The position numbers were made by a program, and so were the translations under genes. The notes below the pieces were generated by a model that saw only the letters and a program-made list of their open reading frames with translations, did no database searches and was not told where the DNA came from. DNA of 64,000 nucleotides from Chloroflexi bacterium bin125 (GTDB taxonomy: Bacteria; Chloroflexota; Dehalococcoidia; Bin125): assembly GCA_002239025.1 (NCBI GenBank), contig MPNM01000002.1, positions 310,001 through 374,000 of the forward strand. The letters are read 5' to 3'. Positions 1 to 64,000 of the stretch are shown one piece after another. Positions within the stretch are counted from its first letter, which is position 1. Each line of letters opens with the position of its first letter.

Positions 1-739
1 CGCGCGTCTGATACGTCCCAATCCCCGGAAGCCGATACCGCTCACCAACCCGCTCGCGTGAAGTTTGAAGGAAGTCCCACTGCAGGTGTGCGGTTTCCTG
101 GCAGATCGACATCGCTTCCTGAATCGATGTTTCCACACGCTGTCCATTGCCCGTCGCCTCAGCCTGCAACAACGCCAACAATGCGCCCTGAGCGGCGGAG
201 ATTCCCGCCACGATGTACGCCTGATTCCCCGCAATCCGCATCGGCGACCCATCCGGATAGCCGGCCAGCGTGGCGATGCCCGCTGCGGCCTGGGAAATCA
301 GATCAGTCACTTCCCAGCCAGCCTTGGGACCGTCCAGGCCAAACCCTGTGATCGAGACCCAGACCAGCTCCGGTCGCGACTCCATGTACGAGTCCGGATC
401 CAGGCCCCGCTCGGCCAACTCGCGCCGTTCCGCCGCCGTCCATGACTCGATCACAATGTCGGCAGTCTCAACCAGCCGGCCGAACAGCCAGCGCCCGTCA
501 AACTGTTCCAGGTCGACCGTCACCGATCGCTTGTTGGCATTGAAGTACCAGAACCGAAGCGAAGTCTCCCGCCCTGGAGTCCCCTGCCAAAACGGAGCCC
601 GCCCGCGAGAAGGCTCCCCACCTACCGGTTCCACCTTGATCACATCCGCCCCAAGATCAGCCAACAACTTCCCGCAATACCACCCCATCTCAGAGGTCAA
701 ATCAAGAACGCGAACACCATCAAGCGCTGTCTGGGTCAT
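1..739 (-). CDS. CaiB/BaiF family CoA-transferase, N-terminal part (3' end outside window)
   Basis: The minus frame is open from an ATG at 739 to the window edge, giving about 246 residues without a stop. It begins MTQTALDGVRVLDLTSEMGW and continues with KLLADLGADVIKVEPVGGEP, the typical opening of class III CoA-transferases, which move CoA between organic acids through an aspartyl-CoA intermediate. The segments NANKRSVTVDLE, ADIVIESW and PELVWVSITGFG also fit the family. Full-length members are about 400 residues, so roughly the last 40% is missing here. The acyl substrate cannot be told from sequence. A second, fused member of the family lies at 56805-59186. Confidence 0.9.
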   Translation of the reverse strand, partial: MTQTALDGVRVLDLTSEMGWYCGKLLADLGADVIKVEPVGGEPSRGRAPFWQGTPGRETSLRFWYFNANKRSVTVDLEQFDGRWLFGRLVETADIVIESWTAAERRELAERGLDPDSYMESRPELVWVSITGFGLDGPKAGWEVTDLISQAAAGIATLAGYPDGSPMRIAGNQAYIVAGISAAQGALLALLQAEATGNGQRVETSIQEAMSICQETAHLQWDFLQTSRERVGERYRLPGIGTYQTR

Positions 740-806
740 GCGGAGAGGCTACTAGAAGGGCGGCGCAAACCCGTCCTTTTCCTCACCTGATTCTCTTCCA
801 CCCTCT

Positions 807-841
807 CCGTCATTCCCGCGAAAGCGGGAACCTATACAGCG
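807..841 (+). repeat. Left inverted repeat of the GIY-YIG element
   Basis: This 35-bp end contains the hairpin CATTCCCGCGAAAGCGGGAA. It matches the reverse complement of 1230-1264 except at one base (T at 833 where the other copy would give C). Confidence 0.85.
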
Positions 842-882
842 TCAATTACCGAACGAGACTCGTACCCCTCTCTACACAGGCC

Positions 883-1182
883 CTAGGCAAGCTCTTCGTA
901 AAGGTCGCGCCATCGAGGGTTCGGTTCTCTGATCAAGTCCGTCTTCCACTTTCGTTCCCACTTCTTAATCTGTTTCTCCCGCAGGATGGCTTCTTCCATT
1001 AAGTCGAACACCTTGTACCAAACAAGTCTTTTCAGCCCGTGGCGCTTTGCGAAGCCCTCTATGATGCCTTCTTTGTGCTGCCAGATTCGTTGGGGCAAGT
1101 CTGAAGTTACGCCAATGTAGAGCGTGCCATAGGGCTTGTTTGTGATGATGTACACGCAGGGGAGTTTTCGCGTGATAGGCAC
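883..1182 (-). CDS. Small GIY-YIG endonuclease-domain protein
   Basis: This 99-residue protein is a stand-alone GIY-YIG nuclease domain, the fold used by UvrC and by homing endonucleases to nick DNA. The signature is visible as VYIITN (residues 10-15) and LYIGVT (21-26). The likely catalytic arginine is R32 in QRIWQHK and the metal-binding glutamate is E69 in LREKQIKKWE. Length is typical of the small UvrC-like single-domain members common in bacteria. It is the only gene inside a near-perfect inverted repeat pair, which suggests a mobile or repeat-associated role rather than a host repair role. Its actual target is unknown. Confidence 0.92.
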   Translation of the reverse strand: MPITRKLPCVYIITNKPYGTLYIGVTSDLPQRIWQHKEGIIEGFAKRHGLKRLVWYKVFDLMEEAILREKQIKKWERKWKTDLIREPNPRWRDLYEELA

Positions 1183-1229
1183 GGGAGATCTCTACTTCGA
1201 GGTCAGGCGATCAGTGGTGGGATAGCCAT

Positions 1230-1264
1230 CGCTGTATGGGTTCCCGCTTTCGCGGGAATGACGG
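1230..1264 (-). repeat. Right inverted repeat of the GIY-YIG element
   Basis: Inverted partner of 807-841, 34 of 35 positions identical, again holding the TTCCCGC/GCGGGAA palindrome. It lies 33 bp from the 3' end of the convergently placed flavin oxidoreductase gene. Confidence 0.85.
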
Positions 1265-1296
1265 GAGGAGACAGCGGGTATGAAGGAGCGGGGGAG

Positions 1297-2448
1297 TTAC
1301 GCCCCAACCGCGACCTTCACGTTCGCCGGCAACCTCGACGTGAACACCTCGACCGCCTCCCGGACCATCTCCTCGAGCACCTCGGCTGCGGGCCTCAGTT
1401 CATTGAGCAGACCAGAGATCTGACCGGCGGCGTTCATCAGCAGGTCTTCACGATTCCCTTGCTTCGCCGCTTCGGCGATGTCGGCGATGAGCAGGCCCTG
1501 CAGACCCATCGGCAGCGCTTGCGTGCCGGAGTCCTCCCAGGCTTCGATCAGTTCGTTGGTTACGTTGCGCATCGTCTTGCCTGAGTAGAGGCGCGTCACG
1601 CGCGTGTCCTCGTCGTTGGCGGCCAGAATGCGGCGCTTGCGGTACTCGTCCAGGTTTGCTTCCTGTGTGGGAATGAAGACGGTGCCGCACCAGACGCCGG
1701 CGCATCCCATCGCGAGCGCCGCTGCCAGGCCCCGGCCGTCGCCAATCCCGCCCGCGGCGATCACCGGCTTCGGAGCGACCGCGTCAAGCACCTGCGGCAA
1801 CAGCGCCATTGTTCCGATTCGTCCCGTGTGACCTCCGGCCTCATGACCCTGGGCGACCACGATGTCGGCATTGCCGTCGTGGACGCGGCGGGCGTTCTTG
1901 ACGTTGCCTACCAGCGAGATCACCTTGCCATTGGCAGCATGCACCTGATCAACAAACGGCGCTGGATTGCCCAGTCCGGTCGCCAGGACGGGTACTTGCA
2001 TCCCGGTGATCGTGTCGACCTGATCCTGCGGAGTAAACCGAGGCGTGCGCACGTCGGCGCGAGGCGCCTGGACATCGGGTAAATCGAGGTTGGCGCGAAT
2101 CCCACCGATCACTTCCTTCTGTTCCTCGGGCAGCAGGTCGCGAGGATCCTTGGGTCGCTTGCGGCCGCTGGGTCGTGCCGCCACGTTCGACGGCACCAAA
2201 ATGTCGACCCCGAACGGCCGGTCGGTCAGGTCCTGGATCCGGCGGATCTGCGCTTCCAGTCGATCGGGAGGGAACCCGGCTGCCCCGAGCACTCCCAGAC
2301 CACCGGCGTTGGAAATGGCCGCCACCAATTCGGGTCCGGCGATACCTGCCTGGCCGCCGCCGGTGGTTGGTCCCATTCCTGCCAGCGCGATTGGGTACTC
2401 GATGTCCAGCAGGTCGCACATCTCGGTGTGAAGGATTGGTCGTGTCAT
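1297..2448 (-). CDS. Nitronate monooxygenase / FMN-dependent 2-nitropropane dioxygenase family protein
   Basis: A 383-residue TIM-barrel flavoprotein. The N-terminus LDIEYPIALAGMGPTTGG matches the P-I-x-x-x-x-M start of the family. The central VVAQGHEAGGHTGRIGT carries the conserved QGxEAGGHxG segment with the presumed catalytic histidine. IAAGGIGDGRGLAAALAMG is the FMN phosphate-binding loop. Members oxidise nitronates or act as NAD(P)H-quinone or enoyl reductases, so the substrate is not settled. An insertion around residues 85-125, rich in prolines and charged residues, makes it slightly longer than the usual 310-350. It is transcribed alone, facing away from the 2604 gene. Confidence 0.88.
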   Translation of the reverse strand: MTRPILHTEMCDLLDIEYPIALAGMGPTTGGGQAGIAGPELVAAISNAGGLGVLGAAGFPPDRLEAQIRRIQDLTDRPFGVDILVPSNVAARPSGRKRPKDPRDLLPEEQKEVIGGIRANLDLPDVQAPRADVRTPRFTPQDQVDTITGMQVPVLATGLGNPAPFVDQVHAANGKVISLVGNVKNARRVHDGNADIVVAQGHEAGGHTGRIGTMALLPQVLDAVAPKPVIAAGGIGDGRGLAAALAMGCAGVWCGTVFIPTQEANLDEYRKRRILAANDEDTRVTRLYSGKTMRNVTNELIEAWEDSGTQALPMGLQGLLIADIAEAAKQGNREDLLMNAAGQISGLLNELRPAAEVLEEMVREAVEVFTSRLPANVKVAVGA

Positions 2449-2603
2449 GATTTACCACTCTGTTGTAGCACCGGCTGCGTTCGCGCCGCGCTCGTTCCGC
2501 TCGCCACAGACGGCGTGCGCCTGCATATGCACTCTGCATTGTTCTAGCCCAGGTGCGCGCGGTCAATCCTGGATGCGATCAGGCTCAGGGGTACCATGAA
2601 TCC

Positions 2604-2831
2604 ATGAACACAGCGAAGACCAGCGGCGTGAATGAAACCATCGGAACCGGCGTGGCTGCGATATCTCGTCTATCGATGGCCGTCGGCCGGCGCCTCAAGC
2701 GACCGCTGCTGATCCTCGCCAGCGGCATCATCCTGCTGATGTTGCTCATCGTCGTCCTGCAATCCGGCCTCGGAGTCGACAGCGACGACACCATCACCGA
2801 CAGTCACCGACCAGAAATTGTGGGCGAGTAA
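2604..2831 (+). CDS. Small single-span membrane protein, function unknown
   Basis: This 75-residue protein starts at the ATG at 2604 (MNTAKTSGVN). It has one clear hydrophobic span at about residues 35-52 (LLILASGIILLMLLIVVL), preceded by a basic stretch (GRRLKRP) that predicts an inside N-terminus. The tail is short and polar. I do not recognise a family. It is 37 bp upstream of a second unknown gene and reads in the same direction as the ferredoxin and LysR genes, so it may head a small operon. Confidence 0.55.
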   Translation: MNTAKTSGVNETIGTGVAAISRLSMAVGRRLKRPLLILASGIILLMLLIVVLQSGLGVDSDDTITDSHRPEIVGE

Positions 2832-2868
2832 GTCGCCGCAGAAACAGGCGAGGGGAGTAACCAGAGCG

Positions 2869-3237
2869 ATGCCAAGACCCAGCGAAGCACTGATGAACGA
2901 GGCGGGAGAATGGATCGCCGAACAGCTCTCCGAAGAGGGACTGATGGTGACCAGCGGTTTCGTCGATCTCGTGCTCGACATGGAATGGACGGCGATCGAG
3001 GAAGGCGTCACGCCTGATGATCGTCCGGTAGTGGTGGAAGCAGTGATGCAGAAGATGCTCGAGGAAAACGTCCACGTCGGTCCGCCGCCCGACACCCTCT
3101 CCACCGATGGCATCGACACCTCGCAGATTCGGCCCGTGCCCAAACAGTTCGTCGAGCAGGTATTGAGCTGGGAAGACGATTTCCTCGGCTTCGCCGGCAT
3201 CCGCCGCTCGGACCACGCGTCCGGTGGAGTGGGATAA
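2869..3237 (+). CDS. Hypothetical acidic protein upstream of ferredoxin
   Basis: A 122-residue acidic soluble protein beginning MPRPSEALMNEAGEWIAEQL. I chose the ATG at 2869 because AGGGGAG lies about 11 bp upstream and the sequence before it looks non-coding. No cysteines, membrane spans or known motifs are visible; helical stretches predominate. Its stop at 3235-3237 falls just before the ATG of the 2Fe-2S ferredoxin at 3242, so the two genes are probably translated together. A partner or targeting role for the ferredoxin is only a guess. Confidence 0.7.
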   Translation: MPRPSEALMNEAGEWIAEQLSEEGLMVTSGFVDLVLDMEWTAIEEGVTPDDRPVVVEAVMQKMLEENVHVGPPPDTLSTDGIDTSQIRPVPKQFVEQVLSWEDDFLGFAGIRRSDHASGGVG

Positions 3238-3241
3238 CAAC

Positions 3242-3568
3242 ATGATCTTCGGACCGCTGCATACGGTCACAATCGAGCCATCCGGGCTGACGATTGAAGT
3301 GCCCAATGGCGAGCGGCTGATGCAGGCGGCCCGAGAAGCCGGATTCTGGTGGCCCAACCAATGCGACATGCAGTGCCGTTGCACCGGGTGTTTCGTTACT
3401 GTGGTCTCCGGTGTGGACCACCTGTCGGAGATGGGACGGGCCGAGGAAGAAGCGTTGCTCAATCAGCGAGGGCGACGAGCACTTGAGAACCCAGTGCGCC
3501 TGGCATGTCAGTTGGGCGTTTATGGCGACGCAACAGTTCGCAAGACTGGAGTACGTTCGGGAGAGTGA
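3242..3568 (+). CDS. 2Fe-2S ferredoxin
   Basis: A 108-residue plant/adrenodoxin-type ferredoxin for single-electron transfer. The cluster loop NQCDMQCRCTGCFVTV gives C41-x5-C47-x2-C50, the adrenodoxin/putidaredoxin spacing, and C89 in RLACQLGV is the fourth ligand. C45 is an extra cysteine also seen in some relatives. The N-terminus (HTVTIEPSGLTIEVPNGE) matches the first beta-hairpin of the fold. A GTG at 3224 in the same frame is an alternative start overlapping the previous gene; I prefer the ATG at 3242. No reductase or oxygenase lies beside it. Confidence 0.9.
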   Translation: MIFGPLHTVTIEPSGLTIEVPNGERLMQAAREAGFWWPNQCDMQCRCTGCFVTVVSGVDHLSEMGRAEEEALLNQRGRRALENPVRLACQLGVYGDATVRKTGVRSGE

Positions 3569-3576
3569 GCCTGATT

Positions 3577-4545
3577 ATGCAAGGCATTCATGGTATTGAT
3601 TTGGCGAGATTAGAGGCATTTGTAGAAGTTGCAACGGCACGGTCATTTTCCCGTGCAGCGGAACACCTGAATCTGACCCAACCCACGGTGTCCGCTCGGA
3701 TTGCTCAGATGGAAACGCAGCTCGGCGTCAGCCTGTTCGAGCGGCTCGGACGCCGCGTTCGACTGACTGACGCCGGCAGGGCGCTGCTGCCCCACGCCCA
3801 GCGAACGCTGCAGGCCGCGCGAGATGCGGCCGAAGCGGTCCACGCGCTCAGAGCAGGAGGCGGAGGCAGCCTGGTGATTGGCACAGCGCCAACGGTCGGC
3901 ACTTACGTGTTGCCCGGACTGCTACAGCGCTATGCCGCTGCCCAGCCCAATGTCGAGATTTCGATCCGTACCGGACGCAGCCAGGAAATTTCGCAGATGG
4001 TCCTCGATGACGAAGTCCAGATCGGCTTCGAACGAGAACTCGGTCACGCCGAGATCGAGTCGGTGCCGCTCTACGAAGACGACATCGTCCTGCTCGCTAG
4101 CCGACAACATCCGCTCGCCATTCAAGGTCTAACCTCGCCGGCCGAGATCGCCAATGAAGCCGTGATCTTCTTCGACACCGGCAGTAGCTACCACGCCATC
4201 AGCCAGGCGGTGTTCCACAACTCCGGAGCGGCGCCCCGGCACTCTATCGATGTCGACAGCCTGGAAATGGCCAAGCGACTGGTCCTGCGCGGGCTCGGCC
4301 TCGCCTTCCTGCCCAAGGTGGCGGTTGAGGAAGAGCTCCAGCGAGGTGAACTCGCGCCGATCGAGATAGAGTCAGCCATGCCGATTCGGCGCAGCATCGC
4401 GGTCATTCGGCGACGTCGTCGCTCGCTCAGCGACGCCGCTCTCTCCTTCCTCAGCCTCGTCGGTCACGTCTTCGGAGTCGAAGTCATGCCCGACGTCCGC
4501 CAGACCGGCCGAGGCACAAGTCGTCGCATGCCCGCAGCACCTTAG
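3577..4545 (+). CDS. LysR-type transcriptional regulator
   Basis: A 322-residue LysR protein starting at the ATG at 3577 (MQGIHGIDLARLEAFVEVA). The winged helix-turn-helix is textbook: FSRAAEHLNLTQPTVSARIA, then METQLGVSLFERLGRRVRLT. The effector-binding domain follows with LVIGTAPTVGTYVLPGLLQRY, a pattern close to CysB/CbbR-like members that bind small anions or metabolites. It starts 8 bp after the ferredoxin stop, in the same direction, and could be co-transcribed with it. This is unusual for LysR genes, which are often divergent from their targets. Its inducer is unknown. Confidence 0.92.
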   Translation: MQGIHGIDLARLEAFVEVATARSFSRAAEHLNLTQPTVSARIAQMETQLGVSLFERLGRRVRLTDAGRALLPHAQRTLQAARDAAEAVHALRAGGGGSLVIGTAPTVGTYVLPGLLQRYAAAQPNVEISIRTGRSQEISQMVLDDEVQIGFERELGHAEIESVPLYEDDIVLLASRQHPLAIQGLTSPAEIANEAVIFFDTGSSYHAISQAVFHNSGAAPRHSIDVDSLEMAKRLVLRGLGLAFLPKVAVEEELQRGELAPIEIESAMPIRRSIAVIRRRRRSLSDAALSFLSLVGHVFGVEVMPDVRQTGRGTSRRMPAAP

Positions 4546-4566
4546 GGTCGGCGCGCCGCTTTGGCC

Positions 4567-5451
4567 TTACTTGGACGCAGGCAGTTCCGGCAGCGCCGAT
4601 TCGTCACGCAGCGCCTTAATCATGTCAACGTCTGCTTTCCCCGGACCGTCGCCTTCGTACCCCGGAACCTCCAGCAGCCACGCCGCCTTGCGCAACACCC
4701 GATTCCGAACCATCCGGCGAAACGCCTTCAGACCAATCGTCCCTTGCCCGATGTTTTCGTGCCGATCTTTGCCCGATCCCAACTCGGTCTTGGAGTCGTT
4801 CGCGTGAATCGCAACCAGCTTCTCTCCACCGATCTCGCGCTGGAACTCGTCGATCGTCTCCTTCAGTCCGGCAATCGTTGCCACGTTGTAGCCCGCCGCA
4901 TGCGCGTGGCAGGTGTCGAGGCAGACCCCTACGCGTGGATGATCGACCGCATTCATGATCGCCGACAACTCGGCAAACGTGGACCCGACCGATCGCCCCG
5001 CGCCGGCGTTGTTCTCGAGCAGCAACAGCGAGTCGTCGGGCGTTCGATCCAGCGCCTCCGACATGGACGCGGCAATCCGCGGCAACGCATGCTCGAATCC
5101 TGAGCCCATGTGCGAACCGACGTGGAAGATCACCCCGTCGGCGCCAATCCTCGACGCCAGGTCCAGCTCCTCGGTCAGCGTGTCGGTCGATTTGCGCAGC
5201 AGTTCGTCGTCGGGCGAGGCCAGGTTGATCAGGTACACGGCGTGGATGAATGCCGACTTCAGCTTCGCTTGCTTCATCTGCTTGCGAAAGGACTCCGTGT
5301 CTTCGTCAGGATGATGCTTGCGCCGCCACATCTGGGGAGCCGCACCGAAAATCTGAAACGATTCTGCGCCCAGATCGAGTGCTCGACCGACCGCCTTATC
5401 GATTCCGCCGGCCGACGAGACATGAGCGCCAAGGCTGGGAGTTCGTGCCAT
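4567..5451 (-). CDS. nfo: Deoxyribonuclease IV (AP endonuclease, Nfo type)
   Basis: A 294-residue TIM-barrel AP endonuclease that cuts 5' to abasic sites in base excision repair using three metal ions. The start RTPSLGAHVSSAGGI is characteristic. Metal-ligand segments are all visible: FIHAVYLINLASPD, IFHVGSHMGSG, LLLENNAGAG, VGVCLDTCHAHAAGY, AIHANDSK, DRHENIGQG and LLEVPGYEG. Length is normal. It is the last gene of a tight minus-strand operon: the heavy-metal-domain gene ends 2 bp before its start. The link of DNA repair to the upstream genes is probably only positional. Confidence 0.96.
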   Translation of the reverse strand: MARTPSLGAHVSSAGGIDKAVGRALDLGAESFQIFGAAPQMWRRKHHPDEDTESFRKQMKQAKLKSAFIHAVYLINLASPDDELLRKSTDTLTEELDLASRIGADGVIFHVGSHMGSGFEHALPRIAASMSEALDRTPDDSLLLLENNAGAGRSVGSTFAELSAIMNAVDHPRVGVCLDTCHAHAAGYNVATIAGLKETIDEFQREIGGEKLVAIHANDSKTELGSGKDRHENIGQGTIGLKAFRRMVRNRVLRKAAWLLEVPGYEGDGPGKADVDMIKALRDESALPELPASK

Positions 5452-5453
5452 CG

Positions 5454-5762
5454 TTAGAATCTCATTGCCCTGGCGAGGCGATCAATCGCTCGACGAGCAG
5501 GCATTGCGATCACCGACCCGGCGACGGCAGAGGCCAGCGCGTCGGCGTCCACCCGACGGCTGAGCGAGACACGTGCAGTGCTTGTCTCAAGATCGCACTG
5601 TGCGTCCTCAACCCCGGCAACGCCTTTCAGCGCCGATGCCACGCGGCTCGAACAGATCCCACACACCAGTCCATCAATCTCCAATGTGGCCTGATCTGAC
5701 TGAAGTTCGACCACACGAGCCTCAGGTGCTCGCAGAAATCTCAACGGTTTCAGGAACGCCAT
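5454..5762 (-). CDS. Heavy-metal-associated (HMA) domain protein
   Basis: A 102-residue protein whose middle is an HMA ferredoxin-like fold of the copper-chaperone kind. The metal site is GLVCGICSSRVASAL with C34-x2-C37. Its companion strands ATLEIDG and ARVSLSR follow the beta-alpha-beta-beta-alpha-beta order. The N-terminal 20 residues and the basic C-terminus (RAIDRLARAMRF) are extra. It sits 9 bp after the acyl-CoA synthetase gene and 2 bp before nfo in one operon. No copper ATPase is nearby, so the metal and partner are unknown. Confidence 0.82.
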   Translation of the reverse strand: MAFLKPLRFLRAPEARVVELQSDQATLEIDGLVCGICSSRVASALKGVAGVEDAQCDLETSTARVSLSRRVDADALASAVAGSVIAMPARRAIDRLARAMRF

Positions 5763-5771
5763 ATCGCCAGA

Positions 5772-7220
5772 CTATCGATTTTGCCAGTCCAGATAGCGAC
5801 GAACCGCTCGCGCGCAGGACTCGATGCTGTGATAGCACGCGATTCCATGATCGTTGAGCCGTCGCTGCAGGTCGAGACCCCTGCCAAAGCCGTCATTCGT
5901 GCGCGGTTGGCGCACCACGACCGCCAACGGTTTTGACAACTTCTCGGCAACGGTTGCCAGCGAGTTCGCCGTCTCTTCGGCGAAGTCTTCATCCCGGGCA
6001 CGAGTCCCGCCGTCTGTACCCGTGTGGACCATGAGCCAGTCGATGCTCGGGTCGTCGGAGACCGCCTTCAGCGCTGTCTCCATGTGGTCGCCTTCAAACA
6101 TGAACCCAGCATCGAGCGGATTGCGGATCGAAGTGCCCGCAACCGGCGTGAATTCACGCAGCACCTTCTGCGTCGCCTCACCGAACCAGGGAACGGGAAT
6201 GTCGTTGCGATCGCAAATGTCGGCCGCCAACACCGACACGCCGCCGCCGCCACCCAGCACCGCGCAGCGCGGCCCGCTGACGTCGGGCATGCGCTCGATC
6301 GTCACGGCCAGATCCAATAGCTCCTCAATACTCTGAGCAGGGATGAACCCGCCCTGCTTCTGCACCGCGTTCCAGATCTGCGCCGAACCCGCCAGCGATC
6401 CCGTGTGCGATGAAGCCGCACGCGATCCCGCCTCGGTCAGCCCGCCCTTGAGCACGATCAGCGGCTTGCGCCGTTGCGACATCTCTCTCGCCACCTGCAG
6501 GAATCGGCGTCCGTTACGGATGCCCTCGAGGTAGGCCAGGACCAGATTGGTGTCGTTGTCGTGAGACAGGAACTCGAGGAAATCCGCTTCATTCAGGTCG
6601 GACGCATTACCGAACGAGGCAACGTTGGAAAACGTGATCCCGCGCCTCACGCCTTCGCCGACAACCTCGGACGCGTTCATTCCCGACTGCGACAGCATGC
6701 CGACGTGCCCCGGCATCGAGTCTGATTCATCCATCCAGGAGACACCACCGCGCGTCGAGTGAATGCCCATGCAGTTGGGACCAATCAGTCGTATCCCCGC
6801 CTCGTCCAGCTTGCGCAACACTTCTGTCTCGAGGTCAGCTCGTTCCGAGCTGCCCGTCTCACCGAAGCCTGCTGTGAACAGGTGCATCACCTTCACGCGC
6901 TTGGCGATCGCGTCATCCACCAGTCCCAGGATGGCCGACGCGGGAACCGCCGAAATCAACGACTCGACCGGTCCCGGCACGTCGGCGAGCGACTGGTACA
7001 GCGGCGTCCCATCTGCCAGTTCGCCGCCTCGAGGATTGAGGCAATAGACGTTTGGCACGCGGTCGAGCTTGCGGATGCCGCGTAGGAACATCTGCCCGCC
7101 GCCCCATCCGGTCGTGCGCGGCGACACGCCGGCAATCGCCAGCGAGTTTGGAGCAAACGCGGTTCGTAGCGCGAGTTGAGGATCGGCCTTGCGGCCGGAT
7201 TGTGTCGGAACAAATGTCAT
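5772..7220 (-). CDS. CoA-binding / ADP-forming acyl-CoA synthetase alpha-type protein
   Basis: A 482-residue member of the NDP-forming acyl-CoA synthetase superfamily. The N-terminal Rossmann CoA-binding domain reads SLAIAGVSPRTTGWGGGQ then VYCLNPRGG. The next domains contain RLIGPNCMGIHS and MLSQSGMNASEVV, typical of the succinyl-CoA-synthetase-like core. KPLIVLKGGLTEAGSRAASSHTGSLAGS is the segment around the phosphohistidine loop. The ATP-grasp beta subunit is absent, so this is an alpha-only form needing a partner elsewhere. I chose the ATG at 7220 (MTFVPTQSGRK); a longer open frame reaches 7268. First gene of the operon with the HMA and nfo genes. Confidence 0.85.
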   Translation of the reverse strand: MTFVPTQSGRKADPQLALRTAFAPNSLAIAGVSPRTTGWGGGQMFLRGIRKLDRVPNVYCLNPRGGELADGTPLYQSLADVPGPVESLISAVPASAILGLVDDAIAKRVKVMHLFTAGFGETGSSERADLETEVLRKLDEAGIRLIGPNCMGIHSTRGGVSWMDESDSMPGHVGMLSQSGMNASEVVGEGVRRGITFSNVASFGNASDLNEADFLEFLSHDNDTNLVLAYLEGIRNGRRFLQVAREMSQRRKPLIVLKGGLTEAGSRAASSHTGSLAGSAQIWNAVQKQGGFIPAQSIEELLDLAVTIERMPDVSGPRCAVLGGGGGVSVLAADICDRNDIPVPWFGEATQKVLREFTPVAGTSIRNPLDAGFMFEGDHMETALKAVSDDPSIDWLMVHTGTDGGTRARDEDFAEETANSLATVAEKLSKPLAVVVRQPRTNDGFGRGLDLQRRLNDHGIACYHSIESCARAVRRYLDWQNR

Positions 7221-7279
7221 GTAGGGGCCTTTGCTTTCTGCCCGGTGGGCGCAGCAGTAGCGTATCAAGCGGTGTTGCG

Positions 7280-7927
7280 ATGACCGATCTCACGATTCCA
7301 TCAAGCCGTGGACCAATCGCTGTGCGTTGGCATCCGCCGCAAGGAAGCGCGCCGCGCGGTGCTCTGCTCTGTGTCGGCGGCTTCGACGGCGGCTTCGACG
7401 GTCCTGCAGAGGGCATCTATGCCGATCTAGGCGAAGCGCTCCCGCCACTCGGCATCGGAGTACTGAGGCTCGACTTTCGTGTCAAGACCTCGCCCGGCCC
7501 GATCGACGAGGGTACCGCCGACGTCCTGGCCGGAGTCGACTGGCTCATCGACCAGGGAGTCGGCCGGGTCGCGCTGATCGGCCACTCATATGGAGGAGCC
7601 ATCGTCATCCGTGCTGCCGCGAGGTCAAGCGATGTCGTCGCAACCTGCGCGCTCTCTACCCAGACCGCAGGAATCGATCCGATAGAAGTCTCCTCACTGG
7701 CTCCAAGGCCACTGCTGCTCATTCATGGAGCAGCAGACTGGCGTTTGCCGCCGCACCTATCGCAGTGGGTCTACTCGATCGCCGGCGATGGGCGTGAACT
7801 GCACATCCTGGAAGAGGCCACCCATTCCCTCCGCCAACGCCGCGACGACCTCTGGAGGCACCTGGTCGAATGGACCAATCGGGTCCTCCCCGCTTCCCCC
7901 CTTGCGGGGGAAGCTGCCGAAGGCTGA
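7280..7927 (+). CDS. Alpha/beta hydrolase (dienelactone-hydrolase-like)
   Basis: A 215-residue alpha/beta hydrolase. The nucleophile elbow is GHSYGG with S103. The probable acid is D153 in LLLIHGAADWRLP and the histidine is H182 in EEATHSL. The oxyanion-loop strand is ALLCVGGFDGG. The start is the ATG at 7280 (MTDLTIPSS), 60 bp from the divergent acyl-CoA synthetase start. The last residues (LPASPLAGEAAEG) are encoded by a palindromic repeat of the family dispersed through this window, so the native C-terminus was probably altered by repeat insertion. Substrate unknown. Confidence 0.82.
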   Translation: MTDLTIPSSRGPIAVRWHPPQGSAPRGALLCVGGFDGGFDGPAEGIYADLGEALPPLGIGVLRLDFRVKTSPGPIDEGTADVLAGVDWLIDQGVGRVALIGHSYGGAIVIRAAARSSDVVATCALSTQTAGIDPIEVSSLAPRPLLLIHGAADWRLPPHLSQWVYSIAGDGRELHILEEATHSLRQRRDDLWRHLVEWTNRVLPASPLAGEAAEG

Positions 7928-7935
7928 AGGGGGGC
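7893..7935. repeat. Palindromic repeat overlapping the 3' end of the hydrolase gene
   Basis: CTTCCCCC-CTTG-CGGGGGAAG followed by CTGCCGAAGGCTGAAGG. It is the same family as the intergenic elements at 47311-47396 and 49365-49446. It supplies the last codons and the stop of the hydrolase. Confidence 0.75.
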
Positions 7936-7969
7936 TCGCTGAGATCGACAAACGCTGGTTGAAGTGCCG

Positions 7970-9376
7970 CTACATCGGAGGCTGCTGCCAGCCGCCGAGA
8001 TCCGACTCCAACGCCGCTGCCAGGGCCAGCGTGACATCCTCGCGCCAGGGATGCGCCAGGATCTGGATGCCGATTGGCAGACCGTCGCTCGATGTTCCAC
8101 AACGCAGCGCCGTGCCCGGCCATCCCGTGATGTTGTACGGACCCGTGTAGAACATCGTGCGTAGCTCTTTGCTGTACGTCTGCCCATGCTCTGGAGCTGG
8201 GCGTGCCGCGACCGGTGCGATGATGGCGTCGTATGGCTGGATGAACTGCAGCATCTCGCTGCGGAACTGATCCTGGCGCTCAAGTGATTTCGTGAACTCG
8301 TCCGTCGCCGTCGGCTCGATCGTGTCGAAGCCTTTCTTCAGGAAGGGCGATTCTTCGGTCGTGCCCCATTTGTCCAGTATCCGCTGGACCCAGGCTCGAC
8401 CATCGCCGCCGCCGACCCGAGGCCAGAGATCGACGTATTCGGCTAGTGCGGGTGGTGTGTCCGGCTCAACCGAGGCGACGCGTTCGCCCAGCGCCGTCAC
8501 GGCAGCCTCGAGCGTGGCCCTCGTGTCATCATCCGGCGCGAGGTAGCCCTCAACGTCCGAGTACCAGGCAATGCGCAAGCTGCTCAAATTCACGTCGGCC
8601 GGATCTCGTAACGGAACCGGAGCGATAAACGGGTCCACGCCGTCGGGACCGGAGATGATCGGCAGCGCCAGCATCAGATCCTCGACGTACCGAGTCATCG
8701 GTCCAATCGTCGTCCAGGCGTCGAGCGCGCCCATCCCCCAGGGCACGATGTGCCCGGTTCGAGGCACTCGACCGGCGGTCGGCTTGATTCCACAGATGCC
8801 GCTGAAATGCGAAGGCAAGCGGATACTGCCGCCCGTGTCGCTGCCCATGTCGAGCGGCGACCCTCCGGCGCAGACGATGGCCGCCGCGCCGCCGCTGGAT
8901 CCGCCGGGCGTTCGCTCAGGATTGAACGGATTCCGCGTCTGACCGTAGACGAGGTTGTCGGTTTCACCCGACAACGTTAGTTCCGGCGTATTCGTTTTGC
9001 CCATCAGGATCGCGCCCGCGGCTCGCAACCGCGCCGCGACCGTCGAGTCTGCGTCTGGGACAAAGTCTTTGCGTCCCAGCGTGCCGCCGGTCGTGACGAC
9101 GCCCTCGGTGTCGTGGGAGTCCTTCAGTGTGATCGGAGCGCCATGCAACGGGCCCAGGTCGTCGCCGCGCGCGATTGCAGCGTCAGCTTCAGCAGCCTCC
9201 ACTCGCGCACGTTCCGCCGACATCTGCACGACGGCGTTCAGCGTCGGGTTGACTTCGTCAATCCGAGCCAGGTGCGCTTCCAGCACTTCCGACGCGGAGA
9301 CCTCCCGCCCTCGAATCGCGCGAACGATGTCTGTGAGTGAAGAGAATGTGTCAACCATCAGGCGTGCTCCCGGCAT
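7970..9376 (-). CDS. Amidase (amidase-signature family)
   Basis: A 468-residue amidase-signature enzyme that hydrolyses carboxamides. The Ser-cisSer-Lys triad is complete: K85 in GAPITLKDSHD, S160 in TPGGSSGGAAA and the nucleophile S184 in SDTGGSIRLP, with the usual 24-residue spacing between the serines. The C-terminal GTSSDGLPIGIQILAHPWRED is the conserved end of the fold. Start may be 9376 or the ATG at 9358 (MVDTFSSL). It lies 24 bp after the enoyl-CoA hydratase gene in the same operon. No GatB/GatC partners are present, so tRNA amidation is unlikely. A second, partial family member is at 63149-64000. Confidence 0.92.
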   Translation of the reverse strand: MPGARLMVDTFSSLTDIVRAIRGREVSASEVLEAHLARIDEVNPTLNAVVQMSAERARVEAAEADAAIARGDDLGPLHGAPITLKDSHDTEGVVTTGGTLGRKDFVPDADSTVAARLRAAGAILMGKTNTPELTLSGETDNLVYGQTRNPFNPERTPGGSSGGAAAIVCAGGSPLDMGSDTGGSIRLPSHFSGICGIKPTAGRVPRTGHIVPWGMGALDAWTTIGPMTRYVEDLMLALPIISGPDGVDPFIAPVPLRDPADVNLSSLRIAWYSDVEGYLAPDDDTRATLEAAVTALGERVASVEPDTPPALAEYVDLWPRVGGGDGRAWVQRILDKWGTTEESPFLKKGFDTIEPTATDEFTKSLERQDQFRSEMLQFIQPYDAIIAPVAARPAPEHGQTYSKELRTMFYTGPYNITGWPGTALRCGTSSDGLPIGIQILAHPWREDVTLALAAALESDLGGWQQPPM

Positions 9377-9400
9377 GTGCCGTGAGACGCCCGGTGTGCC

Positions 9401-10207
9401 TCAGCGGCCTTTGAATTCGGCAGGACGCTTCTCTGCGAACGCGGTTGTGCCTTCGCGGGCGTCCTCCGTGGTCATGATCTCAGAATAGAGCTGCGATTCC
9501 AGTGTCATGCCCTCGGCGAAGCCGGACTGGAGCAAGACTCCCTCGTATGCGGCACGCTTCGACGCGCGAACTGCCAGCGGCGCGTTCGAGGCGATCTCCT
9601 CGGCCCATTCTCGAGCGGTCGGCAGCAGCGCATCGGGTGTCGTGACCGCATTGGCCAGCCCGATCCGGTGCGCTTCCTGCGCGTCGAGATGGTTCGCCCG
9701 CAGCAGCAGTTCCAGGGCCTTGCCGAATGGCACATAGCGAGCCAAACGCTGCACCTGACCGCCGCCCGGCAACAGTCCGCGCCTGGGCGCCATTGAGCCA
9801 ATCCGTGCTGTGTCGCTCATGATCCGCAGGTCACACGACAACGCCAGGGCGAACCCGCCGGCCAGACACCAGCCGTTGATCGCGGCAATGACCGGCTTCC
9901 AGGTCTTGTCCGGTCCCCAACTGGAGAGCCCGGAGGCGTTCGACGGATCCGCTTCTCTCTTGATGGCAGATGTGGCCGCGCGGTTGATCTCGTCACTGTG
10001 CGCATCCGGCCGGACCAGGTCGCGTCCCGCGCAAAACGCACGTCCAGCGCCGGTGATGATTGCGACGTGCAACGCGTCGTTCTGTTCAAACTCCGACCAG
10101 AAGTCGTCCAACTGCTCCGACATCTCCGGATTGATCGCGTTCATCCGCTCGGGTCGGTCGAGGGTGATCGTCGCGATCTTGCCGTCGGTTTCGATACGGA
10201 CTGACAT
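9401..10207 (-). CDS. Enoyl-CoA hydratase/isomerase family protein
   Basis: A 268-residue crotonase-fold protein. GAGRAFCAGRDLV and GWCLAGGFALALSCDLRI form the two oxyanion-hole regions. GLLPGGGQVQRLARYVPFGKALELLL is the active-site stretch. One usual catalytic glutamate, in the PE segment before the GxxPGxGG loop, appears replaced (sequence MAPRRG), while a glutamate in ALELLL remains. This makes a classic hydratase less certain, and an isomerase or other crotonase chemistry is possible. It starts 6 bp after the ThiS/MoaD-like gene and is followed by the amidase. Confidence 0.9.
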   Translation of the reverse strand: MSVRIETDGKIATITLDRPERMNAINPEMSEQLDDFWSEFEQNDALHVAIITGAGRAFCAGRDLVRPDAHSDEINRAATSAIKREADPSNASGLSSWGPDKTWKPVIAAINGWCLAGGFALALSCDLRIMSDTARIGSMAPRRGLLPGGGQVQRLARYVPFGKALELLLRANHLDAQEAHRIGLANAVTTPDALLPTAREWAEEIASNAPLAVRASKRAAYEGVLLQSGFAEGMTLESQLYSEIMTTEDAREGTTAFAEKRPAEFKGR

Positions 10208-10213
10208 GGTTGC

Positions 10214-10489
10214 CTAGCCGCCCGCGACTGCCGGGACGATCGAGACTTCGTCGCCCTGGCTCAGGGAGGTGTGCAGACCATCGAGAAAGCGGACATCTTC
10301 GCCATTGACGAACAGGTTGACGAAGCGCCGGATTTCCCCGTCCTCGTCAACGATCCGCTCGCCGATGCCGGGGAACTGCTGCTCAAGGTCGAGCACGAGA
10401 TGTTGCAGGGTTTCGCCGGCGGCCTCGACCACATCCTGGTCGGAGGTGAGGGCGCGCAGCGGGGTCGGAATGCGCACGGAAACGCTCAT
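10214..10489 (-). CDS. ThiS/MoaD-family ubiquitin-like sulfur carrier protein
   Basis: A 91-residue beta-grasp protein beginning MSVSVRIPTPLRALT and ending SIVPAVAGG. The exposed C-terminal Gly-Gly is the site that is adenylated and thiocarboxylated in MoaD and ThiS. NLFVNGEDVRFLDGL and LSQGDEVSIVPAVAGG are the family's conserved blocks. No MoaE, ThiF/MoeB or ThiG gene lies nearby, so the pathway is open: molybdopterin, cysteine or another sulfur transfer. It is tightly linked to the hydratase and amidase genes. A TTG at 10492 is an alternative start. Confidence 0.88.
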   Translation of the reverse strand: MSVSVRIPTPLRALTSDQDVVEAAGETLQHLVLDLEQQFPGIGERIVDEDGEIRRFVNLFVNGEDVRFLDGLHTSLSQGDEVSIVPAVAGG

Positions 10490-10620
10490 CAACGGAGCTC
10501 GATTCTTGTGGATTGACTTGCTTGAGTAGAGGTTAGCGCGGGTCTGGCGCCTCGTCTGCGCAGGCTGACGCAGTATGGCGGGTCAACGGACGAGCGCGAC
10601 CGGCGTGGATATTGGCCGGG

Positions 10621-10896
10621 CTACTCCTCCGGCTGGTCCGGCTCCCAGAGAATTCGACAGGTTCCGCAAACCAGCGCGGCGATCACTTCGCGACCTCCGT
10701 CGCTCTCGAGATCGATCGTCTCATATTCAATCTCGGCCTCCGAACCGCAGTCGGGACACAGCGGCCGGAGGACGTAGTCGAAGTCGCCCGACGTCACCGA
10801 GCTGCGGTGCACCAGGGTGTCGATATCGACCCACTCGTCAAAGGGCACGGAACGCACAGCGAAGCTGGCCAGGTCGGCCGACAGATCAGCCGACAT
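10621..10896 (-). CDS. Small zinc-ribbon protein, function unknown
   Basis: A 91-residue protein whose second half is a four-cysteine zinc ribbon: CPDCGS (C47, C50) and CGTC (C77, C80) separated by 26 residues. I chose the ATG at 10896 because GGAG lies 6 bp upstream; a longer frame with a GTG at 10947 also exists. The N-terminal half is acidic and has no known motif. It is 131 bp upstream of the ThiS/MoaD-like gene in the same direction and may be part of that operon. A structural or nucleic-acid-binding role is a guess. Confidence 0.72.
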   Translation of the reverse strand: MSADLSADLASFAVRSVPFDEWVDIDTLVHRSSVTSGDFDYVLRPLCPDCGSEAEIEYETIDLESDGGREVIAALVCGTCRILWEPDQPEE

Positions 10897-11028
10897 GCCC
10901 GGCTCCGGCGGATCACCTGGCGCTCGCCCACCGCTGCGGGTGCTCACGGTTGATTGCTCAGTAGATGATTCATTGGCACAGTGTACGTCGGCGAACGAGT
11001 GTACTCAGCGACCTGGCGCCGATACTTC

Positions 11029-11283
11029 CTAGCGCCGATACATCGAACGCAAGGCCGAGTCAGCGTCGTCATCGCTGAACGACTGACGTCCTCCGGCTCG
11101 ACGTCCGGTGAAGATGTCCGAGTTGTTGACTCGCTTATCTTCGGGAATCGAATTGTAGAACTCACGTCGTGAGTTACATCGCGGACAGTGTCCAACCGAC
11201 GACGCGCCGTCGGGCGAGTCGATCAGCCAGATATGTACGCATTCACGAGGGCCAGCAAGGCCTGGGGCTACAGCGGTAACCAT
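11029..11283 (-). CDS. Small CxH...CxxC protein (Chloroflexota-type hypothetical)
   Basis: An 84-residue protein with a putative zinc site made of C15 and H17 (ECVHIWLIDSPDG) and C33/C36 (GHCPRCNSRREFYNS). Short proteins with this H-x-W-x-I/L-[DE]-x-P-x-G ... C-x-x-C-x-x-x-R-E-F-x-N pattern are, from memory, common in Chloroflexota and some cyanobacteria, without known function. The rest is polar and probably disordered. It starts at the ATG at 11283 and appears to be a single-gene unit. Confidence 0.75.
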   Translation of the reverse strand: MVTAVAPGLAGPRECVHIWLIDSPDGASSVGHCPRCNSRREFYNSIPEDKRVNNSDIFTGRRAGGRQSFSDDDADSALRSMYRR

Positions 11284-11676
11284 GGGAAATCTCTCTAGGA
11301 GATCGTCCGCCGCCAGGCGTCCTGTTCGCGGATTGTACTTGACGTATCGTCCGCGACTGTGATTACGGTGAAGGATTTTGTAACCAATGTCAACGCTGTA
11401 TAAATGTTCGCGTTATGACGAGTAAACAGTACAGTCGTGCGAACTTAACTAATATTGATCACCTCCCTATGCTATTAGACCGCACTTTCCAAGTTACTCG
11501 CCCATCCGCTTCATACGCTGAACCACCGCTGCCCGCAAAGTACAGCTAGTCTACTCGCCAGGGTGGGGAGTGTCGCAGGGGCCAGACCTCTGCCTCGGTC
11601 GTTTGCCATCCACTTCCGGTTTCTTCTCCCTTTTGCGACCTGTGCGCAATCCTGTTTCCGGCCGTTCTGAGCTCCT
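11284..11676. other. Gene-free region upstream of the 11029 gene
   Basis: About 390 bp without a convincing coding frame on either strand. The part near 11340-11480 is clearly more AT-rich than its surroundings and may hold the promoter of the minus-strand gene at 11283. I see no tRNA, riboswitch or strong terminator. Confidence 0.5.
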
Positions 11677-11769
11677 GTAGGGGCGACTCTTGTGGTCGCC
11701 CGCGTTGGCAATTGCAAGATTGACCAGATACGAGTTACAGAGCCGGGCGACCACAAGGGTCGCCCCTAC
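11677..11769. repeat. MITE-like inverted-repeat element
   Basis: Arms of 25 bp at 11677-11701 and 11745-11769 are inverted copies with one or two mismatches; they begin GTAGGGGCGAC and end GTCGCCCCTAC. The 43-bp centre does not code. A shortened relative, GTAGGG-TCG-CCCCTAC, occurs near 26136-26150. The shape is that of a miniature inverted-repeat element or a stable RNA hairpin. Confidence 0.75.
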
Positions 11770-11872
11770 TTGAAGGGAGCCGATTCTCGCTTATGCACAG
11801 TCCTTCAGAGGAAACGAGCAGCTTCCCCAGTGCGTTGAGCGTGTTTTCCGCAAGTTCCCAAGACTGACACTG

Positions 11873-12331
11873 TCACCCCGACATCCCCTTGACGAACTCG
11901 AGCGCGCCCTCCGGATGCGCATGAAAATCTCTTGGCGCATCGATGATGTGGCGCACGATGCCCTCGGCGTCAATCACATAGGTCATCCGCGAAGTGATCC
12001 CGCGCTCTTCGTTGAGGATGCCCCAGGCCTTGCCGGTCTTGCCCCAGGGGAAGTCTCCCAGCAGCGGGAACTCAAGCCCGAGTTCGATCGCGTAGGCCCC
12101 GTTGGCGAATGGTGAGTCGACGGAAATGCCCAGTACCTGGGCGCCGGCCTCCTGGAACTCCTCGTGCAGTTCCCGGAAGCGGCTCAGTTCGTTGGTTCAA
12201 CCACCGGTAAAGGCGAGCACGTACCAGGCCACCACGACTGTCTGGCCGCGATACTCCGACAGCGTGTGCTCCTTGCGGTCGCCGTCCATCAATGTGAAGT
12301 CGGGTGCGACCTGTCCAATCTCGACTGCCAT
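11873..12331 (-). CDS. Selenocysteine-containing peroxiredoxin (in-frame TGA at the peroxidatic position)
   Basis: Reading from the ATG at 12331 through a TGA at 12199-12197 gives 152 residues that align throughout with AhpC/TSA (Bcp-like) peroxiredoxins, which reduce peroxides. The start VGQ-type segment is IGQVAPDFTLMDGD. The active site reads VLAFTGG-U-TNELSRF with Sec at residue 45, where the peroxidatic cysteine normally is. T42 and R115 (ITSRMTYVID) match the catalytic Thr and Arg. Conserved sequence continues after the TGA: AQVLGISVDSPFA, FPLLGDF. The protein has no cysteine at all, so it is a one-Sec type without a resolving thiol. The gene also ends with TGA. A hairpin follows the internal TGA (12147-12180). 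A nonsense mutation is the alternative. Confidence 0.85.
12147..12180 (-). promoter_or_regulatory. SECIS-like hairpin downstream of the peroxiredoxin TGA
   Basis: On the minus strand a 6-bp upper stem GGAACT/AGTTCC closes an 8-nt loop GCACGAGG that starts with G. Below one G-A mismatch lies a 6-bp lower stem GCTTCC/GGAGGC. The loop G is the 30th base after the TGA. This fits the bacterial SECIS model: a short stem-loop in the coding region with a G at the start of the apical loop, roughly 16-37 nt from the Sec codon, recognised by SelB. Confidence 0.7.
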
Positions 12332-12437
12332 GGATCCGCTCCTGCTCGTTGGCGACTTGTTGTGCCGGTGTGCTTCCGCATGGCGAGCGCCACCGACCGC
12401 CGCTGTCCATAGCCTAAGCGCTGGGTATACTTCGCCC

Positions 12438-12983
12438 ATGGCTAACGGCGCCGAGTACGACCTGGGTGCGGCGGAAGTGCTGGAAGCGGAAGCGATCGGC
12501 CTGCCCGGTCAGCGACGCTTTCGGCTGCGCGTGATCGCCGGAGACAAGACGGCGTCCATCTGGTGTGAAAAAACCCAGGTCGGCGCGCTGGCCGAAGCGA
12601 TTCAGCAGGTCCTGTCACGTCACCGGCGCGCTTCCGATGGTCGCCGACCCACCTCTCGCCCATTGGAGCCATTCCCAGATCAGCCCACGCATGACTTTCT
12701 CGCCGGTCGCATCGCGCTCGGCTATGACGAGGACGCCGACAGCATCACGCTGTTCGCGACTGACATCGAACAGGGCGGTCCCAACGACATGCCCACGCTG
12801 CGCTGCGACCTCAGCCGGCAGGCGGCGCGATTGTTCACCGTCCAGGCGGAAGAAACCGTCGCCGGCGGACGACCAAACTGCCCGCTCTGCAAGCAACCCA
12901 TCGAAGGATCGGAACATCTCTGCCCGCGCACCAACGGGCACTCGGAAGACGCACTCGCCGAAATCGGGCCGCCCGAGTTCTAG
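12438..12983 (+). CDS. DUF3090 family protein
   Basis: A 181-residue DUF3090 protein starting at the ATG at 12438 (MANGAEYDLG). Family hallmarks are RRFRLRVIAGDKTASIWCEKTQ near the start, the central FLAGRIALGYDEDADSI, and the C-terminal treble-clef-like site NCPLCKQPIEGSEHLCPRTNGH with three or four metal ligands. The family is known mainly from Actinobacteria and Chloroflexota, often near phosphoglycerate-mutase-like genes; its biochemical role is not established. Here it is followed 15 bp later by an MFS carrier gene. It diverges from the peroxiredoxin with 106 bp between starts. Confidence 0.9.
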   Translation: MANGAEYDLGAAEVLEAEAIGLPGQRRFRLRVIAGDKTASIWCEKTQVGALAEAIQQVLSRHRRASDGRRPTSRPLEPFPDQPTHDFLAGRIALGYDEDADSITLFATDIEQGGPNDMPTLRCDLSRQAARLFTVQAEETVAGGRPNCPLCKQPIEGSEHLCPRTNGHSEDALAEIGPPEF

Positions 12984-12998
12984 GCCCGGAGGCGATCG

Positions 12999-14315
12999 TT
13001 GACGACGTATGAGGGCGCAGCGCGACGAGACTGGCTGACGGCGCGCCCCGCTCCGCAACACGCTGCCTTACTGCGCACCGTCGCCCGCGTGGCATCGAGC
13101 TTGCCGCCTCGCCGACCCAAACTCTGGACGTATCAGTACGCCTTCTCTCTGCTGGGCACGGCGTCCTTCTTCGCCTGCTTCTTCTATCTGACCACGACGC
13201 TCCCGCGTGAGATGACCGACCAGGGCTTCAACCTGTTCGAGGTCGGATTGGTTGTCGGAGGCTACGCAGCGATTCCCATCATGCTGCGACCATTCATCGG
13301 ACGCTGGAGCGACGGCGGACACCGCATACTTCAGATGCGACTCGCCCTGTTCGCGTTCATCGCATCGTTCGTGTTGATGATCTTTACCGACAACCTTTGG
13401 GCGCTGTTCGCGCTGCGTTGTGTGCAGGGCATCGGCATGGCCGCCTACCCGACTTCGGCCGGATCGCTCGTCGCCGAACTCGTGCCGCCGATCAGGCGCG
13501 GCGAGGGCCTCGGCTTCTTCGGCCTTTCGACCAGCTTCGCTCAAACCCTCGCGCCGGTCGGCGGCGGCGCCATCGCCGTCTTCGCCGGATTCGACGGTGT
13601 GTTGATACTTGGCGCAGTGACGGCGGCAGTCTCGCTGGTAGTCACGGTGTTCCAGCGAGAACCTCCTCGCCCTTCAGCACCGCCGCCTCCCGTGTCGTTG
13701 AAGGCGCTGATTCCCGCTCGAGCCGTCTTCCCGATGCTTGTCTTCCTCAGTGTCACGCTGGGATTCTCCGTCGCCGCGGCATTCCTCGAGCCATTGGCCG
13801 ATCAGCCGCATCGCAATCTAGGGTTCGTGGCGCTCTTCTTTATGTTCAGCGGCGTAGGCGCAATGCTTTCCCGACCGATGGCCGGCCGCCTGTCCGATCG
13901 AGTGGGGCGTGTCCCCGTGATCATCCCTGGCCTGATCGCCACGTGCGGCGGCATGGTCCTGGTGGCGCAATCGGAGACGGCGCTGATGCTCTGGGTCGCT
14001 GGTCTGTTGACCGGCATCGGGATGGGCGGAGCGCACACCGGACTGCTGGCAATGGCGGTTGACCGCGTTTCGTCAACGCAACGCGGCGGCGCGACCGCCA
14101 CCTTCCAGCTTGCCTGGGATGTCGGAGGATTCGCCTCATTCCTGATCGGCATCGTCGGCGCATTCTTTAGCGTTGAGATGATCTTCTGGCTGGCAGCGCT
14201 CGGAGCATTGGTTGCACTCGCAGGGCTGCTGCTCGGACGCGTGATGGGCTGGACGCGCTCTGCGCCTCCGGCAATCGAACCGCTCGCGGCGGGGGCGGTT
14301 GCGGGGGGCGGGTGA
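12999..14315 (+). CDS. Major facilitator superfamily transporter
   Basis: A 438-residue MFS carrier with about 12 membrane spans and a proline-rich cytoplasmic loop in the middle (PPRPSAPPPPVSLKAL). The motif A regions are visible in both halves: GRWSDGGHRIL in the first and GRLSDRVGRVPVI in the second. The TTG start at 12999 is supported by CGGAGG 8 bp upstream; the first ~40 residues are a charged extension before span 1. Most similar in style to multidrug or arabinose-efflux-like carriers. Substrate unknown. It follows DUF3090 by 15 bp and is probably co-transcribed with it. Confidence 0.9.
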   Translation: MTTYEGAARRDWLTARPAPQHAALLRTVARVASSLPPRRPKLWTYQYAFSLLGTASFFACFFYLTTTLPREMTDQGFNLFEVGLVVGGYAAIPIMLRPFIGRWSDGGHRILQMRLALFAFIASFVLMIFTDNLWALFALRCVQGIGMAAYPTSAGSLVAELVPPIRRGEGLGFFGLSTSFAQTLAPVGGGAIAVFAGFDGVLILGAVTAAVSLVVTVFQREPPRPSAPPPPVSLKALIPARAVFPMLVFLSVTLGFSVAAAFLEPLADQPHRNLGFVALFFMFSGVGAMLSRPMAGRLSDRVGRVPVIIPGLIATCGGMVLVAQSETALMLWVAGLLTGIGMGGAHTGLLAMAVDRVSSTQRGGATATFQLAWDVGGFASFLIGIVGAFFSVEMIFWLAALGALVALAGLLLGRVMGWTRSAPPAIEPLAAGAVAGGG

Positions 14316-14321
14316 TGCGCC

Positions 14322-14861
14322 GTGTCCAACTGGACCCCGCCTACCAGGCAGCAGGACCTGACCGAACTCGCGCTTGAACGCTCCCCCTCAAGCGTTTCCA
14401 GTCGTCCCTGGTACGCCGCCGCCTTCGTCGCTGGAGTGCTGCTCGTCTGCGTGCTCGGATTCGCCACCGATCTGTTCGATTCCGGGCCCACTTCGTCCGA
14501 TGTCAGCGCCGCATATCGCGAGGGCATCGACGAAGGAACCGTTGCTGCGGAGACGCACTGGCAAGAGGAACTCGAAGCGCGTTGGTGGGAGTCCTACAGG
14601 CGGGGACAATCCGAAGGATCATCTATCGCACCGTCAATCACGGTGGCGATTCGAGAAGGATTTAGCTGGGAGGGCGGGTTCGATGCCGGACTGCGCTCGC
14701 CCGATATCGATCTTGGGCGGAGCTACCGCGAAGGATGGATGGCAGGGTATTCACAAGCCTGGTCGGCAATCGCGAGCGAAGTCGAGGTGGTGCCATTCGA
14801 TGCCACGCCACCCGAGGTCGGACAACGCGTGCAATGGGTCGAATGGGGAGGTGAACCTTGA
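14322..14861 (+). CDS. Single-span membrane protein, paralogue of the next gene
   Basis: A 179-residue protein with GTG start at 14322, 6 bp after the MFS stop. One hydrophobic span at about residues 30-48 (WYAAAFVAGVLLVCVLGFA) is followed by TDLFDSGPTSSDVSAAYREG. The rest is a polar outside region with repeated G-x-x-x-G/E-type helical stretches (YREGIDEG, YRRGQSEG, YREGWMAG). The following gene shares the design: span, FD-x-GPT-x-x-DVS and charged helices. I recognise no domain. The two probably arose by tandem duplication and may form a hetero-oligomer. Confidence 0.75.
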   Translation: MSNWTPPTRQQDLTELALERSPSSVSSRPWYAAAFVAGVLLVCVLGFATDLFDSGPTSSDVSAAYREGIDEGTVAAETHWQEELEARWWESYRRGQSEGSSIAPSITVAIREGFSWEGGFDAGLRSPDIDLGRSYREGWMAGYSQAWSAIASEVEVVPFDATPPEVGQRVQWVEWGGEP

Positions 14862-15265
14862 AGGGCAGGTTCGGACTGGCACTGGTCCTGTCTTTCGCCG
14901 GGGGCGTACTGCTAGCCGCGGCCGCGGGCGGGGCGCTGGGCGTCTTCGACCGAGGTCCGACTGAGCAGGATGTCTCCGATGCGCGAGAACGAGGTCGTGA
15001 GGAAGCCACGGCCGAGGTCGCCGTGGGCAAAGAAGACGCTGCCGAGGATGAGGCGGCGAAGGGTTATGAGCGGGGCCGCGAGTCATCAGAGTGGCTCTCG
15101 CTCGATCGTTTGCCAAATCCCGATAGCTGGTTCGCCGGGGTCGCCGCGGGCCGGATCGAACTGGAGAAGCGGTCCGAAGAAGCCTTCAGGATCGGCTTCG
15201 CGGACGGAGAACGACAGGGCACGGACGAGGCATTGGGCGCATTGCGTCTCAGCGAAGAGCGCTAG
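14858..15265 (+). CDS. Single-span membrane protein, paralogue of the previous gene
   Basis: A 135-residue protein whose TTG start at 14858 overlaps the preceding stop by 4 bp, indicating translational coupling. Residues 5-28 are a membrane span (FGLALVLSFAGGVLLAAAAG), followed by GVFDRGPTEQDVSDARERG, clearly parallel to the upstream paralogue. The remainder is highly charged and helical (YERGRESSEWL, FRIGFADGERQGTDEALG). Function unknown. Confidence 0.72.
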   Translation: MKGRFGLALVLSFAGGVLLAAAAGGALGVFDRGPTEQDVSDARERGREEATAEVAVGKEDAAEDEAAKGYERGRESSEWLSLDRLPNPDSWFAGVAAGRIELEKRSEEAFRIGFADGERQGTDEALGALRLSEER

Positions 15266-15292
15266 CGACTGTGTGTCTCCAAGATCCGTAAT

Positions 15293-15345
15293 ACCCGCGC
15301 TTGCCGCGGAGCCTGCCCCCGGCTTGACCGGGGTTATCTCGATGA
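15293..15345. repeat. Dispersed repeat (inverted copy of 46249-46313)
   Basis: The sequence around CCCGCGCTTGCCGCGGAGCC and GCCCCCGGCTTGACCGGGG recurs in reverse orientation at 46249-46313 with few differences over about 50 bp, and in part at 37744-37795, 47358-47390 and 48068-48105. It is a family of intergenic palindromic repeats. Confidence 0.7.
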
Positions 15346-15436
15346 TTGGCGCGTACACGTCGGTCGAGTGCACCAGGCACCGGAAGATTGCCGTATGGGA
15401 GTGCGGCAATGACGAACCTGGTATCCATCATTGCGA

Positions 15437-16096
15437 CTATGGCGTCCGCTGGCCCCACTGATTCCAATGCACGATTTCCTCTAGCGGCACGCGCGGGGCC
15501 TGCTTGAAGGTTTCGCCCGTGAAGTAGGCCATTGGCAGCAATACCGCCTGGGTGACATCCTCGGGAATCCCGAGCAATTCCTGTGACAACGATTCATCGC
15601 GCAGGTGCAGTGTCGTCCAGGCCATCCCGATGCCTCGTGATCGCGCTGCCAGCATGAATGACCAGGCGCCGGGAATGATCGAGCCATACGTCGCGGCCTG
15701 AGCCATGTACCCGGCATCCTCGACCCGACCGGTAATGCAGGCAATCAACAAGGCCGGACAGCGATGCATCTCGTTGGCCAGATAGGTCGCCGATCGGGTG
15801 ACTCCGTCCGCCGCAGCCGCACGCGAATCTCCCTCGGGCCAGCGCGGACCTTCGTCCGCTCGAGCGGTGACGAGCTCCATGAAGCTGTCCTTGTAGATCT
15901 TGGCGATCCCGGCGATCTTCTCCGGGTCGGTCACGACCATCCACTGCCACTGCTGCGAGTTGGAGGCCGTCGGCGCTTGCAACGCGATCTCCAGGCATTC
16001 TTCGATCACCTCCGGCTCAATCGGACGATCGAAGTCCAGGCGCAGCCGGACCGACCGTGTCGTGGTCAGGATGTAGTCGGATTCGTAGCGGCTCAT
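15437..16096 (-). CDS. Nitroreductase family protein
   Basis: A 219-residue FMN-dependent nitroreductase-fold protein. The N-terminal RSVRLRLDFDRPIEPEVI and CLEIALQAPTASNSQQWQWM are the typical FMN-phosphate segments; AATYGSIIPGAWSFMLAARSRGIGMAWTT is the conserved central helix and strand. The C-terminus lacks the common GR..P..E box but has VPLEEIVHWNQWG instead. Members reduce nitro groups, quinones or enones, or have lost activity, so substrate is open. It stands alone, 33 bp from the FabD-like gene upstream on the same strand, and may be co-transcribed with it. Confidence 0.9.
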   Translation of the reverse strand: MSRYESDYILTTTRSVRLRLDFDRPIEPEVIEECLEIALQAPTASNSQQWQWMVVTDPEKIAGIAKIYKDSFMELVTARADEGPRWPEGDSRAAAADGVTRSATYLANEMHRCPALLIACITGRVEDAGYMAQAATYGSIIPGAWSFMLAARSRGIGMAWTTLHLRDESLSQELLGIPEDVTQAVLLPMAYFTGETFKQAPRVPLEEIVHWNQWGQRTP

Positions 16097-16129
16097 GTCA
16101 TGGTCCCTTCGTGCGGATCTGGAGTCTGG

Positions 16130-17086
16130 TCACTTGATCTGGCTGATGCGTTGAATCTGGATCCGTTCCGGCAAGGTCTTGCCGTAGCGTCGGACGAGAC
16201 CAGCCATCACGTTGCCTGGACCCAATGTCAGGTATCGTCGCACGCCTGTTGCGTACAGCGCCTTCAATGCGGCTTGCCATTCCACTGGTCGGACATATTG
16301 CGCCCGCAACTCGTCGCGAAGTTGTTCCGCCGTCGAGATGACCTGTCCGGAGTGATTGCCCACAATCGGAGTGAACTGGTTGGTGATCGGCAATGCGTCA
16401 ATCAGTGCGCGATTGGCGCGATCAGATCCTTCAAATGCGGACGTGTGAAACGCGCCGGCAACGCGTAGCTGCACCGCCTGACCGCCGTACTCGGGCGCAA
16501 CCTTGGCAGCCCGTTCCAGGGCGTCCGCCGGTCCGCCGAGGACCGTCTGGTCGGGAGCGTTGTGATTGGCCAACGATGCGCCGGATGCAGCGGCGATCGC
16601 TTCTGCGGCGTCGCGTCCGGCGCCGACCAACGCAAGCAAACCCCCGGGTTGCTCGCTGCAGTCTCGATCCATTGACAGACCGCACTTCCAGGCAAACTGC
16701 AACGTCGACTCCAGGTCGAGCGCTCCGGACAGCGCCATTGCTGAGTTCATCCCACTGGAGTGTCCGGTCACAAACGTCAGCGGACCAATCCGTTCGGACG
16801 CCTTCGAGTACTCGGCGACAGCCCAGGCGATCAGATACGGCTGCAGTAGCGACGGCTGACGCAGTGCCAACTCATCCATTGGATCTGCACTCTGGCCCAG
16901 CCTCCACAGGTCACAGCCGGTCACCGACGATGCCAACCCAAACGCACGCTGCCCCGTCGCAGGAAGATCTGCAACATCGTCGGCGAGATCAGCGACACCG
17001 CCCGCGCGTTGCGCTCCCTGTCCCGGACAGATCAGGACGGTGTCGGGCGACTGATTCACTGAATCAGGGTACGCGTTAGACGCCAC
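16130..17086 (-). CDS. Malonyl-CoA:ACP transacylase-like protein (FabD family)
   Basis: A 318-residue acyltransferase-fold protein. It opens with VLICPGQGAQ (the FabD FPGQGSQ block). The nucleophile motif is GHSSGM with S110, and the catalytic histidine is H214 in VAGAFHTSAF. The final PVEWQAALKAL and RYLTLGPGNVMAGLVRR are also conserved. FabD charges ACP with malonate for fatty-acid synthesis. The GHSxGE glutamate is methionine here, and no other fab gene lies near, so it could serve a polyketide or another malonyl-transfer route. Confidence 0.88.
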   Translation of the reverse strand: MASNAYPDSVNQSPDTVLICPGQGAQRAGGVADLADDVADLPATGQRAFGLASSVTGCDLWRLGQSADPMDELALRQPSLLQPYLIAWAVAEYSKASERIGPLTFVTGHSSGMNSAMALSGALDLESTLQFAWKCGLSMDRDCSEQPGGLLALVGAGRDAAEAIAAASGASLANHNAPDQTVLGGPADALERAAKVAPEYGGQAVQLRVAGAFHTSAFEGSDRANRALIDALPITNQFTPIVGNHSGQVISTAEQLRDELRAQYVRPVEWQAALKALYATGVRRYLTLGPGNVMAGLVRRYGKTLPERIQIQRISQIK

Positions 17087-17139
17087 TGCGGATGTGACGC
17101 GCTTGCTTGACCGCTGGGCCTCTGAATGAGCCGACGTAC

Positions 17140-17529
17140 CTACTTGTGATGGTCGGGGCCCATGTCGGTCAGCTCGATGATGTTGCCGTCCGGGTCCTTG
17201 CAGAATGCGGCCCAGATGCCATCGTTGTCGCGCTGGTTCGGTTCGACCATCACGCTGACGCCGTCCGAACGCAACCGCTCGACTTCGCTGTGGAAGTCAT
17301 CGGTGGGGATGTAGAGGGCGAAGTGTGGGCCGATGCCCTCCACCGATTGGTCCATCTCGCGCTGCATCAGGTGCAACTGGAGCGCGCCGACCTCGTACCA
17401 CGCGCCGGGGAATCCGAAGTCAGGACGGTCGATCTCACCGAGACCGAGCTGTTCGCCGTAGAAATGCTTCGAAGCCTCTACATCGGCGACGCAAATCGCC
17501 ACATGGCTGTATCCGGCAACGGCAGGCAT
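17140..17529 (-). CDS. VOC (glyoxalase/bleomycin-resistance) family protein
   Basis: A 129-residue vicinal-oxygen-chelate protein starting at the ATG at 17529 (MPAVAGYSHVAICV). It shows both beta-alpha-beta-beta-beta halves: HVAICVADVEASKHFYGEQL, then HFALYIPTDDFHSEVERL. Candidate metal ligands are H9, a glutamate/histidine in the middle (LQLHLMQ) and the E in DGNIIELTD. Length fits a single-domain dimeric member. Function may be dioxygenase, isomerase or resistance protein; the sequence does not decide. A GGAG-like site (TTGAAGGAGCG) lies just upstream. Confidence 0.9.
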   Translation of the reverse strand: MPAVAGYSHVAICVADVEASKHFYGEQLGLGEIDRPDFGFPGAWYEVGALQLHLMQREMDQSVEGIGPHFALYIPTDDFHSEVERLRSDGVSVMVEPNQRDNDGIWAAFCKDPDGNIIELTDMGPDHHK

Positions 17530-17657
17530 AGCACGCTCCTTCAATCTCCCCGTACGCTCATGTACAGGGCTGTTCACTGTAATTTGAGTGCGATGATACA
17601 CATCATGGACGACGCAAGCAGCGGAGTGGACGCGTCGGCGCGGAGAGGCTGAGGCTG

Positions 17658-19190
17658 ATGTCAGAACTTCGTTGGGAACCGCCGCCAAGCGGAGACGCTG
17701 TCCAGCGCGCCGTCGTGCCCGATCGATCGGGAGGCAATGGCGGCTCGGGTGGACCAAGCAGATGGTCAGTCGCGCTGTTGATCTTCGTCATGATCGGAGC
17801 TGCCTTCGCGCTGGGCGTTGGCGTCATGCGAGTAGTCGACGCCAACGACGATTACGGCCGACTATTGCGCAGCTCAAGGGACGGCGGGTCGCCGGCAGCC
17901 ATTCCGGCGGCTGTGCAGCCGTCCGAAGACGAAGACCAGGCGGTCGAGGCCGCTGACACCGACGGCAGAGCCTCACGATTCGCCATCCTCGACGAAATCA
18001 TCGAGGTGCTGGACAAAGACTTTGTCGATCCCGCCAAGTTCGAGTCGCTCGACACTCGCGAAGCCGCGATCAATGGCATCATCGACGCCCTGGAAGACGA
18101 ACACACCGTCTTCATTGATGCCGAACGCTATCGCCTCGCCAGTGAGGACATCGGCGGCTCCTTCGAAGGCATCGGCGCGACCGTCAACTCGGTCGACGGC
18201 GCAATCGTGATTGTCCGCCCCTTCCGCAACTCACCCGCCCAACAATCTGGCATTCGTCCTGGCGACGTGATCCTCGAGGTCGATGGCGAATCGACCGAGG
18301 GCTGGAGCCTGGAGCAGGCAGTCGCAGTCATCCGCGGACCCAGAGGCACAGACGTCGCGCTGCTGGTGCGCCACGCGGACGGCGAGGAAGAGCTGATCAT
18401 CGTCACCCGCGACCGGATTGTGGTGCCCAGCGTCGAATCGCTGCCGATCACCGACCGCTCCGGCAATCCGGTCGCCGACATCGGCTACATCTTGATCACT
18501 CAGTTCACCGAGGACACACGCAGCGAACTGCTCGAGTTACTCGACGGCGCGCGAAACGCGGGATTGGAACAGCTCATCATCGACGTGCGCGGCAATCCCG
18601 GTGGTTTGCTCCGTGCGACGGTCGACACGACCGGCGAGTTTATCGACGAGGGCGTGATCCTGCGTCAGATCGACCGCGAGGGCAACGAAGAAGTGTTCAA
18701 CGATCGCGCCGGTGGCGCCGGTATCGATCTCGAGCTCGTCGTCCTGATCAACGAGCACAGCGCATCCGGCTCCGAGGTTATGGCAGCCGCGTTGCGCGAT
18801 CACGGACGCGCAGTGCTGATCGGCACCACGACCACCGGCAAAGGCACGGTCAATGTGCCGAGACGTCTCTCCGACGGCAGCGTGCTGTACGTCAGCATCG
18901 CTCGATACCTGACGCCCAATAGCGCCCAGGTCGAGGGTGTCGGCGTCGCGCCAGACATCGAGATTGCCATCCCCGAGACCGGGTTCGAAGCCGGACAGGA
19001 CATCCAGTTGTTCGTCGCCATTGAATACCTGCGAGGCGAATACAATCCTGGCGCCGGCGCCGATGACGACTCTGGCGGCAGCGAGCCCGACGAGGTTTCC
19101 GACGAGACGACAGAGGACGGTCAGCAGGGCCAGGAGGGTCAGCAGGAGACTGAGGCGGACGCTGAATCGCAGCAGCAGTCGGAGGAGTAA
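17658..19190 (+). CDS. C-terminal processing peptidase, S41 family (CtpA)
   Basis: A 510-residue membrane-anchored serine protease. One span at residues 38-60 follows a glycine-rich cytoplasmic N-terminus. A PDZ domain lies at about 165-250 (GSFEGIGATVN, SGIRPGDVILEVDGEST). The protease core has the Ser-Lys dyad: S372 in EHSASGSEVM and K395 in TTTTGKGTVNV. The last 40 residues are an acidic, glutamine-rich tail (GQQGQEGQQETEADAE), unusual for the family but like other exported proteins in this window. Such proteases trim C-termini of cell-envelope proteins. Next gene starts 52 bp downstream. Confidence 0.95.
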   Translation: MSELRWEPPPSGDAVQRAVVPDRSGGNGGSGGPSRWSVALLIFVMIGAAFALGVGVMRVVDANDDYGRLLRSSRDGGSPAAIPAAVQPSEDEDQAVEAADTDGRASRFAILDEIIEVLDKDFVDPAKFESLDTREAAINGIIDALEDEHTVFIDAERYRLASEDIGGSFEGIGATVNSVDGAIVIVRPFRNSPAQQSGIRPGDVILEVDGESTEGWSLEQAVAVIRGPRGTDVALLVRHADGEEELIIVTRDRIVVPSVESLPITDRSGNPVADIGYILITQFTEDTRSELLELLDGARNAGLEQLIIDVRGNPGGLLRATVDTTGEFIDEGVILRQIDREGNEEVFNDRAGGAGIDLELVVLINEHSASGSEVMAAALRDHGRAVLIGTTTTGKGTVNVPRRLSDGSVLYVSIARYLTPNSAQVEGVGVAPDIEIAIPETGFEAGQDIQLFVAIEYLRGEYNPGAGADDDSGGSEPDEVSDETTEDGQQGQEGQQETEADAESQQQSEE

Positions 19191-19242
19191 CCTACGCGGC
19201 GTCACCTGCTGAGCGGGCGGTCTCGCCGAGCGAAAGGGATTC

Positions 19243-20100
19243 GTGATGACATCAAATGCCGACGGTTGGGCACGACCCGAGCTGATCTGCGAAACCGATT
19301 GGCTGGCAGACCACATCGACGATGACGATGTGGTCGTGCTGGACTGTGATCTGCTGGACGGTTACCTGCGACTGCACATTCCCGGAGCGGTCTGGTCGCT
19401 CTCGCGTTACTGGAAGACTGATCCGCGCGATGACTCGCAGATATACGGGATGTCCGACCCTGAGCAGTTTGCGCAGTTGGTCGGACGGCTGGGTATCACT
19501 CCTGACACGACCGTCGTGGCCTACGACGGATCGGGTTCGCTCTACGCGGCGCGGACCTGGTGGACGTTCAACCGCTTCGGACATACCAACTTCAAGATCC
19601 TGCACGGCGGACTCGACAAATGGTACGCCGAAGGGCGTCCGCTCTCGCGCGAGAATTTGCGTCCGCATGCCGTCGAATACCCAACTCCCGCGGCGCCGCA
19701 CGACGACTCAATCTGCAGGCTGGACGACATCCCGGGAGCACTTGCGGACGACAACCACGTCTTCTGGGACGTGCGCTCGGACGGTGAGTGGACCGGCGCC
19801 AACAAGCGCGGCACTCAGCGCGGGGGACGCATCCCCGGCGCCGTCCATCTGGAGTGGCTGCACACCTTGGAGAACCCGGTGCGCACGCTCAAGCCGCCGG
19901 CTGAGCTGCGCCGAATGCTCGGTGACCTGGGTATCACGCCCGAAACCACCGTGACCACCTATTGACAGGGAGGCATCCGTGCGGCGCACGGATACTGGCT
20001 CCTGCAACTGCTCGGCTACAACAACAGCCGAAACTACGACGCGTCCTGGCACGAATACGGCAACGCTCTCGATCACCCCATAGAGACACCGGACGAGTAG
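19243..20100 (+). CDS. Selenocysteine-containing two-domain rhodanese (in-frame TGA at the catalytic position)
   Basis: Reading through the TGA at 19963-19965 yields a 285-residue thiosulfate/3-mercaptopyruvate-type sulfurtransferase. The N-terminal rhodanese domain (about 20-135: VVVLDCDLLDGYLRLHIPGA, FKILHGGLDKW) has Asp in its loop (AYDGSGSLYA) and is non-catalytic. The C-terminal domain (165-275) has FWDVRSDGEW, GGRIPGAVHLEW and the active loop TTY-U-QGGIRAAHGYW with Sec at residue 241, where the persulfide-forming cysteine belongs. The family's conserved ending LLGYNNSRNYDASWHEYGN lies after the TGA in the same frame and ends at TAG. A strong 8-bp hairpin follows the TGA (19975-19993). 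A disabled gene is the alternative but would need loss at exactly this codon. Confidence 0.88.
19975..19993 (+). promoter_or_regulatory. SECIS-like hairpin downstream of the rhodanese TGA
   Basis: A perfect 8-bp stem ATCCGTGC/GCACGGAT closes a 3-nt loop GGC. The first loop base is G, at the 18th position after the TGA. Stem length, loop size, loop G and distance all fall inside the bacterial SECIS model. It lies wholly within coding sequence and keeps the protein motif GIRAAHG. Confidence 0.75.
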
Positions 20101-20126
20101 CCAACGGTCCTCTTCCCCCTTAGCGA

Positions 20127-20176
20127 GACTGATGCACAACTCCCCTTCTCCCCCCCCAAGGGGGGAAGAGGGGAAC
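20127..20176. repeat. Palindromic intergenic repeat between convergent genes
   Basis: ACTGATGCACAACTCCCC followed by CTTCTCCCCCCCC-AAGGGGGGAAG. It combines the TGATGCA... motif with the C-run/G-run palindrome seen elsewhere (26069-26124, 46061-46145). It lies between the convergent rhodanese and lipoprotein genes and could act as a bidirectional terminator. Confidence 0.65.
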
Positions 20177-20222
20177 GGGAGCACGCCGGCCATTGGCTTA
20201 CTGCATCCAGTTGCATCCGGCC

Positions 20223-21458
20223 CTAGCCCTCGAGCAGCTCCGCCAGCGCCGCTTCGACCTCGGCCAGTGGCGCGAATGCTTCGAATCGCGCGACGACCAC
20301 GCCCTGGGCGTTGACTATGAACGTCCACTCGTCAGTGTGCAGGCCCCACTCCTCGAGGATTGGCGTCTCGATCGGTTCCTCGCCCAGGCGCACCTGCTCG
20401 GGATTCTCGAACAGGTCGACGTGGACGTAGTTTGCGGCGTCGCCGAAGATGCCGCGCACCTCCGACAGCACCTCAGCCTGCGGTCCACAGAAGGCGTTTG
20501 TGCAGAATCCCGGTGAAGCGAAGACCACCACGAACGGCTTGTCCGCTCCGACCGCGTCCGCCAGTGAGATCAAGTACAGACCCGGGTCGGGAGTTTCGCC
20601 GGTGGAGAGATCGGCGATGTTCGCCACATCGGTCAGCGTCCGGCTCTGAGACGGCGGCGCAGTGTCGCCGACCGAGGGCGCTAAAGTATCGAGCGGCACA
20701 TCAATCGCGATACCAACATCGTCGAAACCGGCTTCAGAAGGTATGTGCAGGATCAGATTCCAGCGTCCAGGATCGGTGAAGTTGACCGTCGTGACATGGA
20801 ATCCGCGGACTCCGTCGGGGAAGTGAGAGAAGCGTGCGACCACTTCCTGCATCTCACCAGGTGCATCCTCGTGCAGCACAGTGATACCGAGCGCCGGGAA
20901 CTCGACCAGACCGACCGGCCCCTCAATCACAACCGAGATACGGTGCGTGCCCGGCGCCAGGTCAGGCGTGCCCAGGGCGATCGTGTAGCCATCGTCTGAT
21001 ACGTAGACGGGGTAACCCGAGTCGCGCAGCAGCTGCAGTCGCGGACTGAGATCGTCGTAGTTGGCCTCCTCGATGATGCCAACGGCCATGCCGCCTTCCA
21101 TGCCGCCCATACCGTCATCGGCCTGCTGCTGCATTACTTCTTGCTCGGCCTCGGCCTGCTCGGCCATCTCCATGTCGGCCTGCTGCTCTTGTTGCTCAGC
21201 AGGTTCTGCTGCCGGAGTGGCTGCGCGCGAGCTAGTAGTCGAGGTACCCGAGCTCGAAGTTGCCGTGCTGGTCGATGTCGACTCAGCCGCAGCCTGTTCT
21301 TGCTGATCCTGTTGTTCCTGCTGCTGGTCGTCCGACGTCGTCGTACACGCCGACGCGGTCAGCAGAGCGGCCAGGGCAAAACCCAGCAGTCCGAGCCATC
21401 GCCGGCTCAGTCGCCAACGATGGACCCCACGCCGCGAAACCTTATGAAGTGCTGTCAT
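20223..21458 (-). CDS. Exported lipoprotein with C-terminal thioredoxin-fold (CX4CGP) domain
   Basis: A 411-residue predicted lipoprotein: basic start, hydrophobic LGLLGFALAALLTASAC and lipobox cysteine C38. Residues 40-120 are a Ser/Thr/Gln/Glu-rich, methionine-containing tether. A beta-rich middle (VYVSDDGYTIALGTPDL, HRISVVIEGPVG) is of unknown family. The C-terminal ~125 residues resemble a redoxin: KPFVVVFASPGFCTNAFCGPQ, with C319 and C324 in a CX4C-GP arrangement, then WTFIVNAQGVVVARFE. This domain probably does thiol-disulfide chemistry outside the membrane. It converges with the Sec-rhodanese gene and lies just downstream of a second exported thioredoxin-fold lipoprotein. Confidence 0.82.
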   Translation of the reverse strand: MTALHKVSRRGVHRWRLSRRWLGLLGFALAALLTASACTTTSDDQQQEQQDQQEQAAAESTSTSTATSSSGTSTTSSRAATPAAEPAEQQEQQADMEMAEQAEAEQEVMQQQADDGMGGMEGGMAVGIIEEANYDDLSPRLQLLRDSGYPVYVSDDGYTIALGTPDLAPGTHRISVVIEGPVGLVEFPALGITVLHEDAPGEMQEVVARFSHFPDGVRGFHVTTVNFTDPGRWNLILHIPSEAGFDDVGIAIDVPLDTLAPSVGDTAPPSQSRTLTDVANIADLSTGETPDPGLYLISLADAVGADKPFVVVFASPGFCTNAFCGPQAEVLSEVRGIFGDAANYVHVDLFENPEQVRLGEEPIETPILEEWGLHTDEWTFIVNAQGVVVARFEAFAPLAEVEAALAELLEG

Positions 21459-21503
21459 GAAACCCCTCGCTCGATCGGTTGGGAAGCATCCCGTTAATCA
21501 ACG

Positions 21504-23180
21504 CTACTCTCCACCCACGTATGAACCGAATGTGAATGCGAACATGCGGAACTGGTCGGAGTCGGAGCGGAGCTTTAGCTCATGCTCCGACCACTCGGGC
21601 AGGAAGACCAGTCGATACAGGTCGTTCTCGGTCACGCGAATGTACGAGCGGCCCTCGTCGTCCCACAGAATGTGGCTGCCTGCCTCGTTCGGGAACAGCC
21701 AGCGACCATCCAGCTCGACGTAGACCCGGAACGGCTCTCCGTCCTCTGCCACGGTCAGCACGACATTTGCCGTGCGTCCACGTATCAGCAGGGCGACATA
21801 GTCTTCGAGGTCGTCCGTCGTTCGCGCATGGACGATCGCTTCATCCTCGATCCGCCAGAGTCCCTCCAGGTACCAGAAGTTGTGTTCGCGTTCTGACGTG
21901 TCTACGTCGAAGTACAGCGTGTCTATCCCTGTGCCAGTGAGGAAGTAGGCGTCCTGACCCGCGTACGGTCCGCCGCTTCCCACGTTGCGCTGCCAGCCCA
22001 TGTAGAGCTCGCGCGTTTGACGCGGCGTGCCGCCCTCTCTCGTCGGGACTGGCGCGCTCACCCCGAAAGGAACATCGGACAGATCCTTCCCGACCGCTTC
22101 CAGTGCCTCGCGAATCGCCCGCTCGGTCTCCTGGTAGTGCCCCTCGCCAATGTGGTCGTAGCGGATGCCCATCGGCGAATCGTCCGTCGGCCCGATCAGG
22201 AACTTGCGCGGCCACCAGCGATTCTGAAATGCGCGCCAGGTCCGGTAGTCGTTGTCGATCGCGACGAGGTACTCGATGTTGTGCTCGGCATTCGCCGCGC
22301 GGACGTTTTCGATTCGCTCTTCGAACGCAAACTCCGGCGTGTGCACGCCGATAATCACCAACCCGTGATCGCGATACTTGCGATCCCATTCGGTAAGGAA
22401 GGGCAGCGTGCGGATGCAATTGATGCAGGTGTAGGTCCAGAAGTCGATCAGGACGATGTTCCCCTTGGCCAACTCCAGCGCAATCGACGTCTCGTCCCCA
22501 TTCAGCCAGCCGTTCAGGCCCGTCAGCTCCGCCGTCGTCGCCTGAGCGCTGATTTCCTCAGCCCGAAGCCGCAGCCGATCATCCTCTGTGGGCTCTTGCT
22601 CCTGCGGCTCAGCGGCCTGCTCAGATTCTCCGCTCGATTCCACCTGCCGCTCTTCTTCCGCTTCCTGCTGCTCGACCGGTTCGTCTTGCTCGTCATCAGC
22701 CTGCAGATCCTCGTTCTCAGCCCCCGAATCTGATTGCTGCTGCTGATCGCTTCCTTGTGTCGATTCCTCCTGCGGCTGTTTCTCGCCTGCATCGGACTGA
22801 GCCGAGTCCTTCTCGCCCTCGTCGTCCTCGTCCTTCTCGCCAGTGGAACTCACCGTCGCCTGGCCCTGTGCTCCGTCGTCCTGGCTGTCTTCGTCGCCCA
22901 CGGATTGCTGCTCGCCGCGTTGCTGTGCTGTTTGCTGTTGATCGTCCTCTTCCTGCGCGGAAGTGCTTTGAGATGTCGTCTCCCGCGATTCCGATTGCTC
23001 GTCGGTACGCGAGGTCGCGGTTGACGACTCGGACTGCTGTTGATCTTGTTGTTGGTCCTGTTGCTGTTCTTGTTGCTCCTGGTCCTGTGGCGCGTCGTCG
23101 TCCGACGAGCAGGCCACGAACAACGCGGTGATCAGAAGGATTGCGAGTATGCCGAAACCGGCGAGCCGAGTGTGTTTCAT
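21504..23180 (-). CDS. Exported lipoprotein with DipZ-like thioredoxin domain
   Basis: A 558-residue predicted lipoprotein with lipobox cysteine C24 (LITALFVAC). Residues 25-210 form an extreme Gln/Glu/Ser/Asp-rich linker without structure-forming hydrophobics. The thioredoxin domain follows at about 218-370: NIVLIDFWTYTCINCIRTLP with the redox pair C252/C255 (CINC), then VIIGVHTPEFAFE. The last ~170 residues (YFLTGTGIDTLYFDVDTSE, FRMFAFTFGSYVGGE) match the C-terminal domain of DipZ-type proteins. In DipZ these domains are fused to a CcdA-like membrane reductase; that part is missing here, so electrons must come from another protein. Confidence 0.88.
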   Translation of the reverse strand: MKHTRLAGFGILAILLITALFVACSSDDDAPQDQEQQEQQQDQQQDQQQSESSTATSRTDEQSESRETTSQSTSAQEEDDQQQTAQQRGEQQSVGDEDSQDDGAQGQATVSSTGEKDEDDEGEKDSAQSDAGEKQPQEESTQGSDQQQQSDSGAENEDLQADDEQDEPVEQQEAEEERQVESSGESEQAAEPQEQEPTEDDRLRLRAEEISAQATTAELTGLNGWLNGDETSIALELAKGNIVLIDFWTYTCINCIRTLPFLTEWDRKYRDHGLVIIGVHTPEFAFEERIENVRAANAEHNIEYLVAIDNDYRTWRAFQNRWWPRKFLIGPTDDSPMGIRYDHIGEGHYQETERAIREALEAVGKDLSDVPFGVSAPVPTREGGTPRQTRELYMGWQRNVGSGGPYAGQDAYFLTGTGIDTLYFDVDTSEREHNFWYLEGLWRIEDEAIVHARTTDDLEDYVALLIRGRTANVVLTVAEDGEPFRVYVELDGRWLFPNEAGSHILWDDEGRSYIRVTENDLYRLVFLPEWSEHELKLRSDSDQFRMFAFTFGSYVGGE

Positions 23181-23214
23181 AGGACCGAGAGTACAACGGC
23201 GCGGGCCGATCTGG

Positions 23215-24159
23215 TCAGGCTGTGCCGTCTGCCCAGGCCGTGATCAATGTGTGCGCGATAGCCATCGGACCAGGCAGCGAGAGCGCGCCTTCGGGCAATC
23301 CCGGTTGTCCAAGCTGCGCCGCCGGCTGTTCGAGCGAATCACGAATCTCATCTCGAGTAAACCAGCGCACATCGTCCATTTCCCACTCGTCGTAGTTGAT
23401 GTCCGCGCTGCCGGCGTCGGCATGGCAGCCAATCATCAGCGACGAGGGGAAGGGCCACGGCTGCGACGAGTGATAGCGCACGTTCACAGCATCGATGCCC
23501 GATTCCTCAGCCACCTCTCGACGCACGGCGTCCTCGATTGACTCACCGTGATCGATGAAACCTGCCAATGCCGAGAACATGCCAGCCGGCCAGGACGCCT
23601 GACGACCAAGCAGGCAGCGATCCCGCTCAGTGTCGATCACGACAGTGATCACCACTGGATCGGTGCGCGGAAAGTGTTCGGCGGGGCACGATCTGCACTT
23701 CCGAGAGATGCCCCCCTGTACAGCTTCCGTTGGCGCTCCGCAGACGGCGCAGAACTGGTGCCGCTCATGCCAGTCAAGAAATGCTCGGGCCTGGGCCGCG
23801 ATCCCGGCGTCATCGCCGTCGAGCACCGGAGCGGCGGCGCGCAGGTCCATGAACGAGGCGTCGTCGGATAACTCAAACTGACCGGGCGCAGCGGCTTCAT
23901 TGATCGCAAACCGCGCCGCGCCGTTCGATGTACCCAGCAGCAATGCCGGATGACGGTCGATGTCTGCGCCAACGGGCAATCGCGACCAGGCCAGTCGCAT
24001 CCCACCATCTACCTGTCGCATCGGAAAGGTGAGACTGCGCAGCGGCAGAAACTCAGCGCTGGCGTCGCGCAGTTGCGTCCCGACCCATTCCTCGTCGCGC
24101 CGCCGCGCCGCTTCACGATCGAGGGGATTGCCGGCGAAGGTGTTGCGATGTTCAGGCAT
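23215..24159 (-). CDS. nudC: NAD+ diphosphatase (NudC-type Nudix hydrolase)
   Basis: A 314-residue NudC-type hydrolase that splits NAD(H) to NMN(H) and AMP, and in some bacteria removes NAD caps from RNA. A zinc ribbon is visible as CAVCGAP...RKCRSC. The Nudix box is GFIDHGESIEDAVRREVAEESG with the REVxEE glutamates intact. The following SQPWPFPSSLMIGC is the NudC-specific SQPWPFPxS motif, which decides the family. The N-terminal ~130 residues are the poorly conserved NUDIX-like domain. It lies 44 bp from the fhs gene upstream on the same strand. Confidence 0.96.
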   Translation of the reverse strand: MPEHRNTFAGNPLDREAARRRDEEWVGTQLRDASAEFLPLRSLTFPMRQVDGGMRLAWSRLPVGADIDRHPALLLGTSNGAARFAINEAAAPGQFELSDDASFMDLRAAAPVLDGDDAGIAAQARAFLDWHERHQFCAVCGAPTEAVQGGISRKCRSCPAEHFPRTDPVVITVVIDTERDRCLLGRQASWPAGMFSALAGFIDHGESIEDAVRREVAEESGIDAVNVRYHSSQPWPFPSSLMIGCHADAGSADINYDEWEMDDVRWFTRDEIRDSLEQPAAQLGQPGLPEGALSLPGPMAIAHTLITAWADGTA

Positions 24160-24202
24160 GAGCTCAACCCCTCCGGTCGGACTGCGTGCGCAAGTGCAAG
24201 AT

Positions 24203-25834
24203 CTAGGCGGTGTGCGACGCCGCGGTGTGATCGAACCGTGTCGCTGCCGGAGTGCTCGGCAATCCCGGCATCGTCATGATTTCGCCAGAGATGATGACCA
24301 TGAATCCCGCTCCCGCTGAGGGACGGACATCGCGGACCGTGAACTCGTGCTCTTGCGGTCGCCCCAGCCGACCCGCGTCATCCGAGAGCGAGTACTGCGT
24401 CTTTGCGATGCAGACCGGCCACTCCTGCTGGCCCAGACGCCGAGCGCGGCGCAACGTGAGCTCGGCCCGGCGCAGATACGTCACGGTTCCGGCCCCGTAG
24501 ACCTCACGAGCCACCGACTCGATCTTGTCCTTGAGCGAGTCCTCCAGGCTGTACAGGCGCTGGAACTCCGGTCGTTCGCCGGCCAGCGCTTCACGCACCT
24601 GGATCGCGAGATCAAGACAGGCATCGCCGCCACCGCCATAGGGATTGGCCACGGCCGCCCGAACACCACGCCGCTGACAGTGCGCCACGACGGCGTCCAG
24701 CTCGGCCTGCGTGTCCGACGGGAACTGATTCACGGCGACAACCGGGACTACGCCATGTTTGACGACGTTGTCAATATGTGCGTCGAGGTTCGGCAATCCC
24801 GCTTCCAGAGCGGCCAGGTCTTCGACCTCAAGTTCTTTCGCCGGACGCCCGCCGTGTCGCTTGATCGCGCGCGCCGTCGCCACGATCACTGCCGCTTGAG
24901 GCTCGAACCCGCCGATCCGCGAGACCACGTTGAAGAATTTCTCGGCTCCCAGATCGGAGCCAAAGCCAGCCTCAGTCACGGTGATGTCGGCGCAAGCCAT
25001 CGAGGCCCGTGTCGCGGCGATCGAGTTGCAGCCCAACGCGATGTTGGCAAATGGTCCGCCGTGCACAAACGCCGAACCACCTTCGCCGGTCTGGACAAGA
25101 TTGGGCCGAATCGCATCCTGGAGCAGGACAGTCATCGCACTATCTACGCTCAGGTCGCGACAGGTGATCGGCTGAATCGGCGTCGATGTGGTGTAGCCGA
25201 TGATCACGTCACCCAGGCGGCGGTGCAGATCATCGAGATTGCTCGCCACCGAGAGAATTGCCATCACTTCCGAGGCGGGAGTGATATCGAATGCCTCTTC
25301 GCGCGGAATCCCGTCGCTCGTTCCGCCCATCCCGATCACGGCGCCGCGCAAGGCCCGATCATTCATGTCGATGCAGCGCCGCCAGGTGATCCGGCGTGAG
25401 TCAAGACCCAGCGCATTGCCGTGGAACAATGAGTTGTCGATTGCCGCTGCTAACAGGTTGTTGGCGGCCGTCACGGCGTGCAGATCGCCGGTGAAGTGCA
25501 GATTGATATCGTCCGCCGGCAACACCTGGGATCCACCACCGCCGGTGCCGCCGCCCTTGATCCCAAAGACCGGTCCCATTGACGGCTCACGCAGCGCCAC
25601 TGCCGCGTTCGCACCCGACTGCCGCAGCGCCTGGGTCAGTCCGATCGCCGTGGTCGTCTTGCCCTCGCCCGCTGTTGTCGGCGTCATTCCGGTGACCAGC
25701 ACGACGTCGCCCTGCGGCCGGGAGCGAAGCCGCTCCAGCGCGTCCGCAGTCAGCTTGGCCTTGTGCCGTCCGTAAAGATCAAGGTCATCCTCCGACAGGC
25801 CCAACTCCGCTGCCACATCGACGATTGGCCGCAT
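24203..25834 (-). CDS. fhs: Formate-tetrahydrofolate ligase
   Basis: A 543-residue enzyme forming 10-formyl-THF from formate, THF and ATP. The P-loop TPTTAGEGKTTTAIGLTQAL and the neighbouring EPSMGPVFGIKGG are diagnostic, as are RALRGAVIGMGGTSDGIPRE, GGPFANIALGCNS and AVNQFPSDT. Length is normal. It supplies one-carbon units for purines or takes part in formate metabolism; no folD or gcv genes are adjacent. NudC follows on the same strand. Upstream lies a 400-bp repeat-rich gap. Confidence 0.97.
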   Translation of the reverse strand: MRPIVDVAAELGLSEDDLDLYGRHKAKLTADALERLRSRPQGDVVLVTGMTPTTAGEGKTTTAIGLTQALRQSGANAAVALREPSMGPVFGIKGGGTGGGGSQVLPADDINLHFTGDLHAVTAANNLLAAAIDNSLFHGNALGLDSRRITWRRCIDMNDRALRGAVIGMGGTSDGIPREEAFDITPASEVMAILSVASNLDDLHRRLGDVIIGYTTSTPIQPITCRDLSVDSAMTVLLQDAIRPNLVQTGEGGSAFVHGGPFANIALGCNSIAATRASMACADITVTEAGFGSDLGAEKFFNVVSRIGGFEPQAAVIVATARAIKRHGGRPAKELEVEDLAALEAGLPNLDAHIDNVVKHGVVPVVAVNQFPSDTQAELDAVVAHCQRRGVRAAVANPYGGGGDACLDLAIQVREALAGERPEFQRLYSLEDSLKDKIESVAREVYGAGTVTYLRRAELTLRRARRLGQQEWPVCIAKTQYSLSDDAGRLGRPQEHEFTVRDVRPSAGAGFMVIISGEIMTMPGLPSTPAATRFDHTAASHTA

Positions 25835-25982
25835 GTGCCTCCCCCTCAGATCGCTTCGCAGGGCAGAGTAGCGCAGGTCCGCTTCCGGCTTGAAACAGGC
25901 GGACGCGTTCGCTCAGCTTGCGCGTATGGCTGTTACCTGTCGTTCTGAACTCCTGTAGAGAATGATGCGTATCCTCCGATTC

Positions 25983-26150
25983 CCATCTCCCCCCCTTGCG
26001 GGGGGAGATGTCACAGAGTGACAGAGGGGGGGTCGGCTGGCGACGACCAGATAGTGCTAACAGGCATGGACCCCCCCTCTGCCTTCGGCATCTCCCCCGC
26101 GAGGGGGGAGAAGGGGAGTTATGCATCGGTCTCTGTAGGGTCGCCCCTAC
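25983..26150. repeat. Composite block of palindromic repeats
   Basis: Two inverted copies of one repeat face each other: 25984-26033 (CATCTCCC...GGGGGGAGATG with GTCACAGAGTGACAGAGGG) and 26069-26124 (CCCCCCCTCTGCC...). They are followed by ATGCATCGGTCTCTGTAGGG and GTAGGGTCGCCCCTAC. The GTCAC-x4-GTGAC half-palindrome is a recurring hallmark. The block fills the space between fhs and the lipoprotein gene; no gene is visible from 25835 to 26244. Confidence 0.75.
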
Positions 26151-26213
26151 AACGTGCTCGAATGCGCGCCGACCGATCTGCACGCAGGTCTCTGTTTGTG
26201 GAGACCGAAGGTT

Positions 26214-26246
26214 CGTCGCGTCGAACGTCGCGTCGAACGTCGCGTC
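26214..26246 (+). repeat. 12-bp tandem repeat
   Basis: CGTCGCGTCGAA occurs at 26214-26225 and 26226-26237, then 9 bp of a third unit. It directly abuts the stop codon of the minus-strand lipoprotein gene. Confidence 0.85.
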
Positions 26247-26691
26247 AGTTCTCGACCGTCACTTTGACATCGGTCACTTTGCGTGAGTTGACGATCAAGG
26301 CGATGTTGAAATCGCCGTCATCGTTGATCCGCAGCGGAATCACCGCGACCTGCCAGGGCGGCTCGAGGTCTTCGAAGCGAAAGTCGTTCAACTCGAAGAA
26401 CTCACGAGCCCCGGCATCGTACTCAACTCGCACGAGGATGTGGTCGGCATCGACCACTTCATTCATTTCCAGCCGCAGCCAGAATCGCTCGTCCAGCTTG
26501 AGCGGGCGATTCAGCGGAGTCAGCACGGCCTTGTCGTCGGCCTGTTCATCGATGTGCAACGCCGCAACCGCAGACCCGCCCACGCCTGAGAAAATCCCTG
26601 CGCCCGACGATCCTGCACATGCTGCAGCGATCGGCAGGATCAGCATGGCCAGGATGATCATTCCGGCGAGACCGCTACGATCTGTGGGCAT
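26245..26691 (-). CDS. Predicted lipoprotein, function unknown
   Basis: A 148-residue protein with a lipoprotein signal: hydrophobic GMIILAMLILPIAAACAG with lipobox cysteine C25. The mature part is a small all-beta-looking domain (FWLRLEMNEVV, ILVRVEYDAG, PWQVAVIPLRINDDG). I recognise no family. I chose the ATG at 26691; a GTG immediately before it is equally possible. It is divergent from the glycine-betaine-type ABC operon, with about 97 bp between starts, so the two units may share a regulatory region. Confidence 0.72.
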   Translation of the reverse strand: MPTDRSGLAGMIILAMLILPIAAACAGSSGAGIFSGVGGSAVAALHIDEQADDKAVLTPLNRPLKLDERFWLRLEMNEVVDADHILVRVEYDAGAREFFELNDFRFEDLEPPWQVAVIPLRINDDGDFNIALIVNSRKVTDVKVTVEN

Positions 26692-26788
26692 CACTGAAAG
26701 GGTAGTCTGCCTGCAGAGGGATTCCGTTCAAGTTCGGAACGGCAAAAGGCTCAGTGATTACACCTTCGTGGATGTAGAAGGGTTTTTC

Positions 26789-28027
26789 GTGGAGACCACA
26801 GAGCCGGACATAGTGCTCTCGATCCGAGGCCTCTATAAGGTATTCGCCGACGACGATGGGACCGGCCTGAACCAGGCTGTCGATGGACGCTCCAAAGACG
26901 AAATCCAGGAGGACACGGGAGCCGTCGTCGGGCTTCGCGACATCAATATCGATATCGCCCGTGGCGAGCTCTTCGTTGTGATGGGCCTCTCCGGCTGCGG
27001 CAAGTCGACCCTGGTGCGCTGCATTAACCGGCTGATTGAACCCTCGGCCGGTCAAGTCTGGCTCAACGACCGTGAGATCACCGCCATGGACGACGATCAG
27101 CTGCGCGACATCCGCCGTAGGGATCTGGCCATGGTGTTCCAGCACTTCGGCCTGATGCCGCATCGCAATGTGCTCGACAACGTGGCTCTGCCACTCGAGG
27201 TCGGAGGCGTGGCTAAACCAGAGCGGCGTGAACGCGCGGGCGCAGCGCTCAGTCTCGTCGGCCTCGGAGATTGGACCGATTCCTTGCCCAGCGCGCTTTC
27301 CGGCGGCATGAAACAACGAGTCGGTCTCGCTCGCGGTCTCGCCATGGAGACACCGGTCCTGCTGATGGACGAACCGTTCTCGGCGCTCGATCCGGTGATT
27401 CGGCGCGACCTCCAGGACGAGCTGCTGGCGCTGCAAGACTCGGTCCACAAGACGATCGTCTTCATCACCCACGACCTGAACGAAGCGGTCCGCGTCGGCG
27501 ACCGGATCGCGATCATGCGCGACGGAGAAGTCGTCCAGGTCGGCGCGCCCAATGATGTCGTGCTCAACCCGGCCGACAGCTTCGTCCGAGAATTCACTCA
27601 GGACGTGCGACTGCACGGCATGGTCACGGCCGCTTCGATCATGGATCCCGAGTTCGAATCCATCAATGGAGCCACGCCTGTGGCCAGCGCAATCAAGACC
27701 ATGCAGGACAGCGGATTGTCTACTACCTGCTGCGTCGACGCCGATGGCAAGTATCTGGGCGCGCTCGATCTCGCCCGCGCGCTGAGGGCCCAGGCCGAAG
27801 GCGCCAAACAGATTGAGCAGGCCCAGCTCTACATCGGCGACTCGGTCTGGGAAGAAACCGTGCTGGACGACCTGGTCCCGGCCGGACTCCGCGCGCAGCA
27901 TCCGTTGGCAGTACTCGACAACGCCGGCGTGCTCGTCGGCGTGATCCCGCTCGAACGCCTGGCCCGCGCCATGGTCTCCGACGAAGCCGCCGTCGCCGCT
28001 GCAGCCGAAAGCGACACGGCGTCATGA
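26789..28027 (+). CDS. proV: Glycine betaine/proline ABC transporter ATPase (ProV-like)
   Basis: A 412-residue ABC ATPase of the compatible-solute type. Walker A is GLSGCGKST (about 66-74), the signature LSGGMKQRVGLARGLA, Walker B VLLMDEPFSALDP, with a switch histidine in VFITHDLNEAVR. Residues 280-400 carry CBS-like repeats (GLSTTCCVDADGKYLGALDL, AGVLVGVIPLERL) that sense ionic strength in OpuA-type systems. The GTG at 26789 is preferred because AGAAGGG sits 6 bp upstream and the longer open frame upstream lacks homology. It overlaps the permease gene by 4 bp (ATGA). Confidence 0.93.
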   Translation: METTEPDIVLSIRGLYKVFADDDGTGLNQAVDGRSKDEIQEDTGAVVGLRDINIDIARGELFVVMGLSGCGKSTLVRCINRLIEPSAGQVWLNDREITAMDDDQLRDIRRRDLAMVFQHFGLMPHRNVLDNVALPLEVGGVAKPERRERAGAALSLVGLGDWTDSLPSALSGGMKQRVGLARGLAMETPVLLMDEPFSALDPVIRRDLQDELLALQDSVHKTIVFITHDLNEAVRVGDRIAIMRDGEVVQVGAPNDVVLNPADSFVREFTQDVRLHGMVTAASIMDPEFESINGATPVASAIKTMQDSGLSTTCCVDADGKYLGALDLARALRAQAEGAKQIEQAQLYIGDSVWEETVLDDLVPAGLRAQHPLAVLDNAGVLVGVIPLERLARAMVSDEAAVAAAAESDTAS

Positions 28028-29040
28028 CCGATGGTGCCATGCCTCCAGCCATGCCTCCGCGTCATGTGCTTTCGCTGATTATGTTGGGCAGCAACCGGCC
28101 GCTGCCGACACGCTGGTGGATCGCGCCGGCGGTGATTGTGGTCATCGGCCTCGCCTTTGTGCTTTCCTACTTCCTCGTCGCTGCAGAGTTTCCCTTTGAT
28201 GTCGGGCGCGATGTTGGGCACCGGATCGATATCTGGCTGGACTGGCTCAAGGACAACTTCTCACCGGTCTTCCAGGCAATCAAAAATGTGATCGTCTGGT
28301 TCCTCAACTCGCTTGAGGACATGATGCTCTGGCTCACCTGGCCCGCCTTCATCGGCGCGATCGCGCTGACGTCGTGGCTACTGGTCTCCTTCCGCATGGC
28401 TCTGTTCTCGGCTGCATCGTTGCTGCTGCTCGCGACCTTCGGTCTCTGGGGCTCGACCGTCGAAACCATGGCGCTGATCATCGTGACCGTCACCCTGTCA
28501 ATCCTGATTGCGGTCCCACTCGGCGTCTGGGCCTCACAAAGCGACCGGCTCGACGCCGTCCTGCGCCCAATCCTCGACGCGATGCAGACCATGCCCTCGT
28601 TCGTCTATCTGGTCCCGGCGATTGCGTTCTTCTCGCTCGGTGATACGCCCGCCGTCTTCGCGACGCTGATCTACGCGGTGCCGCCCGCAGTCCGGCTGAC
28701 CAATCTCGGCATTCGCCAACTACCGGAAGAAACCCTGGAAGCCGCCGATTCCTTCGGCATGACCCGCAGCCAGATGCTGATCAAGGTCAAGATCCCACTG
28801 GCCATCCCCACGATCATGGCCGGTGTCAACCAGACCACGCTGATGGCGCTGTCGATGGTCGTGATCGCTTCGCTGGTCGGAGCGGGAGGTCTGGGGCTCG
28901 ACGTCAACCGCGCCCTCGGCCGGATCGAACCAGGCAACGCGTTCCTCGCCGGCCTGGGCATCGTCTTCGTCGCCATCATTATCGACCGCATCACCCAGGC
29001 ATTGACCAAACGCCAGCAGTCTGCGCTCGGCGGCGACTGA
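28024..29040 (+). CDS. proW: Glycine betaine/proline ABC transporter permease (ProW-like)
   Basis: A 338-residue permease with several membrane spans. The transmembrane core carries the ProW/OpuAB-type sequence LDAMQTMPSFVYLVPAIAFF and the coupling EAA-like motif EAADSFGMTRSQMLIKVKIPLA. The N-terminal ~90 residues, with one span and an amphipathic stretch (WLKDNFSPVFQAIKNVIVWF), are typical of ProW. The gene overlaps proV by 4 bp and is followed by a small membrane protein gene and the binding-protein gene. Confidence 0.94.
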   Translation: MTDGAMPPAMPPRHVLSLIMLGSNRPLPTRWWIAPAVIVVIGLAFVLSYFLVAAEFPFDVGRDVGHRIDIWLDWLKDNFSPVFQAIKNVIVWFLNSLEDMMLWLTWPAFIGAIALTSWLLVSFRMALFSAASLLLLATFGLWGSTVETMALIIVTVTLSILIAVPLGVWASQSDRLDAVLRPILDAMQTMPSFVYLVPAIAFFSLGDTPAVFATLIYAVPPAVRLTNLGIRQLPEETLEAADSFGMTRSQMLIKVKIPLAIPTIMAGVNQTTLMALSMVVIASLVGAGGLGLDVNRALGRIEPGNAFLAGLGIVFVAIIIDRITQALTKRQQSALGGD

Positions 29041-29080
29041 GCGACTCCATTTACTCGTCCACCATGCAAAGGCTCAACCC

Positions 29081-29296
29081 ATGCAGGCTCTGATCCAACG
29101 ACTTGCCAGGATCCCCGGCCTGACGATCGGTTGCATTACCGTCCTCTGCTGGGTGCTGACCGCGTTCGCCATCGCTGACCCCGATCTCTCGCCCAAGGCC
29201 GCTCTCGGCGGAGCCAAAGCCTTGTTCCTCGTATTGGCAATTCTCATGACCATTCTCACTGTGTACAGACTGCGACTCTTCAGAAGTCGCGATTGA
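29081..29296 (+). CDS. Small two-span membrane protein in the betaine-transport cluster
   Basis: A 71-residue protein with two predicted spans (LTIGCITVLCWVLTAFAI and GAKALFLVLAILMTILTVY), a short outside loop and a basic tail RLRLFRSRD. AAAGG lies 8 bp before the ATG. Its position between the permease and the binding-protein genes suggests an accessory part of the transporter, but I recognise no family. Confidence 0.68.
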   Translation: MQALIQRLARIPGLTIGCITVLCWVLTAFAIADPDLSPKAALGGAKALFLVLAILMTILTVYRLRLFRSRD

Positions 29297-29362
29297 GGAT
29301 GTTGATAGGCTGAAACAACGTTTGCTATCAAGACTGGTAGCTGTTCAGAATCGGAGACGATC

Positions 29363-30361
29363 ATGGATACCTCAAGACCGATGCGGCGACCAATGAAGTT
29401 GCTGCTCATGCTCGGCGCGCTCGTCGTCGGGGCTGCCACACTGCTCTCTGCCTGCGGGGGCGAAGAAGAAAAGACGACCGTCGTCTTCTCGGACCTCAAC
29501 TGGACCTCCTCGGAAATCCAGGTACGTGCAGCCGCGTACATTGTCGAGCACGGCCTCGAGTACCCCACTGAACTGGTTGCCGGCGACACCGTCTCCCTCT
29601 GGCAAGGGCTGACCAACGGCGACACCCAGGTCACCATGGAAATCTGGCCGGCCCAGCAACCATGGATCGACGAGCTCGAGCCTGGCGTGATCGAACTGCT
29701 CGGCGACTCGCTTGACGAAAACTGGGAAGGCTGGGTCATCCCGCAATACGTCAAGGACGCCAACCCAGGTCTGGTTTCCGTTTCTGATCTGCCCGATTAC
29801 ATGGAACTGTTCGTCACCGCCGACTCGCGCGGCAAGGCCCGATTCATCGACTGCGTGCCCGGCTGGGCCTGCGAGCAGGTGAACGGTAACAAGGTCTCCG
29901 CCTACGGGCTCGAAGATGTGCTTGAGCTGGTCAAGCCCGGCTCCGGCGCGGCGCTGTTCGAGGACCTCGAATCTACCTACGCCCGCGGCGAAGCCTGGCT
30001 GGGCTACATGTGGGGTCCGACCAAGCCGACCGCCACGCTCGACCTCTACCGCCTGGAAGAGCCCGAGTGGAGCGAAGAATGTTGGAACGGCGACCAGGGC
30101 TGCGCCTACCCGGCCTCTGAAGTTCGCATCGCCGTCAACAGCACCCTGCTTGAAGATGCACCCGAAGTCGTCGAATTCCTGCGCGCCTGGGACTTCGCCG
30201 CTGAGGTCCAGGTCCAGTCCGAAATCTGGATGGCCGAAAACAACGCCTCGCCCGACGAGGCCGCAATCTGGTACCTGACCTCTTACCCCGAGGTATGGTC
30301 GGCTTATGTCTCCGACGAAGCGGCCGAAGCAGTGATGGAGGCGTTGGCTGACGAAAGCTAG
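29363..30361 (+). CDS. proX: Glycine betaine-type ABC transporter substrate-binding lipoprotein (ProX/OpuAC-like)
   Basis: A 332-residue lipoprotein with lipobox cysteine C31 (ATLLSACGG). The mature protein starts TTVVFSDLNWTSSEIQVRAA, typical of OpuAC-like quaternary-amine binding proteins. VTMEIWPAQQPWIDEL and ENWEGWVIPQYV provide the tryptophans that usually form the aromatic box around a trimethylammonium group. GGAG sits 6 bp before the ATG. The exact ligand (betaine, choline, proline betaine, carnitine) cannot be told. Confidence 0.92.
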   Translation: MDTSRPMRRPMKLLLMLGALVVGAATLLSACGGEEEKTTVVFSDLNWTSSEIQVRAAAYIVEHGLEYPTELVAGDTVSLWQGLTNGDTQVTMEIWPAQQPWIDELEPGVIELLGDSLDENWEGWVIPQYVKDANPGLVSVSDLPDYMELFVTADSRGKARFIDCVPGWACEQVNGNKVSAYGLEDVLELVKPGSGAALFEDLESTYARGEAWLGYMWGPTKPTATLDLYRLEEPEWSEECWNGDQGCAYPASEVRIAVNSTLLEDAPEVVEFLRAWDFAAEVQVQSEIWMAENNASPDEAAIWYLTSYPEVWSAYVSDEAAEAVMEALADES

Positions 30362-30606
30362 CCTTGCCGGCCCCAGAGCAGCCAGTAACCGGCCGCCGTC
30401 GAAATCAATCCGACGGCGGCCAGGGGCGGCCACCAGGGACGAAGCTCGGCAAACAGCGGCGGATGGACCAACACCGCTGCGCCGACTGCCAGCGCGCTGG
30501 TCAATCCCAGCGCCGCCAGCAACGCCAGCAACCACAACGCCCAGGTCGACCAACGCCCGCGACGAGCCAGCAGGCTGATTGCGTTCATGCCATTCAGGCT
30601 ACCCAT
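30358..30606 (-). CDS. Possible small two-span membrane protein
   Basis: A minus-strand frame of about 82 residues (MGSLNGMNAISLLARRG) with two hydrophobic spans, WALWLLALLAALGLTSALAV and WPPLAAVGLISTAAGYWLLW. It converges on the binding-protein gene and overlaps its stop by 4 bp. No ribosome-binding site stands out, and the start could also be 30645 or 30588. The hydrophobic pattern and lack of a competing frame are the only support. Confidence 0.5.
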   Translation of the reverse strand: MGSLNGMNAISLLARRGRWSTWALWLLALLAALGLTSALAVGAAVLVHPPLFAELRPWWPPLAAVGLISTAAGYWLLWGRQG

Positions 30607-30738
30607 TCTGGCTACCCACTCAGCCGACGTAGCCGACATTGCCAACGTAGAAATCGACCTCTCGCAGCAACATTGAATCGACCGCCGTCATCCTCACCGG
30701 TTTCATATTCGACATCATCACTAGCAGTTCATCATCCT

Positions 30739-31239
30739 ATGCCCAAGAAATCGAAATCCCGCAGCAAGCAAACTGAACCGACCAGGACCAATCACAACGA
30801 GCGTGTCCTGGCCACCAACCGGCGCGCCTTCTACCAGTACGACATCCTGCGCCGCTTCGAAGCCGGACTCAGCCTCATGGGCTCCGAAATCAAGAGCGCG
30901 CGCGCCGGGCGCGTCTCGATCCAAGAGGCCTATTGCCGCCCTCGAGACGGCGACATGTATCTCGTCGGCGCTCACATCGCCCGCTACGAGCCTTCCGGTC
31001 AGGCCAATCACGATCCGACCCGTGACCGTCGACTGTTGCTCCATCGCCGCGAGATCACCCAGCTTGAGCAAGCCTTCGCCCAGAAAGGCCTGGCCCTGAT
31101 TCCGCTCAAGCTGTATCTCACTCGGGGAAAGGCCAAGCTGGAGATCGGCGTCGGCCGCGGTCGTCGGATTCACGAAAAACGCGATCGCATCGCCGAACGC
31201 GACGCCAACCGGCAGATCGAACGGGCGCTGCGCCGCTAG
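30739..31239 (+). CDS. smpB: SsrA-binding protein SmpB
   Basis: A 166-residue SmpB, partner of tmRNA in rescue of stalled ribosomes. Diagnostic parts are TNRRAFYQYDILRRFEAGLSLMGSEIKS, then RAGRVSIQEAY, GAHIARYEPSGQANHDPTRDR, RKLLLH-like RRLLLHRREI, and the C-terminal KAKLEIGVGRGRRIHEKRDR. The basic first ~18 residues and tail are normal. The tmRNA gene itself lies 296 bp downstream on the same strand. Confidence 0.97.
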   Translation: MPKKSKSRSKQTEPTRTNHNERVLATNRRAFYQYDILRRFEAGLSLMGSEIKSARAGRVSIQEAYCRPRDGDMYLVGAHIARYEPSGQANHDPTRDRRLLLHRREITQLEQAFAQKGLALIPLKLYLTRGKAKLEIGVGRGRRIHEKRDRIAERDANRQIERALRR

Positions 31240-31534
31240 CCAGCCAGGTCCGCCCTCGACAGTGGCCGCGCCGGTGGAGGTCCATCCGCTGCCGACAGTC
31301 CGGCTGCAGCCGGATTGTTCTCAGCATTTGTTGTCTTCTATAGCAAACATCAATCGAATGCACTTAAGAACAATGTTGGCAACGGTGTTGGCAAACACGT
31401 GGGGTTTGCTATCGACTACAGCAGGGACTCGGATATATCGGAACATATGTCATATGTGAAACATACGGACTCCAGGGCCTCTTCTATTGGTACGATTGCT
31501 ATTGCATCGGCCCGTGCCGATGGAACGACCTTCT
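31240..31534. other. AT-richer spacer between smpB and tmRNA
   Basis: About 295 bp without a convincing gene. It contains the probable smpB terminator (31299-31320) and, at 31340-31415, a loose inverted repeat TAGCAAAC...GTTTGCTA with the tandem GTTGGCAACGGTGTTGGCAA between. The region just before 31535 should hold the tmRNA promoter, but no strong consensus boxes are clear. Confidence 0.5.
31299..31320 (+). terminator. Probable terminator after smpB
   Basis: A perfect 16-bp palindrome TCCGGCTGCAGCCGGA is followed by TTGTTC and a T-rich stretch, 60 bp after the smpB stop. Confidence 0.5.
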
Positions 31535-31891
31535 GGGGACGAAAGGGTTCGACAGCGGTTGATTTCGAGTTGTTGCGTGCCGAGCTGGCGTTGCTCGTAA
31601 ATCCACGCCAAACCTCCCTAATTGGCGAATCCAGGGAACTCGCCCTCGCCGCTTAACCGCGGTGACGTCGTCTCTCACCCGCTGCCGAGTCGGAGAGAGA
31701 ACGGCGCCGTTCACTCGGATGCCCGTCGCGGGCGGTTGGGACCGCGCCGGAAAGATTAATTCCACTCACCTGCTCGTAACGGTAGGCCGACGCGCCGGCG
31801 TGCAGGGACAACACAAGCGACGGCTACGCACGTAGAGACAGCCCGCGACGATCGTCTGGACGGGGAGTTCGATTCTCCCCCGTCTCCACCA
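31535..31891 (+). ncRNA. ssrA: Transfer-messenger RNA (tmRNA, SsrA)
   Basis: The 357-nt RNA begins GGGGACGAAAGGGTTCGACAG and ends with the tRNA-like T arm GGGGAGTTCGATTCTCCCC-CGTCTCCACCA, with CCA encoded. The first seven bases pair with CGTCTCC before ACCA (one G-U), forming the acceptor stem. A tag reading frame of the correct type lies inside. Position downstream of smpB supports the call. It adds a degradation tag to proteins on stalled ribosomes. Confidence 0.96.
31597..31656 (+). other. tmRNA tag-peptide reading frame
   Basis: The tag reads approximately VNPRQTSLIGESRELALAA and ends at TAA (31654-31656). The ELALAA end is the expected proteolysis signal. The resume codon appears to be GTA at 31597, by analogy with the bases just upstream of the E. 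coli resume codon; a GCG six bases or more upstream cannot be excluded. Confidence 0.7.
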
Positions 31892-31967
31892 CCGCATCCG
31901 ATTCGCCCGCTCGGATGCGATCCGGACCAGCCGGCGCCCCGTGCGCCGACCAAGAACTGAGGGCAGC

Positions 31968-32459
31968 ATGGCTGAGACAGCCGACGGCGGACCGATCGGC
32001 TCGGACGGAGAAGAAGCCGGCGATGCGCTCATTGAAGAAGAAGAAATCGAAGAAGAAGAAGAGGTAGAGCCCCTGGGACAGCGCGTGCGCGCGCTGCGCC
32101 ATGCGCAGAAGCTGTCACTCAGCGAAGTGGCCAGACTGTCGGGCGTGTCCAAGGGCTACCTGTCACAGGTCGAGCGCTCACCCACCGCCCGGCCATCCGC
32201 GGCCACACTGTTTGCCATCGCACGCGCCCTCGGCACGTCTGTCGCCCAACTCTTCGAGAATCAGGATCTCGAGCCACTGTTCCCCGATGACCTGGACATC
32301 TCCGACAGCCTCAGAGAGTTCAGCGAGGAGGCCGATCTTCCGCCCGCCGACATCGAAATGTTGGCCGGCATTCGCTACCGCGGCGCCTCACCCGAGACGA
32401 AAGAAGATTGGCGCTTCCTGTACGAATCAATCCGCCGCAGCGTCGGCAACATCCGCTAG
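31968..32459 (+). CDS. XRE-family helix-turn-helix regulator
   Basis: A 163-residue DNA-binding protein. Residues 1-44 are an acidic leader (EEEEIEEEEEVEP). The HTH follows: LGQRVRALRHAQKLSLSEVARLSGVSKGYLSQVERS, then PSAATLFAIARALGTSVAQLF. The C-terminal third (LPPADIEMLAGIRYRGASPE, WRFLYESIRRSVG) resembles small XRE regulators of Actinobacteria and Chloroflexota. The start is the ATG at 31968, 76 bp after the tmRNA 3' end; GAGGG lies upstream. Target unknown. Confidence 0.9.
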   Translation: MAETADGGPIGSDGEEAGDALIEEEEIEEEEEVEPLGQRVRALRHAQKLSLSEVARLSGVSKGYLSQVERSPTARPSAATLFAIARALGTSVAQLFENQDLEPLFPDDLDISDSLREFSEEADLPPADIEMLAGIRYRGASPETKEDWRFLYESIRRSVGNIR

Positions 32460-32790
32460 TCAAGACGAACGCGGCTCGGCGGACGACGGTCGCTCCATGC
32501 GCTCGTTCAGCCCTCAACGTTCTCACATTCTCCCATCAGAGATTCGGCACGTCTGGACACGACTCGATCGCACCCGTCTCAGCCCAGTTGGTTCGCCCGA
32601 CCGGCGGCGCGTCACGAAGCACAGCGACAATAACCAAAGGGCCCCAAAGGAATGTACGAGTTCGTGAACTAACCGGAAATGTGTTGCAGGAAATCGCCGA
32701 TCTGTGATGTACGATGCGACGAACTGACCCGGCAGGCTCAGTGCCGGGCGAGCTTTATCCGGCGGGAGAATCCCGTTGCAGGAGGTAAGA
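32460..32790 (+). promoter_or_regulatory. Leader region of the peptide ABC operon with strong RBS
   Basis: About 330 bp without a gene. It ends with the ribosome-binding site AGGAGG at 32780-32785, 5 bp before the ATG at 32791. No clear promoter boxes or riboswitch could be recognised by eye. Confidence 0.6.
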
Positions 32791-34938
32791 ATGAGCGAGC
32801 GAAACTATTGGCAGAGGATGCGCCGACGACAAATGTCGCGTCGCGCGTTGCTTGGTGCGTCCGCCCGAGCTGGCGTGGGAGCGGCTGGTCTGGCCCTGGT
32901 CGGCTGTGGCGACGACGATGACGACGGCCAGCAGGCCGCCGCACAGGTCGCCCAACAGCAGGATGGGCAGCAGCAGGCCATGCAACAGCAACAGCAGCAG
33001 CAGGCCATGCAGGACCAGGCGCAGCAGCAAGCTGACCAGGCCGATGCGCAGGAAGACGGCGCACAGCAAGACCAGCAGCAGGCGATGGTCGCCACGGCGG
33101 ACCACATCATTCGCGGCGGTCGCCGTGTGGCCCCGTTCGTCGGCCCCTACTCGGGCGACCCGCCTACGCTCGACCCGTACGAGAACCTGACCTACCGCGC
33201 CCAGATCCCTTCCGGTTTCCACTACTCGAAGCTGATCCAGGCAATCTCCGGTGGCGACGGCGTCAACCCCGGCAACACGGCGCAGTACGAAAACGACCTC
33301 GCCGCGACGATGCCGGAAATCCCCGAGCCAACCGTCTTCAACTTCACCCTGCGTGAAGACGCCAACTGGCACGATGTCGACCCGCTCAACGGTCGCCAGA
33401 TTACGATCGCCGACATCCAGGCGACCCACGACCGGTTCAAGGAAATCTCCGCCAACGCAGCCGGCTGGGACGGCGTCATCGCCCAGTTCACCACCGGCGA
33501 AGACAACTCGATCCGCTTCGACCTGCACAAGCCGCACGCGCCCTTCCTGACGCTGGCCGGCTCCTCGCAGCACATGTGGATTATGCCCCAGGAAATCGTC
33601 GACGACGGCACGGTCGCCCAGCGCCCGGTCGGCTCCGGTCCCTGGATCTTCGAGAACTTCGAACCGGGCGTGGCCATCAACTGGCGACGCAACCCGGACT
33701 GGCACCGCAGCCGCGACTACGTCAACGCCATGGTCGAGTCCGGCGCCGGCGGCTACAACGGCATCTCCAATGTCGACCCGCAGCTCTTCCCGCTGATGGA
33801 CGGCATCACCGCCACCATGAACGGCGACGTCAACGTCCTGATCCCCGCCCTCGGCGATGGATCGCTGGACTACTCGCAGCTCTCGCCTGCGATCTTCAAG
33901 CAGGCCCAGGATGCGGCGCCGGACATTGAAGACACCGCAGGTTACGTGTTCACCCTGAACACCGTACCCGGCGGCTTCTACTTCAACTACTCGATCCCGC
34001 CCTGGAACGACGTGCGCGTTCGACTCGCCCTGTCCATGTCGATGGACCGCGACGGCATCCTCGCCGCTACCGACGACACCGGTCGCGGCGGCTGGCACAG
34101 CCCGCTCTCGCAGATCGCGCCGTACTGGCTCGACCCCAAGGACCTCGACGCATTCGGCGAGACGTTCGAAGGCGATGACTCCGGTCTCACCTTCCACCGC
34201 GACATCGCCAAGGCTCGCGCCCTGCTCGACGCCGCCGGATTCCCCGAAGGCATTCAGGCGACGCTGCACGGCACTGCCGACTACGGCGCCACCGTGGTCA
34301 ACCTGTACGAGGCTTGCGCGTCCTCAGCCTCTGAGGCCGGCTTCCAGTTCGAGTTCTTCTTCAAGGAGTACGCCGCCTACATCGCCTCGATCTTCCGCGG
34401 CAACTTCCCCGACGACTGGGATGGCGAATCCAGCCACCTCGCCATCGGCCCGCTGTACGGCGGCGCCACCGACCCCGAGGACATCTGGGCTGCGGTCTAC
34501 GCCCGCACCTCCGGACGTCACAACTGGGGTTCCGGCGGTCGCACCCCGGACGGCCTGGCTTCGGTGCTCGAGATCGACACCGGCGGTCACGCCGAGGCCT
34601 GGTCTCACCCGAACGCCGTCTCCGGCGGCGGCCCCGAGACCGACGAGCGACTGCACGACATGTTCACCAAGCAGAAGGAACTGCTCGACTTCGATGAGCG
34701 CCTGGAGTACACCAGGGACATCCAGCGCTACATGTCGACCAAGCAGTACATGGTGCCGTACGTCGCGGCGCCGGGCGTCTACGCATTCAACCCCTGGATG
34801 CAGCAGCTCGAGCCGCGCGATGGCACGCTGATCGAGAACGCCGACCAGCGCATGTGGCCCAAGGCCAATTACGCCTGGGGCGCCGAGGCCGAGCCGTTCT
34901 TCATGCTCAACCAGAGCATCAAGGACGACTACGTCTAA
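32791..34938 (+). CDS. Peptide/nickel-type ABC transporter substrate-binding lipoprotein (family 5)
   Basis: A 715-residue extracytoplasmic solute-binding protein. The N-terminus has a twin-arginine-like signal, MSRRALLGASARAGVGAAGL, ending in lipobox LVGC with C39, suggesting Tat export and lipidation. Residues 45-105 are an extreme glutamine-rich tether. The SBP_bac_5 domain then runs to the end: YSGDPPTLDPYENL, VFNFTLREDANWHDVDPLNG, VGSGPWIFENFEPGVAINW and RLALSMSMDRDGIL. Members bind oligopeptides, sugars or opines. Two permease genes follow; the ATPases are not here. Confidence 0.94.
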   Translation: MSERNYWQRMRRRQMSRRALLGASARAGVGAAGLALVGCGDDDDDGQQAAAQVAQQQDGQQQAMQQQQQQQAMQDQAQQQADQADAQEDGAQQDQQQAMVATADHIIRGGRRVAPFVGPYSGDPPTLDPYENLTYRAQIPSGFHYSKLIQAISGGDGVNPGNTAQYENDLAATMPEIPEPTVFNFTLREDANWHDVDPLNGRQITIADIQATHDRFKEISANAAGWDGVIAQFTTGEDNSIRFDLHKPHAPFLTLAGSSQHMWIMPQEIVDDGTVAQRPVGSGPWIFENFEPGVAINWRRNPDWHRSRDYVNAMVESGAGGYNGISNVDPQLFPLMDGITATMNGDVNVLIPALGDGSLDYSQLSPAIFKQAQDAAPDIEDTAGYVFTLNTVPGGFYFNYSIPPWNDVRVRLALSMSMDRDGILAATDDTGRGGWHSPLSQIAPYWLDPKDLDAFGETFEGDDSGLTFHRDIAKARALLDAAGFPEGIQATLHGTADYGATVVNLYEACASSASEAGFQFEFFFKEYAAYIASIFRGNFPDDWDGESSHLAIGPLYGGATDPEDIWAAVYARTSGRHNWGSGGRTPDGLASVLEIDTGGHAEAWSHPNAVSGGGPETDERLHDMFTKQKELLDFDERLEYTRDIQRYMSTKQYMVPYVAAPGVYAFNPWMQQLEPRDGTLIENADQRMWPKANYAWGAEAEPFFMLNQSIKDDYV

Positions 34939-34959
34939 GGCTCATCTGTAGCAACCCCG

Positions 34960-35010
34960 CGGGAGGCGCGGCCCAGACCTGTTCGCAATGTCTGGTCACC
35001 GCGCCTCCCG
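34960..35010 (+). promoter_or_regulatory. Long hairpin between binding-protein and permease genes
   Basis: A 12-bp perfect stem CGGGAGGCGCGG/CCGCGCCTCCCG at 34960-34971 and 34999-35010 encloses a second stem CCAGAC/GTCTGG. No T-run follows directly. Such a structure after a binding-protein gene commonly protects the upstream mRNA or partly terminates transcription, giving more binding protein than permease. That role is inference. Confidence 0.65.
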
Positions 35011-35108
35011 TTGGCGTATCTTGGGCAACGTCGTGGGAGACGGAACCGGTTTCCCCGTCTGCGCTAAACACCTACGTGACGACGACTCACGAGTAAGGAC
35101 GACCAACG

Positions 35109-36074
35109 ATGCGACAGTACATCTTTCGTCGAATCCTGCTGATCATCCCCACGATGATCGGCGTGACCATGCTCGTCTCCCTGATCACCCAGCTCCTACC
35201 CGGCGATTTCATCGATGTGATGCTTGCCGACCACGTCGGACAGGGCGAGGACGTTGAAGAGATCCGCGCCAAGTGGGAAGAAGAGCTCGGTTGGGACAAG
35301 CCATGGATCGTGCAGTACGGCAACTGGCTCTGGCGGCTGGTGCAGGGAGACCTCGGTACGTCGCTGATCGGCGCGTTCCAGACGGTCAATGAGGAGCTCA
35401 AGACGAGGATTCCGGTGACGCTCGAGCTGGGAGTGTTGTCGCTGATTGTCGGGGTGGCGATCGCGCTGCCCGTCGGCATCATTTCCGCCGTCAGACAGGA
35501 CTCGGCGATCGACTACCTCACGCGTGGTGGCGCGATCCTGGCGTTGTCAATCCCCGGCTTCTGGTTGGCTGTGCTGATCATCCGTGTGATCTTCCCCCAG
35601 CTCGGTTTGCCGTCGCTGCCGCTCCTGTATAGCGATCCGACCGAGAACCTGGCCGAGAATCTGCGCCAAATGTATATTCCGGCGATCATCCTCGGGATCG
35701 GACTGGCCGGTCCGGTCATGCGCCTCACCCGTGGTGAGATGCTCGAGGTGCTGCGCCAGGACTACGTCCGCACGGCCCGGGCCAAGGGGCTGCAGGAAAA
35801 CTCAGTCATCGTCCGGCACGCCATGCGCAACGCCTTGATCCCGGTTCTGACATTGATCGGCCTGTCGGCCAGCATCCTCGTCGGCGGATCGGTGATTATG
35901 GAATCGATCTTCACGCTGCCCGGTATGGGACTGCGGATGATCACCGCGCTCAAAGACCGCGATATCCCCGTGGTCATGGGCATCATGGTCGTCATTGCCA
36001 TCGTCGTGATCGTTGCCAACCTGTTGATCGACATCGCATACTCGCTCGTCGATCCGCGCATTCGATACAACTAA
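35109..36074 (+). CDS. Peptide-type ABC transporter permease (DppB-like)
   Basis: A 321-residue permease. The start MRQYIFRRILLIIPTMIGVTML is typical of DppB/OppB, followed by LLPGDFIDV and the periplasmic region W...GDLGTSLIGA. The coupling motif is YVRTARAKGLQENSVIVRHAMRNALIPVLT. About six spans. AAGGA sits before the ATG. It is 38 bp upstream of the second permease gene in the same operon. Confidence 0.95.
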   Translation: MRQYIFRRILLIIPTMIGVTMLVSLITQLLPGDFIDVMLADHVGQGEDVEEIRAKWEEELGWDKPWIVQYGNWLWRLVQGDLGTSLIGAFQTVNEELKTRIPVTLELGVLSLIVGVAIALPVGIISAVRQDSAIDYLTRGGAILALSIPGFWLAVLIIRVIFPQLGLPSLPLLYSDPTENLAENLRQMYIPAIILGIGLAGPVMRLTRGEMLEVLRQDYVRTARAKGLQENSVIVRHAMRNALIPVLTLIGLSASILVGGSVIMESIFTLPGMGLRMITALKDRDIPVVMGIMVVIAIVVIVANLLIDIAYSLVDPRIRYN

Positions 36075-36112
36075 CCATTCCGTGCTAAGCGGGTGAGAGG
36101 GGAAGCGGGCTG

Positions 36113-37537
36113 ATGTCAGACGCGCAAGAGTCCGTATCGGCGTACGCGGTCCAGGACGAAGGCGGAATCGGGCCCTGGATTCGCGATCAGATGCAGTTGC
36201 TGATCGACCGCTCGGTCTCCAGCCCGATCGGCTTCATCACCGCCATCCTGATGCTGATCGCCGCCGGGACCGTCGGCTTCCTCGTCGGTGTGTTGATCAT
36301 GCCCTACTGGATGTACAGACGGAAGAAGTACCTGGGCGCATTCGGCGCATTCATCCTGCTCACCTGTGTCGTCGTGGCCGCGATTGCGCCCGTGATTCAG
36401 ACCGTCGAACAGGATCCGGCCGCCGTTCGAGTCGCGCCCTACACGAAGGCTTCGTTCTCCGAGCGCTTCCTGTCGCCGAACGCCGATCACGTCATGGGCA
36501 CCGATAACCAGGGCCGCGACCTCGTGACCAGGATCATCTACGGCTCCGAGGTCACTGTCCTCGTCGGCCTCGGCTCAGTCATCGCCACGGCCATTCTCTC
36601 TACGGCGATCGGGCTCGTCTCCGGCTATTTCGCCGGCACTGGCGCAACCTGGGCAATGCGTGCGCCAAGCTTCATTCTGGCGATGCGCATCCCCATACCC
36701 GCATCAATGACTGGACCCGGGCTTGCGTATGCGATCCCGCGTCTGATTGCGAGTTTCCCGCTCTGGTGGTTCTTCGCTTTACCCTTCGCGCTTGTCGTGC
36801 TGGCGGCGCAGATCATGATCAAGATCATCGACATCGGCACCCTTGGTCTGTTCAACTCACAGATCGAGCAGGCCCAGGATGCAGTGCTGCGCGACCTGCC
36901 TTCCAAGGGCGGGCCGGTGCCGGATGTCGACATCGTGCTGCAGCGCATCGTCGACGTCTGGAACGCCTTCCCCGCCATCTTCCTGATTCTCGGCATCCTC
37001 GCCATCATCGGGGCCGGGGGGAGCGGATTCTTCGGGGTCGGTTTCGGTCCCAACTTCGGACCGCAGGCCAACATCGGCGATGAATGGTTCTGGCAGGTCT
37101 TCCCGCGCACTACCACCGTCATCCTGACCGTGGCGCTGGTGCTCGCCGCCGGAAACTCGCGTATCGTGCGCGGCGCCGTCCTCGCCACCCGCGCCGCCCA
37201 GTATGTCGAGGCCGCTCGCACCTTGGGCGCATCCAACGTGCGCATCATGGTCGCCCACATCGTGCCCAACATCATGGCCACGATCATCATTCTCGCCTCG
37301 CTCAACCTCGGCGCGGCCGTGCTCATCGAAGCCGCCATCTCGTTCCTCGGCTTCGGCATCCCGCCGCCCTTCCCCACCTGGGGTCGCGACACCGGCGGCC
37401 TCGCCCTGCTCTACGCGAGCGAGGCCTGGTGGCTGGGCGTCTTCCCCGGGCTTGCGATCATGATCGCCGTCTTCGGCTTCAACATGATGGGCGACGCCCT
37501 CAGGGATATCCTCGACCCACGCCTGCGCGGTACCTAA
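36113..37537 (+). CDS. Peptide-type ABC transporter permease (DppC-like) with ~95-residue insertion
   Basis: A 474-residue DppC/OppC homologue, far longer than the usual ~300. The family core is complete: HVMGTDNQGRDLVTRIIYGS, VGLGSVIATAILSTAIGLVSGYF, then RIVDVWNAFPAIFLIL and the coupling motif YVEAARTLGASNVRIMVAHIVPN (about 364-386). Residues ~177-272 are an insertion between GYFAG and VLQRIVDVWN that adds one or two spans (LWWFFALPFALVVLAAQI) and a polar loop. There is also a longer N-terminus with an extra span (residues 38-65). ABC ATPase genes do not follow; a terminator-like hairpin does. Confidence 0.93.
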   Translation: MSDAQESVSAYAVQDEGGIGPWIRDQMQLLIDRSVSSPIGFITAILMLIAAGTVGFLVGVLIMPYWMYRRKKYLGAFGAFILLTCVVVAAIAPVIQTVEQDPAAVRVAPYTKASFSERFLSPNADHVMGTDNQGRDLVTRIIYGSEVTVLVGLGSVIATAILSTAIGLVSGYFAGTGATWAMRAPSFILAMRIPIPASMTGPGLAYAIPRLIASFPLWWFFALPFALVVLAAQIMIKIIDIGTLGLFNSQIEQAQDAVLRDLPSKGGPVPDVDIVLQRIVDVWNAFPAIFLILGILAIIGAGGSGFFGVGFGPNFGPQANIGDEWFWQVFPRTTTVILTVALVLAAGNSRIVRGAVLATRAAQYVEAARTLGASNVRIMVAHIVPNIMATIIILASLNLGAAVLIEAAISFLGFGIPPPFPTWGRDTGGLALLYASEAWWLGVFPGLAIMIAVFGFNMMGDALRDILDPRLRGT

Positions 37538-37563
37538 GCGCAACTGGCATGGTCAACCACATC

Positions 37564-37589
37564 AAGGCCGCTCCTCCGGGAGCGGCCTT
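37564..37589 (+). terminator. Terminator-like hairpin after the peptide ABC operon
   Basis: A perfect 10-bp stem AAGGCCGCTC/GAGCGGCCTT with a 6-nt loop, 26 bp after the permease stop. The usual T-run is weak, so factor-dependent or partial termination is possible. Confidence 0.65.
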
Positions 37590-37734
37590 GGTGATCCAGG
37601 CGTTCCGCACTCTGGATCCTGACCCATCCAGGTCTTCAGAACACGTCCGGCCGAGCGAGAGATCCGCCCCACTTCAGTCATTGCCGCGCTCCGTCGCGGC
37701 AATCTCGTAATGCGGCCGATGCTCGCTGCGTGGT

Positions 37735-37850
37735 CGACAATGGTGGCGAGCCCGGCGAGGCACCCGCGGCAAGCGCGGGTATGACGGCAGTGGCGCGCGG
37801 CTCATCGCAGTCACCACAGCGATGCATCAGTCTCTGCAAGGAGAAGCGGG
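37735..37850. repeat. Dispersed repeats in the gap between permease and mutL genes
   Basis: Contains a partial copy of the GCGGCAAGCGCGGGTATGACGG repeat (compare 46283-46306) and the motif GATGCATCAGTCTCTGCAAGG (compare 43290-43312). No gene is visible between 37590 and 37927. Confidence 0.6.
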
Positions 37851-37927
37851 GAATGCGAACCCGCTCGGTGTGGGTGTCGAGCGTCCATGTGAGCACGCCC
37901 CATCCAGATGGTGGCGAGCAGTGGGGC

Positions 37928-39880
37928 CTAGATGCGCCCAAACTGACGCAGTACGTCGGTCGCCGGAATCTCCACCAGGGTCGGCCGCCCGTGCGGACAA
38001 GAGTGCGGATTGGCGCACTGCTCGAGGTCGCGCAACAACGCCGTCATTGCCGCTGGGTCGAGCACCGCGCCGCGGCGCACCGATCCGTGACAGGCGGCCG
38101 AAGCGGCCGCGCGGTCGAATCGCTCCGGCTCATCCGGATCCGGACCCAGATCAGACAACACGCCCCGGATCACAGTCTCGGCATCGGCCGTTGCCAGCGC
38201 CCCCGGCAACGAGTGCAGCCTGAGCGCTCGTTCGCCGAACAGGTCCGCCTCGAATCCGAGCCGGCCCAGCCGCTTCGCCGCTGTATCCCAATTGGCCGCT
38301 TCCTGGGCATCCAGCGAGATCACTAGCGGCGTCAGCAAAGGCTGGCTGCCGCGCTCCCGGTGACCGCTCGTGTCACCGCTCGTGCTGCCGTTCGCGCCGT
38401 CTGCGGCCAGCAGGCGCTCATACAACACCCGTTCGTGCGCAGCATGCTGGTCGATTAGCACCAGCCCTTGCGGGCCCTCGCCGATAATGAACGTGCGGTG
38501 CAACTGGCCGACCATCCGCAGCGGCGGCAGCCGATGTCCCTCGCCCGACGTCAGGCTCAAATCCAGGGTCGGCGCCGGCGCCGACTCCGCCACCGAAGCT
38601 CGCGGCAACGCCATGCGCGGCATCGGCGGCAGCCCGGCAGATGCGCCGCCCTGCGTCTCACCGCGCCATGGCGATCCCTCGTCCTCGAATGACTTGGGCC
38701 GCTCTCGCCAATCCTGACGCTCCGGCGGCTCCACCGTCCCGGCAGCCAACGGGTCGGCCGCCGGCCCTCCGGCCGCGCCCACATCGTCGCCACTCAAACG
38801 CTCCACTCCAAGCCGACGCGGCGAAGCGTAGCGATCGCCCGACAGCGCCGCGCGAATCGTGCGCTGCAGCAGCGAGAAGGCGGCCTCCGGATCGCGCAGT
38901 TTGACTTCGGTCTTGGCCGGATGGATGTTGACATCGACCGCCTCCGGCGGCACGGTCAATCGGGCCACGACCAGCGGGAACGACCCTGACGGCAACCAGT
39001 CGCGGTAGGCCTCCTGCACCGCATACGAGAGCCTGCGGTCATGCACGGGCCGGCCGTTGACGAACAGCCGGATCGCATCCCGTGTCCGGCGCGCGTCGTC
39101 GGGCGATCCCGCGAATCCCTCCAGCGACACCGCTGCCCGATCCGAGTCCGCCTCCAGCGCCAGCGCTCGCTCGGCTGCCTCCGGGCGGAAGACGCTGGCC
39201 AGCGCCCCGCGCAGCGACTCCGACCAGTCCGCGCCGGGCTGCGATTCGTGGGCCAACGGCGTGCGACCGTCGATCATCAGGCGCAGCGCACAGCCCGGGT
39301 TGGCCAGGATCGAGTCCGACGCCGCCCGCAGCAGCGCGCTGCGCTCGGCCCGCCTGCCGGCCAGGAAGGCGCGGCGCGCCGGTTGTCCGGCGAACAGGTC
39401 GACCACTTCGACCGAAGTGCCGACCGCCCGCGCCGCCGGGCGCGGACCAATCTGCCGTCCCTGCTCAAACTCGATCAGCGTCGCTGCCGACTGCGACTCA
39501 ATCCGCGTCGTCAACGTCAGCCTCCCAGCCGCCGCCGCAATCGCCGGCAACGCTTCGCCGCGAAAGCCGTAACTCTCGAGACGCGCCAGGTCATCCACCT
39601 GCGCCAGCTTCGAGGTTGCATGGCGGCGAAAGGCCAGCGCGACCTGCTCTGCGGCGATGCCCCTGCCGTCGTCGTGGACCGCGATCAACTCGCGTCCCGC
39701 CCCCGTCAGCTCGACGGCGATCCGTCCCGCGCCTGCATCGGCCGCATTCTCCAGCAGTTCCTTGAGCACCGCCGCCGGACGCTCGATCACCTCACCCGCC
39801 GCAATCTGCGCCGCCACCCGTTCCGGCAGTTCACGAATGGGCCGCAGCGCCGTCCGCTCGACAGAGTCGATAGTCGTCAT
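37928..39880 (-). CDS. mutL: DNA mismatch repair protein MutL
   Basis: A 650-residue MutL. The GHKL ATPase is N-terminal: VAAQIAAGEVIERPAAVLKELLENAADAG, then HDDGRGIAAEQ, RHATSKLAQVDDL and YGFRGEALPAI. KTEVKLRDPEAAF ends the transducer domain. After a Pro/Gly/Glu-rich linker (about 365-455) comes the dimerisation domain (LVLIDQHAAHERVLYERL, CANPHSCPHGRPTLVEI). The DQHAxxE and CPHGRP motifs indicate the endonuclease-type metal site found in species without MutH; a fuller check of the ExE and C-P-H-G-R-P ligands is warranted. It overlaps mutS by 4 bp. Confidence 0.97.
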   Translation of the reverse strand: MTTIDSVERTALRPIRELPERVAAQIAAGEVIERPAAVLKELLENAADAGAGRIAVELTGAGRELIAVHDDGRGIAAEQVALAFRRHATSKLAQVDDLARLESYGFRGEALPAIAAAAGRLTLTTRIESQSAATLIEFEQGRQIGPRPAARAVGTSVEVVDLFAGQPARRAFLAGRRAERSALLRAASDSILANPGCALRLMIDGRTPLAHESQPGADWSESLRGALASVFRPEAAERALALEADSDRAAVSLEGFAGSPDDARRTRDAIRLFVNGRPVHDRRLSYAVQEAYRDWLPSGSFPLVVARLTVPPEAVDVNIHPAKTEVKLRDPEAAFSLLQRTIRAALSGDRYASPRRLGVERLSGDDVGAAGGPAADPLAAGTVEPPERQDWRERPKSFEDEGSPWRGETQGGASAGLPPMPRMALPRASVAESAPAPTLDLSLTSGEGHRLPPLRMVGQLHRTFIIGEGPQGLVLIDQHAAHERVLYERLLAADGANGSTSGDTSGHRERGSQPLLTPLVISLDAQEAANWDTAAKRLGRLGFEADLFGERALRLHSLPGALATADAETVIRGVLSDLGPDPDEPERFDRAAASAACHGSVRRGAVLDPAAMTALLRDLEQCANPHSCPHGRPTLVEIPATDVLRQFGRI

Positions 39881-42858
39881 CCGCCCGCCTCCACCACACC
39901 GCCGGACCCGCGAGCTGCCCCGCGTGCCGCCCCGTCAGCCACATGGTCCAGGTTCCCATTCAGGCCGCGCAGCTCCGAGCGCGCCTGATCGCGCAGCGCG
40001 TAGAGCGCAGAGATCGCCTCCAGGGGCGTGATTCCGTCGATATCCAGATCGGCCAGGTCATGCAGGATCGGATCAGACGGTGGCGGCATCAGCATCAACT
40101 GCGGCGCGCCCGCCTGGACCGCGCCGATTTCCGATCCGGCTGGCAGCGACTCGGTGAGTACGCCGGGGTGTTGCGGCTCGCGCGTTTCGGCCGGCCCCGT
40201 TGACGGCCCCGTTGACGGCCCCGTTGACGACTCGCCCTGTTCCAGCCACTGCAGCAGCAGCCGGGCGCGCTCGACGACCCCCGCCGGCAACCCGGCCTGG
40301 GCCGCCACCTGGACGCCGTAGGATCGGTCGGCCGCGCCTGGGGCGATCCGGTAGAGGAACTCGATCGTGCCCGACTCGCTCTCGGCCACCTGGACGGCGG
40401 CGTTGGCGACTCGGGGCAGCTGACCGGCCAGCGCCGTCAGTTCGTGGAAATGGGTCGCGAACAGCGTGCGCGGACCTCGCTGCGGACGTTGCGGCCGCAA
40501 GCTGGAATCTGCATCACCCACGGTGCCCAAGCGGTCCGCGAGCGGACCTCCGGCCAGCGATTCCGCCACAGACTGGGCAATCGCCAGGCCGTCCCAGGTC
40601 GACGTGCCGCGGCCAATCTCGTCGAGCAGGATCAGCGACCGATCCGTCGCGCCGTGCAGCAGGCGCGAGGTCTCCAGCATCTCGACCATGAAGGTCGAGC
40701 GGCCGGCGGCCAGATCGTCGTGCGCGCCAACGCGGGCGAAGATCCGATCGACCAGTCCGATCCGCGCCCGCTCGGCCGGCACGAACGAGCCGGCCTGGGC
40801 CAGGATCACGATCAGCGCCGTCTGGCGCAGATAGGTCGATTTGCCGGCCATGTTCGGTCCGCTGACCAGCAACAGCTGCGGCGCGCGCAGGCCGTCGTCG
40901 GCCAGTTTCAAATCGTTGGGCACGAACGAACCGGCGGACGCGGTCGCTTCGACGATTGGATGACGGCCGCCGATCACCTCCAGTTCGCCCGAGTGCTCCA
41001 GCGCCGGCCGCGTCCAGGCTCGCTCCGCCGCCACCGTCGCCAAAGAACAGGCGGCGTCCAGCCGGGCCACGGCGCCTGCCGTCCACCGCAAGAGCTCAGC
41101 CTCCTCAATCAGCGCCCGGCGCAGCCGTTCGACGCATGCTCGCTCCGCCTCCGCCAGGCCTGCCTCCGCCTCGGTCAGCTCGCGCTCCAACTCGCGCAGC
41201 CGGGACTCCGAGAACCGCTCCCGGTCGCGCAGCGACTGGCGGCGCTCCCAGGACTCGGGCGCGCGGTTCGTCTGGCTGCGGGTCAGTTCAATGTGATACC
41301 CGAACGTGCGGTGATAGCCGAGGCGCAGCGAGCCGATGCCGGTCTCCTCGCGCAGGTCCGACTCAAGCGCCAGCAGCCGTCCGCGCAGCTCGTCCAGGGC
41401 GGCGCGCCAGCGGTCGCTCTCGGCGTCGGCGCCGGGACGCAGTACGCCTCGACCGTACTCGGATGGCGGCTGCTCGGCGAGCGCGTCCGCCAACCGGCCG
41501 GCCGCCTCCGGCGCCGGACCGAGCCGCTCGGCCAGGCCGACCAGCGCGCAGTCCGCCTCGTCCGCCGTGGCGTCCTCGATCAGCGTTGCCAGTGCGGCCG
41601 CCGCGCTCAGACCCTGGGCTAGCGCTGCAAGTTCCGAAGGCAGGGCCAACCCCGATGCGGCGCGAGCAAACAGCCGCTCGATGTCGGGCGACCCGCGCAG
41701 GCGCTGCGCCAGCGCCCGGCGCAGGGCTGGACGACGGACCAGCGCATCAACCCGGTCCAGCCGGCGCTCGGCCCGTGCCAGGTCGAGCAGCGGCGCCGTC
41801 AGCGCGGTTCGCAGCCAACGACGACCCAGAGCCGAGCCGCAGCGGTCCAGTACGGCCAGCAGCGTGCGCGGACCTGCGCCGCCGGTCTGCTCCGGTCCGC
41901 GCTCGGCGATTGCCAGCGCGCGTTGGGTTGCCGCATCCCACTGCAGGTACGCTTCCGCCTGGAACCAGCGCGGCGGCGATAACTGCCGCAAGGTCCCTGC
42001 GCCCGCGTCCGACGGCTCTGTCTGCTCGGCCCTGTGACTCGTCGAGTCACTCGCCGTCTCGCTCTCCGGTTCGGGCAGCGCGGTCCAGAGATACTCGAGC
42101 AGCGCGCCCGTAGCCTCCAGCGTTGCCGGATGCTGATCCAGGCCGAACGCCGCCGCCGGCGCGCCATACTGTCTCAGCAATGCCCGCTCGGCCCGCCCTC
42201 GGTGGAACTCGCGAGACGGCCGTCGGGTCAACGTCAGCTCCCCCAGCACTCCGTCATGGAGCGCTCCATCATCGAGCGCGACCGGCTCATCGTCGTCGGG
42301 CCAGAGCGCTTCGCGCACGCCCAGCTGGGCCAGTTGATCGAGCCCCCGCCGCCAGAGTTCGTCCGCCGCGGCGGCCGGTTCCCGAATCTCACAGAGGTGC
42401 ACCGCGCCGGTTGTCACATCCGCTGTCGCAATGCCCAGATGCAGCTCGCGACGCTGGCGGACGAGCCGCAGCGCGGCGCAGGCCGAGGCCTGGCCCGCCT
42501 CCAGCAGCGACGGCTCCAGCGCCGTGCCGGGCGAGACCACCCGCACCACGCCGCGCTTGACCAGGCCCTTGGACGCGCGCGGCGATTCCAACTGTTCGCA
42601 GATCGCCACCCGGTGTCCGCGCGCCACCAGTTTGGCCAGGTGCTGCTCGACCGATCGCACCGGCACGCCGGCCAGGGGCGATCGCAACCCGCCGCCCATC
42701 GGTTTCGACGTCAGCGCGATATCCAGCTCCGCGGCGACCAGCTTCGCGTCCTCATCAAACGTCTCGTAGAAGTCGCCCAGACGAAACAGCAGGATCGCGT
42801 CCGGATAGCGAGCCTTCAGGTCCAGATACTGCCGCCGCACCGGTGTCACCATGCCCAC
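39877..42858 (-). CDS. mutS: DNA mismatch repair protein MutS
   Basis: A 993-residue MutS that binds mismatches and recruits MutL. The mismatch-wedge motif is in ILLFRLGDFYETFDEDA near the N-terminus. The ATPase has Walker A VSGPNMAGKSTYLRQ, Walker B ILLDEIGRGTSTWDGLAIA and LFATHFHELTAL. It is about 120 residues longer than usual, partly from acidic, Ser/Thr-rich inserts and a C-terminal STGP triple repeat caused by a 12-bp tandem repeat near 40195-40230. mutL follows with a 4-bp overlap. Confidence 0.97.
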   Translation of the reverse strand: MGMVTPVRRQYLDLKARYPDAILLFRLGDFYETFDEDAKLVAAELDIALTSKPMGGGLRSPLAGVPVRSVEQHLAKLVARGHRVAICEQLESPRASKGLVKRGVVRVVSPGTALEPSLLEAGQASACAALRLVRQRRELHLGIATADVTTGAVHLCEIREPAAAADELWRRGLDQLAQLGVREALWPDDDEPVALDDGALHDGVLGELTLTRRPSREFHRGRAERALLRQYGAPAAAFGLDQHPATLEATGALLEYLWTALPEPESETASDSTSHRAEQTEPSDAGAGTLRQLSPPRWFQAEAYLQWDAATQRALAIAERGPEQTGGAGPRTLLAVLDRCGSALGRRWLRTALTAPLLDLARAERRLDRVDALVRRPALRRALAQRLRGSPDIERLFARAASGLALPSELAALAQGLSAAAALATLIEDATADEADCALVGLAERLGPAPEAAGRLADALAEQPPSEYGRGVLRPGADAESDRWRAALDELRGRLLALESDLREETGIGSLRLGYHRTFGYHIELTRSQTNRAPESWERRQSLRDRERFSESRLRELERELTEAEAGLAEAERACVERLRRALIEEAELLRWTAGAVARLDAACSLATVAAERAWTRPALEHSGELEVIGGRHPIVEATASAGSFVPNDLKLADDGLRAPQLLLVSGPNMAGKSTYLRQTALIVILAQAGSFVPAERARIGLVDRIFARVGAHDDLAAGRSTFMVEMLETSRLLHGATDRSLILLDEIGRGTSTWDGLAIAQSVAESLAGGPLADRLGTVGDADSSLRPQRPQRGPRTLFATHFHELTALAGQLPRVANAAVQVAESESGTIEFLYRIAPGAADRSYGVQVAAQAGLPAGVVERARLLLQWLEQGESSTGPSTGPSTGPAETREPQHPGVLTESLPAGSEIGAVQAGAPQLMLMPPPSDPILHDLADLDIDGITPLEAISALYALRDQARSELRGLNGNLDHVADGAARGAARGSGGVVEAGG

Positions 42859-42862
42859 ATGC

Positions 42863-42931
42863 TACACGCTACCGTGTACAATCACACGCGCTGATTCACA
42901 GTTTTATCCAACTGCTCAAACAGTTTATCAA
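42863..42931 (-). promoter_or_regulatory. Predicted mutS-mutL promoter with palindromes
   Basis: On the minus strand TTGATA (42931-42926) and GATAAA (42908-42903) are spaced by 17 bp, about 45 bp before the mutS start. The spacer holds AACTG-x6-CAGTT. Downstream, TACACG-x4-CGTGTA at 42863-42878 lies between -10 and start codon. Either palindrome could be an operator. Confidence 0.55.
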
Positions 42932-43126
42932 TTGATGTCGGGCGCGAGAACCGCAACCGTTCGCACTAGTGGACAACCTGAACACGCTGTGGACAACCGA
43001 GCGCGCTCTCGCAGTTTCGAAGCGCAGACCGGCTCGGAATCCTACACGTCCCCTCTCGGAGTCCAATGCATCACCTCTCAACCGCCCCCACCCCCGCACC
43101 CGCAGGATGTCTCAGAATTCAAACTT

Positions 43127-43231
43127 CCCAGTCCCCGCTTTACGCGGGGACCTGCTCCCTCCCTGTAGGGGACTCCACCACCAGATATCCCGTGCTGCCA
43201 GAGCGGGTCCCCGCGTAGAGCGGGGACTGGG
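43127..43231. repeat. MITE-like inverted repeat element
   Basis: Two 26-bp arms (43127-43152 and 43206-43231) are inverted copies with one mismatch; each is itself built on CCCCGC-x4-GCGGGG. Partial copies follow at 48222-48270 and 52834-52860. The gap 42932-43433 holds no visible gene. Confidence 0.75.
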
Positions 43232-43433
43232 ATTCAACCAACCAATGGGACTTCTGAGACACCCTCCAGGGGCGGGGACGGGAACCCGAGTGATGCATCA
43301 GTCTCTGCGAGGCTGAGCCGGGTAAACTCGCCAGTCTGCGACGGAAGGGAGGTCTCCTCTTCGCGTCCGATGGACTGATGCACAAGTCCTCATTGCGCAG
43401 GGAGCTGGAAGCGCCCGACCGCTGAACCGCCGT

Positions 43434-45356
43434 CTAGACCACCGAGAGCATCGTCAGGTAGCGGTCCTCGACACGGATCGCGTCGGGCGCGATCTCACGG
43501 CAGACATCGCAGTGGATACACTGCGGCTCGTTGATCTGCCAGTCGCCCAGCTCATCCGACGGCTCTTCATCGTCATCCGACTCGACCGGCGCACGGTTGA
43601 TGCACGAGGTCGGGCAGAACGTCGCCGCCTCCTCTAGTCGCGGATCGGACTGGTCGGTGATCAGGTAGCGGGTCAGTCCCGGCGCGACCTGCGCCGGATC
43701 GCGTTTGTCATTGATATGCACATCGAGCTCGTCGCGGAAGTAGTTGACCAACCCGCGCACCGCATATGGCGTGAACTGACCATGCAGACAGTTGGCGTTC
43801 TGCAGCGTCTTGTCGATCACGCCGATCCGTTCCAGGTCCTCTTCGCGCCCGTCGCCGTGCATGATCCGCTCCAACACCTCGACCAGGCGCTGCGATCCGC
43901 CGTGACAGGTGGTGCAGCGGCCGCACGATTCGTCCTCGCAGAACTCGGAGAAGTACTTGGTCAGGTCGACTGCCGAGGCGCGCTCGTCGAACAGGATCAG
44001 CCCGCCTGAGCCGAGCAGCACGCCGCGTTCTGTGAACGGCGGACGCTCCAGCTTCAGTCCCAGGTCGGAGGCCGGCAGCAGACCACCCAGGGGACCGCCC
44101 GGCTGGATGCCCTTGGGCGTGTGGCCGTCCGGCGGACCGCCGCCGCAGCCGAGCAGGAGCTCGTCCATACCCATGCCGAAGGGCACCTCGAGGATGCCCG
44201 GGCGCTCCAATGATCCCGAGATCGAGAACATCTTCGTGCCCGGATCGGACTCGGTCCCGTGCAGCCGGTACCAGTCGGCGCCGTGTTGCACGATCAGCGG
44301 CACATTGGCGTAGGTCTCGGTGTTGTTGACGTTCGAGGGTTCCGCGAACACGCCCTTCTGCGCCGGGAACGGCGGGCGAATCTTGGGCATCCCGCGCAGT
44401 CCCTCGACCGAGGCGATCAGTCCCGTCTCCTCGCCGCACACGTATGAGCCCGCGCCTCGCGTGATCTCCAGGTCAAAGTCGAAGCCCGAACCAAAGATGT
44501 TCTCGCCCAGCAACCCGCGCTCGCGCGCCTGCGCCAGGGCCAGTTCCATCCGCGCAATCGAGAGCGGATATTCGTCGCGGATGTAGATGAAGCCGTAGTC
44601 CGACCCGGTCGCCTTGCCGGCGATCGCCATGCCCTCGATCACGAGGTGAGGGTCCGATTCCATCAACACCCGGTTGACGAACGCGCCCGGGTCGCCCTCG
44701 TCCGCGTTGCAGACCAGGTACTTGGTCTGACTCTGGGCGCCCAGCAGGAACTTCCACTTCTGTCCCGCCGGGAAGCCGCCGCCGCCGCGACCACCCACGC
44801 CCGCTGACAGGACCAGGTCGCAGATGGCCATTGGTTCCATCTCAATCGCCCGGTCCAGCGCCTCATAGGCGCCGGCGGCGATCGCTTCATCAAGCGACTC
44901 CGGATCGATCACACCCATCGACTGCATCAACCGCCGCTCCTGCGGCGCCCAGAAGGGATGATCGGACAGCGACGGCACGCCTTGCACGGGCGTCCGCGCG
45001 CCGATCAGCCACTGCGCCGCGTCTTCCAGCGGATGCTCGCCAAGCGCCGCAGTCAGAAACTGCCCTGCTTCCTCGGGTCGCACCGGTCCGTAGACCACCG
45101 CCCCGCCACCGCCAAATCCCGGACGCTCTACCTCGACCACGGGCTCCAGCCAGGACAGGCCCAGCGTTCCCACGCGCACCAGGTCGACATCGTGCTCGGC
45201 CGCCAACGGCTCCAGCGCCTCCCACAGGCGGTCTGCCTCGGCGGCAATCGACGAGGTCGACAGATCCACCCGGACCAGTGGTCGCGAGGGTGAGCGCCTG
45301 GGCGCCGCACTGAGCTCTGCTGCTTCCCGAATCTCGTCATAGACGCTGCTCATCAC
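43434..45356 (-). CDS. NADH dehydrogenase-type flavoprotein (NuoF/HoxF/FdsB-like)
   Basis: A 640-residue NAD- and FMN-binding iron-sulfur subunit. An N-terminal thioredoxin-like 2Fe-2S-like domain (about 20-150) lacks cysteines and is degenerate. The NuoF core follows: GVGGRGGGGFPAGQKWKFL, LVCNADEGDPGAFVNR, ITRGAGSYVCGEETGLIASVEG and the 4Fe-4S site ESCGRCTTCHGG. The C-terminal ~60 residues add a ferredoxin-like site (FCPTSC, CIHCDVCREIAPDAI). This architecture is seen in soluble NAD-dependent formate dehydrogenases and bifurcating or hydrogenase diaphorases as well as complex I. The start overlaps nuoE by 4 bp. Confidence 0.92.
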   Translation of the reverse strand: MMSSVYDEIREAAELSAAPRRSPSRPLVRVDLSTSSIAAEADRLWEALEPLAAEHDVDLVRVGTLGLSWLEPVVEVERPGFGGGGAVVYGPVRPEEAGQFLTAALGEHPLEDAAQWLIGARTPVQGVPSLSDHPFWAPQERRLMQSMGVIDPESLDEAIAAGAYEALDRAIEMEPMAICDLVLSAGVGGRGGGGFPAGQKWKFLLGAQSQTKYLVCNADEGDPGAFVNRVLMESDPHLVIEGMAIAGKATGSDYGFIYIRDEYPLSIARMELALAQARERGLLGENIFGSGFDFDLEITRGAGSYVCGEETGLIASVEGLRGMPKIRPPFPAQKGVFAEPSNVNNTETYANVPLIVQHGADWYRLHGTESDPGTKMFSISGSLERPGILEVPFGMGMDELLLGCGGGPPDGHTPKGIQPGGPLGGLLPASDLGLKLERPPFTERGVLLGSGGLILFDERASAVDLTKYFSEFCEDESCGRCTTCHGGSQRLVEVLERIMHGDGREEDLERIGVIDKTLQNANCLHGQFTPYAVRGLVNYFRDELDVHINDKRDPAQVAPGLTRYLITDQSDPRLEEAATFCPTSCINRAPVESDDDEEPSDELGDWQINEPQCIHCDVCREIAPDAIRVEDRYLTMLSVV

Positions 45357-45931
45357 ACCGTCCCATCATTCGTGCCATCTGGCCCGGAGTCAGCGTGCTC
45401 CGAGCCATACGTCGACTCGGCGTCGACGAACGTCGCCGGCGCAATCTTGATCGGACGCTCGGGCCAGGTCACAGGGTCATCGCCCGCCTTCAGCCCGCGC
45501 GCCAGTTTGACCGTGTCAACCATCGACAAGGGACCCACCACGCGCCCGTTGACCCAGACCATCGGCGCCTTCTCACAGGTGCCGTTGCACTGACCCAGCC
45601 ACAACCCCAGCTCGTCATCGGCCGTATTTTCACCCATATGGCAGCCGAACTCAGCTTCGAAGATGCGCCGCACCCGGTCTCCGCCGACGACCCGGCAGGA
45701 TGGTCCCGAGCACCATGTCACCAGCGTCTTCGGCGGCGGCGAGTGCCGGAACTCGGCGTAGAAGGTCGCCGGACCGTAGACCTGCGCCTCCGAGACGCGC
45801 AAATGACGAGCGATCAGGCGGATCGCATCACGCGAAATCCAGCCCAACTCTTCCTGCGCCAGGTGCAGCGCACGCAGCATCTCGCCCTGATGTCGGGGCA
45901 ACTGTTGCAGCAGTCCGGCGAACCGTTCCAT
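45353..45931 (-). CDS. NuoE-like 2Fe-2S thioredoxin-fold subunit
   Basis: A 192-residue partner of NuoF. The helical N-terminus (MLRALHLAQEELGWISRDAI, VYGPATFYAEF) is standard. The 2Fe-2S ligands are C74 and C79 (WCSGPSC) and C115 and C119 (QCNGTC). KAPMVWVNGRVVG is the conserved following strand. The last ~40 residues are an extension. The pair stands alone: no NuoG, formate dehydrogenase alpha or hydrogenase subunit lies beside it, so the electron donor or acceptor is encoded elsewhere. Confidence 0.93.
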   Translation of the reverse strand: MERFAGLLQQLPRHQGEMLRALHLAQEELGWISRDAIRLIARHLRVSEAQVYGPATFYAEFRHSPPPKTLVTWCSGPSCRVVGGDRVRRIFEAEFGCHMGENTADDELGLWLGQCNGTCEKAPMVWVNGRVVGPLSMVDTVKLARGLKAGDDPVTWPERPIKIAPATFVDAESTYGSEHADSGPDGTNDGTV

Positions 45932-46029
45932 CCCGACTCCCGTCCCTCAGACGCACTCACTGCATGCTATCCGCGCCCCAGAAACCGAACAACCCGACGT
46001 TGCCCATACGCTCCCCGTCGCAGAGTCCA

Positions 46030-46320
46030 CGCCTCATTCCTCTTCTCCCCCATTTGCAGAGACCATGCATCATTCCGCATCTCCCCCCTTGCGGGGGAGA
46101 TGCCGTATGCCTGCCCCGGGCTTGACCCGGGGGCAGAGGGGGGTTGGCTTCGCCTATCTAGTCAGCGGTGCCTCAGTTGCCACTTCGTCATTGCCGCGCT
46201 TGTTGCGGCAATCTCGACTCATGCGGCACCCTCGTCTGTGCTCGAATCGTCGAGATACCCCCGTTCAAGCCGGGGGCAGGCTCCGCGGCAAGCGCGGGGA
46301 TGACGGAGATGTTCGTGTGA
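46030..46320. repeat. Cluster of dispersed palindromic repeats
   Basis: Holds GAGACCATGCATCATTCCGCATC, a CATCTCC...GGGGGAGATG palindrome, GCCCCGGGCTTGACCCGGGGGC and, at 46249-46313, the inverse of the 15293-15345 repeat. No gene is visible from 45932 to 46349. Confidence 0.75.
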
Positions 46321-46349
46321 CTCCGACTGCGTTGCGAGACCTCCCTCGC

Positions 46350-47270
46350 TCAGCCGTAGGAATGCAGCCGCAACCCCGGACGCGGCCACCGACACGAGAT
46401 CAACCGGCCGGTCGTCGACAGTGTGATGTACGCCGTGCGCATGTCCGCGCCGCCGAAGCAGATGTTCGTCGTCAATGGATCGTCGCCCACCACGACGTGC
46501 TCGACTGCGCCCGTGGCCGGGTCGATCACCGTCACCCCGCCAGGACCGATCGTCGCCACGCAAACGTTGCCCGACTCCTCCACCGCCAGCGAATCGAAGA
46601 GTGTGTAGCCGCCCGCGTTGGCGATGAACGAGTTGAAGCCAGCCGCCGCGTTGTCGGCCGCCAGCTTGCCCGGCTCGGCGATCTCCCAGCCGAACAGCCG
46701 GCCCGTCGGCGTCTCGGCGATGTACACATGGGTGTCGTTCGGCGCCAGCCCGACGCCGTTGGCGCCGCCGGGAATCGGGAACACGGCGCGCGAGATGTGG
46801 CTGCCGTCGGTCGTGGCGTAGTAGAGCGCGCCCAGGTCGCGGTCGTACTCGCGATTCTTGCCCAGATCCGAGAACCAGAACCCACCCGCCTGGTCAAAGA
46901 CGATGTCGTTGGGCCCCTTCAGCGGAACCCCGTCGCACTCCGTGTAGACCGTCTCCACCGCGCCGGTCTCGATGTTCACGCGCTGGATCGAACCCGACGT
47001 GTAATCCTCAGCCTGGCCGGCCGGCAACAGTCGCCCACCGGCGCGGTTCCACTCGAAGCCGCCGTTGTTCGTGATCCAGACGTGTCCGTCCGGCCCCATC
47101 GCCGCTCCATTCGGACCGCCGCCTGTCTCGGCCACGATCGAGACCGCGCCATCCGGCGTCACTCGCGACAGCGTCTGCCGCGCAATCTCGACCAGCAAGA
47201 TCGACCCGTCATCCATCGCAATCGGCCCCTCGGGAAACTCAAGCCCCGAGGCCAGTTCAACGAACTCCAT
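46350..47270 (-). CDS. SMP-30/gluconolactonase/LRE-like beta-propeller protein
   Basis: A 306-residue six-bladed propeller of the SMP-30 family, lactonases that use one calcium ion. It starts MEFVELASGLEFPEGPIAMDDGS, with the metal-binding Glu in the FPEGP motif. GGGPNGAAMGPDGHVWITNN, LKGPNDIVFDQAGGFWFSD and GGANGVGLAPNDTHVYIAE are successive blades with the ligand Asn and substrate-binding Asn. AAGG lies 8 bp before the ATG at 47270; a GTG at 47279 is the alternative. No sugar-acid genes are near, so the lactone is unknown. Confidence 0.92.
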   Translation of the reverse strand: MEFVELASGLEFPEGPIAMDDGSILLVEIARQTLSRVTPDGAVSIVAETGGGPNGAAMGPDGHVWITNNGGFEWNRAGGRLLPAGQAEDYTSGSIQRVNIETGAVETVYTECDGVPLKGPNDIVFDQAGGFWFSDLGKNREYDRDLGALYYATTDGSHISRAVFPIPGGANGVGLAPNDTHVYIAETPTGRLFGWEIAEPGKLAADNAAAGFNSFIANAGGYTLFDSLAVEESGNVCVATIGPGGVTVIDPATGAVEHVVVGDDPLTTNICFGGADMRTAYITLSTTGRLISCRWPRPGLRLHSYG

Positions 47271-47310
47271 AGCAATCACCTTCCGTCTAGGCTTCGCCCC
47301 TTTGGAGAGG

Positions 47311-47396
47311 GAGCCGCCGAACGCTCCCCGCTCCCCCTTCCAGGGGGAGCTGCCGAAGAGCCTGCCCCCGGCTTGAACGGGGGCTGAGGGGGTCCC
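47311..47396. repeat. Palindromic intergenic repeat
   Basis: GCTCCCCCTT-CCAG-GGGGAGCTGCCGAAGAG followed by GCCCCCGGCTTGAACGGGGGC and TGAGGGGGTCCC. Similar to 49365-49446 and to the element at 7893-7935. Confidence 0.7.
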
Positions 47397-47458
47397 GACT
47401 ACCGGGCGTCAGATGACATGACCCGTGTGCGCCGTTCCCGTCCCAGCCTCGTGGTCGA

Positions 47459-47833
47459 TCAATCGTTCACCTCGTCCAGCGTCTGCAGGTAGTACTTCCG
47501 ACTATCTCGCGGACCGATGATGTGATCAATCCGCAGCGCCAGTTGCGCCTCGTGCGGCATCCGCAATACGACCCGCGGATTCGACCGCAACAGCGGTTCC
47601 AGCGCGCCTTGCGGTTCGACCGCGCTGACCTCCACCGCATACGTGTCTGCCGGCAGCGATGCCGGCCGAGGCTTAACCATCGCCCGCGCCAGCAGCGCGC
47701 CCGACGGCGTCAGGATCGAACAGGCCACCGCCGCTACGGGCGCGGCCGGTACCGGCTCCACAACGTGGGCCGGGTCTTGGTTCAGCAACAGGGAAGACGC
47801 CGCTACCGGCGACGCCACAGACGTCGTAACCAT
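47459..47833 (-). CDS. Hypothetical protein
   Basis: A minus-strand frame of 124 residues from the ATG at 47833 (MVTTSVASPVAASSLLLNQD). GAGGG lies 4 bp upstream. The sequence mixes short hydrophobic beta-like segments (TYAVEVSAVEP, RVVLRMPHEAQLALRID) with no known motif and one cysteine. No competing frame looks better. It has repeats on both sides and no operon partner. Confidence 0.6.
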   Translation of the reverse strand: MVTTSVASPVAASSLLLNQDPAHVVEPVPAAPVAAVACSILTPSGALLARAMVKPRPASLPADTYAVEVSAVEPQGALEPLLRSNPRVVLRMPHEAQLALRIDHIIGPRDSRKYYLQTLDEVND

Positions 47834-48002
47834 CAAACCCTCGCTCCAGGAGACCCACCCGTCCAACCGCCACTACTGCTGTAGCAAGAAACGCCCCGTT
47901 CCGTCAAGTAGAACATATAGACTGTCGAGCTATGCAGTCAGCGACCGACCGATCCTCGCTTCCCCCTTCTCTGAAGAACCCATCTCAGCATTTGACTGTC
48001 CT

Positions 48003-48290
48003 AGTCCCCGCTGGACGGAGGCCCTTGAAAACTCCCCTACTCCCCCCTTGCGGGGGAGATGCCGAAAGCCTGCCCCGGGCTTGACCCGGGGGCAGAGGGG
48101 GGTCCGCAGTGCGGGAGCTTATCTGGTCATTGTCAGCCGACCCCCCCTCTGTCACTCCGTGACATCTCCCCCCGCAAGGGGGGGAGAGGGGATTCCGGAG
48201 TCATTCAAAGGTCGCCCTAAAGCCGGGACTGGGAATCAACCAACCAATACGACATCTGAGACCTCCGCTGAAGGCACGGACGCGGCTGCA
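48003..48290. repeat. Repeat cluster upstream of the SDR gene
   Basis: Contains CCCCTTGCGGGGGAGATGCCG with GCCCCGGGCTTGACCCGGGGGC, its partner CCCCTCTGTCACTCCGTGAC with CATCTCCCCCCGCAAGGGGG in inverse orientation, and a partial copy of the 43206-43260 unit (GGGACTGGGAATCAACCAAC). No gene is visible from 47834 to 48389 on either strand. Confidence 0.75.
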
Positions 48291-48389
48291 TTCGAACGCA
48301 ATCAGATGTGATTTCCACGTGAGGGAACAACCACCACTGCCTTGTATCCTGCCTGCCAGACACTTGACTCCAGGAAAGGACCCAAACTC

Positions 48390-49337
48390 ATGGGTGATCG
48401 ACTCGAAGGCCGCGTCGCGATCGTGACCGGTGCCGGACGTGGGATCGGACGCGGACATGCACTGCTGCTCGCCTCCGAGGGCGCGAAAGTCGTGGTCAAC
48501 GACTACGGCGGATCCCAGGGCGGCGAACTCGACGGTGAGGCCACGCCGGCCGATGAAGTCGTGGCCGAAATCAAGGCCGCCGGTGGCGACGCCGTCGCCA
48601 ACTATGACTCCGTCTCCGACATGGCCGCCGGAGAGCGCATGGTTCAGCAGGCGCTCGATAACTTTGGCGGACTCGACATTCTGATCAACAACGCCGGCAT
48701 CCTGCGCGACCGGATGGTCTTCAACATGACCGAGGAAGAGTGGGACGTCGTCGTCGCCGTTCACCTCAAGGGTCACTTCACCGTCACCAAGTACGCTTCG
48801 CAGGTCTTCCGCCAGCAGCGCTCAGGACGGATCGTCAACACCTCGTCCGAGTCCGGACTGGGCAACATGGGCCAGGCCAACTACGCCGCCGCCAAGGAAG
48901 GCATCGTCGGTCTGACTCGCACGCTGGCCCGCGATCTCGGCCGCTACGGCGTGACCGCCAACGCGATCCGGCCTCGGGCCGGCACGCGGCTGACCCTGAC
49001 CGAAGAACTGGCCGAGGCCCAGCGACGCGCACGCGAGGCCGGACTGGCCGCCGGCGACGCCGGAGACATCAGCTTCGGCGCCGACCGCGAAGCGATGATG
49101 GCGCCCGAGAATGTCTCGCCCTTCACCGTCTGGCTCTGCACCGACGCCGCAGCCAACATCAACGGCCGCGACTTCCTCGTCTGGGGCAACGAAGTCGGCA
49201 TGTACAACCTGCCGGTGGTCGAGGCCGCTGTCTACGCCTCAGGCGCCAGCTTCAGCCTGGACGAACTCGACCGAGTCGCCGCCCAGTCCTACCTCGGCTC
49301 CCAGAAAAACCCCTGGCCCGCCCAGGCCCCACGCTGA
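48390..49337 (+). CDS. Short-chain dehydrogenase/reductase (FabG/MFE-2-like)
   Basis: A 315-residue SDR. The NAD(P) motif is VTGAGRGIGRGHALLLASEG at 13-31, a length and sequence (GAKVVVNDYGGSQGGE) close to the 3-hydroxyacyl-CoA dehydrogenase part of peroxisomal-type multifunctional enzymes. ILINNAGILRDRM follows. The catalytic residues are S152, Y165 and K169 (NYAAAK). The C-terminal ~70 residues (WLCTDAAANINGRDFLVWG) are longer than in FabG. AGGAAAGGA lies upstream of the ATG at 48390. A fatty-acyl or hydroxyacyl substrate is likely but not proven. Confidence 0.93.
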   Translation: MGDRLEGRVAIVTGAGRGIGRGHALLLASEGAKVVVNDYGGSQGGELDGEATPADEVVAEIKAAGGDAVANYDSVSDMAAGERMVQQALDNFGGLDILINNAGILRDRMVFNMTEEEWDVVVAVHLKGHFTVTKYASQVFRQQRSGRIVNTSSESGLGNMGQANYAAAKEGIVGLTRTLARDLGRYGVTANAIRPRAGTRLTLTEELAEAQRRAREAGLAAGDAGDISFGADREAMMAPENVSPFTVWLCTDAAANINGRDFLVWGNEVGMYNLPVVEAAVYASGASFSLDELDRVAAQSYLGSQKNPWPAQAPR

Positions 49338-49364
49338 TTGGCCTGAATCGACCCCTCCTCTTCC

Positions 49365-49446
49365 ACTTTCCTCCCCCCTTCCAGGGGGAGGTGCCGAACA
49401 TTCCACGCTCCCCCTTGCAGGGGGAGCTGCCGAAGGCTGAGGGGGT
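49365..49446. repeat. Palindromic intergenic repeat (two units)
   Basis: Two units, CCTCCCCCCTTCCAGGGGGAGG and GCTCCCCCTTGCAGGGGGAGC, then TGCCGAAGGCTGAGGGGGTC. Located between the SDR and dienelactone hydrolase genes. Confidence 0.7.
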
Positions 49447-49565
49447 CCCGTCCCCCATCAGCAAGGCCGTCAGAGTTCACCCGTAGTGTTCCACTACACC
49501 TGAGCACACCCCAGGCATTCGCCCTCCAAACCAGCTAACGTTCTCAATCGAAAGGACAACCACAA

Positions 49566-50261
49566 ATGGCAATCCTCGCCCACGACACCATAGAATTCGC
49601 TGCCAACGGAGGCACCGCCTCCGGCTACCTGGCCAAGCCTGTCGACGGCGGACCCTACCCAGGCGTCGTCGTGATCCAGGAGTGGTGGGGGCTCAACCCC
49701 AACATCTGCGATATCGCCAACCGCATCGCCGCAGAAGGTTATGTCGCGCTCGCGCCCGACCTCTTCCATGGCGCCGTCACCGCCGAGCCCGACGAGGCGC
49801 AGAAGCTGATGATGTCGCTGCAAGAGCCGAACGCCCTGGTCGACATGTCCGGCGCAGTGGCTGCCCTGCAGGCACGTGACGACGTTCGCGCCGACCGCAT
49901 CGGCGTCACCGGATTCTGTCTCGGCGGAGGCATGTCGTTGCTGTTGGCGATGAACAACCCCGCCGTCACTGCCGCCGCGCCGTTCTACGGTGTCCCCGGC
50001 GCCGGCATGTCCGACGCCGCCAACATCCAGGGCGCGGTCATGGGCTTCTACGCCGGTCACGACGACTGGATCACCGGAGAAGTCGTCCAGAGCATCCAGT
50101 CAGCGCTCAACGACGCCAACATTCGCAATGAGATCCACGTCTACCCAGACTCGCACCACGGCTTCTTCAACGACACCAGCCCCGACGTGCACGACCCCAC
50201 CGCCGCCGCCGACGCCTGGACCAAGCTCAAAGCCTTCTTCGCCGCCGAACTCCAGGCCTAG
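49566..50261 (+). CDS. Dienelactone hydrolase family protein
   Basis: A 231-residue alpha/beta hydrolase of the dienelactone hydrolase type. The nucleophile is cysteine, C118 in GVTGFCLGGGMS, which is diagnostic. The acid is D166/D167 (YAGHDDWI) and the base H198 (YPDSHHGFFND). VVVIQEWWGLNPNICDIANRIA is the usual N-terminal substrate-pocket block. GAAAGGAC lies upstream of the ATG. The family hydrolyses dienelactones in chloroaromatic degradation, but many members act on other esters or lactones. Confidence 0.94.
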   Translation: MAILAHDTIEFAANGGTASGYLAKPVDGGPYPGVVVIQEWWGLNPNICDIANRIAAEGYVALAPDLFHGAVTAEPDEAQKLMMSLQEPNALVDMSGAVAALQARDDVRADRIGVTGFCLGGGMSLLLAMNNPAVTAAAPFYGVPGAGMSDAANIQGAVMGFYAGHDDWITGEVVQSIQSALNDANIRNEIHVYPDSHHGFFNDTSPDVHDPTAAADAWTKLKAFFAAELQA

Positions 50262-50275
50262 CACGATCAGCGAGT

Positions 50276-50313
50276 TCCCCCTCTCGGGGAGCTGTCACGA
50301 AGTGACCGAGGGG
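50276..50313. repeat. Palindromic repeat with GTCAC/GTGAC core
   Basis: CCCCCTCTCGGGGAGCTGTCACGAAGTGACCGAGGGGG. The arms CCCCCTC and GAGGGGG pair, and GTCAC-gaa-GTGAC forms an inner palindrome. Confidence 0.75.
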
Positions 50314-50361
50314 GCTGTCGGCTAACCACCAACCGTCTTCTCGTCCCCGGTCCAACAGCAA

Positions 50362-50387
50362 AGCGACCGGTCGATTGACCGGTCGCT
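50362..50387. terminator. Bidirectional terminator
   Basis: A perfect 11-bp stem AGCGACCGGTC/GACCGGTCGCT with loop GATT, between the convergent dienelactone hydrolase and membrane-protein genes. Confidence 0.75.
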
Positions 50388-50415
50388 CTGCATTTGACTA
50401 GCTGACCCTCAGTCC

Positions 50416-50775
50416 CTAAAGCTCCAGCATCCCCGTCTCGCCGTGCTCGTCCTCATTCTCCAGCTCTTTGTCGGCGCCGAGGCCCACACCGATATACACA
50501 AACCCACCAGCCGCCAGACCAAGAAACAGGCCAGCCCCAACGATGATCCAGATCAGCCAGGCATCGAAGCCGCCGTCTGCCGACGACAGATGCTGATTCC
50601 CCGCGCCCAGATTAATCATGATCGCATGTACCGCGATCGCAATCACATTTCCGACAATCAGGCCAGGCAGCAGCAATGCCATCTGGATTGGAATCGGTGC
50701 GTCCTTGAGCCACTGAGGCAACATGAAGGAAGGAACCAGAGGCGGCATCGCAACAACCCTTTTCTCGTCACTCAT
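50416..50775 (-). CDS. Two-span membrane protein, function unknown
   Basis: A 119-residue protein with spans at about residues 31-55 (MALLLPGLIVGNVIAIAVHA) and 72-98 (WLIWIIVGAGLFLGLAAGGFVYI), an acidic C-terminus (ELENEDEHGETGMLEL) and a proline-rich N-terminus. No family is recognised. The loop between spans carries GAGNQHLSSADGG. It is transcribed away from the substrate-binding-protein gene at 50882 and ends at a bidirectional terminator. Confidence 0.78.
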   Translation of the reverse strand: MSDEKRVVAMPPLVPSFMLPQWLKDAPIPIQMALLLPGLIVGNVIAIAVHAIMINLGAGNQHLSSADGGFDAWLIWIIVGAGLFLGLAAGGFVYIGVGLGADKELENEDEHGETGMLEL

Positions 50776-50881
50776 CCCAGGTCCACCTAGTATCGCCCCA
50801 CATGCCGCTTTCGTCTAGTTACCTGATCAAATTCATACTGGGCAATGCCCCGATAGCGAGATCGCGGATACGATAACGCGT

Positions 50882-52828
50882 ATGTCAACGAGACATCCCC
50901 ATCGCCACTGGTCTGCCCTACGGCGCAATCGCCTCTCTCGACGCTCCCTGCTCGCCGCGTCCTCGCGCGCCGGCGTCGGCGCCGCAGCAATCGCACTGGT
51001 CGGTTGCTCGGGCGACGATGAGCCGGAACAACAGGATCAAAGCCAGCAGCAGGCCGAGCAACAATCGACCCCACCGCAACCACAGCAAGGTCAGCAGCAG
51101 TCTCTGCAGCAATCGCAGGGCCAGCAGGCCGCGCAGTCCGATCAATCCCAGCAGCAGGAACAGCAATCCGACGATCCACAGGGCCCCGCACGTGGCGGGA
51201 TCATCCGAACCTGGTTGGCCGTCGAACGACACGACCGCTGGGATCCGCATCGCTCCCGTTATCGCTACACTCAGGCCGCCCACAGCCTGATGTACAACCG
51301 CCTGGTCCAGCCCGCTTCGGTCTCCACGGGCGAACTCGAGGCCGACCTCTGCGCGCTCCCCGAGATGCCCGACGAAACGACCTACGTCTTCACCGTCGAG
51401 CCCGATGCCGCCTTCTGGAATCTTGAACCCACCAACGGCCGCGCCGTCAACGCGCAGGACATCGCCTGGAACATCCAGCGACAACAAGAGGCGCTCGATG
51501 CCTCTGGCGCGCCCGATCCATACTTCTTCCGCCGCGCCGCCTACAACCGCACGACGTCGGTCGAGGCCTCCTCCGACACTTCGGCCACGCTCACGACTGC
51601 GGAGCCCGATGCCACCTATCTGTCCAGCGTTCACGGTTCGCCCTTCGCCTGGATCACCAGCCCCGAGGCAGCCGAACTCTACGCCGACGACTGGCGCGAC
51701 GACACCAGCGACATCGTGCGCAACAGCGGGACCGGCCCCTACACGCCGCGCCTCTACAACGGTTTTGAGATCACCCTCGCCCGCTCCGAAAACTGGTGGC
51801 GCGACGACTCCGCCTGGGCCGATGGCATCAACTTCACATCGGGCGATACCAACAACATCGTCAGCCTCTATGGTGCCGCAGCATTCGACACCGCTGCATT
51901 CCCGCTGACCAACGCCGCAGTCGAGACGCTGCGAGAACAGAATCCCGACCACCCAACGTTCGAACAGCCCCTCGACGCCTCTGTCGAACTGCTCGCACCG
52001 CTCTCGGCGGATGGATTCGCAGCGCTGGGCGATCCACGAATCGTCCGGGCAATCTCACTCGCCGTCGATCGGGCGCAACTCGTCGAACGACTCTACGCAG
52101 GCCACGGCCGAGCCTCAGGACCGTTGCCCTGGTTCCTCGAGGGATGGAGCGTCAGCGAACAGTTGCTCTCGACCTACCCCGGCTACCGCAACGACCGCGA
52201 AGCTGACCTGTCAGAAATCGCCGGCCTGGTCAACGCCGCGGGCGGCGCAGGCAACATCGGCGTGCTGCCACTAGTCGTCGCTGACCTGTTCGAAGGATTC
52301 TTCGCCGGCGCCGGCGAAGCGGTTCGTTCCATGATTGCCGACGCCACCGGACTCGAAGTCGACCTCGAAGACCGACCCTTCGCCGAAGCCATCGACCAAC
52401 TCCGCAGCGGCGAACGATTCTGCTTCCTTGGCTGGAGCGCCGTGCCTCAACAGGCTGACCCCACCGAGGCCTGGCTCAACACGCTGCACTCAGCCGGCGC
52501 GCAGCATTGGAGCGCATCCGCCAACACCGAGCTCGACGCCCTGCTCGACCAGATGAAGACGACCTTCAACCTCGGCGCGCGCCAGGACCTGAGCCACCAG
52601 GTGCAAGAAATGCTGCTCGACGGCAGCGCCGCCCAATGGCAGATCAAGCTCGTCAACGGCATCCAGCTCGGTATCCACCAGCCCTGGCTCAACCCAGACC
52701 CGCGCCTCTTCGACTACGCCTGGTCCACCAACCGCCTCAACAACACCTGGCTCAACACCAATCACGAAGCCTACCCAACCGGCCGAGAACTCCCACCCCT
52801 CGAAGAAGAAACCGAAGACGGCGGCTAG
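50882..52828 (+). CDS. Second peptide-type ABC substrate-binding lipoprotein (family 5, divergent)
   Basis: A 648-residue solute-binding protein with a twin-arginine-like signal (LSRRSLLAASSRAGVGAAAI) and lipobox LVGC (C42). Residues 48-105 are glutamine-rich. The binding domain is a diverged SBP_bac_5: YTQAAHSLMYNRLVQ, TTYVFTVEPDAAFWN, RNSGTGPYTPRLYNGFEITL, PRIVRAISLAVDRAQLV. The middle lobe is shorter than in the 32791 protein. No permease or ATPase genes follow, so it is an orphan receptor, perhaps feeding the other transporter or acting in sensing. Confidence 0.9.
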   Translation: MSTRHPHRHWSALRRNRLSRRSLLAASSRAGVGAAAIALVGCSGDDEPEQQDQSQQQAEQQSTPPQPQQGQQQSLQQSQGQQAAQSDQSQQQEQQSDDPQGPARGGIIRTWLAVERHDRWDPHRSRYRYTQAAHSLMYNRLVQPASVSTGELEADLCALPEMPDETTYVFTVEPDAAFWNLEPTNGRAVNAQDIAWNIQRQQEALDASGAPDPYFFRRAAYNRTTSVEASSDTSATLTTAEPDATYLSSVHGSPFAWITSPEAAELYADDWRDDTSDIVRNSGTGPYTPRLYNGFEITLARSENWWRDDSAWADGINFTSGDTNNIVSLYGAAAFDTAAFPLTNAAVETLREQNPDHPTFEQPLDASVELLAPLSADGFAALGDPRIVRAISLAVDRAQLVERLYAGHGRASGPLPWFLEGWSVSEQLLSTYPGYRNDREADLSEIAGLVNAAGGAGNIGVLPLVVADLFEGFFAGAGEAVRSMIADATGLEVDLEDRPFAEAIDQLRSGERFCFLGWSAVPQQADPTEAWLNTLHSAGAQHWSASANTELDALLDQMKTTFNLGARQDLSHQVQEMLLDGSAAQWQIKLVNGIQLGIHQPWLNPDPRLFDYAWSTNRLNNTWLNTNHEAYPTGRELPPLEEETEDGG

Positions 52829-52833
52829 GCGCT

Positions 52834-52870
52834 CCAGTCCCCGCTTCACGCGGGGACCCGCTCGGCTCCC
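52834..52870. repeat. Partial copy of the CCAGTCCCCGC repeat
   Basis: CCAGTCCCCGCTTCACGCGGGGACC, matching the arm at 43127-43152 except for one or two bases. It may also serve as a terminator for the gene ending at 52828. Confidence 0.7.
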
Positions 52871-52889
52871 CTGGTCCGCCCGACGAGCC

Positions 52890-53297
52890 TCAAGCCCAAC
52901 GACGCCGATGCTCCCGCTCAAACTCCAGGATCCGCCGATACACACGCACCATCTCCCGATCCTTCGACAACGGCTCACGCGGCGGCTTGATCACCGCCCC
53001 GCCCAGCGCATCCACGATCTCCCGGTGGTCGTCAATGATGAAGTCCGGCTCAATCTTCGTGAACAGGTGCAATCGCGACCGGTACTGGAAGATCGGCTTA
53101 CCCATGATCCCGGCCAATAGCGGCCAGAGGTCGTGCTTGTCCGCCACCTCGCGACGTGCTCCATAGCCCGACCACATGTAGACGTGATGCCCGCGATCCT
53201 GCAGCCGTTCCAGCACCTCGCGCGCATAGGGACGCAGATGCAAATTCCAGGAAACCAGGCACCCGTCCACGTCAAAGAAGATGTTGAGAGGCCGCAC
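52890..53297 (-). CDS. HAD-like hydrolase, minimal
   Basis: A 135-residue protein with a HAD core and no cap domain. Motif I is FFDVDGCLV with D9 and D11. Motif II is probably the serine in YMWSGYG (S43). Motif IV is DFIIDDHREIV with D89/D90. A lysine for motif III may be in the GKPIFQYR segment. It is short for a phosphatase and ends in a basic helix (VYRRILEFEREHRRR). It belongs to small uncharacterised HAD proteins. Confidence 0.85.
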   Translation of the reverse strand: MRPLNIFFDVDGCLVSWNLHLRPYAREVLERLQDRGHHVYMWSGYGARREVADKHDLWPLLAGIMGKPIFQYRSRLHLFTKIEPDFIIDDHREIVDALGGAVIKPPREPLSKDREMVRVYRRILEFEREHRRRWA

Positions 53298-53335
53298 GAA
53301 CGTTAGCCTAGCGGCAAATGTCCGAACGAGATTGA

Positions 53336-53374
53336 AGAGAGGCTGGAAGATGCCTAGGCATCGCCAGCCTCTCT
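53336..53374. terminator. Strong nested hairpin, probable terminator
   Basis: AGAGAGGCTGG/CCAGCCTCTCT (11 bp) encloses a second palindrome GATGCC-TA-GGCATC. It lies between the starts of the HAD gene and the end of the minus-strand 49-residue zinc-ribbon gene, so it probably terminates the latter and marks the edge of the AT-richer island. Confidence 0.7.
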
Positions 53375-53425
53375 CCTTGTTGACCTTTCTTTGCTAAGGT
53401 TGCAACTACCTACCAGGGCGATCGT

Positions 53426-53575
53426 TTAGCAGCGCCGGTAGGTCACTCGCTGGCCCTTGCCGCAGATACCACATGGCGGCAAGCGGTCAGCGTTGTCGTT
53501 TAGATACACTGACCAGATACGACATGCGTTGCAGCAGTATCGGCCGATTCCTGGCTGTTCACCAATGGAATACAT
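53426..53575 (-). CDS. 49-residue zinc-ribbon protein
   Basis: A very short gene with an excellent ribosome-binding site (AAGGAGG, 6 bp or so before the ATG at 53575). The protein has a zinc ribbon: YCCNAC (C15/C18, with C14 also) and PPCGICGKG (C35/C38), and the sequence GIGRYCCNACRIW...DRLPPCGICG is that of small GxGxYxC-type zinc-ribbon proteins known in many bacteria. It ends TYRRC. It is 54 bp downstream of the DndB-like gene on the same strand, likely in one transcript. Role unknown. Confidence 0.82.
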   Translation of the reverse strand: MYSIGEQPGIGRYCCNACRIWSVYLNDNADRLPPCGICGKGQRVTYRRC

Positions 53576-53629
53576 TGTTGCTTCCTCCTTTCATTGAGAT
53601 TTGCCTCAGGCGAATGACGCATTGAGCAG

Positions 53630-54877
53630 TCACTCGATAGAAACCATCGCATTTTCCAGACCCTGTCCATTCGGACTTGCTTGCCCGTGAACATGCGCCG
53701 ATACGAAATCTTCAGAGGCATGTTCGTAGGCTGCTTCGACGATCCGCTGAATCGCAGGTTTCATAATCTGAACTCGGGGAATGATCCCAGTGCCCCCCGG
53801 CTCTATGACTCCGGAATCCACCAAGACGCTGCTGACTTCGCCGTGGAGGAGATTCAATTCGCGAAGGAAGTTTGTCAATCTCTCCATTTTTTCGCCGGGC
53901 CAGCGTCGAATCCATTCCGACTGGCAACCAGCAAAGAGGCGAATGGTTGTGTAGTTGAGGGCCAGCGAGCCATGCCTCATCTCAGACAGCTGATCTGGCA
54001 ATTTGCCGCCGCTACTCAGTAACTCGATTTCTCTTCTGGCTGCTGGAAGATTGTGATCTGTCCATTCGATGCCCTGTTCCAGTAGCTTATCATAAGCAGC
54101 ATCGGCGGCGATTAGCCTAGTTCGGCTGACTCGACCACCATAGCCGTGCTGAAGAGTCCGCAGACAGTCTGCCAGCTGGTTGAGCGCGAGGAGCTTTTCG
54201 CTCTCGAAGCGCACCCGTGAGTTGTCCTGGTCCACGAATGGACCGATCCAACTGCTCTTCTCCACAATCTCCATCGCCGCCCTGTTGTATGGGTCTCTGG
54301 TGTTGAACTTTGCTGTTGTGACAGGATCCATTTTCCTTTGTTGCGCCAGATCCGAGAACATTTGGCGGATGGCCGTGATGTCATCCTCAACGTAAATCGC
54401 GACGGGCATTTGGGATCCTGCGAAGTCGTGGAGCCTTGTTTCTTCGACATCGGTCGATCTGAGAAAGTCTCGGATTGCCCTCCTTCTGTGTTGGCCATCT
54501 ATCATGCGGAGTGCAGAGTGTGCTCCCTCCAAAAGCCTGAGTTCTCCCAGTTGCGGAAAGTCTGTCTCAGCCTGTGATTCACCCTCAACCGGATAAGGGT
54601 CAAAGGTCACGAAGGAAGACGGGATGCTCAGGGTGATTGGACCGAGTAACCACTCATCGTTACGTCGAATGTAGTCCAGGATTGCTTTCGCATGAGATGG
54701 CATAAAGCGCCTCTGGTGCTCCCGACTCACTTCTTCGCTGACTCCATCCGGCACTGCCTGATCAAACTGATGCATCCGAAGGACGGTGTGGAAGACATCC
54801 CGTCCGCCTTGTCTCATCTTTTGGGCCGGAGCTTCGAGGACGTAGTTGGGTCGCCGGGCTGGTACCTCTGTAACCAT
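53630..54877 (-). CDS. DndB-like DGQHR-domain protein (orphan)
   Basis: A 415-residue protein of the DGQHR/DndB group, seen in phosphorothioate DNA-modification loci, where DndB is a regulator. The name-giving motif is MIDGQHRRRAIRDFL with DGQHR at 127-131. The flanking LGPITLSIPSS and QMPVAIYVEDDITAIRQMFSDLAQQRKMDP follow the ParB-like fold. DndA, DndC, DndD and DndE are absent, so DNA modification by this locus alone is unlikely. Other known DGQHR proteins have different, unclear roles. The coding sequence is clearly less GC-rich than its neighbours, a sign of transfer. Confidence 0.82.
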   Translation of the reverse strand: MVTEVPARRPNYVLEAPAQKMRQGGRDVFHTVLRMHQFDQAVPDGVSEEVSREHQRRFMPSHAKAILDYIRRNDEWLLGPITLSIPSSFVTFDPYPVEGESQAETDFPQLGELRLLEGAHSALRMIDGQHRRRAIRDFLRSTDVEETRLHDFAGSQMPVAIYVEDDITAIRQMFSDLAQQRKMDPVTTAKFNTRDPYNRAAMEIVEKSSWIGPFVDQDNSRVRFESEKLLALNQLADCLRTLQHGYGGRVSRTRLIAADAAYDKLLEQGIEWTDHNLPAARREIELLSSGGKLPDQLSEMRHGSLALNYTTIRLFAGCQSEWIRRWPGEKMERLTNFLRELNLLHGEVSSVLVDSGVIEPGGTGIIPRVQIMKPAIQRIVEAAYEHASEDFVSAHVHGQASPNGQGLENAMVSIE

Positions 54878-55027
54878 TGCTCACCTTCAAGTGTTGCCGT
54901 TTCGTTGAGCGTAACACTAAAATAGCACCAAACAGGATGGAGGTCATTCATTATGTCAAGTATGGCGTCACCGAGCCTCTGTGCACACCTCCCCGATCCT
55001 GCGTCATTCACAGGAGCAACGTTCCAG

Positions 55028-55267
55028 ATGAAAACCGGGCGGGAATGTTGGCGCTGCGCCTTCCGCAACCGGGGAATGCTGCGCCGCTCTATCATCACAA
55101 GTGCAGTGGTCGGGACAATCCTTGTCGCGATCAACCAGGGAACGGTAATCGTCGCCGGAGAAGGAACCGCCGAGCTGGCTTGGAAGATTCCGTTGACGTA
55201 TTGCGTACCGTTTCTCGTGGCGTCATGGGGCGCCTTGGGAAATGCCTACGTGCGCCGCTCTTCTTAG
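55028..55267 (+). CDS. NrtS-like small membrane protein
   Basis: About 79 residues from the ATG at 55028 (MKTGRECWRC); a start at 55076 (MLRRSIIT) or 54953 is possible. Two spans are predicted. The sequence LRRSIITSAVVGTILVAINQG and WKIPLTYCVPFLVASWGAL matches the pattern of NrtS, a small protein described as a nitrate/nitrite transporter in cyanobacteria and other bacteria (VGTILxxINQG ... LTYxVPxxVxxxGA). The start is uncertain, and transport activity in this organism is inference. Confidence 0.75.
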   Translation: MKTGRECWRCAFRNRGMLRRSIITSAVVGTILVAINQGTVIVAGEGTAELAWKIPLTYCVPFLVASWGALGNAYVRRSS

Positions 55268-55334
55268 TCTCGCTTCAATCTCCCGCCGCTTCCCAGTGTC
55301 ATACCCGTAGCAAGCGTTGGAATGACCGAAGGAG

Positions 55335-56519
<1,185 letters not shown>

Positions 56520-56585
56520 AATGATGCTCCCGCCGCGATTAGCTCTTGCCGTCAGATTAACAGAGGTCAGTACTCGCAAAGAGTC

Positions 56586-56690
56586 CCAGTCCCCTCTCCC
56601 CGAGGGAGAGGGTTAGGGTGAGGGCCCTGTCGTAAGCGGCGAGGAATCCTCACCCCAGCCCTCTCCCAGAGGGAGAGGGAGTGAAAACTA
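56586..56690. repeat. Inverted pair of CCCTCTCCC/GGGAGAGGG repeats
   Basis: Left unit CCCCTCTCCCCGAGGGAGAG with GGTTAGGGTGAGGG; right unit CCTCACCCCAGCCCTCTCCC with AGAGGGAGAGGG. Sequences of this type are widespread REP-like elements in bacteria. It lies between the divergent acyl-CoA dehydrogenase and CaiB-fusion genes. Confidence 0.75.
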
Positions 56691-56804
56691 CGGGCGCTGA
56701 TCGGGATTTGCGCCCACGACACTGCAGAGAGGAGCGCGGCTTCCCCCTGCGAAGCCAGGTCTGGGTTGGAAGTCAACCTGCAACCCCGCACTACACTCGC
56801 ATTC

Positions 56805-59186
56805 ATGCCCAATTCCTCACAGCCAGGCCCGCTCGCCAGTGTCCGAGTCATCGACCTCAGCGACGACCGAGCCATATACGCCGGAAAGCTCCTCGGAGAC
56901 CTCGGCGCCGAAGTCATCCGTATCGAGCCTCCCAACGGCGATCCCCTCCGACACCGAGGACCCTTCCACGACAACGACTCCTCACTCTGGCACGCCTACT
57001 TCGCCAGTTCTCGAATGTTCGCCAGCCACGACTCAACGGCGATTGAGCAGCTTGCCGCATCAGCCGACATCATCCTCGACTGCGAGCGCCTACCCAATCC
57101 ACAGTCGCTCTTGCAAGCCAATCCCAGCCTCGTCATCGTCGATGTCACCTCCTTTGGACGCTCCGGCCCGTGGAGCAGCTACCAGGCCCCAGGACTTGTG
57201 GCCGAAGCGTTGGCAGGCGTCGCCGCCACTTCAGGGGACAACGACACGCCGCCGCTCAAGCTCTTCGGCGACCAGTACGCCTTTGTCGGAGGCGCCTACG
57301 CCGCTATCGGAGCGCTGTCCGCTCTCAACCACGCCCGCGAGACGGGCCGGGGACAGATTGTCCGCCTGAGCACCCATGAGGCGCTTTGCACCATCCTCGA
57401 GCACGTCCTGATGTGGGCCTGGTACCACGAACACCTGCCCTTCGCCGAAGGACCGGTCTTGCCCCGCCAGGGCTCCCTGCACTGGTCCAGCGCCTACGTC
57501 GTGATGCAGGCGATCGGCGGATCAATCATGATTACGCCGACACCCGACTTCCAACGCCAGGTCGCCTGGCTGATTGAAGAAGGCGTCGGAATGGAGCTGC
57601 TCGACGAGCGCTTCACCGATCCGGCCAATCTCGCCGAAATGGTCGAGCTGACCATGAACACCCTCCGAGACTGGGTCGCGACCAAGGAAGTCGAGCCGTT
57701 CTTCCATGAAGCCCAGGCCCGCCACCATCCCTACGGCTGGGTCATGACCACACCAGAAGTCGCCGGTAACCCCCAGCTCGAAGCTAGAGATTGGTGGACC
57801 GGTTACCCCGTCGGAGACACCTCCGTCACCGGCCCCGGAGCCCCATATCACTTCTCCGACACGCCATGGCGGGTCAGCGACCGCTCGCTGGTCCTGAGCG
57901 ATGTCCCCGATCCCCTTTCTCCCCCCGCCACGCGGGGGGAGATGTCACGAAGTGACAGAGGGTGGTCCCCCACCAGCCCAACCACCGGACCCCTTGAAGG
58001 CATCCGCATCCTCGACTTCACGCACGTCCTCGCTGGACCCTTCGCCACCCGCCTCCTCGCCGACATGGGCGCCGACGTCGTCAAGATCATGAGCTCCACA
58101 CGGGCCGGACTCGCCGGCGGCACCGATCACCCGTATCACACCATGTGGAACCGCAACAAACGAGTCCTCCAGCTTGACCTCAGCCGCCCAGAAGCGCGCG
58201 AAATCGCGCGTGAGCTTGCGCTCCAGGCTGACATCGTGATCGACAACTTCTCCGTGGGCGTGCTCGACCGCTGGAACCTCGGCTACGACGCCGTCAGCCC
58301 CGACAATCCCGGCGTGATCTATGTCGGTATGTCCGGCATGGGTATCTCCGGACCCTGGGCTTCGTACGTTACCTACGCGCCCACGGTTCACGCGCTCGCC
58401 GGCCTCACATTGCTCACCGGCGTGCCCGGACGCAACGACATCGGGATCGGCTTCAGCTACAACGATCACATGGCCGGATTGCATGGCGCCGTCGCCGTGC
58501 TCGCCGCCATCGAAGGCCGACGCCTGACCGGCAAAGGCCAACGCATCGATATGAGCCAGTTCGAGGTCGGCGTCAACTTCGGCGGTCCGGCCCTGCTCGA
58601 TTGGTTCGCCAACCGCGTCGCCGCCGAACCGGTCGGCAACGATTCACCCTGGGAAGACTGGACCCCGCACGCCATCTATCCCTGCGCAGGCGACGACGCA
58701 GGAGACGATCAGTGGTGCGCCATCGCCGTCCTCACAGACGAGCAATGGCAGGCGTTATGTCGGCTTATGGACGCCGCAGACTGGCACAACGACGCCAAGC
58801 TGGCAACGGCGAAGGGCCGCAAGGCGCGTCAGGAATCCATCGACGCCCGAATCGCCAACTGGACCAGCAACCAGGACCGCTACGAGCTGATGGACCGCTG
58901 CCAGAAGGCCGGAGTCCCCGCAGGAGTCGTCCAGACCGGCCTCGACCTGACCGTCAATGATCCGCAACTCGCCCACGCCGAGATGTTCTTCAACTTCACC
59001 GACCCACATCCCGACCTCGGCCCGCTCAAGGGAGACCGCCTCCCCCTCCAGTTCGAACAAACTCCCGCCAGCGTCTACAACCGCTCCGAGGTCTACGGAG
59101 AGTCGAACAGGTCGGTCGCCGCCGACTGGCTCGGCATGTCAGCCGATGAGGTCGCCCGCCTCGAGTCGGAAGGTGTCATGGAGTAG
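56805..59186 (+). CDS. Tandem fusion of two CaiB/BaiF CoA-transferase domains
   Basis: A 793-residue protein with two class III CoA-transferase domains. Domain 1 (about 8-365) begins LASVRVIDLSDDRAIYAGKL and is weaker in the conserved positions. Domain 2 (about 395-780) begins PLEGIRILDFTHVLAGPFAT and is typical: ADIVIDNFSVGVLDRWNLGY, VGMSGMGISGPW. The linker at about 367-390 is encoded by a dispersed palindromic repeat read in frame (57903-57968). The start is the ATG at 56805. Fused CaiB proteins are known; the two active sites could serve different partners or one may be degenerate. Confidence 0.92.
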   Translation: MPNSSQPGPLASVRVIDLSDDRAIYAGKLLGDLGAEVIRIEPPNGDPLRHRGPFHDNDSSLWHAYFASSRMFASHDSTAIEQLAASADIILDCERLPNPQSLLQANPSLVIVDVTSFGRSGPWSSYQAPGLVAEALAGVAATSGDNDTPPLKLFGDQYAFVGGAYAAIGALSALNHARETGRGQIVRLSTHEALCTILEHVLMWAWYHEHLPFAEGPVLPRQGSLHWSSAYVVMQAIGGSIMITPTPDFQRQVAWLIEEGVGMELLDERFTDPANLAEMVELTMNTLRDWVATKEVEPFFHEAQARHHPYGWVMTTPEVAGNPQLEARDWWTGYPVGDTSVTGPGAPYHFSDTPWRVSDRSLVLSDVPDPLSPPATRGEMSRSDRGWSPTSPTTGPLEGIRILDFTHVLAGPFATRLLADMGADVVKIMSSTRAGLAGGTDHPYHTMWNRNKRVLQLDLSRPEAREIARELALQADIVIDNFSVGVLDRWNLGYDAVSPDNPGVIYVGMSGMGISGPWASYVTYAPTVHALAGLTLLTGVPGRNDIGIGFSYNDHMAGLHGAVAVLAAIEGRRLTGKGQRIDMSQFEVGVNFGGPALLDWFANRVAAEPVGNDSPWEDWTPHAIYPCAGDDAGDDQWCAIAVLTDEQWQALCRLMDAADWHNDAKLATAKGRKARQESIDARIANWTSNQDRYELMDRCQKAGVPAGVVQTGLDLTVNDPQLAHAEMFFNFTDPHPDLGPLKGDRLPLQFEQTPASVYNRSEVYGESNRSVAADWLGMSADEVARLESEGVME
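57903..57968 (+). repeat. Palindromic repeat in frame inside the CaiB fusion gene
   Basis: CTTTCTCCCCCCGCCACGCG with GGGGGGAGATGTCACGAAGTG and ACAGAGGGTGG: same unit as 25984-26033, including the GTCACGAAGTGAC palindrome. It is translated as roughly PLSPPATRGEMSRSDRGW, forming a linker between the two domains. Confidence 0.85.
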
Positions 59187-59208
59187 TCGCAGCTCTTCAG
59201 CTCCCTCA

Positions 59209-61062
59209 CTATGCCGCTTGCTGCTCGCGGCACCACGCGTTTCCAGGATGCTCCGCGCAGTACTTCACCAGCAGTGGAGCGCACTCGCCTGGGACTGGCT
59301 CAGTCGATTCCGGGCTAATCAATTCAATGCATCGCTCTTGAGAAACCGATTCCAAGTCAGCCTTGATCGATGTGTTGCTCGTCCACGTGCTCTCAGAATC
59401 ATCCGCAACATTCTCGTCGTCGGATTCTGGTTCACATCCCGCATGCTGCGGATTCTCTGCGCAATATTGCTGCTGTAACAACTGACAACTCTCGGTGATC
59501 ATTGCGAGCCCGCCAATCGCCGAAATGCAACGAAGCTCTGCGCTGGTGTACCGCGAAGCTGACGTCTCTTCCTGCTCATCCTCCTCATCGTCATCCGAAC
59601 CAAACTCCTGACGGCACCACCAGTTATCCATGTGAGCCGCGCAGTACGTGCGCAATATCTCCGTGCACTCTTCGCCAATCATCGACGGAGACTCTGGTTG
59701 GATTGACTCAATGCACTGAAGCTCAACTGATGTGTACTCCTCAGATGGTGAACCGTTCGCAGCCTCTTCATCGTCACCCTCTTCGTCGCCACCGTCTGCA
59801 TCCTCATCCGAACCAAACTCCTGACGGCACCACCAGTTATCCATGTGGGCCACGCAGTACGCGCGCAAAATCTTCGTGCACTCTTCGCCAATCATCGACG
59901 GAGACTCCGGCTGGATTGACGCAATGCACTGAAGCTCAACCGATGTGCGTTCCTCAAATGGTGAGCCGCTCGCCGCTTCTTCATCGTCACCCTCTTCATC
60001 GTCGCCGTCCTCATCGTCACTACCGTCGTTGTCTTCGTCCTCGCCCTCTTTGGCTTCTTCGCCAGCACACCAAATGTGCGACGGATGCTCGGCACAATAG
60101 GTCGTTAGCGTCGGCGCGCAGCCGTCGGGCAGGATGGACGAGTCCCCACCAATCGCAATGATTCCCAAGCAACGATCAATGCCTTCTTCCGCCCCGGTTT
60201 GGCTCCCGCCTGGGTCGGATGACGATGCTTCCTGCTGCTGCTGCTCCTCCTCCCTCGGATGATGGAGCCGGCAATATGCGAAATCGTGGTGGTCGACGCA
60301 GTACAGAGTCAGGAAGTTGGCGCAGGTGTCACTGGTCATGGCATCGATGTTGAACGCAACCTCGGCCAGACAGCTTGCGACAGTTTCATTCTCGGTTGTC
60401 GCGCCCGAGTTCAGACGGCTGGCGATGCTGACGTCATCTTCCAGTGTCGCCTCCTCCTCCATCTGATCGTCGGTGGCCCAGACCCTGGTGAACCTGACCG
60501 GCGTGCCATATTGCCAACGATGGTGGGTGATCCGCTCCGACCAAAATCGGCGCTCGCCGAGTAATGCCGCCCCATACGCTTCTACCTCGCTATTCGGCAA
60601 CTGCCTAGCGTCCAACTTCGGTTCAATCGCGAATTCGATTCGACTGTCCTGCGGGTTGCGCCGAGCGACGATGCGCGCCTCGACACCGAGCGTCCCTTGA
60701 GGCACAGCAAGGTCACTGAAATCCTTGGAGTCGTGGTACGGCGCTTGCAACAGGAACGAGGGCCAGCCGCGAAGCCAACGATGATGTTCCACCACTCTGG
60801 GGAAGAACCGTCGCTCCTCAAGATGCAGCAATCGTGGCTTGCCCTCGGCGTCAATCCGTTGGATCCCAAACTCCACCCGGCCGTCTGGATTCAATCGGGC
60901 CGCGACCCGGACCACGAACTCCTCACTAACCTGCGCGTTCGTCTCCTCTGGCGAAAGCGCCATCGCCGCGGCCCCGACCACCACGCTCAGCAATCCCAGC
61001 AGGATCGTCCGCGACCATCCGCCAGTCACATCCAGAATCGAGATTGCGCAACTCCCTGCCAC
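59209..61062 (-). CDS. Exported protein with six four-cysteine modules
   Basis: A 617-residue protein with GTG start at 61062 and a signal-like segment at 19-43 (TILLGLLSVVVGAAAMAL). Residues 49-195 hold two related beta-type repeats (VVRVAARLNPDGRVEFGIQ; RIVARRNPQDSRIEFAIE), each ending in HHRW. Six modules follow with spacing C-x(13-16)-C-x7-C-x8-C: cysteines 231/247/255/264, 298/315/323/332, 379/395/403/412, 450/466/474/483, 512/526/534/543 and 578/594/602/611. Each has a C-x-x-x-I core and Y-C-x-x-H. Acidic linkers of 10-50 residues separate them. Modules 3 and 4 are nearly identical. Each module probably forms two disulfides. Function unknown. Confidence 0.85.
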   Translation of the reverse strand: MAGSCAISILDVTGGWSRTILLGLLSVVVGAAAMALSPEETNAQVSEEFVVRVAARLNPDGRVEFGIQRIDAEGKPRLLHLEERRFFPRVVEHHRWLRGWPSFLLQAPYHDSKDFSDLAVPQGTLGVEARIVARRNPQDSRIEFAIEPKLDARQLPNSEVEAYGAALLGERRFWSERITHHRWQYGTPVRFTRVWATDDQMEEEATLEDDVSIASRLNSGATTENETVASCLAEVAFNIDAMTSDTCANFLTLYCVDHHDFAYCRLHHPREEEQQQQEASSSDPGGSQTGAEEGIDRCLGIIAIGGDSSILPDGCAPTLTTYCAEHPSHIWCAGEEAKEGEDEDNDGSDDEDGDDEEGDDEEAASGSPFEERTSVELQCIASIQPESPSMIGEECTKILRAYCVAHMDNWWCRQEFGSDEDADGGDEEGDDEEAANGSPSEEYTSVELQCIESIQPESPSMIGEECTEILRTYCAAHMDNWWCRQEFGSDDDEEDEQEETSASRYTSAELRCISAIGGLAMITESCQLLQQQYCAENPQHAGCEPESDDENVADDSESTWTSNTSIKADLESVSQERCIELISPESTEPVPGECAPLLVKYCAEHPGNAWCREQQAA

Positions 61063-61339
61063 CGCAGTGTGACAATCTTAGGGACGATTGCGAAGGGTGT
61101 GTTAGGGAATCGCAGCCAGTTTGAGAATCTAGTCAGACAGGAGCCCTCCGCGGCATCGCTCGCATGTGGCCGCCGCAGGCAATCTCACTCACTCAGGGGC
61201 TTGGCACTGTATCTGGAACTGGCCCTCAACCGACGCGATACTCCAGGCAGATACTGGAATGTCGGCTCGTGTGAAGTATGCCCTCAAGGGCAGCGTCTCA
61301 CACGGAGCCGACATTCCCCAGCCACCGGTGACGTTGGGT
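61063..61339. other. Intergenic spacer, nothing recognised
   Basis: About 277 bp between the cysteine-module protein and the ThDP-enzyme gene. I see no gene, RNA or strong repeat. It presumably contains the promoter of the minus-strand gene at 61062. Confidence 0.4.
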
Positions 61340-62986
61340 CTACCGATGCACCGAGTAGTCGATCTCCTTTGACGTGATCACCTCGATCAACGCCGCCTGA
61401 CCGTTCTCGGTTGCCTGGATGCCTCGCTTGAACGCCGCGTTCAGGTCCTCGGGCGACTCCACGCGCTCGCCGTAACCGCCGAAGGCTTTGGCCATGTCGG
61501 CGTAGTGACCCGAGATGTCCGTCGCCCGGTACTTCTCCGTCGCCGTCTGCATGATCGGCAGCTCGATCGCCATCGAGAAGTTGTTCAGCAGCACGCTCAG
61601 GATCGGAATGTTCTCGCGCACGGCAGTCTCGAAGTCCATGCCGGTCATACCGATCGCCGCGTCGCCCCAGACGTTGAGGCAGGTCTTCTCCGGCGCGGAG
61701 ACCTTCGCGCCCATCGCATACCCAAGCCCGGTGCCGAGCTGCGTCGTCTTGCCCCAGCCGATGTAGCTCAGCGGCGTCGTCGAGTTCCAGAACGGCGACA
61801 TCTGGTCACGCGGCGATCCCGCGTCATGCGTCGCCACGACGTTATCGATCCCCACCGTCTCGTCCAGCGTCGCGTGCAGATCCTTAAGCGCCCGGTACGG
61901 GTTGATCGGCGCGTCGTTCGAGTCGCTCTTGTGCGACCACTGGGCGCGCCAGTCGCCGTTGATCTGCGCAATCCTGGCCGCAATCGCATCAGCCCGACCG
62001 CGAGGCCCGGCGATCAGTTCGCGCGCCTCGGCAATGATCGCGTCCAGCACCAGCGCCGCGTCGCCGACCACGCCCTCCGAGATCTCGACCTCGTTGTTGA
62101 AGTCCTCGGGGTCGAGCGTCGCGTGGATGTAGTACGGACCCTTCGGCATCTGCAGGCCGAAGCCCGTCTTGGCGAACGAGCAGCCAATCCCAAACACCAC
62201 ATCAGCGTCCTGGAGGAACTCATGCACGGCGCGCGGGAAGGCGCGACCGCCTGAGCCCAACGAAAGCGGATGCGTCTCGGGGAACGCGCTCTTGCCCTGC
62301 AGCGATGTCGTCACCGGCGCCTCAAGTAGTTCGGCCAACTCCCGTAGCTGGTCCCAGGCCTTGGCGTAGTGAACGCCCTGGCCGGCGTAGATCACCGGTC
62401 GTTCAGCGTTGACCAGCGATTGCGCGGCTCTGCGAGCATCCGCCGGATCCGGGCCGGTGCGATGCGCCGGCGTTGGCGTGTAGTTGATCGGCTCTTCGAT
62501 GTCCGCGCCCCAGATGTCGCCGGGAATCTCCAACACCACCGGTCGCTGCCGGCCGTTCTTGGCGTGCGTGAACGCGCGACGCATCGCGTTCGACAGATCA
62601 TTGGGGTCGGTCAGTTGCTCGGTCCACTTACTTACGTGCTGGAAGTTGACCAGCCCGGAGAAGTTCGGCGCGACATTCGTCTGCGACCGCGCGTAACCGC
62701 CGGGAATCGCGACCAGCGGCGCCGACTCGCTCCAGGCCTGAGCCAGACCGCCAAACGAGTTCTCTGAACCGGGGCCGTTCTGCGTCAGATACACAGCCAC
62801 CTGGTCGCCCGAGTTCATCCGTGCAAACGCGTCGGCAATGTGAATCGCCGTGCGTTCCTGCCGCACCACAATCGTGCGGATATCGGCCTGCGCCGCCGCC
62901 TCAAAGATCGGATTGACGGGATAGCCGACAACAAACTCGACCCCTTCCCGCTTCAACATCTCAGCAATCGCGTTGGCAGTCTTCAT
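61340..62986 (-). CDS. Thiamine-diphosphate-dependent enzyme (acetolactate synthase-like)
   Basis: A 548-residue ThDP enzyme with the usual three domains. The activating glutamate is E44 in VVRQERTAIHIADA. The central domain has RRAAQSLVNAERPVIYAGQG. The ThDP-binding motif starts at WGDAAIGMTGMDFETA, a GDA variant of GDG, and closes with LLNN. It resembles ilvB-like large subunits but lacks the small subunit gene, and FAD-site residues are not clear. Members include oxalyl-CoA decarboxylase, benzaldehyde lyase and sulfoacetaldehyde acetyltransferase-like enzymes. AAGGAG lies 7 bp before the ATG. The amidase at 63149 is upstream in the same direction. Confidence 0.9.
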   Translation of the reverse strand: MKTANAIAEMLKREGVEFVVGYPVNPIFEAAAQADIRTIVVRQERTAIHIADAFARMNSGDQVAVYLTQNGPGSENSFGGLAQAWSESAPLVAIPGGYARSQTNVAPNFSGLVNFQHVSKWTEQLTDPNDLSNAMRRAFTHAKNGRQRPVVLEIPGDIWGADIEEPINYTPTPAHRTGPDPADARRAAQSLVNAERPVIYAGQGVHYAKAWDQLRELAELLEAPVTTSLQGKSAFPETHPLSLGSGGRAFPRAVHEFLQDADVVFGIGCSFAKTGFGLQMPKGPYYIHATLDPEDFNNEVEISEGVVGDAALVLDAIIAEARELIAGPRGRADAIAARIAQINGDWRAQWSHKSDSNDAPINPYRALKDLHATLDETVGIDNVVATHDAGSPRDQMSPFWNSTTPLSYIGWGKTTQLGTGLGYAMGAKVSAPEKTCLNVWGDAAIGMTGMDFETAVRENIPILSVLLNNFSMAIELPIMQTATEKYRATDISGHYADMAKAFGGYGERVESPEDLNAAFKRGIQATENGQAALIEVITSKEIDYSVHR

Positions 62987-62999
62987 TCGTTAGCTCCTT

Positions 63000-63150
63000 C
63001 ATTCTCAACGCTCCCCCCTTGGGGGAGCTGGCGCGAAGCGACTGAGGGGGCCGCTCGCAGTGATACGTTTCGTGTGCTCGGGGCGGACCCTCCGCCCTTC
63101 GGGGCATCCCCGCATCGAGTACGGGACACCTCCCCCAGAGGGGGAGGTCT
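63000..63150. repeat. Palindromic repeats between ThDP enzyme and amidase genes
   Basis: GCTCCCCCCTTGGGGGAGC with TGGCGCGAAGCGACTGAGGGG at 63009-63050, and CCTCCCCCAGAGGGGGAGG at 63129-63147, just before the amidase stop codon. Confidence 0.7.
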
Positions 63151-64000
63151 ATGTGTCGGAGTGTACGGGAGGCTTCCGACCTGCCCACGGCTGAGCTGCT
63201 TCCAGCTGAGCACCCAACCGGTACAGCGTCGCCTCATCTGCATAAGGGGCGACGAACTGCGTCCCCACAGGCAAGCCCGCGTCATTCCAATACAGCGGAA
63301 CCGAGGCCGCCGGATTGCCCGACGCATTGAACAGCGATGTGAACGCCACCGTGCGCTGCACATCGTGGCCTTGCTCGAACAGGTCCTCGCGATCCAGCGA
63401 CAACCGGCCCAGCTCCAGCGGCGGAACGGCCATCGTCGGAGTCAGCATCACGTCGTATCCAGGACTATCGATCCCGGCGAACCATCGCCCCACGTAACGA
63501 CCAATCGCGTGAACGGCCCGCGTCGCCGCGATGTACGCGGTCGCCGTCGGCATCTCACCTGAGATCATCCGCCAGGTCAGCGGCTCCATGTCTTCCGGAT
63601 TCGGAGTCCGGCCCAGTTCCTCGGCCTTCTGATCGAACGCCAACTTGGTCGACGGACGCACGATGTCAAAGAGCGGATTACGGACCTCTTCGGGGATGTC
63701 CAGGACCGCATCCTCGACCTCATGCCCCAACGAACGCAGCAACGCTGCGGAGTGCTCGGTCGCCGCGATGCAGTCTGGATCAACCTCTGAGTCGTTGAAC
63801 GGCTTCATGATCACGCCGACGCGCAACTTGCCGGGGTCACGTCCGACTTCCTCCGACCAGAGACGCTCCGGCGGCGGTGCAAAGTAGGGAGCGCCAATGT
63901 CGGGACCTGCCGTCGCGTCGAGCAGCACCGCCGAGTCCCGCACCGTTCGCGAGACCACATGCACGCCCGACATGCCGGCCCAGCCTTCGCCTACGTCAGG
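63149..64000 (-). CDS. Amidase, C-terminal part (5' end outside window)
   Basis: The minus frame is open from the stop at 63149-63151 to the window edge, giving the last ~283 residues of an amidase-signature enzyme. At the edge it reads PDVGEGWAGMSGVHVVSRTVRD, which lies downstream of the catalytic serines; the triad is therefore outside the window. DAGLPVGTQFVAPYADEATLYRLGAQLE is the conserved C-terminus. It is upstream of the ThDP enzyme gene and on the same strand. Different from the 7970 amidase at sequence level. Confidence 0.9.
   Translation of the reverse strand, partial: PDVGEGWAGMSGVHVVSRTVRDSAVLLDATAGPDIGAPYFAPPPERLWSEEVGRDPGKLRVGVIMKPFNDSEVDPDCIAATEHSAALLRSLGHEVEDAVLDIPEEVRNPLFDIVRPSTKLAFDQKAEELGRTPNPEDMEPLTWRMISGEMPTATAYIAATRAVHAIGRYVGRWFAGIDSPGYDVMLTPTMAVPPLELGRLSLDREDLFEQGHDVQRTVAFTSLFNASGNPAASVPLYWNDAGLPVGTQFVAPYADEATLYRLGAQLEAAQPWAGRKPPVHSDT

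Follow-up and report, generated by a model that had tools for sequence, protein, structure and literature searches.

A likely selenocysteine-containing two-domain rhodanese shared by marine Dehalococcoidia

A rhodanese gene with an in-frame TGA

Comparison of sequences indicates that the gene at 19246-20100 of the 64,000-nucleotide stretch of DNA analysed here (the window) very probably encodes a sulfurtransferase-type enzyme with selenocysteine (Sec) at its catalytic site. The frame from 19243 reads a protein of 285 residues with a single TGA (19963-19965), which lies in the context TVTTYUQGGIRAAHG and is followed by 44 more codons and a TAG at 20098-20100. On re-reading, frame and TGA were the same as those given in a preliminary description of this DNA, which had also claimed that the last ~45 residues of the family follow in frame. 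It had further proposed that the reading be checked by alignment with SseA/TST-type proteins, by SECIS prediction behind the TGA and by a look for Cys or Sec forms in relatives, and the results of these checks are given below. The features discussed are listed in Table 1.

Table 1. Coordinates of the rhodanese gene, its recoding features and its neighbours in the window.
Feature	Position	Strand	Evidence
Two-domain rhodanese (sulfurtransferase), probable selenoprotein gene	19246..20100	+	PF00581 in two stretches, 1.2e-32; orthologues; TAG stop
In-frame TGA, probable selenocysteine at the catalytic (persulfide) position	19963..19965	+	TGA in 19/19 family orthologues, TGC/TGT in Cys relatives; aligned with catalytic Cys of 1uar, 3hwi, 3aax
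Bacterial SECIS hairpin ATCCGTGC-GGC-GCACGGAT	19975..19993	+	Paired in Sec but not in Cys forms; compensated base changes in the stem; silent-site divergence 0.16 (0.52 upstream)
S41 (CtpA-like) protease gene, 5' of rhodanese	17658..19190	+	Neighbour conserved in own genus and nearest sister genus
Redoxin-like gene, convergent, 3' of rhodanese	20223..21458	-	Motif only ('FASPGFCTNAFCGPQ'), no Pfam match; conserved neighbour in own family and f15
Thioredoxin-fold predicted lipoprotein (TlpA-like; Thioredoxin_8 PF13905, Thioredoxin_10 PF17991)	21504..23180	-	Conserved neighbour in own family and f15

Translation more likely begins with the ATG at 19246, because residue 2 is where most orthologues start matching, and a stretch resembling a ribosome site (AAAGGGA) lies shortly 5' of it; the GTG at 19243 is possible. 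Numbered from this GTG, as is done here, the Sec residue is U241, corresponding to U240 when counted from the ATG. The rhodanese family PF00581 was matched twice in Pfam, and the catalytic residue sits in the second of the two domains. In domain 1, the loop matching the active loop reads AYDGSGS and has no Cys, and U241 is therefore the sole candidate nucleophile. The model for the 3-mercaptopyruvate sulfurtransferase of the E. coli type (NF008557) scored 111.7 bits, which is under the NCBIfam cut-off of 250 bits; the protein is a relative of SseA and not an SseA equivalog.

Full-length alignments to Cys sulfurtransferases, including 1uar and mycobacterial proteins, gave E-values of 2e-35 to 5e-43, with U241 falling on the catalytic Cys of the solved rhodaneses 1uar, 3hwi and 3aax. 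An AlphaFold model, in which Cys was put in for Sec (pLDDT 90, pTM 0.89), has the rhodanese layout with a strand at 236-240, the active loop from 241 and a helix at 245-256. Its closest solved folds are thiosulfate sulfurtransferases, 1uar being the best (TM 0.87), and in the model the predicted location of U241 matches the active-site loop of a thiosulfate-sulfurtransferase-like fold. The fold is shared with 1uar from Thermus thermophilus and with CysA2, CysA3 and SseA from M. tuberculosis (3hwi, 3aax and 3hzu) at TM 0.85-0.87, but these proteins carry Cys and a loop of the CRIGER/CRIAER type, whereas the rhodanese described here carries Sec and UQGGIR. The active loop is CRKGVT in classical thiosulfate sulfurtransferases (TST) and CGSGVT in 3-mercaptopyruvate sulfurtransferases (MST), and since UQGGIR is neither of the two, substrate preference is not readable from it.

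Conservation of the TGA codon

The gene is present in 19 of 20 genomes of the taxonomic family, the same 20 genomes being covered by a search at the level of the order, and in all 19 one TGA is the only internal stop, at identities of 61-100%. The family genome without the gene (G001) is 88% complete and consists of 290 contigs. An apparent Cys copy at a contig end of this genome was discarded, as it reads TYCGGGIAASND and corresponds to the CGGGIAA paralogue, a different gene. Across the class, a homologue at E <= 1e-45 was detected in 178 of 393 genomes. Relatives carry either Sec or Cys at the TGA column: TGA occurs in 72 genes (from ~70 genomes; near-copies from a second collection are left out of this count) and TGC or TGT in several dozen Cys genes, and every fetched locus has one of these codons. 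Outside the class, homologues among the matches listed were nearly all Cys forms, and the two Sec forms (G493 and G570) both belong to one other family of the phylum. The named relatives are metagenome-assembled Dehalococcoidia or Chloroflexota, and several of their bins would come from sponges, going by the isolate codes RHO and IRC.

TAG or TAA codons inside the matches of three genomes were considered as further recoded stops and rejected; codon 241 is TGC in two of these genomes (G327, G087) and TGA in the third (G302), and as tblastn gave no other stop in the aligned part, the TAG/TAA most likely terminate these genes in the normal way. Sec and Cys versions of the rhodanese were also encountered together within single genomes (L113 and L166 in G348; L129 and L162 in G370).

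A SECIS hairpin behind the TGA

A bacterial SECIS is a hairpin just 3' of the UGA with G at loop positions 1 and 2. Prediction behind the TGA gave a SECIS-like hairpin with a stem of 7-8 bp and a three-base loop that starts 17 nt past the UGA and has G as its first two bases. Out of 7 pairs, mostly 6-7 are kept in the 68 distinct Sec forms versus 0-5 in the 29 Cys forms. When fold stability was compared with that of synonymous recodings, drawn with each gene's own codon use, the median z was -1.63 (mean -1.53; n=68) in the case of Sec forms and 0.04 (mean 0.00; n=29) in the case of Cys forms. Certain single Sec forms (e.g. L038, L066, L079) are no more stable than synonymous shuffles because GC-rich coding sequence folds well regardless, and the case for a SECIS thus rests on the set. 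Compensatory changes were found for one outer stem pair (C-G 31, G-C 6, A-U 2) and for a mid-stem pair (U-A 36, G-U 4). At +5, Arg is encoded by CGT in 36 of 46 distinct Sec sequences, compared with a single one among 28 Cys sequences, L134, which is a close sister of a Sec form. Between the sisters L122 (Sec) and L134 (Cys) of genus g58, the local fold weakens from -13.5 to -4.1 kcal/mol, the SECIS being intact in the former and decayed in the latter.

For genus g1 taken together with its nearest sister genus, pN/pS amounted to 0.121 before the UGA and to 0.130 in the 27 codons past the hairpin, and the similarity of both values argues that selection behind the UGA acts on the protein. Across the 14 codons of the hairpin in the same genera, pS was 0.16 versus 0.52, a threefold drop, and therefore the RNA is constrained too.

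In family f2 (L113, L115, L118, L119, L125, L128), an otherwise orthologous Sec rhodanese has a different hairpin a few bases farther 3', with a 7-bp stem, a four-base loop and compensatory arms of its own. As read from the sequences, it is a relocated recoding signal within an unchanged protein.

Selenocysteine machinery of the genome

The genome holding the window (3.68 Mb, 66 contigs, 96.7% complete) encodes SelA (8.7e-155), SelB (5.9e-98, over the cut-off), SelD (7.2e-105) and a tRNA-Sec with anticodon UCA (66.4 bits), so that absence of this machinery, which according to the preliminary description would speak against a selenoprotein, is excluded. The selA gene is located ~52 kb from the rhodanese gene, which does not adjoin sel genes. 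A selA match was obtained for 52 of 54 Sec-form genomes tested, that in G356 being a fragment only, and for 17 of 24 Cys-form genomes; the two Sec-form genomes without a match are 71% and 78% complete. The SelD gene of the genome (C5:154737-155678; L019) has an in-frame TGA of its own and probably encodes a Sec-containing selenophosphate synthetase.

Neighbouring genes

The block of thioredoxin-fold and redoxin-like genes is convergent to the rhodanese gene here and on the same strand in family f15, and is thus inverted between the families. In f15, these neighbours adjoin Sec and Cys forms of the rhodanese alike; the link covers two families and is independent of Sec. Both products of 20223-23180 (-) are predicted lipoproteins with Gln-rich stretches. 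The adjacent conserved thioredoxin-fold genes are a weak hint at a thiol-redox partner, and since the neighbours look exported while no evident signal peptide was seen in the rhodanese, any direct partnership is conjecture.

Exchange of Sec and Cys during evolution

A quick maximum likelihood tree, built from 116 proteins with the Sec/Cys column masked and with SH-aLRT as the only support, requires 11 exchanges between Sec and Cys, of which at least 8 are imposed by well-supported branches; with shuffled labels the number was 39. Rooting on CRIGER-type paralogues places Cys at the base with Sec arising within, and Sec losses are found in families f2, f15, f30, f33, f50/f68 and f59. Sec as the root state, as suggested by a first tree of close relatives only, was abandoned once a tree that also included out-of-class Cys forms had Cys as its basal state. 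Provisionally, Sec would have arisen in a Cys background and then reverted to Cys repeatedly, the hairpin decaying alongside; number and direction of the changes are provisional because sampling was uneven (most of the top Sec matches, only part of the Cys matches) and many deep forks are open.

Proposed mechanism and alternative explanations

With UGA behaving as a sense codon, a conserved SECIS hairpin behind it and SelA, SelB, SelD and tRNA-Sec encoded in the genome, the UGA is very probably decoded as Sec along the usual bacterial pathway, in which SelB carries Sec-tRNA-Sec to the ribosome at the hairpin. In rhodaneses, the catalytic residue accepts sulfane sulfur from a donor molecule, carries it and releases it to an acceptor thiol. 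By analogy, the detailed sulfur-transfer chemistry probably involves a selenenyl-sulfide carrier: the selenolate of U241 would attack the sulfane sulfur carried by thiosulfate, 3-mercaptopyruvate or a persulfide as donor, and the sulfur would be kept within the UQGGIR loop as selenenyl sulfide (Se-SH) before being handed on to an acceptor thiol, for example that of a thioredoxin-like protein. Sec in place of Cys might provide a faster nucleophile that is able to recover from over-oxidation.

A TGA that arose by nonsense mutation in a pseudogene, or through faulty sequencing or assembly, has the stop codon in its favour and nothing further; this reading is refuted by the recurrence of TGA in all 19 family orthologues and in 72 genes from ~70 genomes overall, as well as by the downstream codons (mostly 40-47), which stay in frame and under purifying selection; for these reasons the TGA is not due to chance. 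The preliminary description had judged a chance nonsense mutation very unlikely, and its caveat of a read error is now excluded by independent genomes with the same TGA. Equally negligible is the probability that TGA is reassigned throughout the genome, for instance to Trp, instead of being recoded locally. Nothing specific suggests such a reassignment, the sole UCA anticodon seen being that of tRNA-Sec, and it is refuted by window genes that end with TGA, such as an enoyl-CoA hydratase-like ORF at 9401-10207(-) and a peroxiredoxin gene at 11873-12331(-), by several rhodanese orthologues that terminate with TGA and by the codon at the Sec column, which is never TGG. It also seems very unlikely that the UGA serves as a selenium-sensing switch, with Sec inserted under ample selenium only, while an important stopped product of ~240 residues has a role of its own. 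UGA decoding by means of a SECIS is always in competition with termination, as is well established, but judging from the model, a chain ending at the UGA would lack the active loop with its catalytic residue as well as the final helices and strand of domain 2; the stopped product should therefore not be an enzyme, and no conserved feature suggests a use for it.

Delivery of selenium is a live alternative to sulfur transfer, although weaker and improbable in our view. In that case the Sec rhodanese would bind reduced selenium as diselenide or perselenide and feed SelD instead of moving sulfur. SelD is encoded in the genome, and Cys rhodaneses bind selenium 1:1 as perselenide in vitro and have been proposed as selenium donors for selenophosphate synthesis (PMC9369223). 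However, Cys orthologues occur in genomes without a selA match (e.g. G162, G051, G061, G128, G141), and therefore the role in at least those genomes cannot serve Sec synthesis; the location of the rhodanese gene away from the sel genes also argues against selenium delivery.

Relation to known Sec rhodaneses

Sec-containing rhodanese-related sulfurtransferases were reported from the Sargasso Sea in 2005 (COG2897, three sequences, with a SECIS drawn for one of them; PMC1088965) and from the GOS data in 2008 (eight cd01449 and one COG2897; PMC2398784). The preliminary description had named rhodanese-related proteins among the selenoprotein families of bacterial and marine sequence surveys. In a 2026 review, the family from the Sargasso Sea appears under rhodanese form 4, with UxxG and MCY3690685.1 (PMC13188914). 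The present gene shares with these sequences the two-domain rhodanese architecture, Sec, the UxxG motif (here UQGG), a bacterial SECIS behind the UGA and the marine source, and by motif and architecture therefore belongs to an already-known kind. The other forms of the review (form 1 UxxS, form 2 UxxG, form 3 CxU and form 5 TsoB) also combine a rhodanese domain with Sec and are set apart by the review's filing (PMC13188914). Selenium-substituted (perselenide) Cys rhodanese has the same fold and selenium in the active site, but its selenium is attached to Cys post-translationally, whereas here Sec is encoded (PMC9369223).

In contrast to the few metagenome sequences of the earlier surveys, the present set comes from numerous genomes within a single class and includes Sec as well as Cys orthologues. 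Beyond what PMC1088965, PMC2398784 and PMC13188914 show, the present data add the bacterial group that carries the gene, its distribution over the class, the recurrent exchange of Sec and Cys accompanied by decay of the SECIS, and the displaced SECIS of one family; a search of the literature on Chloroflexota or SAR202 selenoproteins gave nothing on a Sec rhodanese. The Sec rhodanese appears widespread in, and repeatedly lost from, one bacterial class, the Dehalococcoidia. The many related Sec and Cys orthologues, among them the sister pair L122/L134 within one genus, allow enzyme-versus-enzyme testing of why some sulfurtransferases use selenium, while SECIS decay and relocation can be traced in this clade at the level of bases. 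Routine gene calling would truncate the enzyme just 5' of the catalytic residue throughout the group.

A broader picture, which we regard as speculative and rather unlikely, is that the Sec rhodanese found across the class is an enzyme specialised in handling selenium or persulfides, either delivering selenium to SelD or acting as an oxidation-proof sulfur relay to the neighbouring thioredoxin-fold proteins, in which at least 8 switches between Sec and Cys (11 in the best tree, for the most part Sec losses) would have left natural matched pairs and the SECIS of f2 would have shifted within an unchanged protein.

A selenoprotein candidate of the peroxiredoxin family

The preliminary description had counted the rhodanese as the second selenoprotein of the window, and the other one is the peroxiredoxin 11873-12331(-). 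A scan of the window for TGA genes, based on GC at codon positions, gave these two as clear cases, although such a crude scan may miss others. The peroxiredoxin (PF00578, 2.5e-35) has its TGA at 12197-12199 within the motif FTGGU, which fits the known TxxU Prx selenoproteins, and one TGA is present in 18 of 18 family orthologues at identities down to 42%. In several genomes of the genus, the peroxiredoxin and rhodanese genes are ~7 kb apart.
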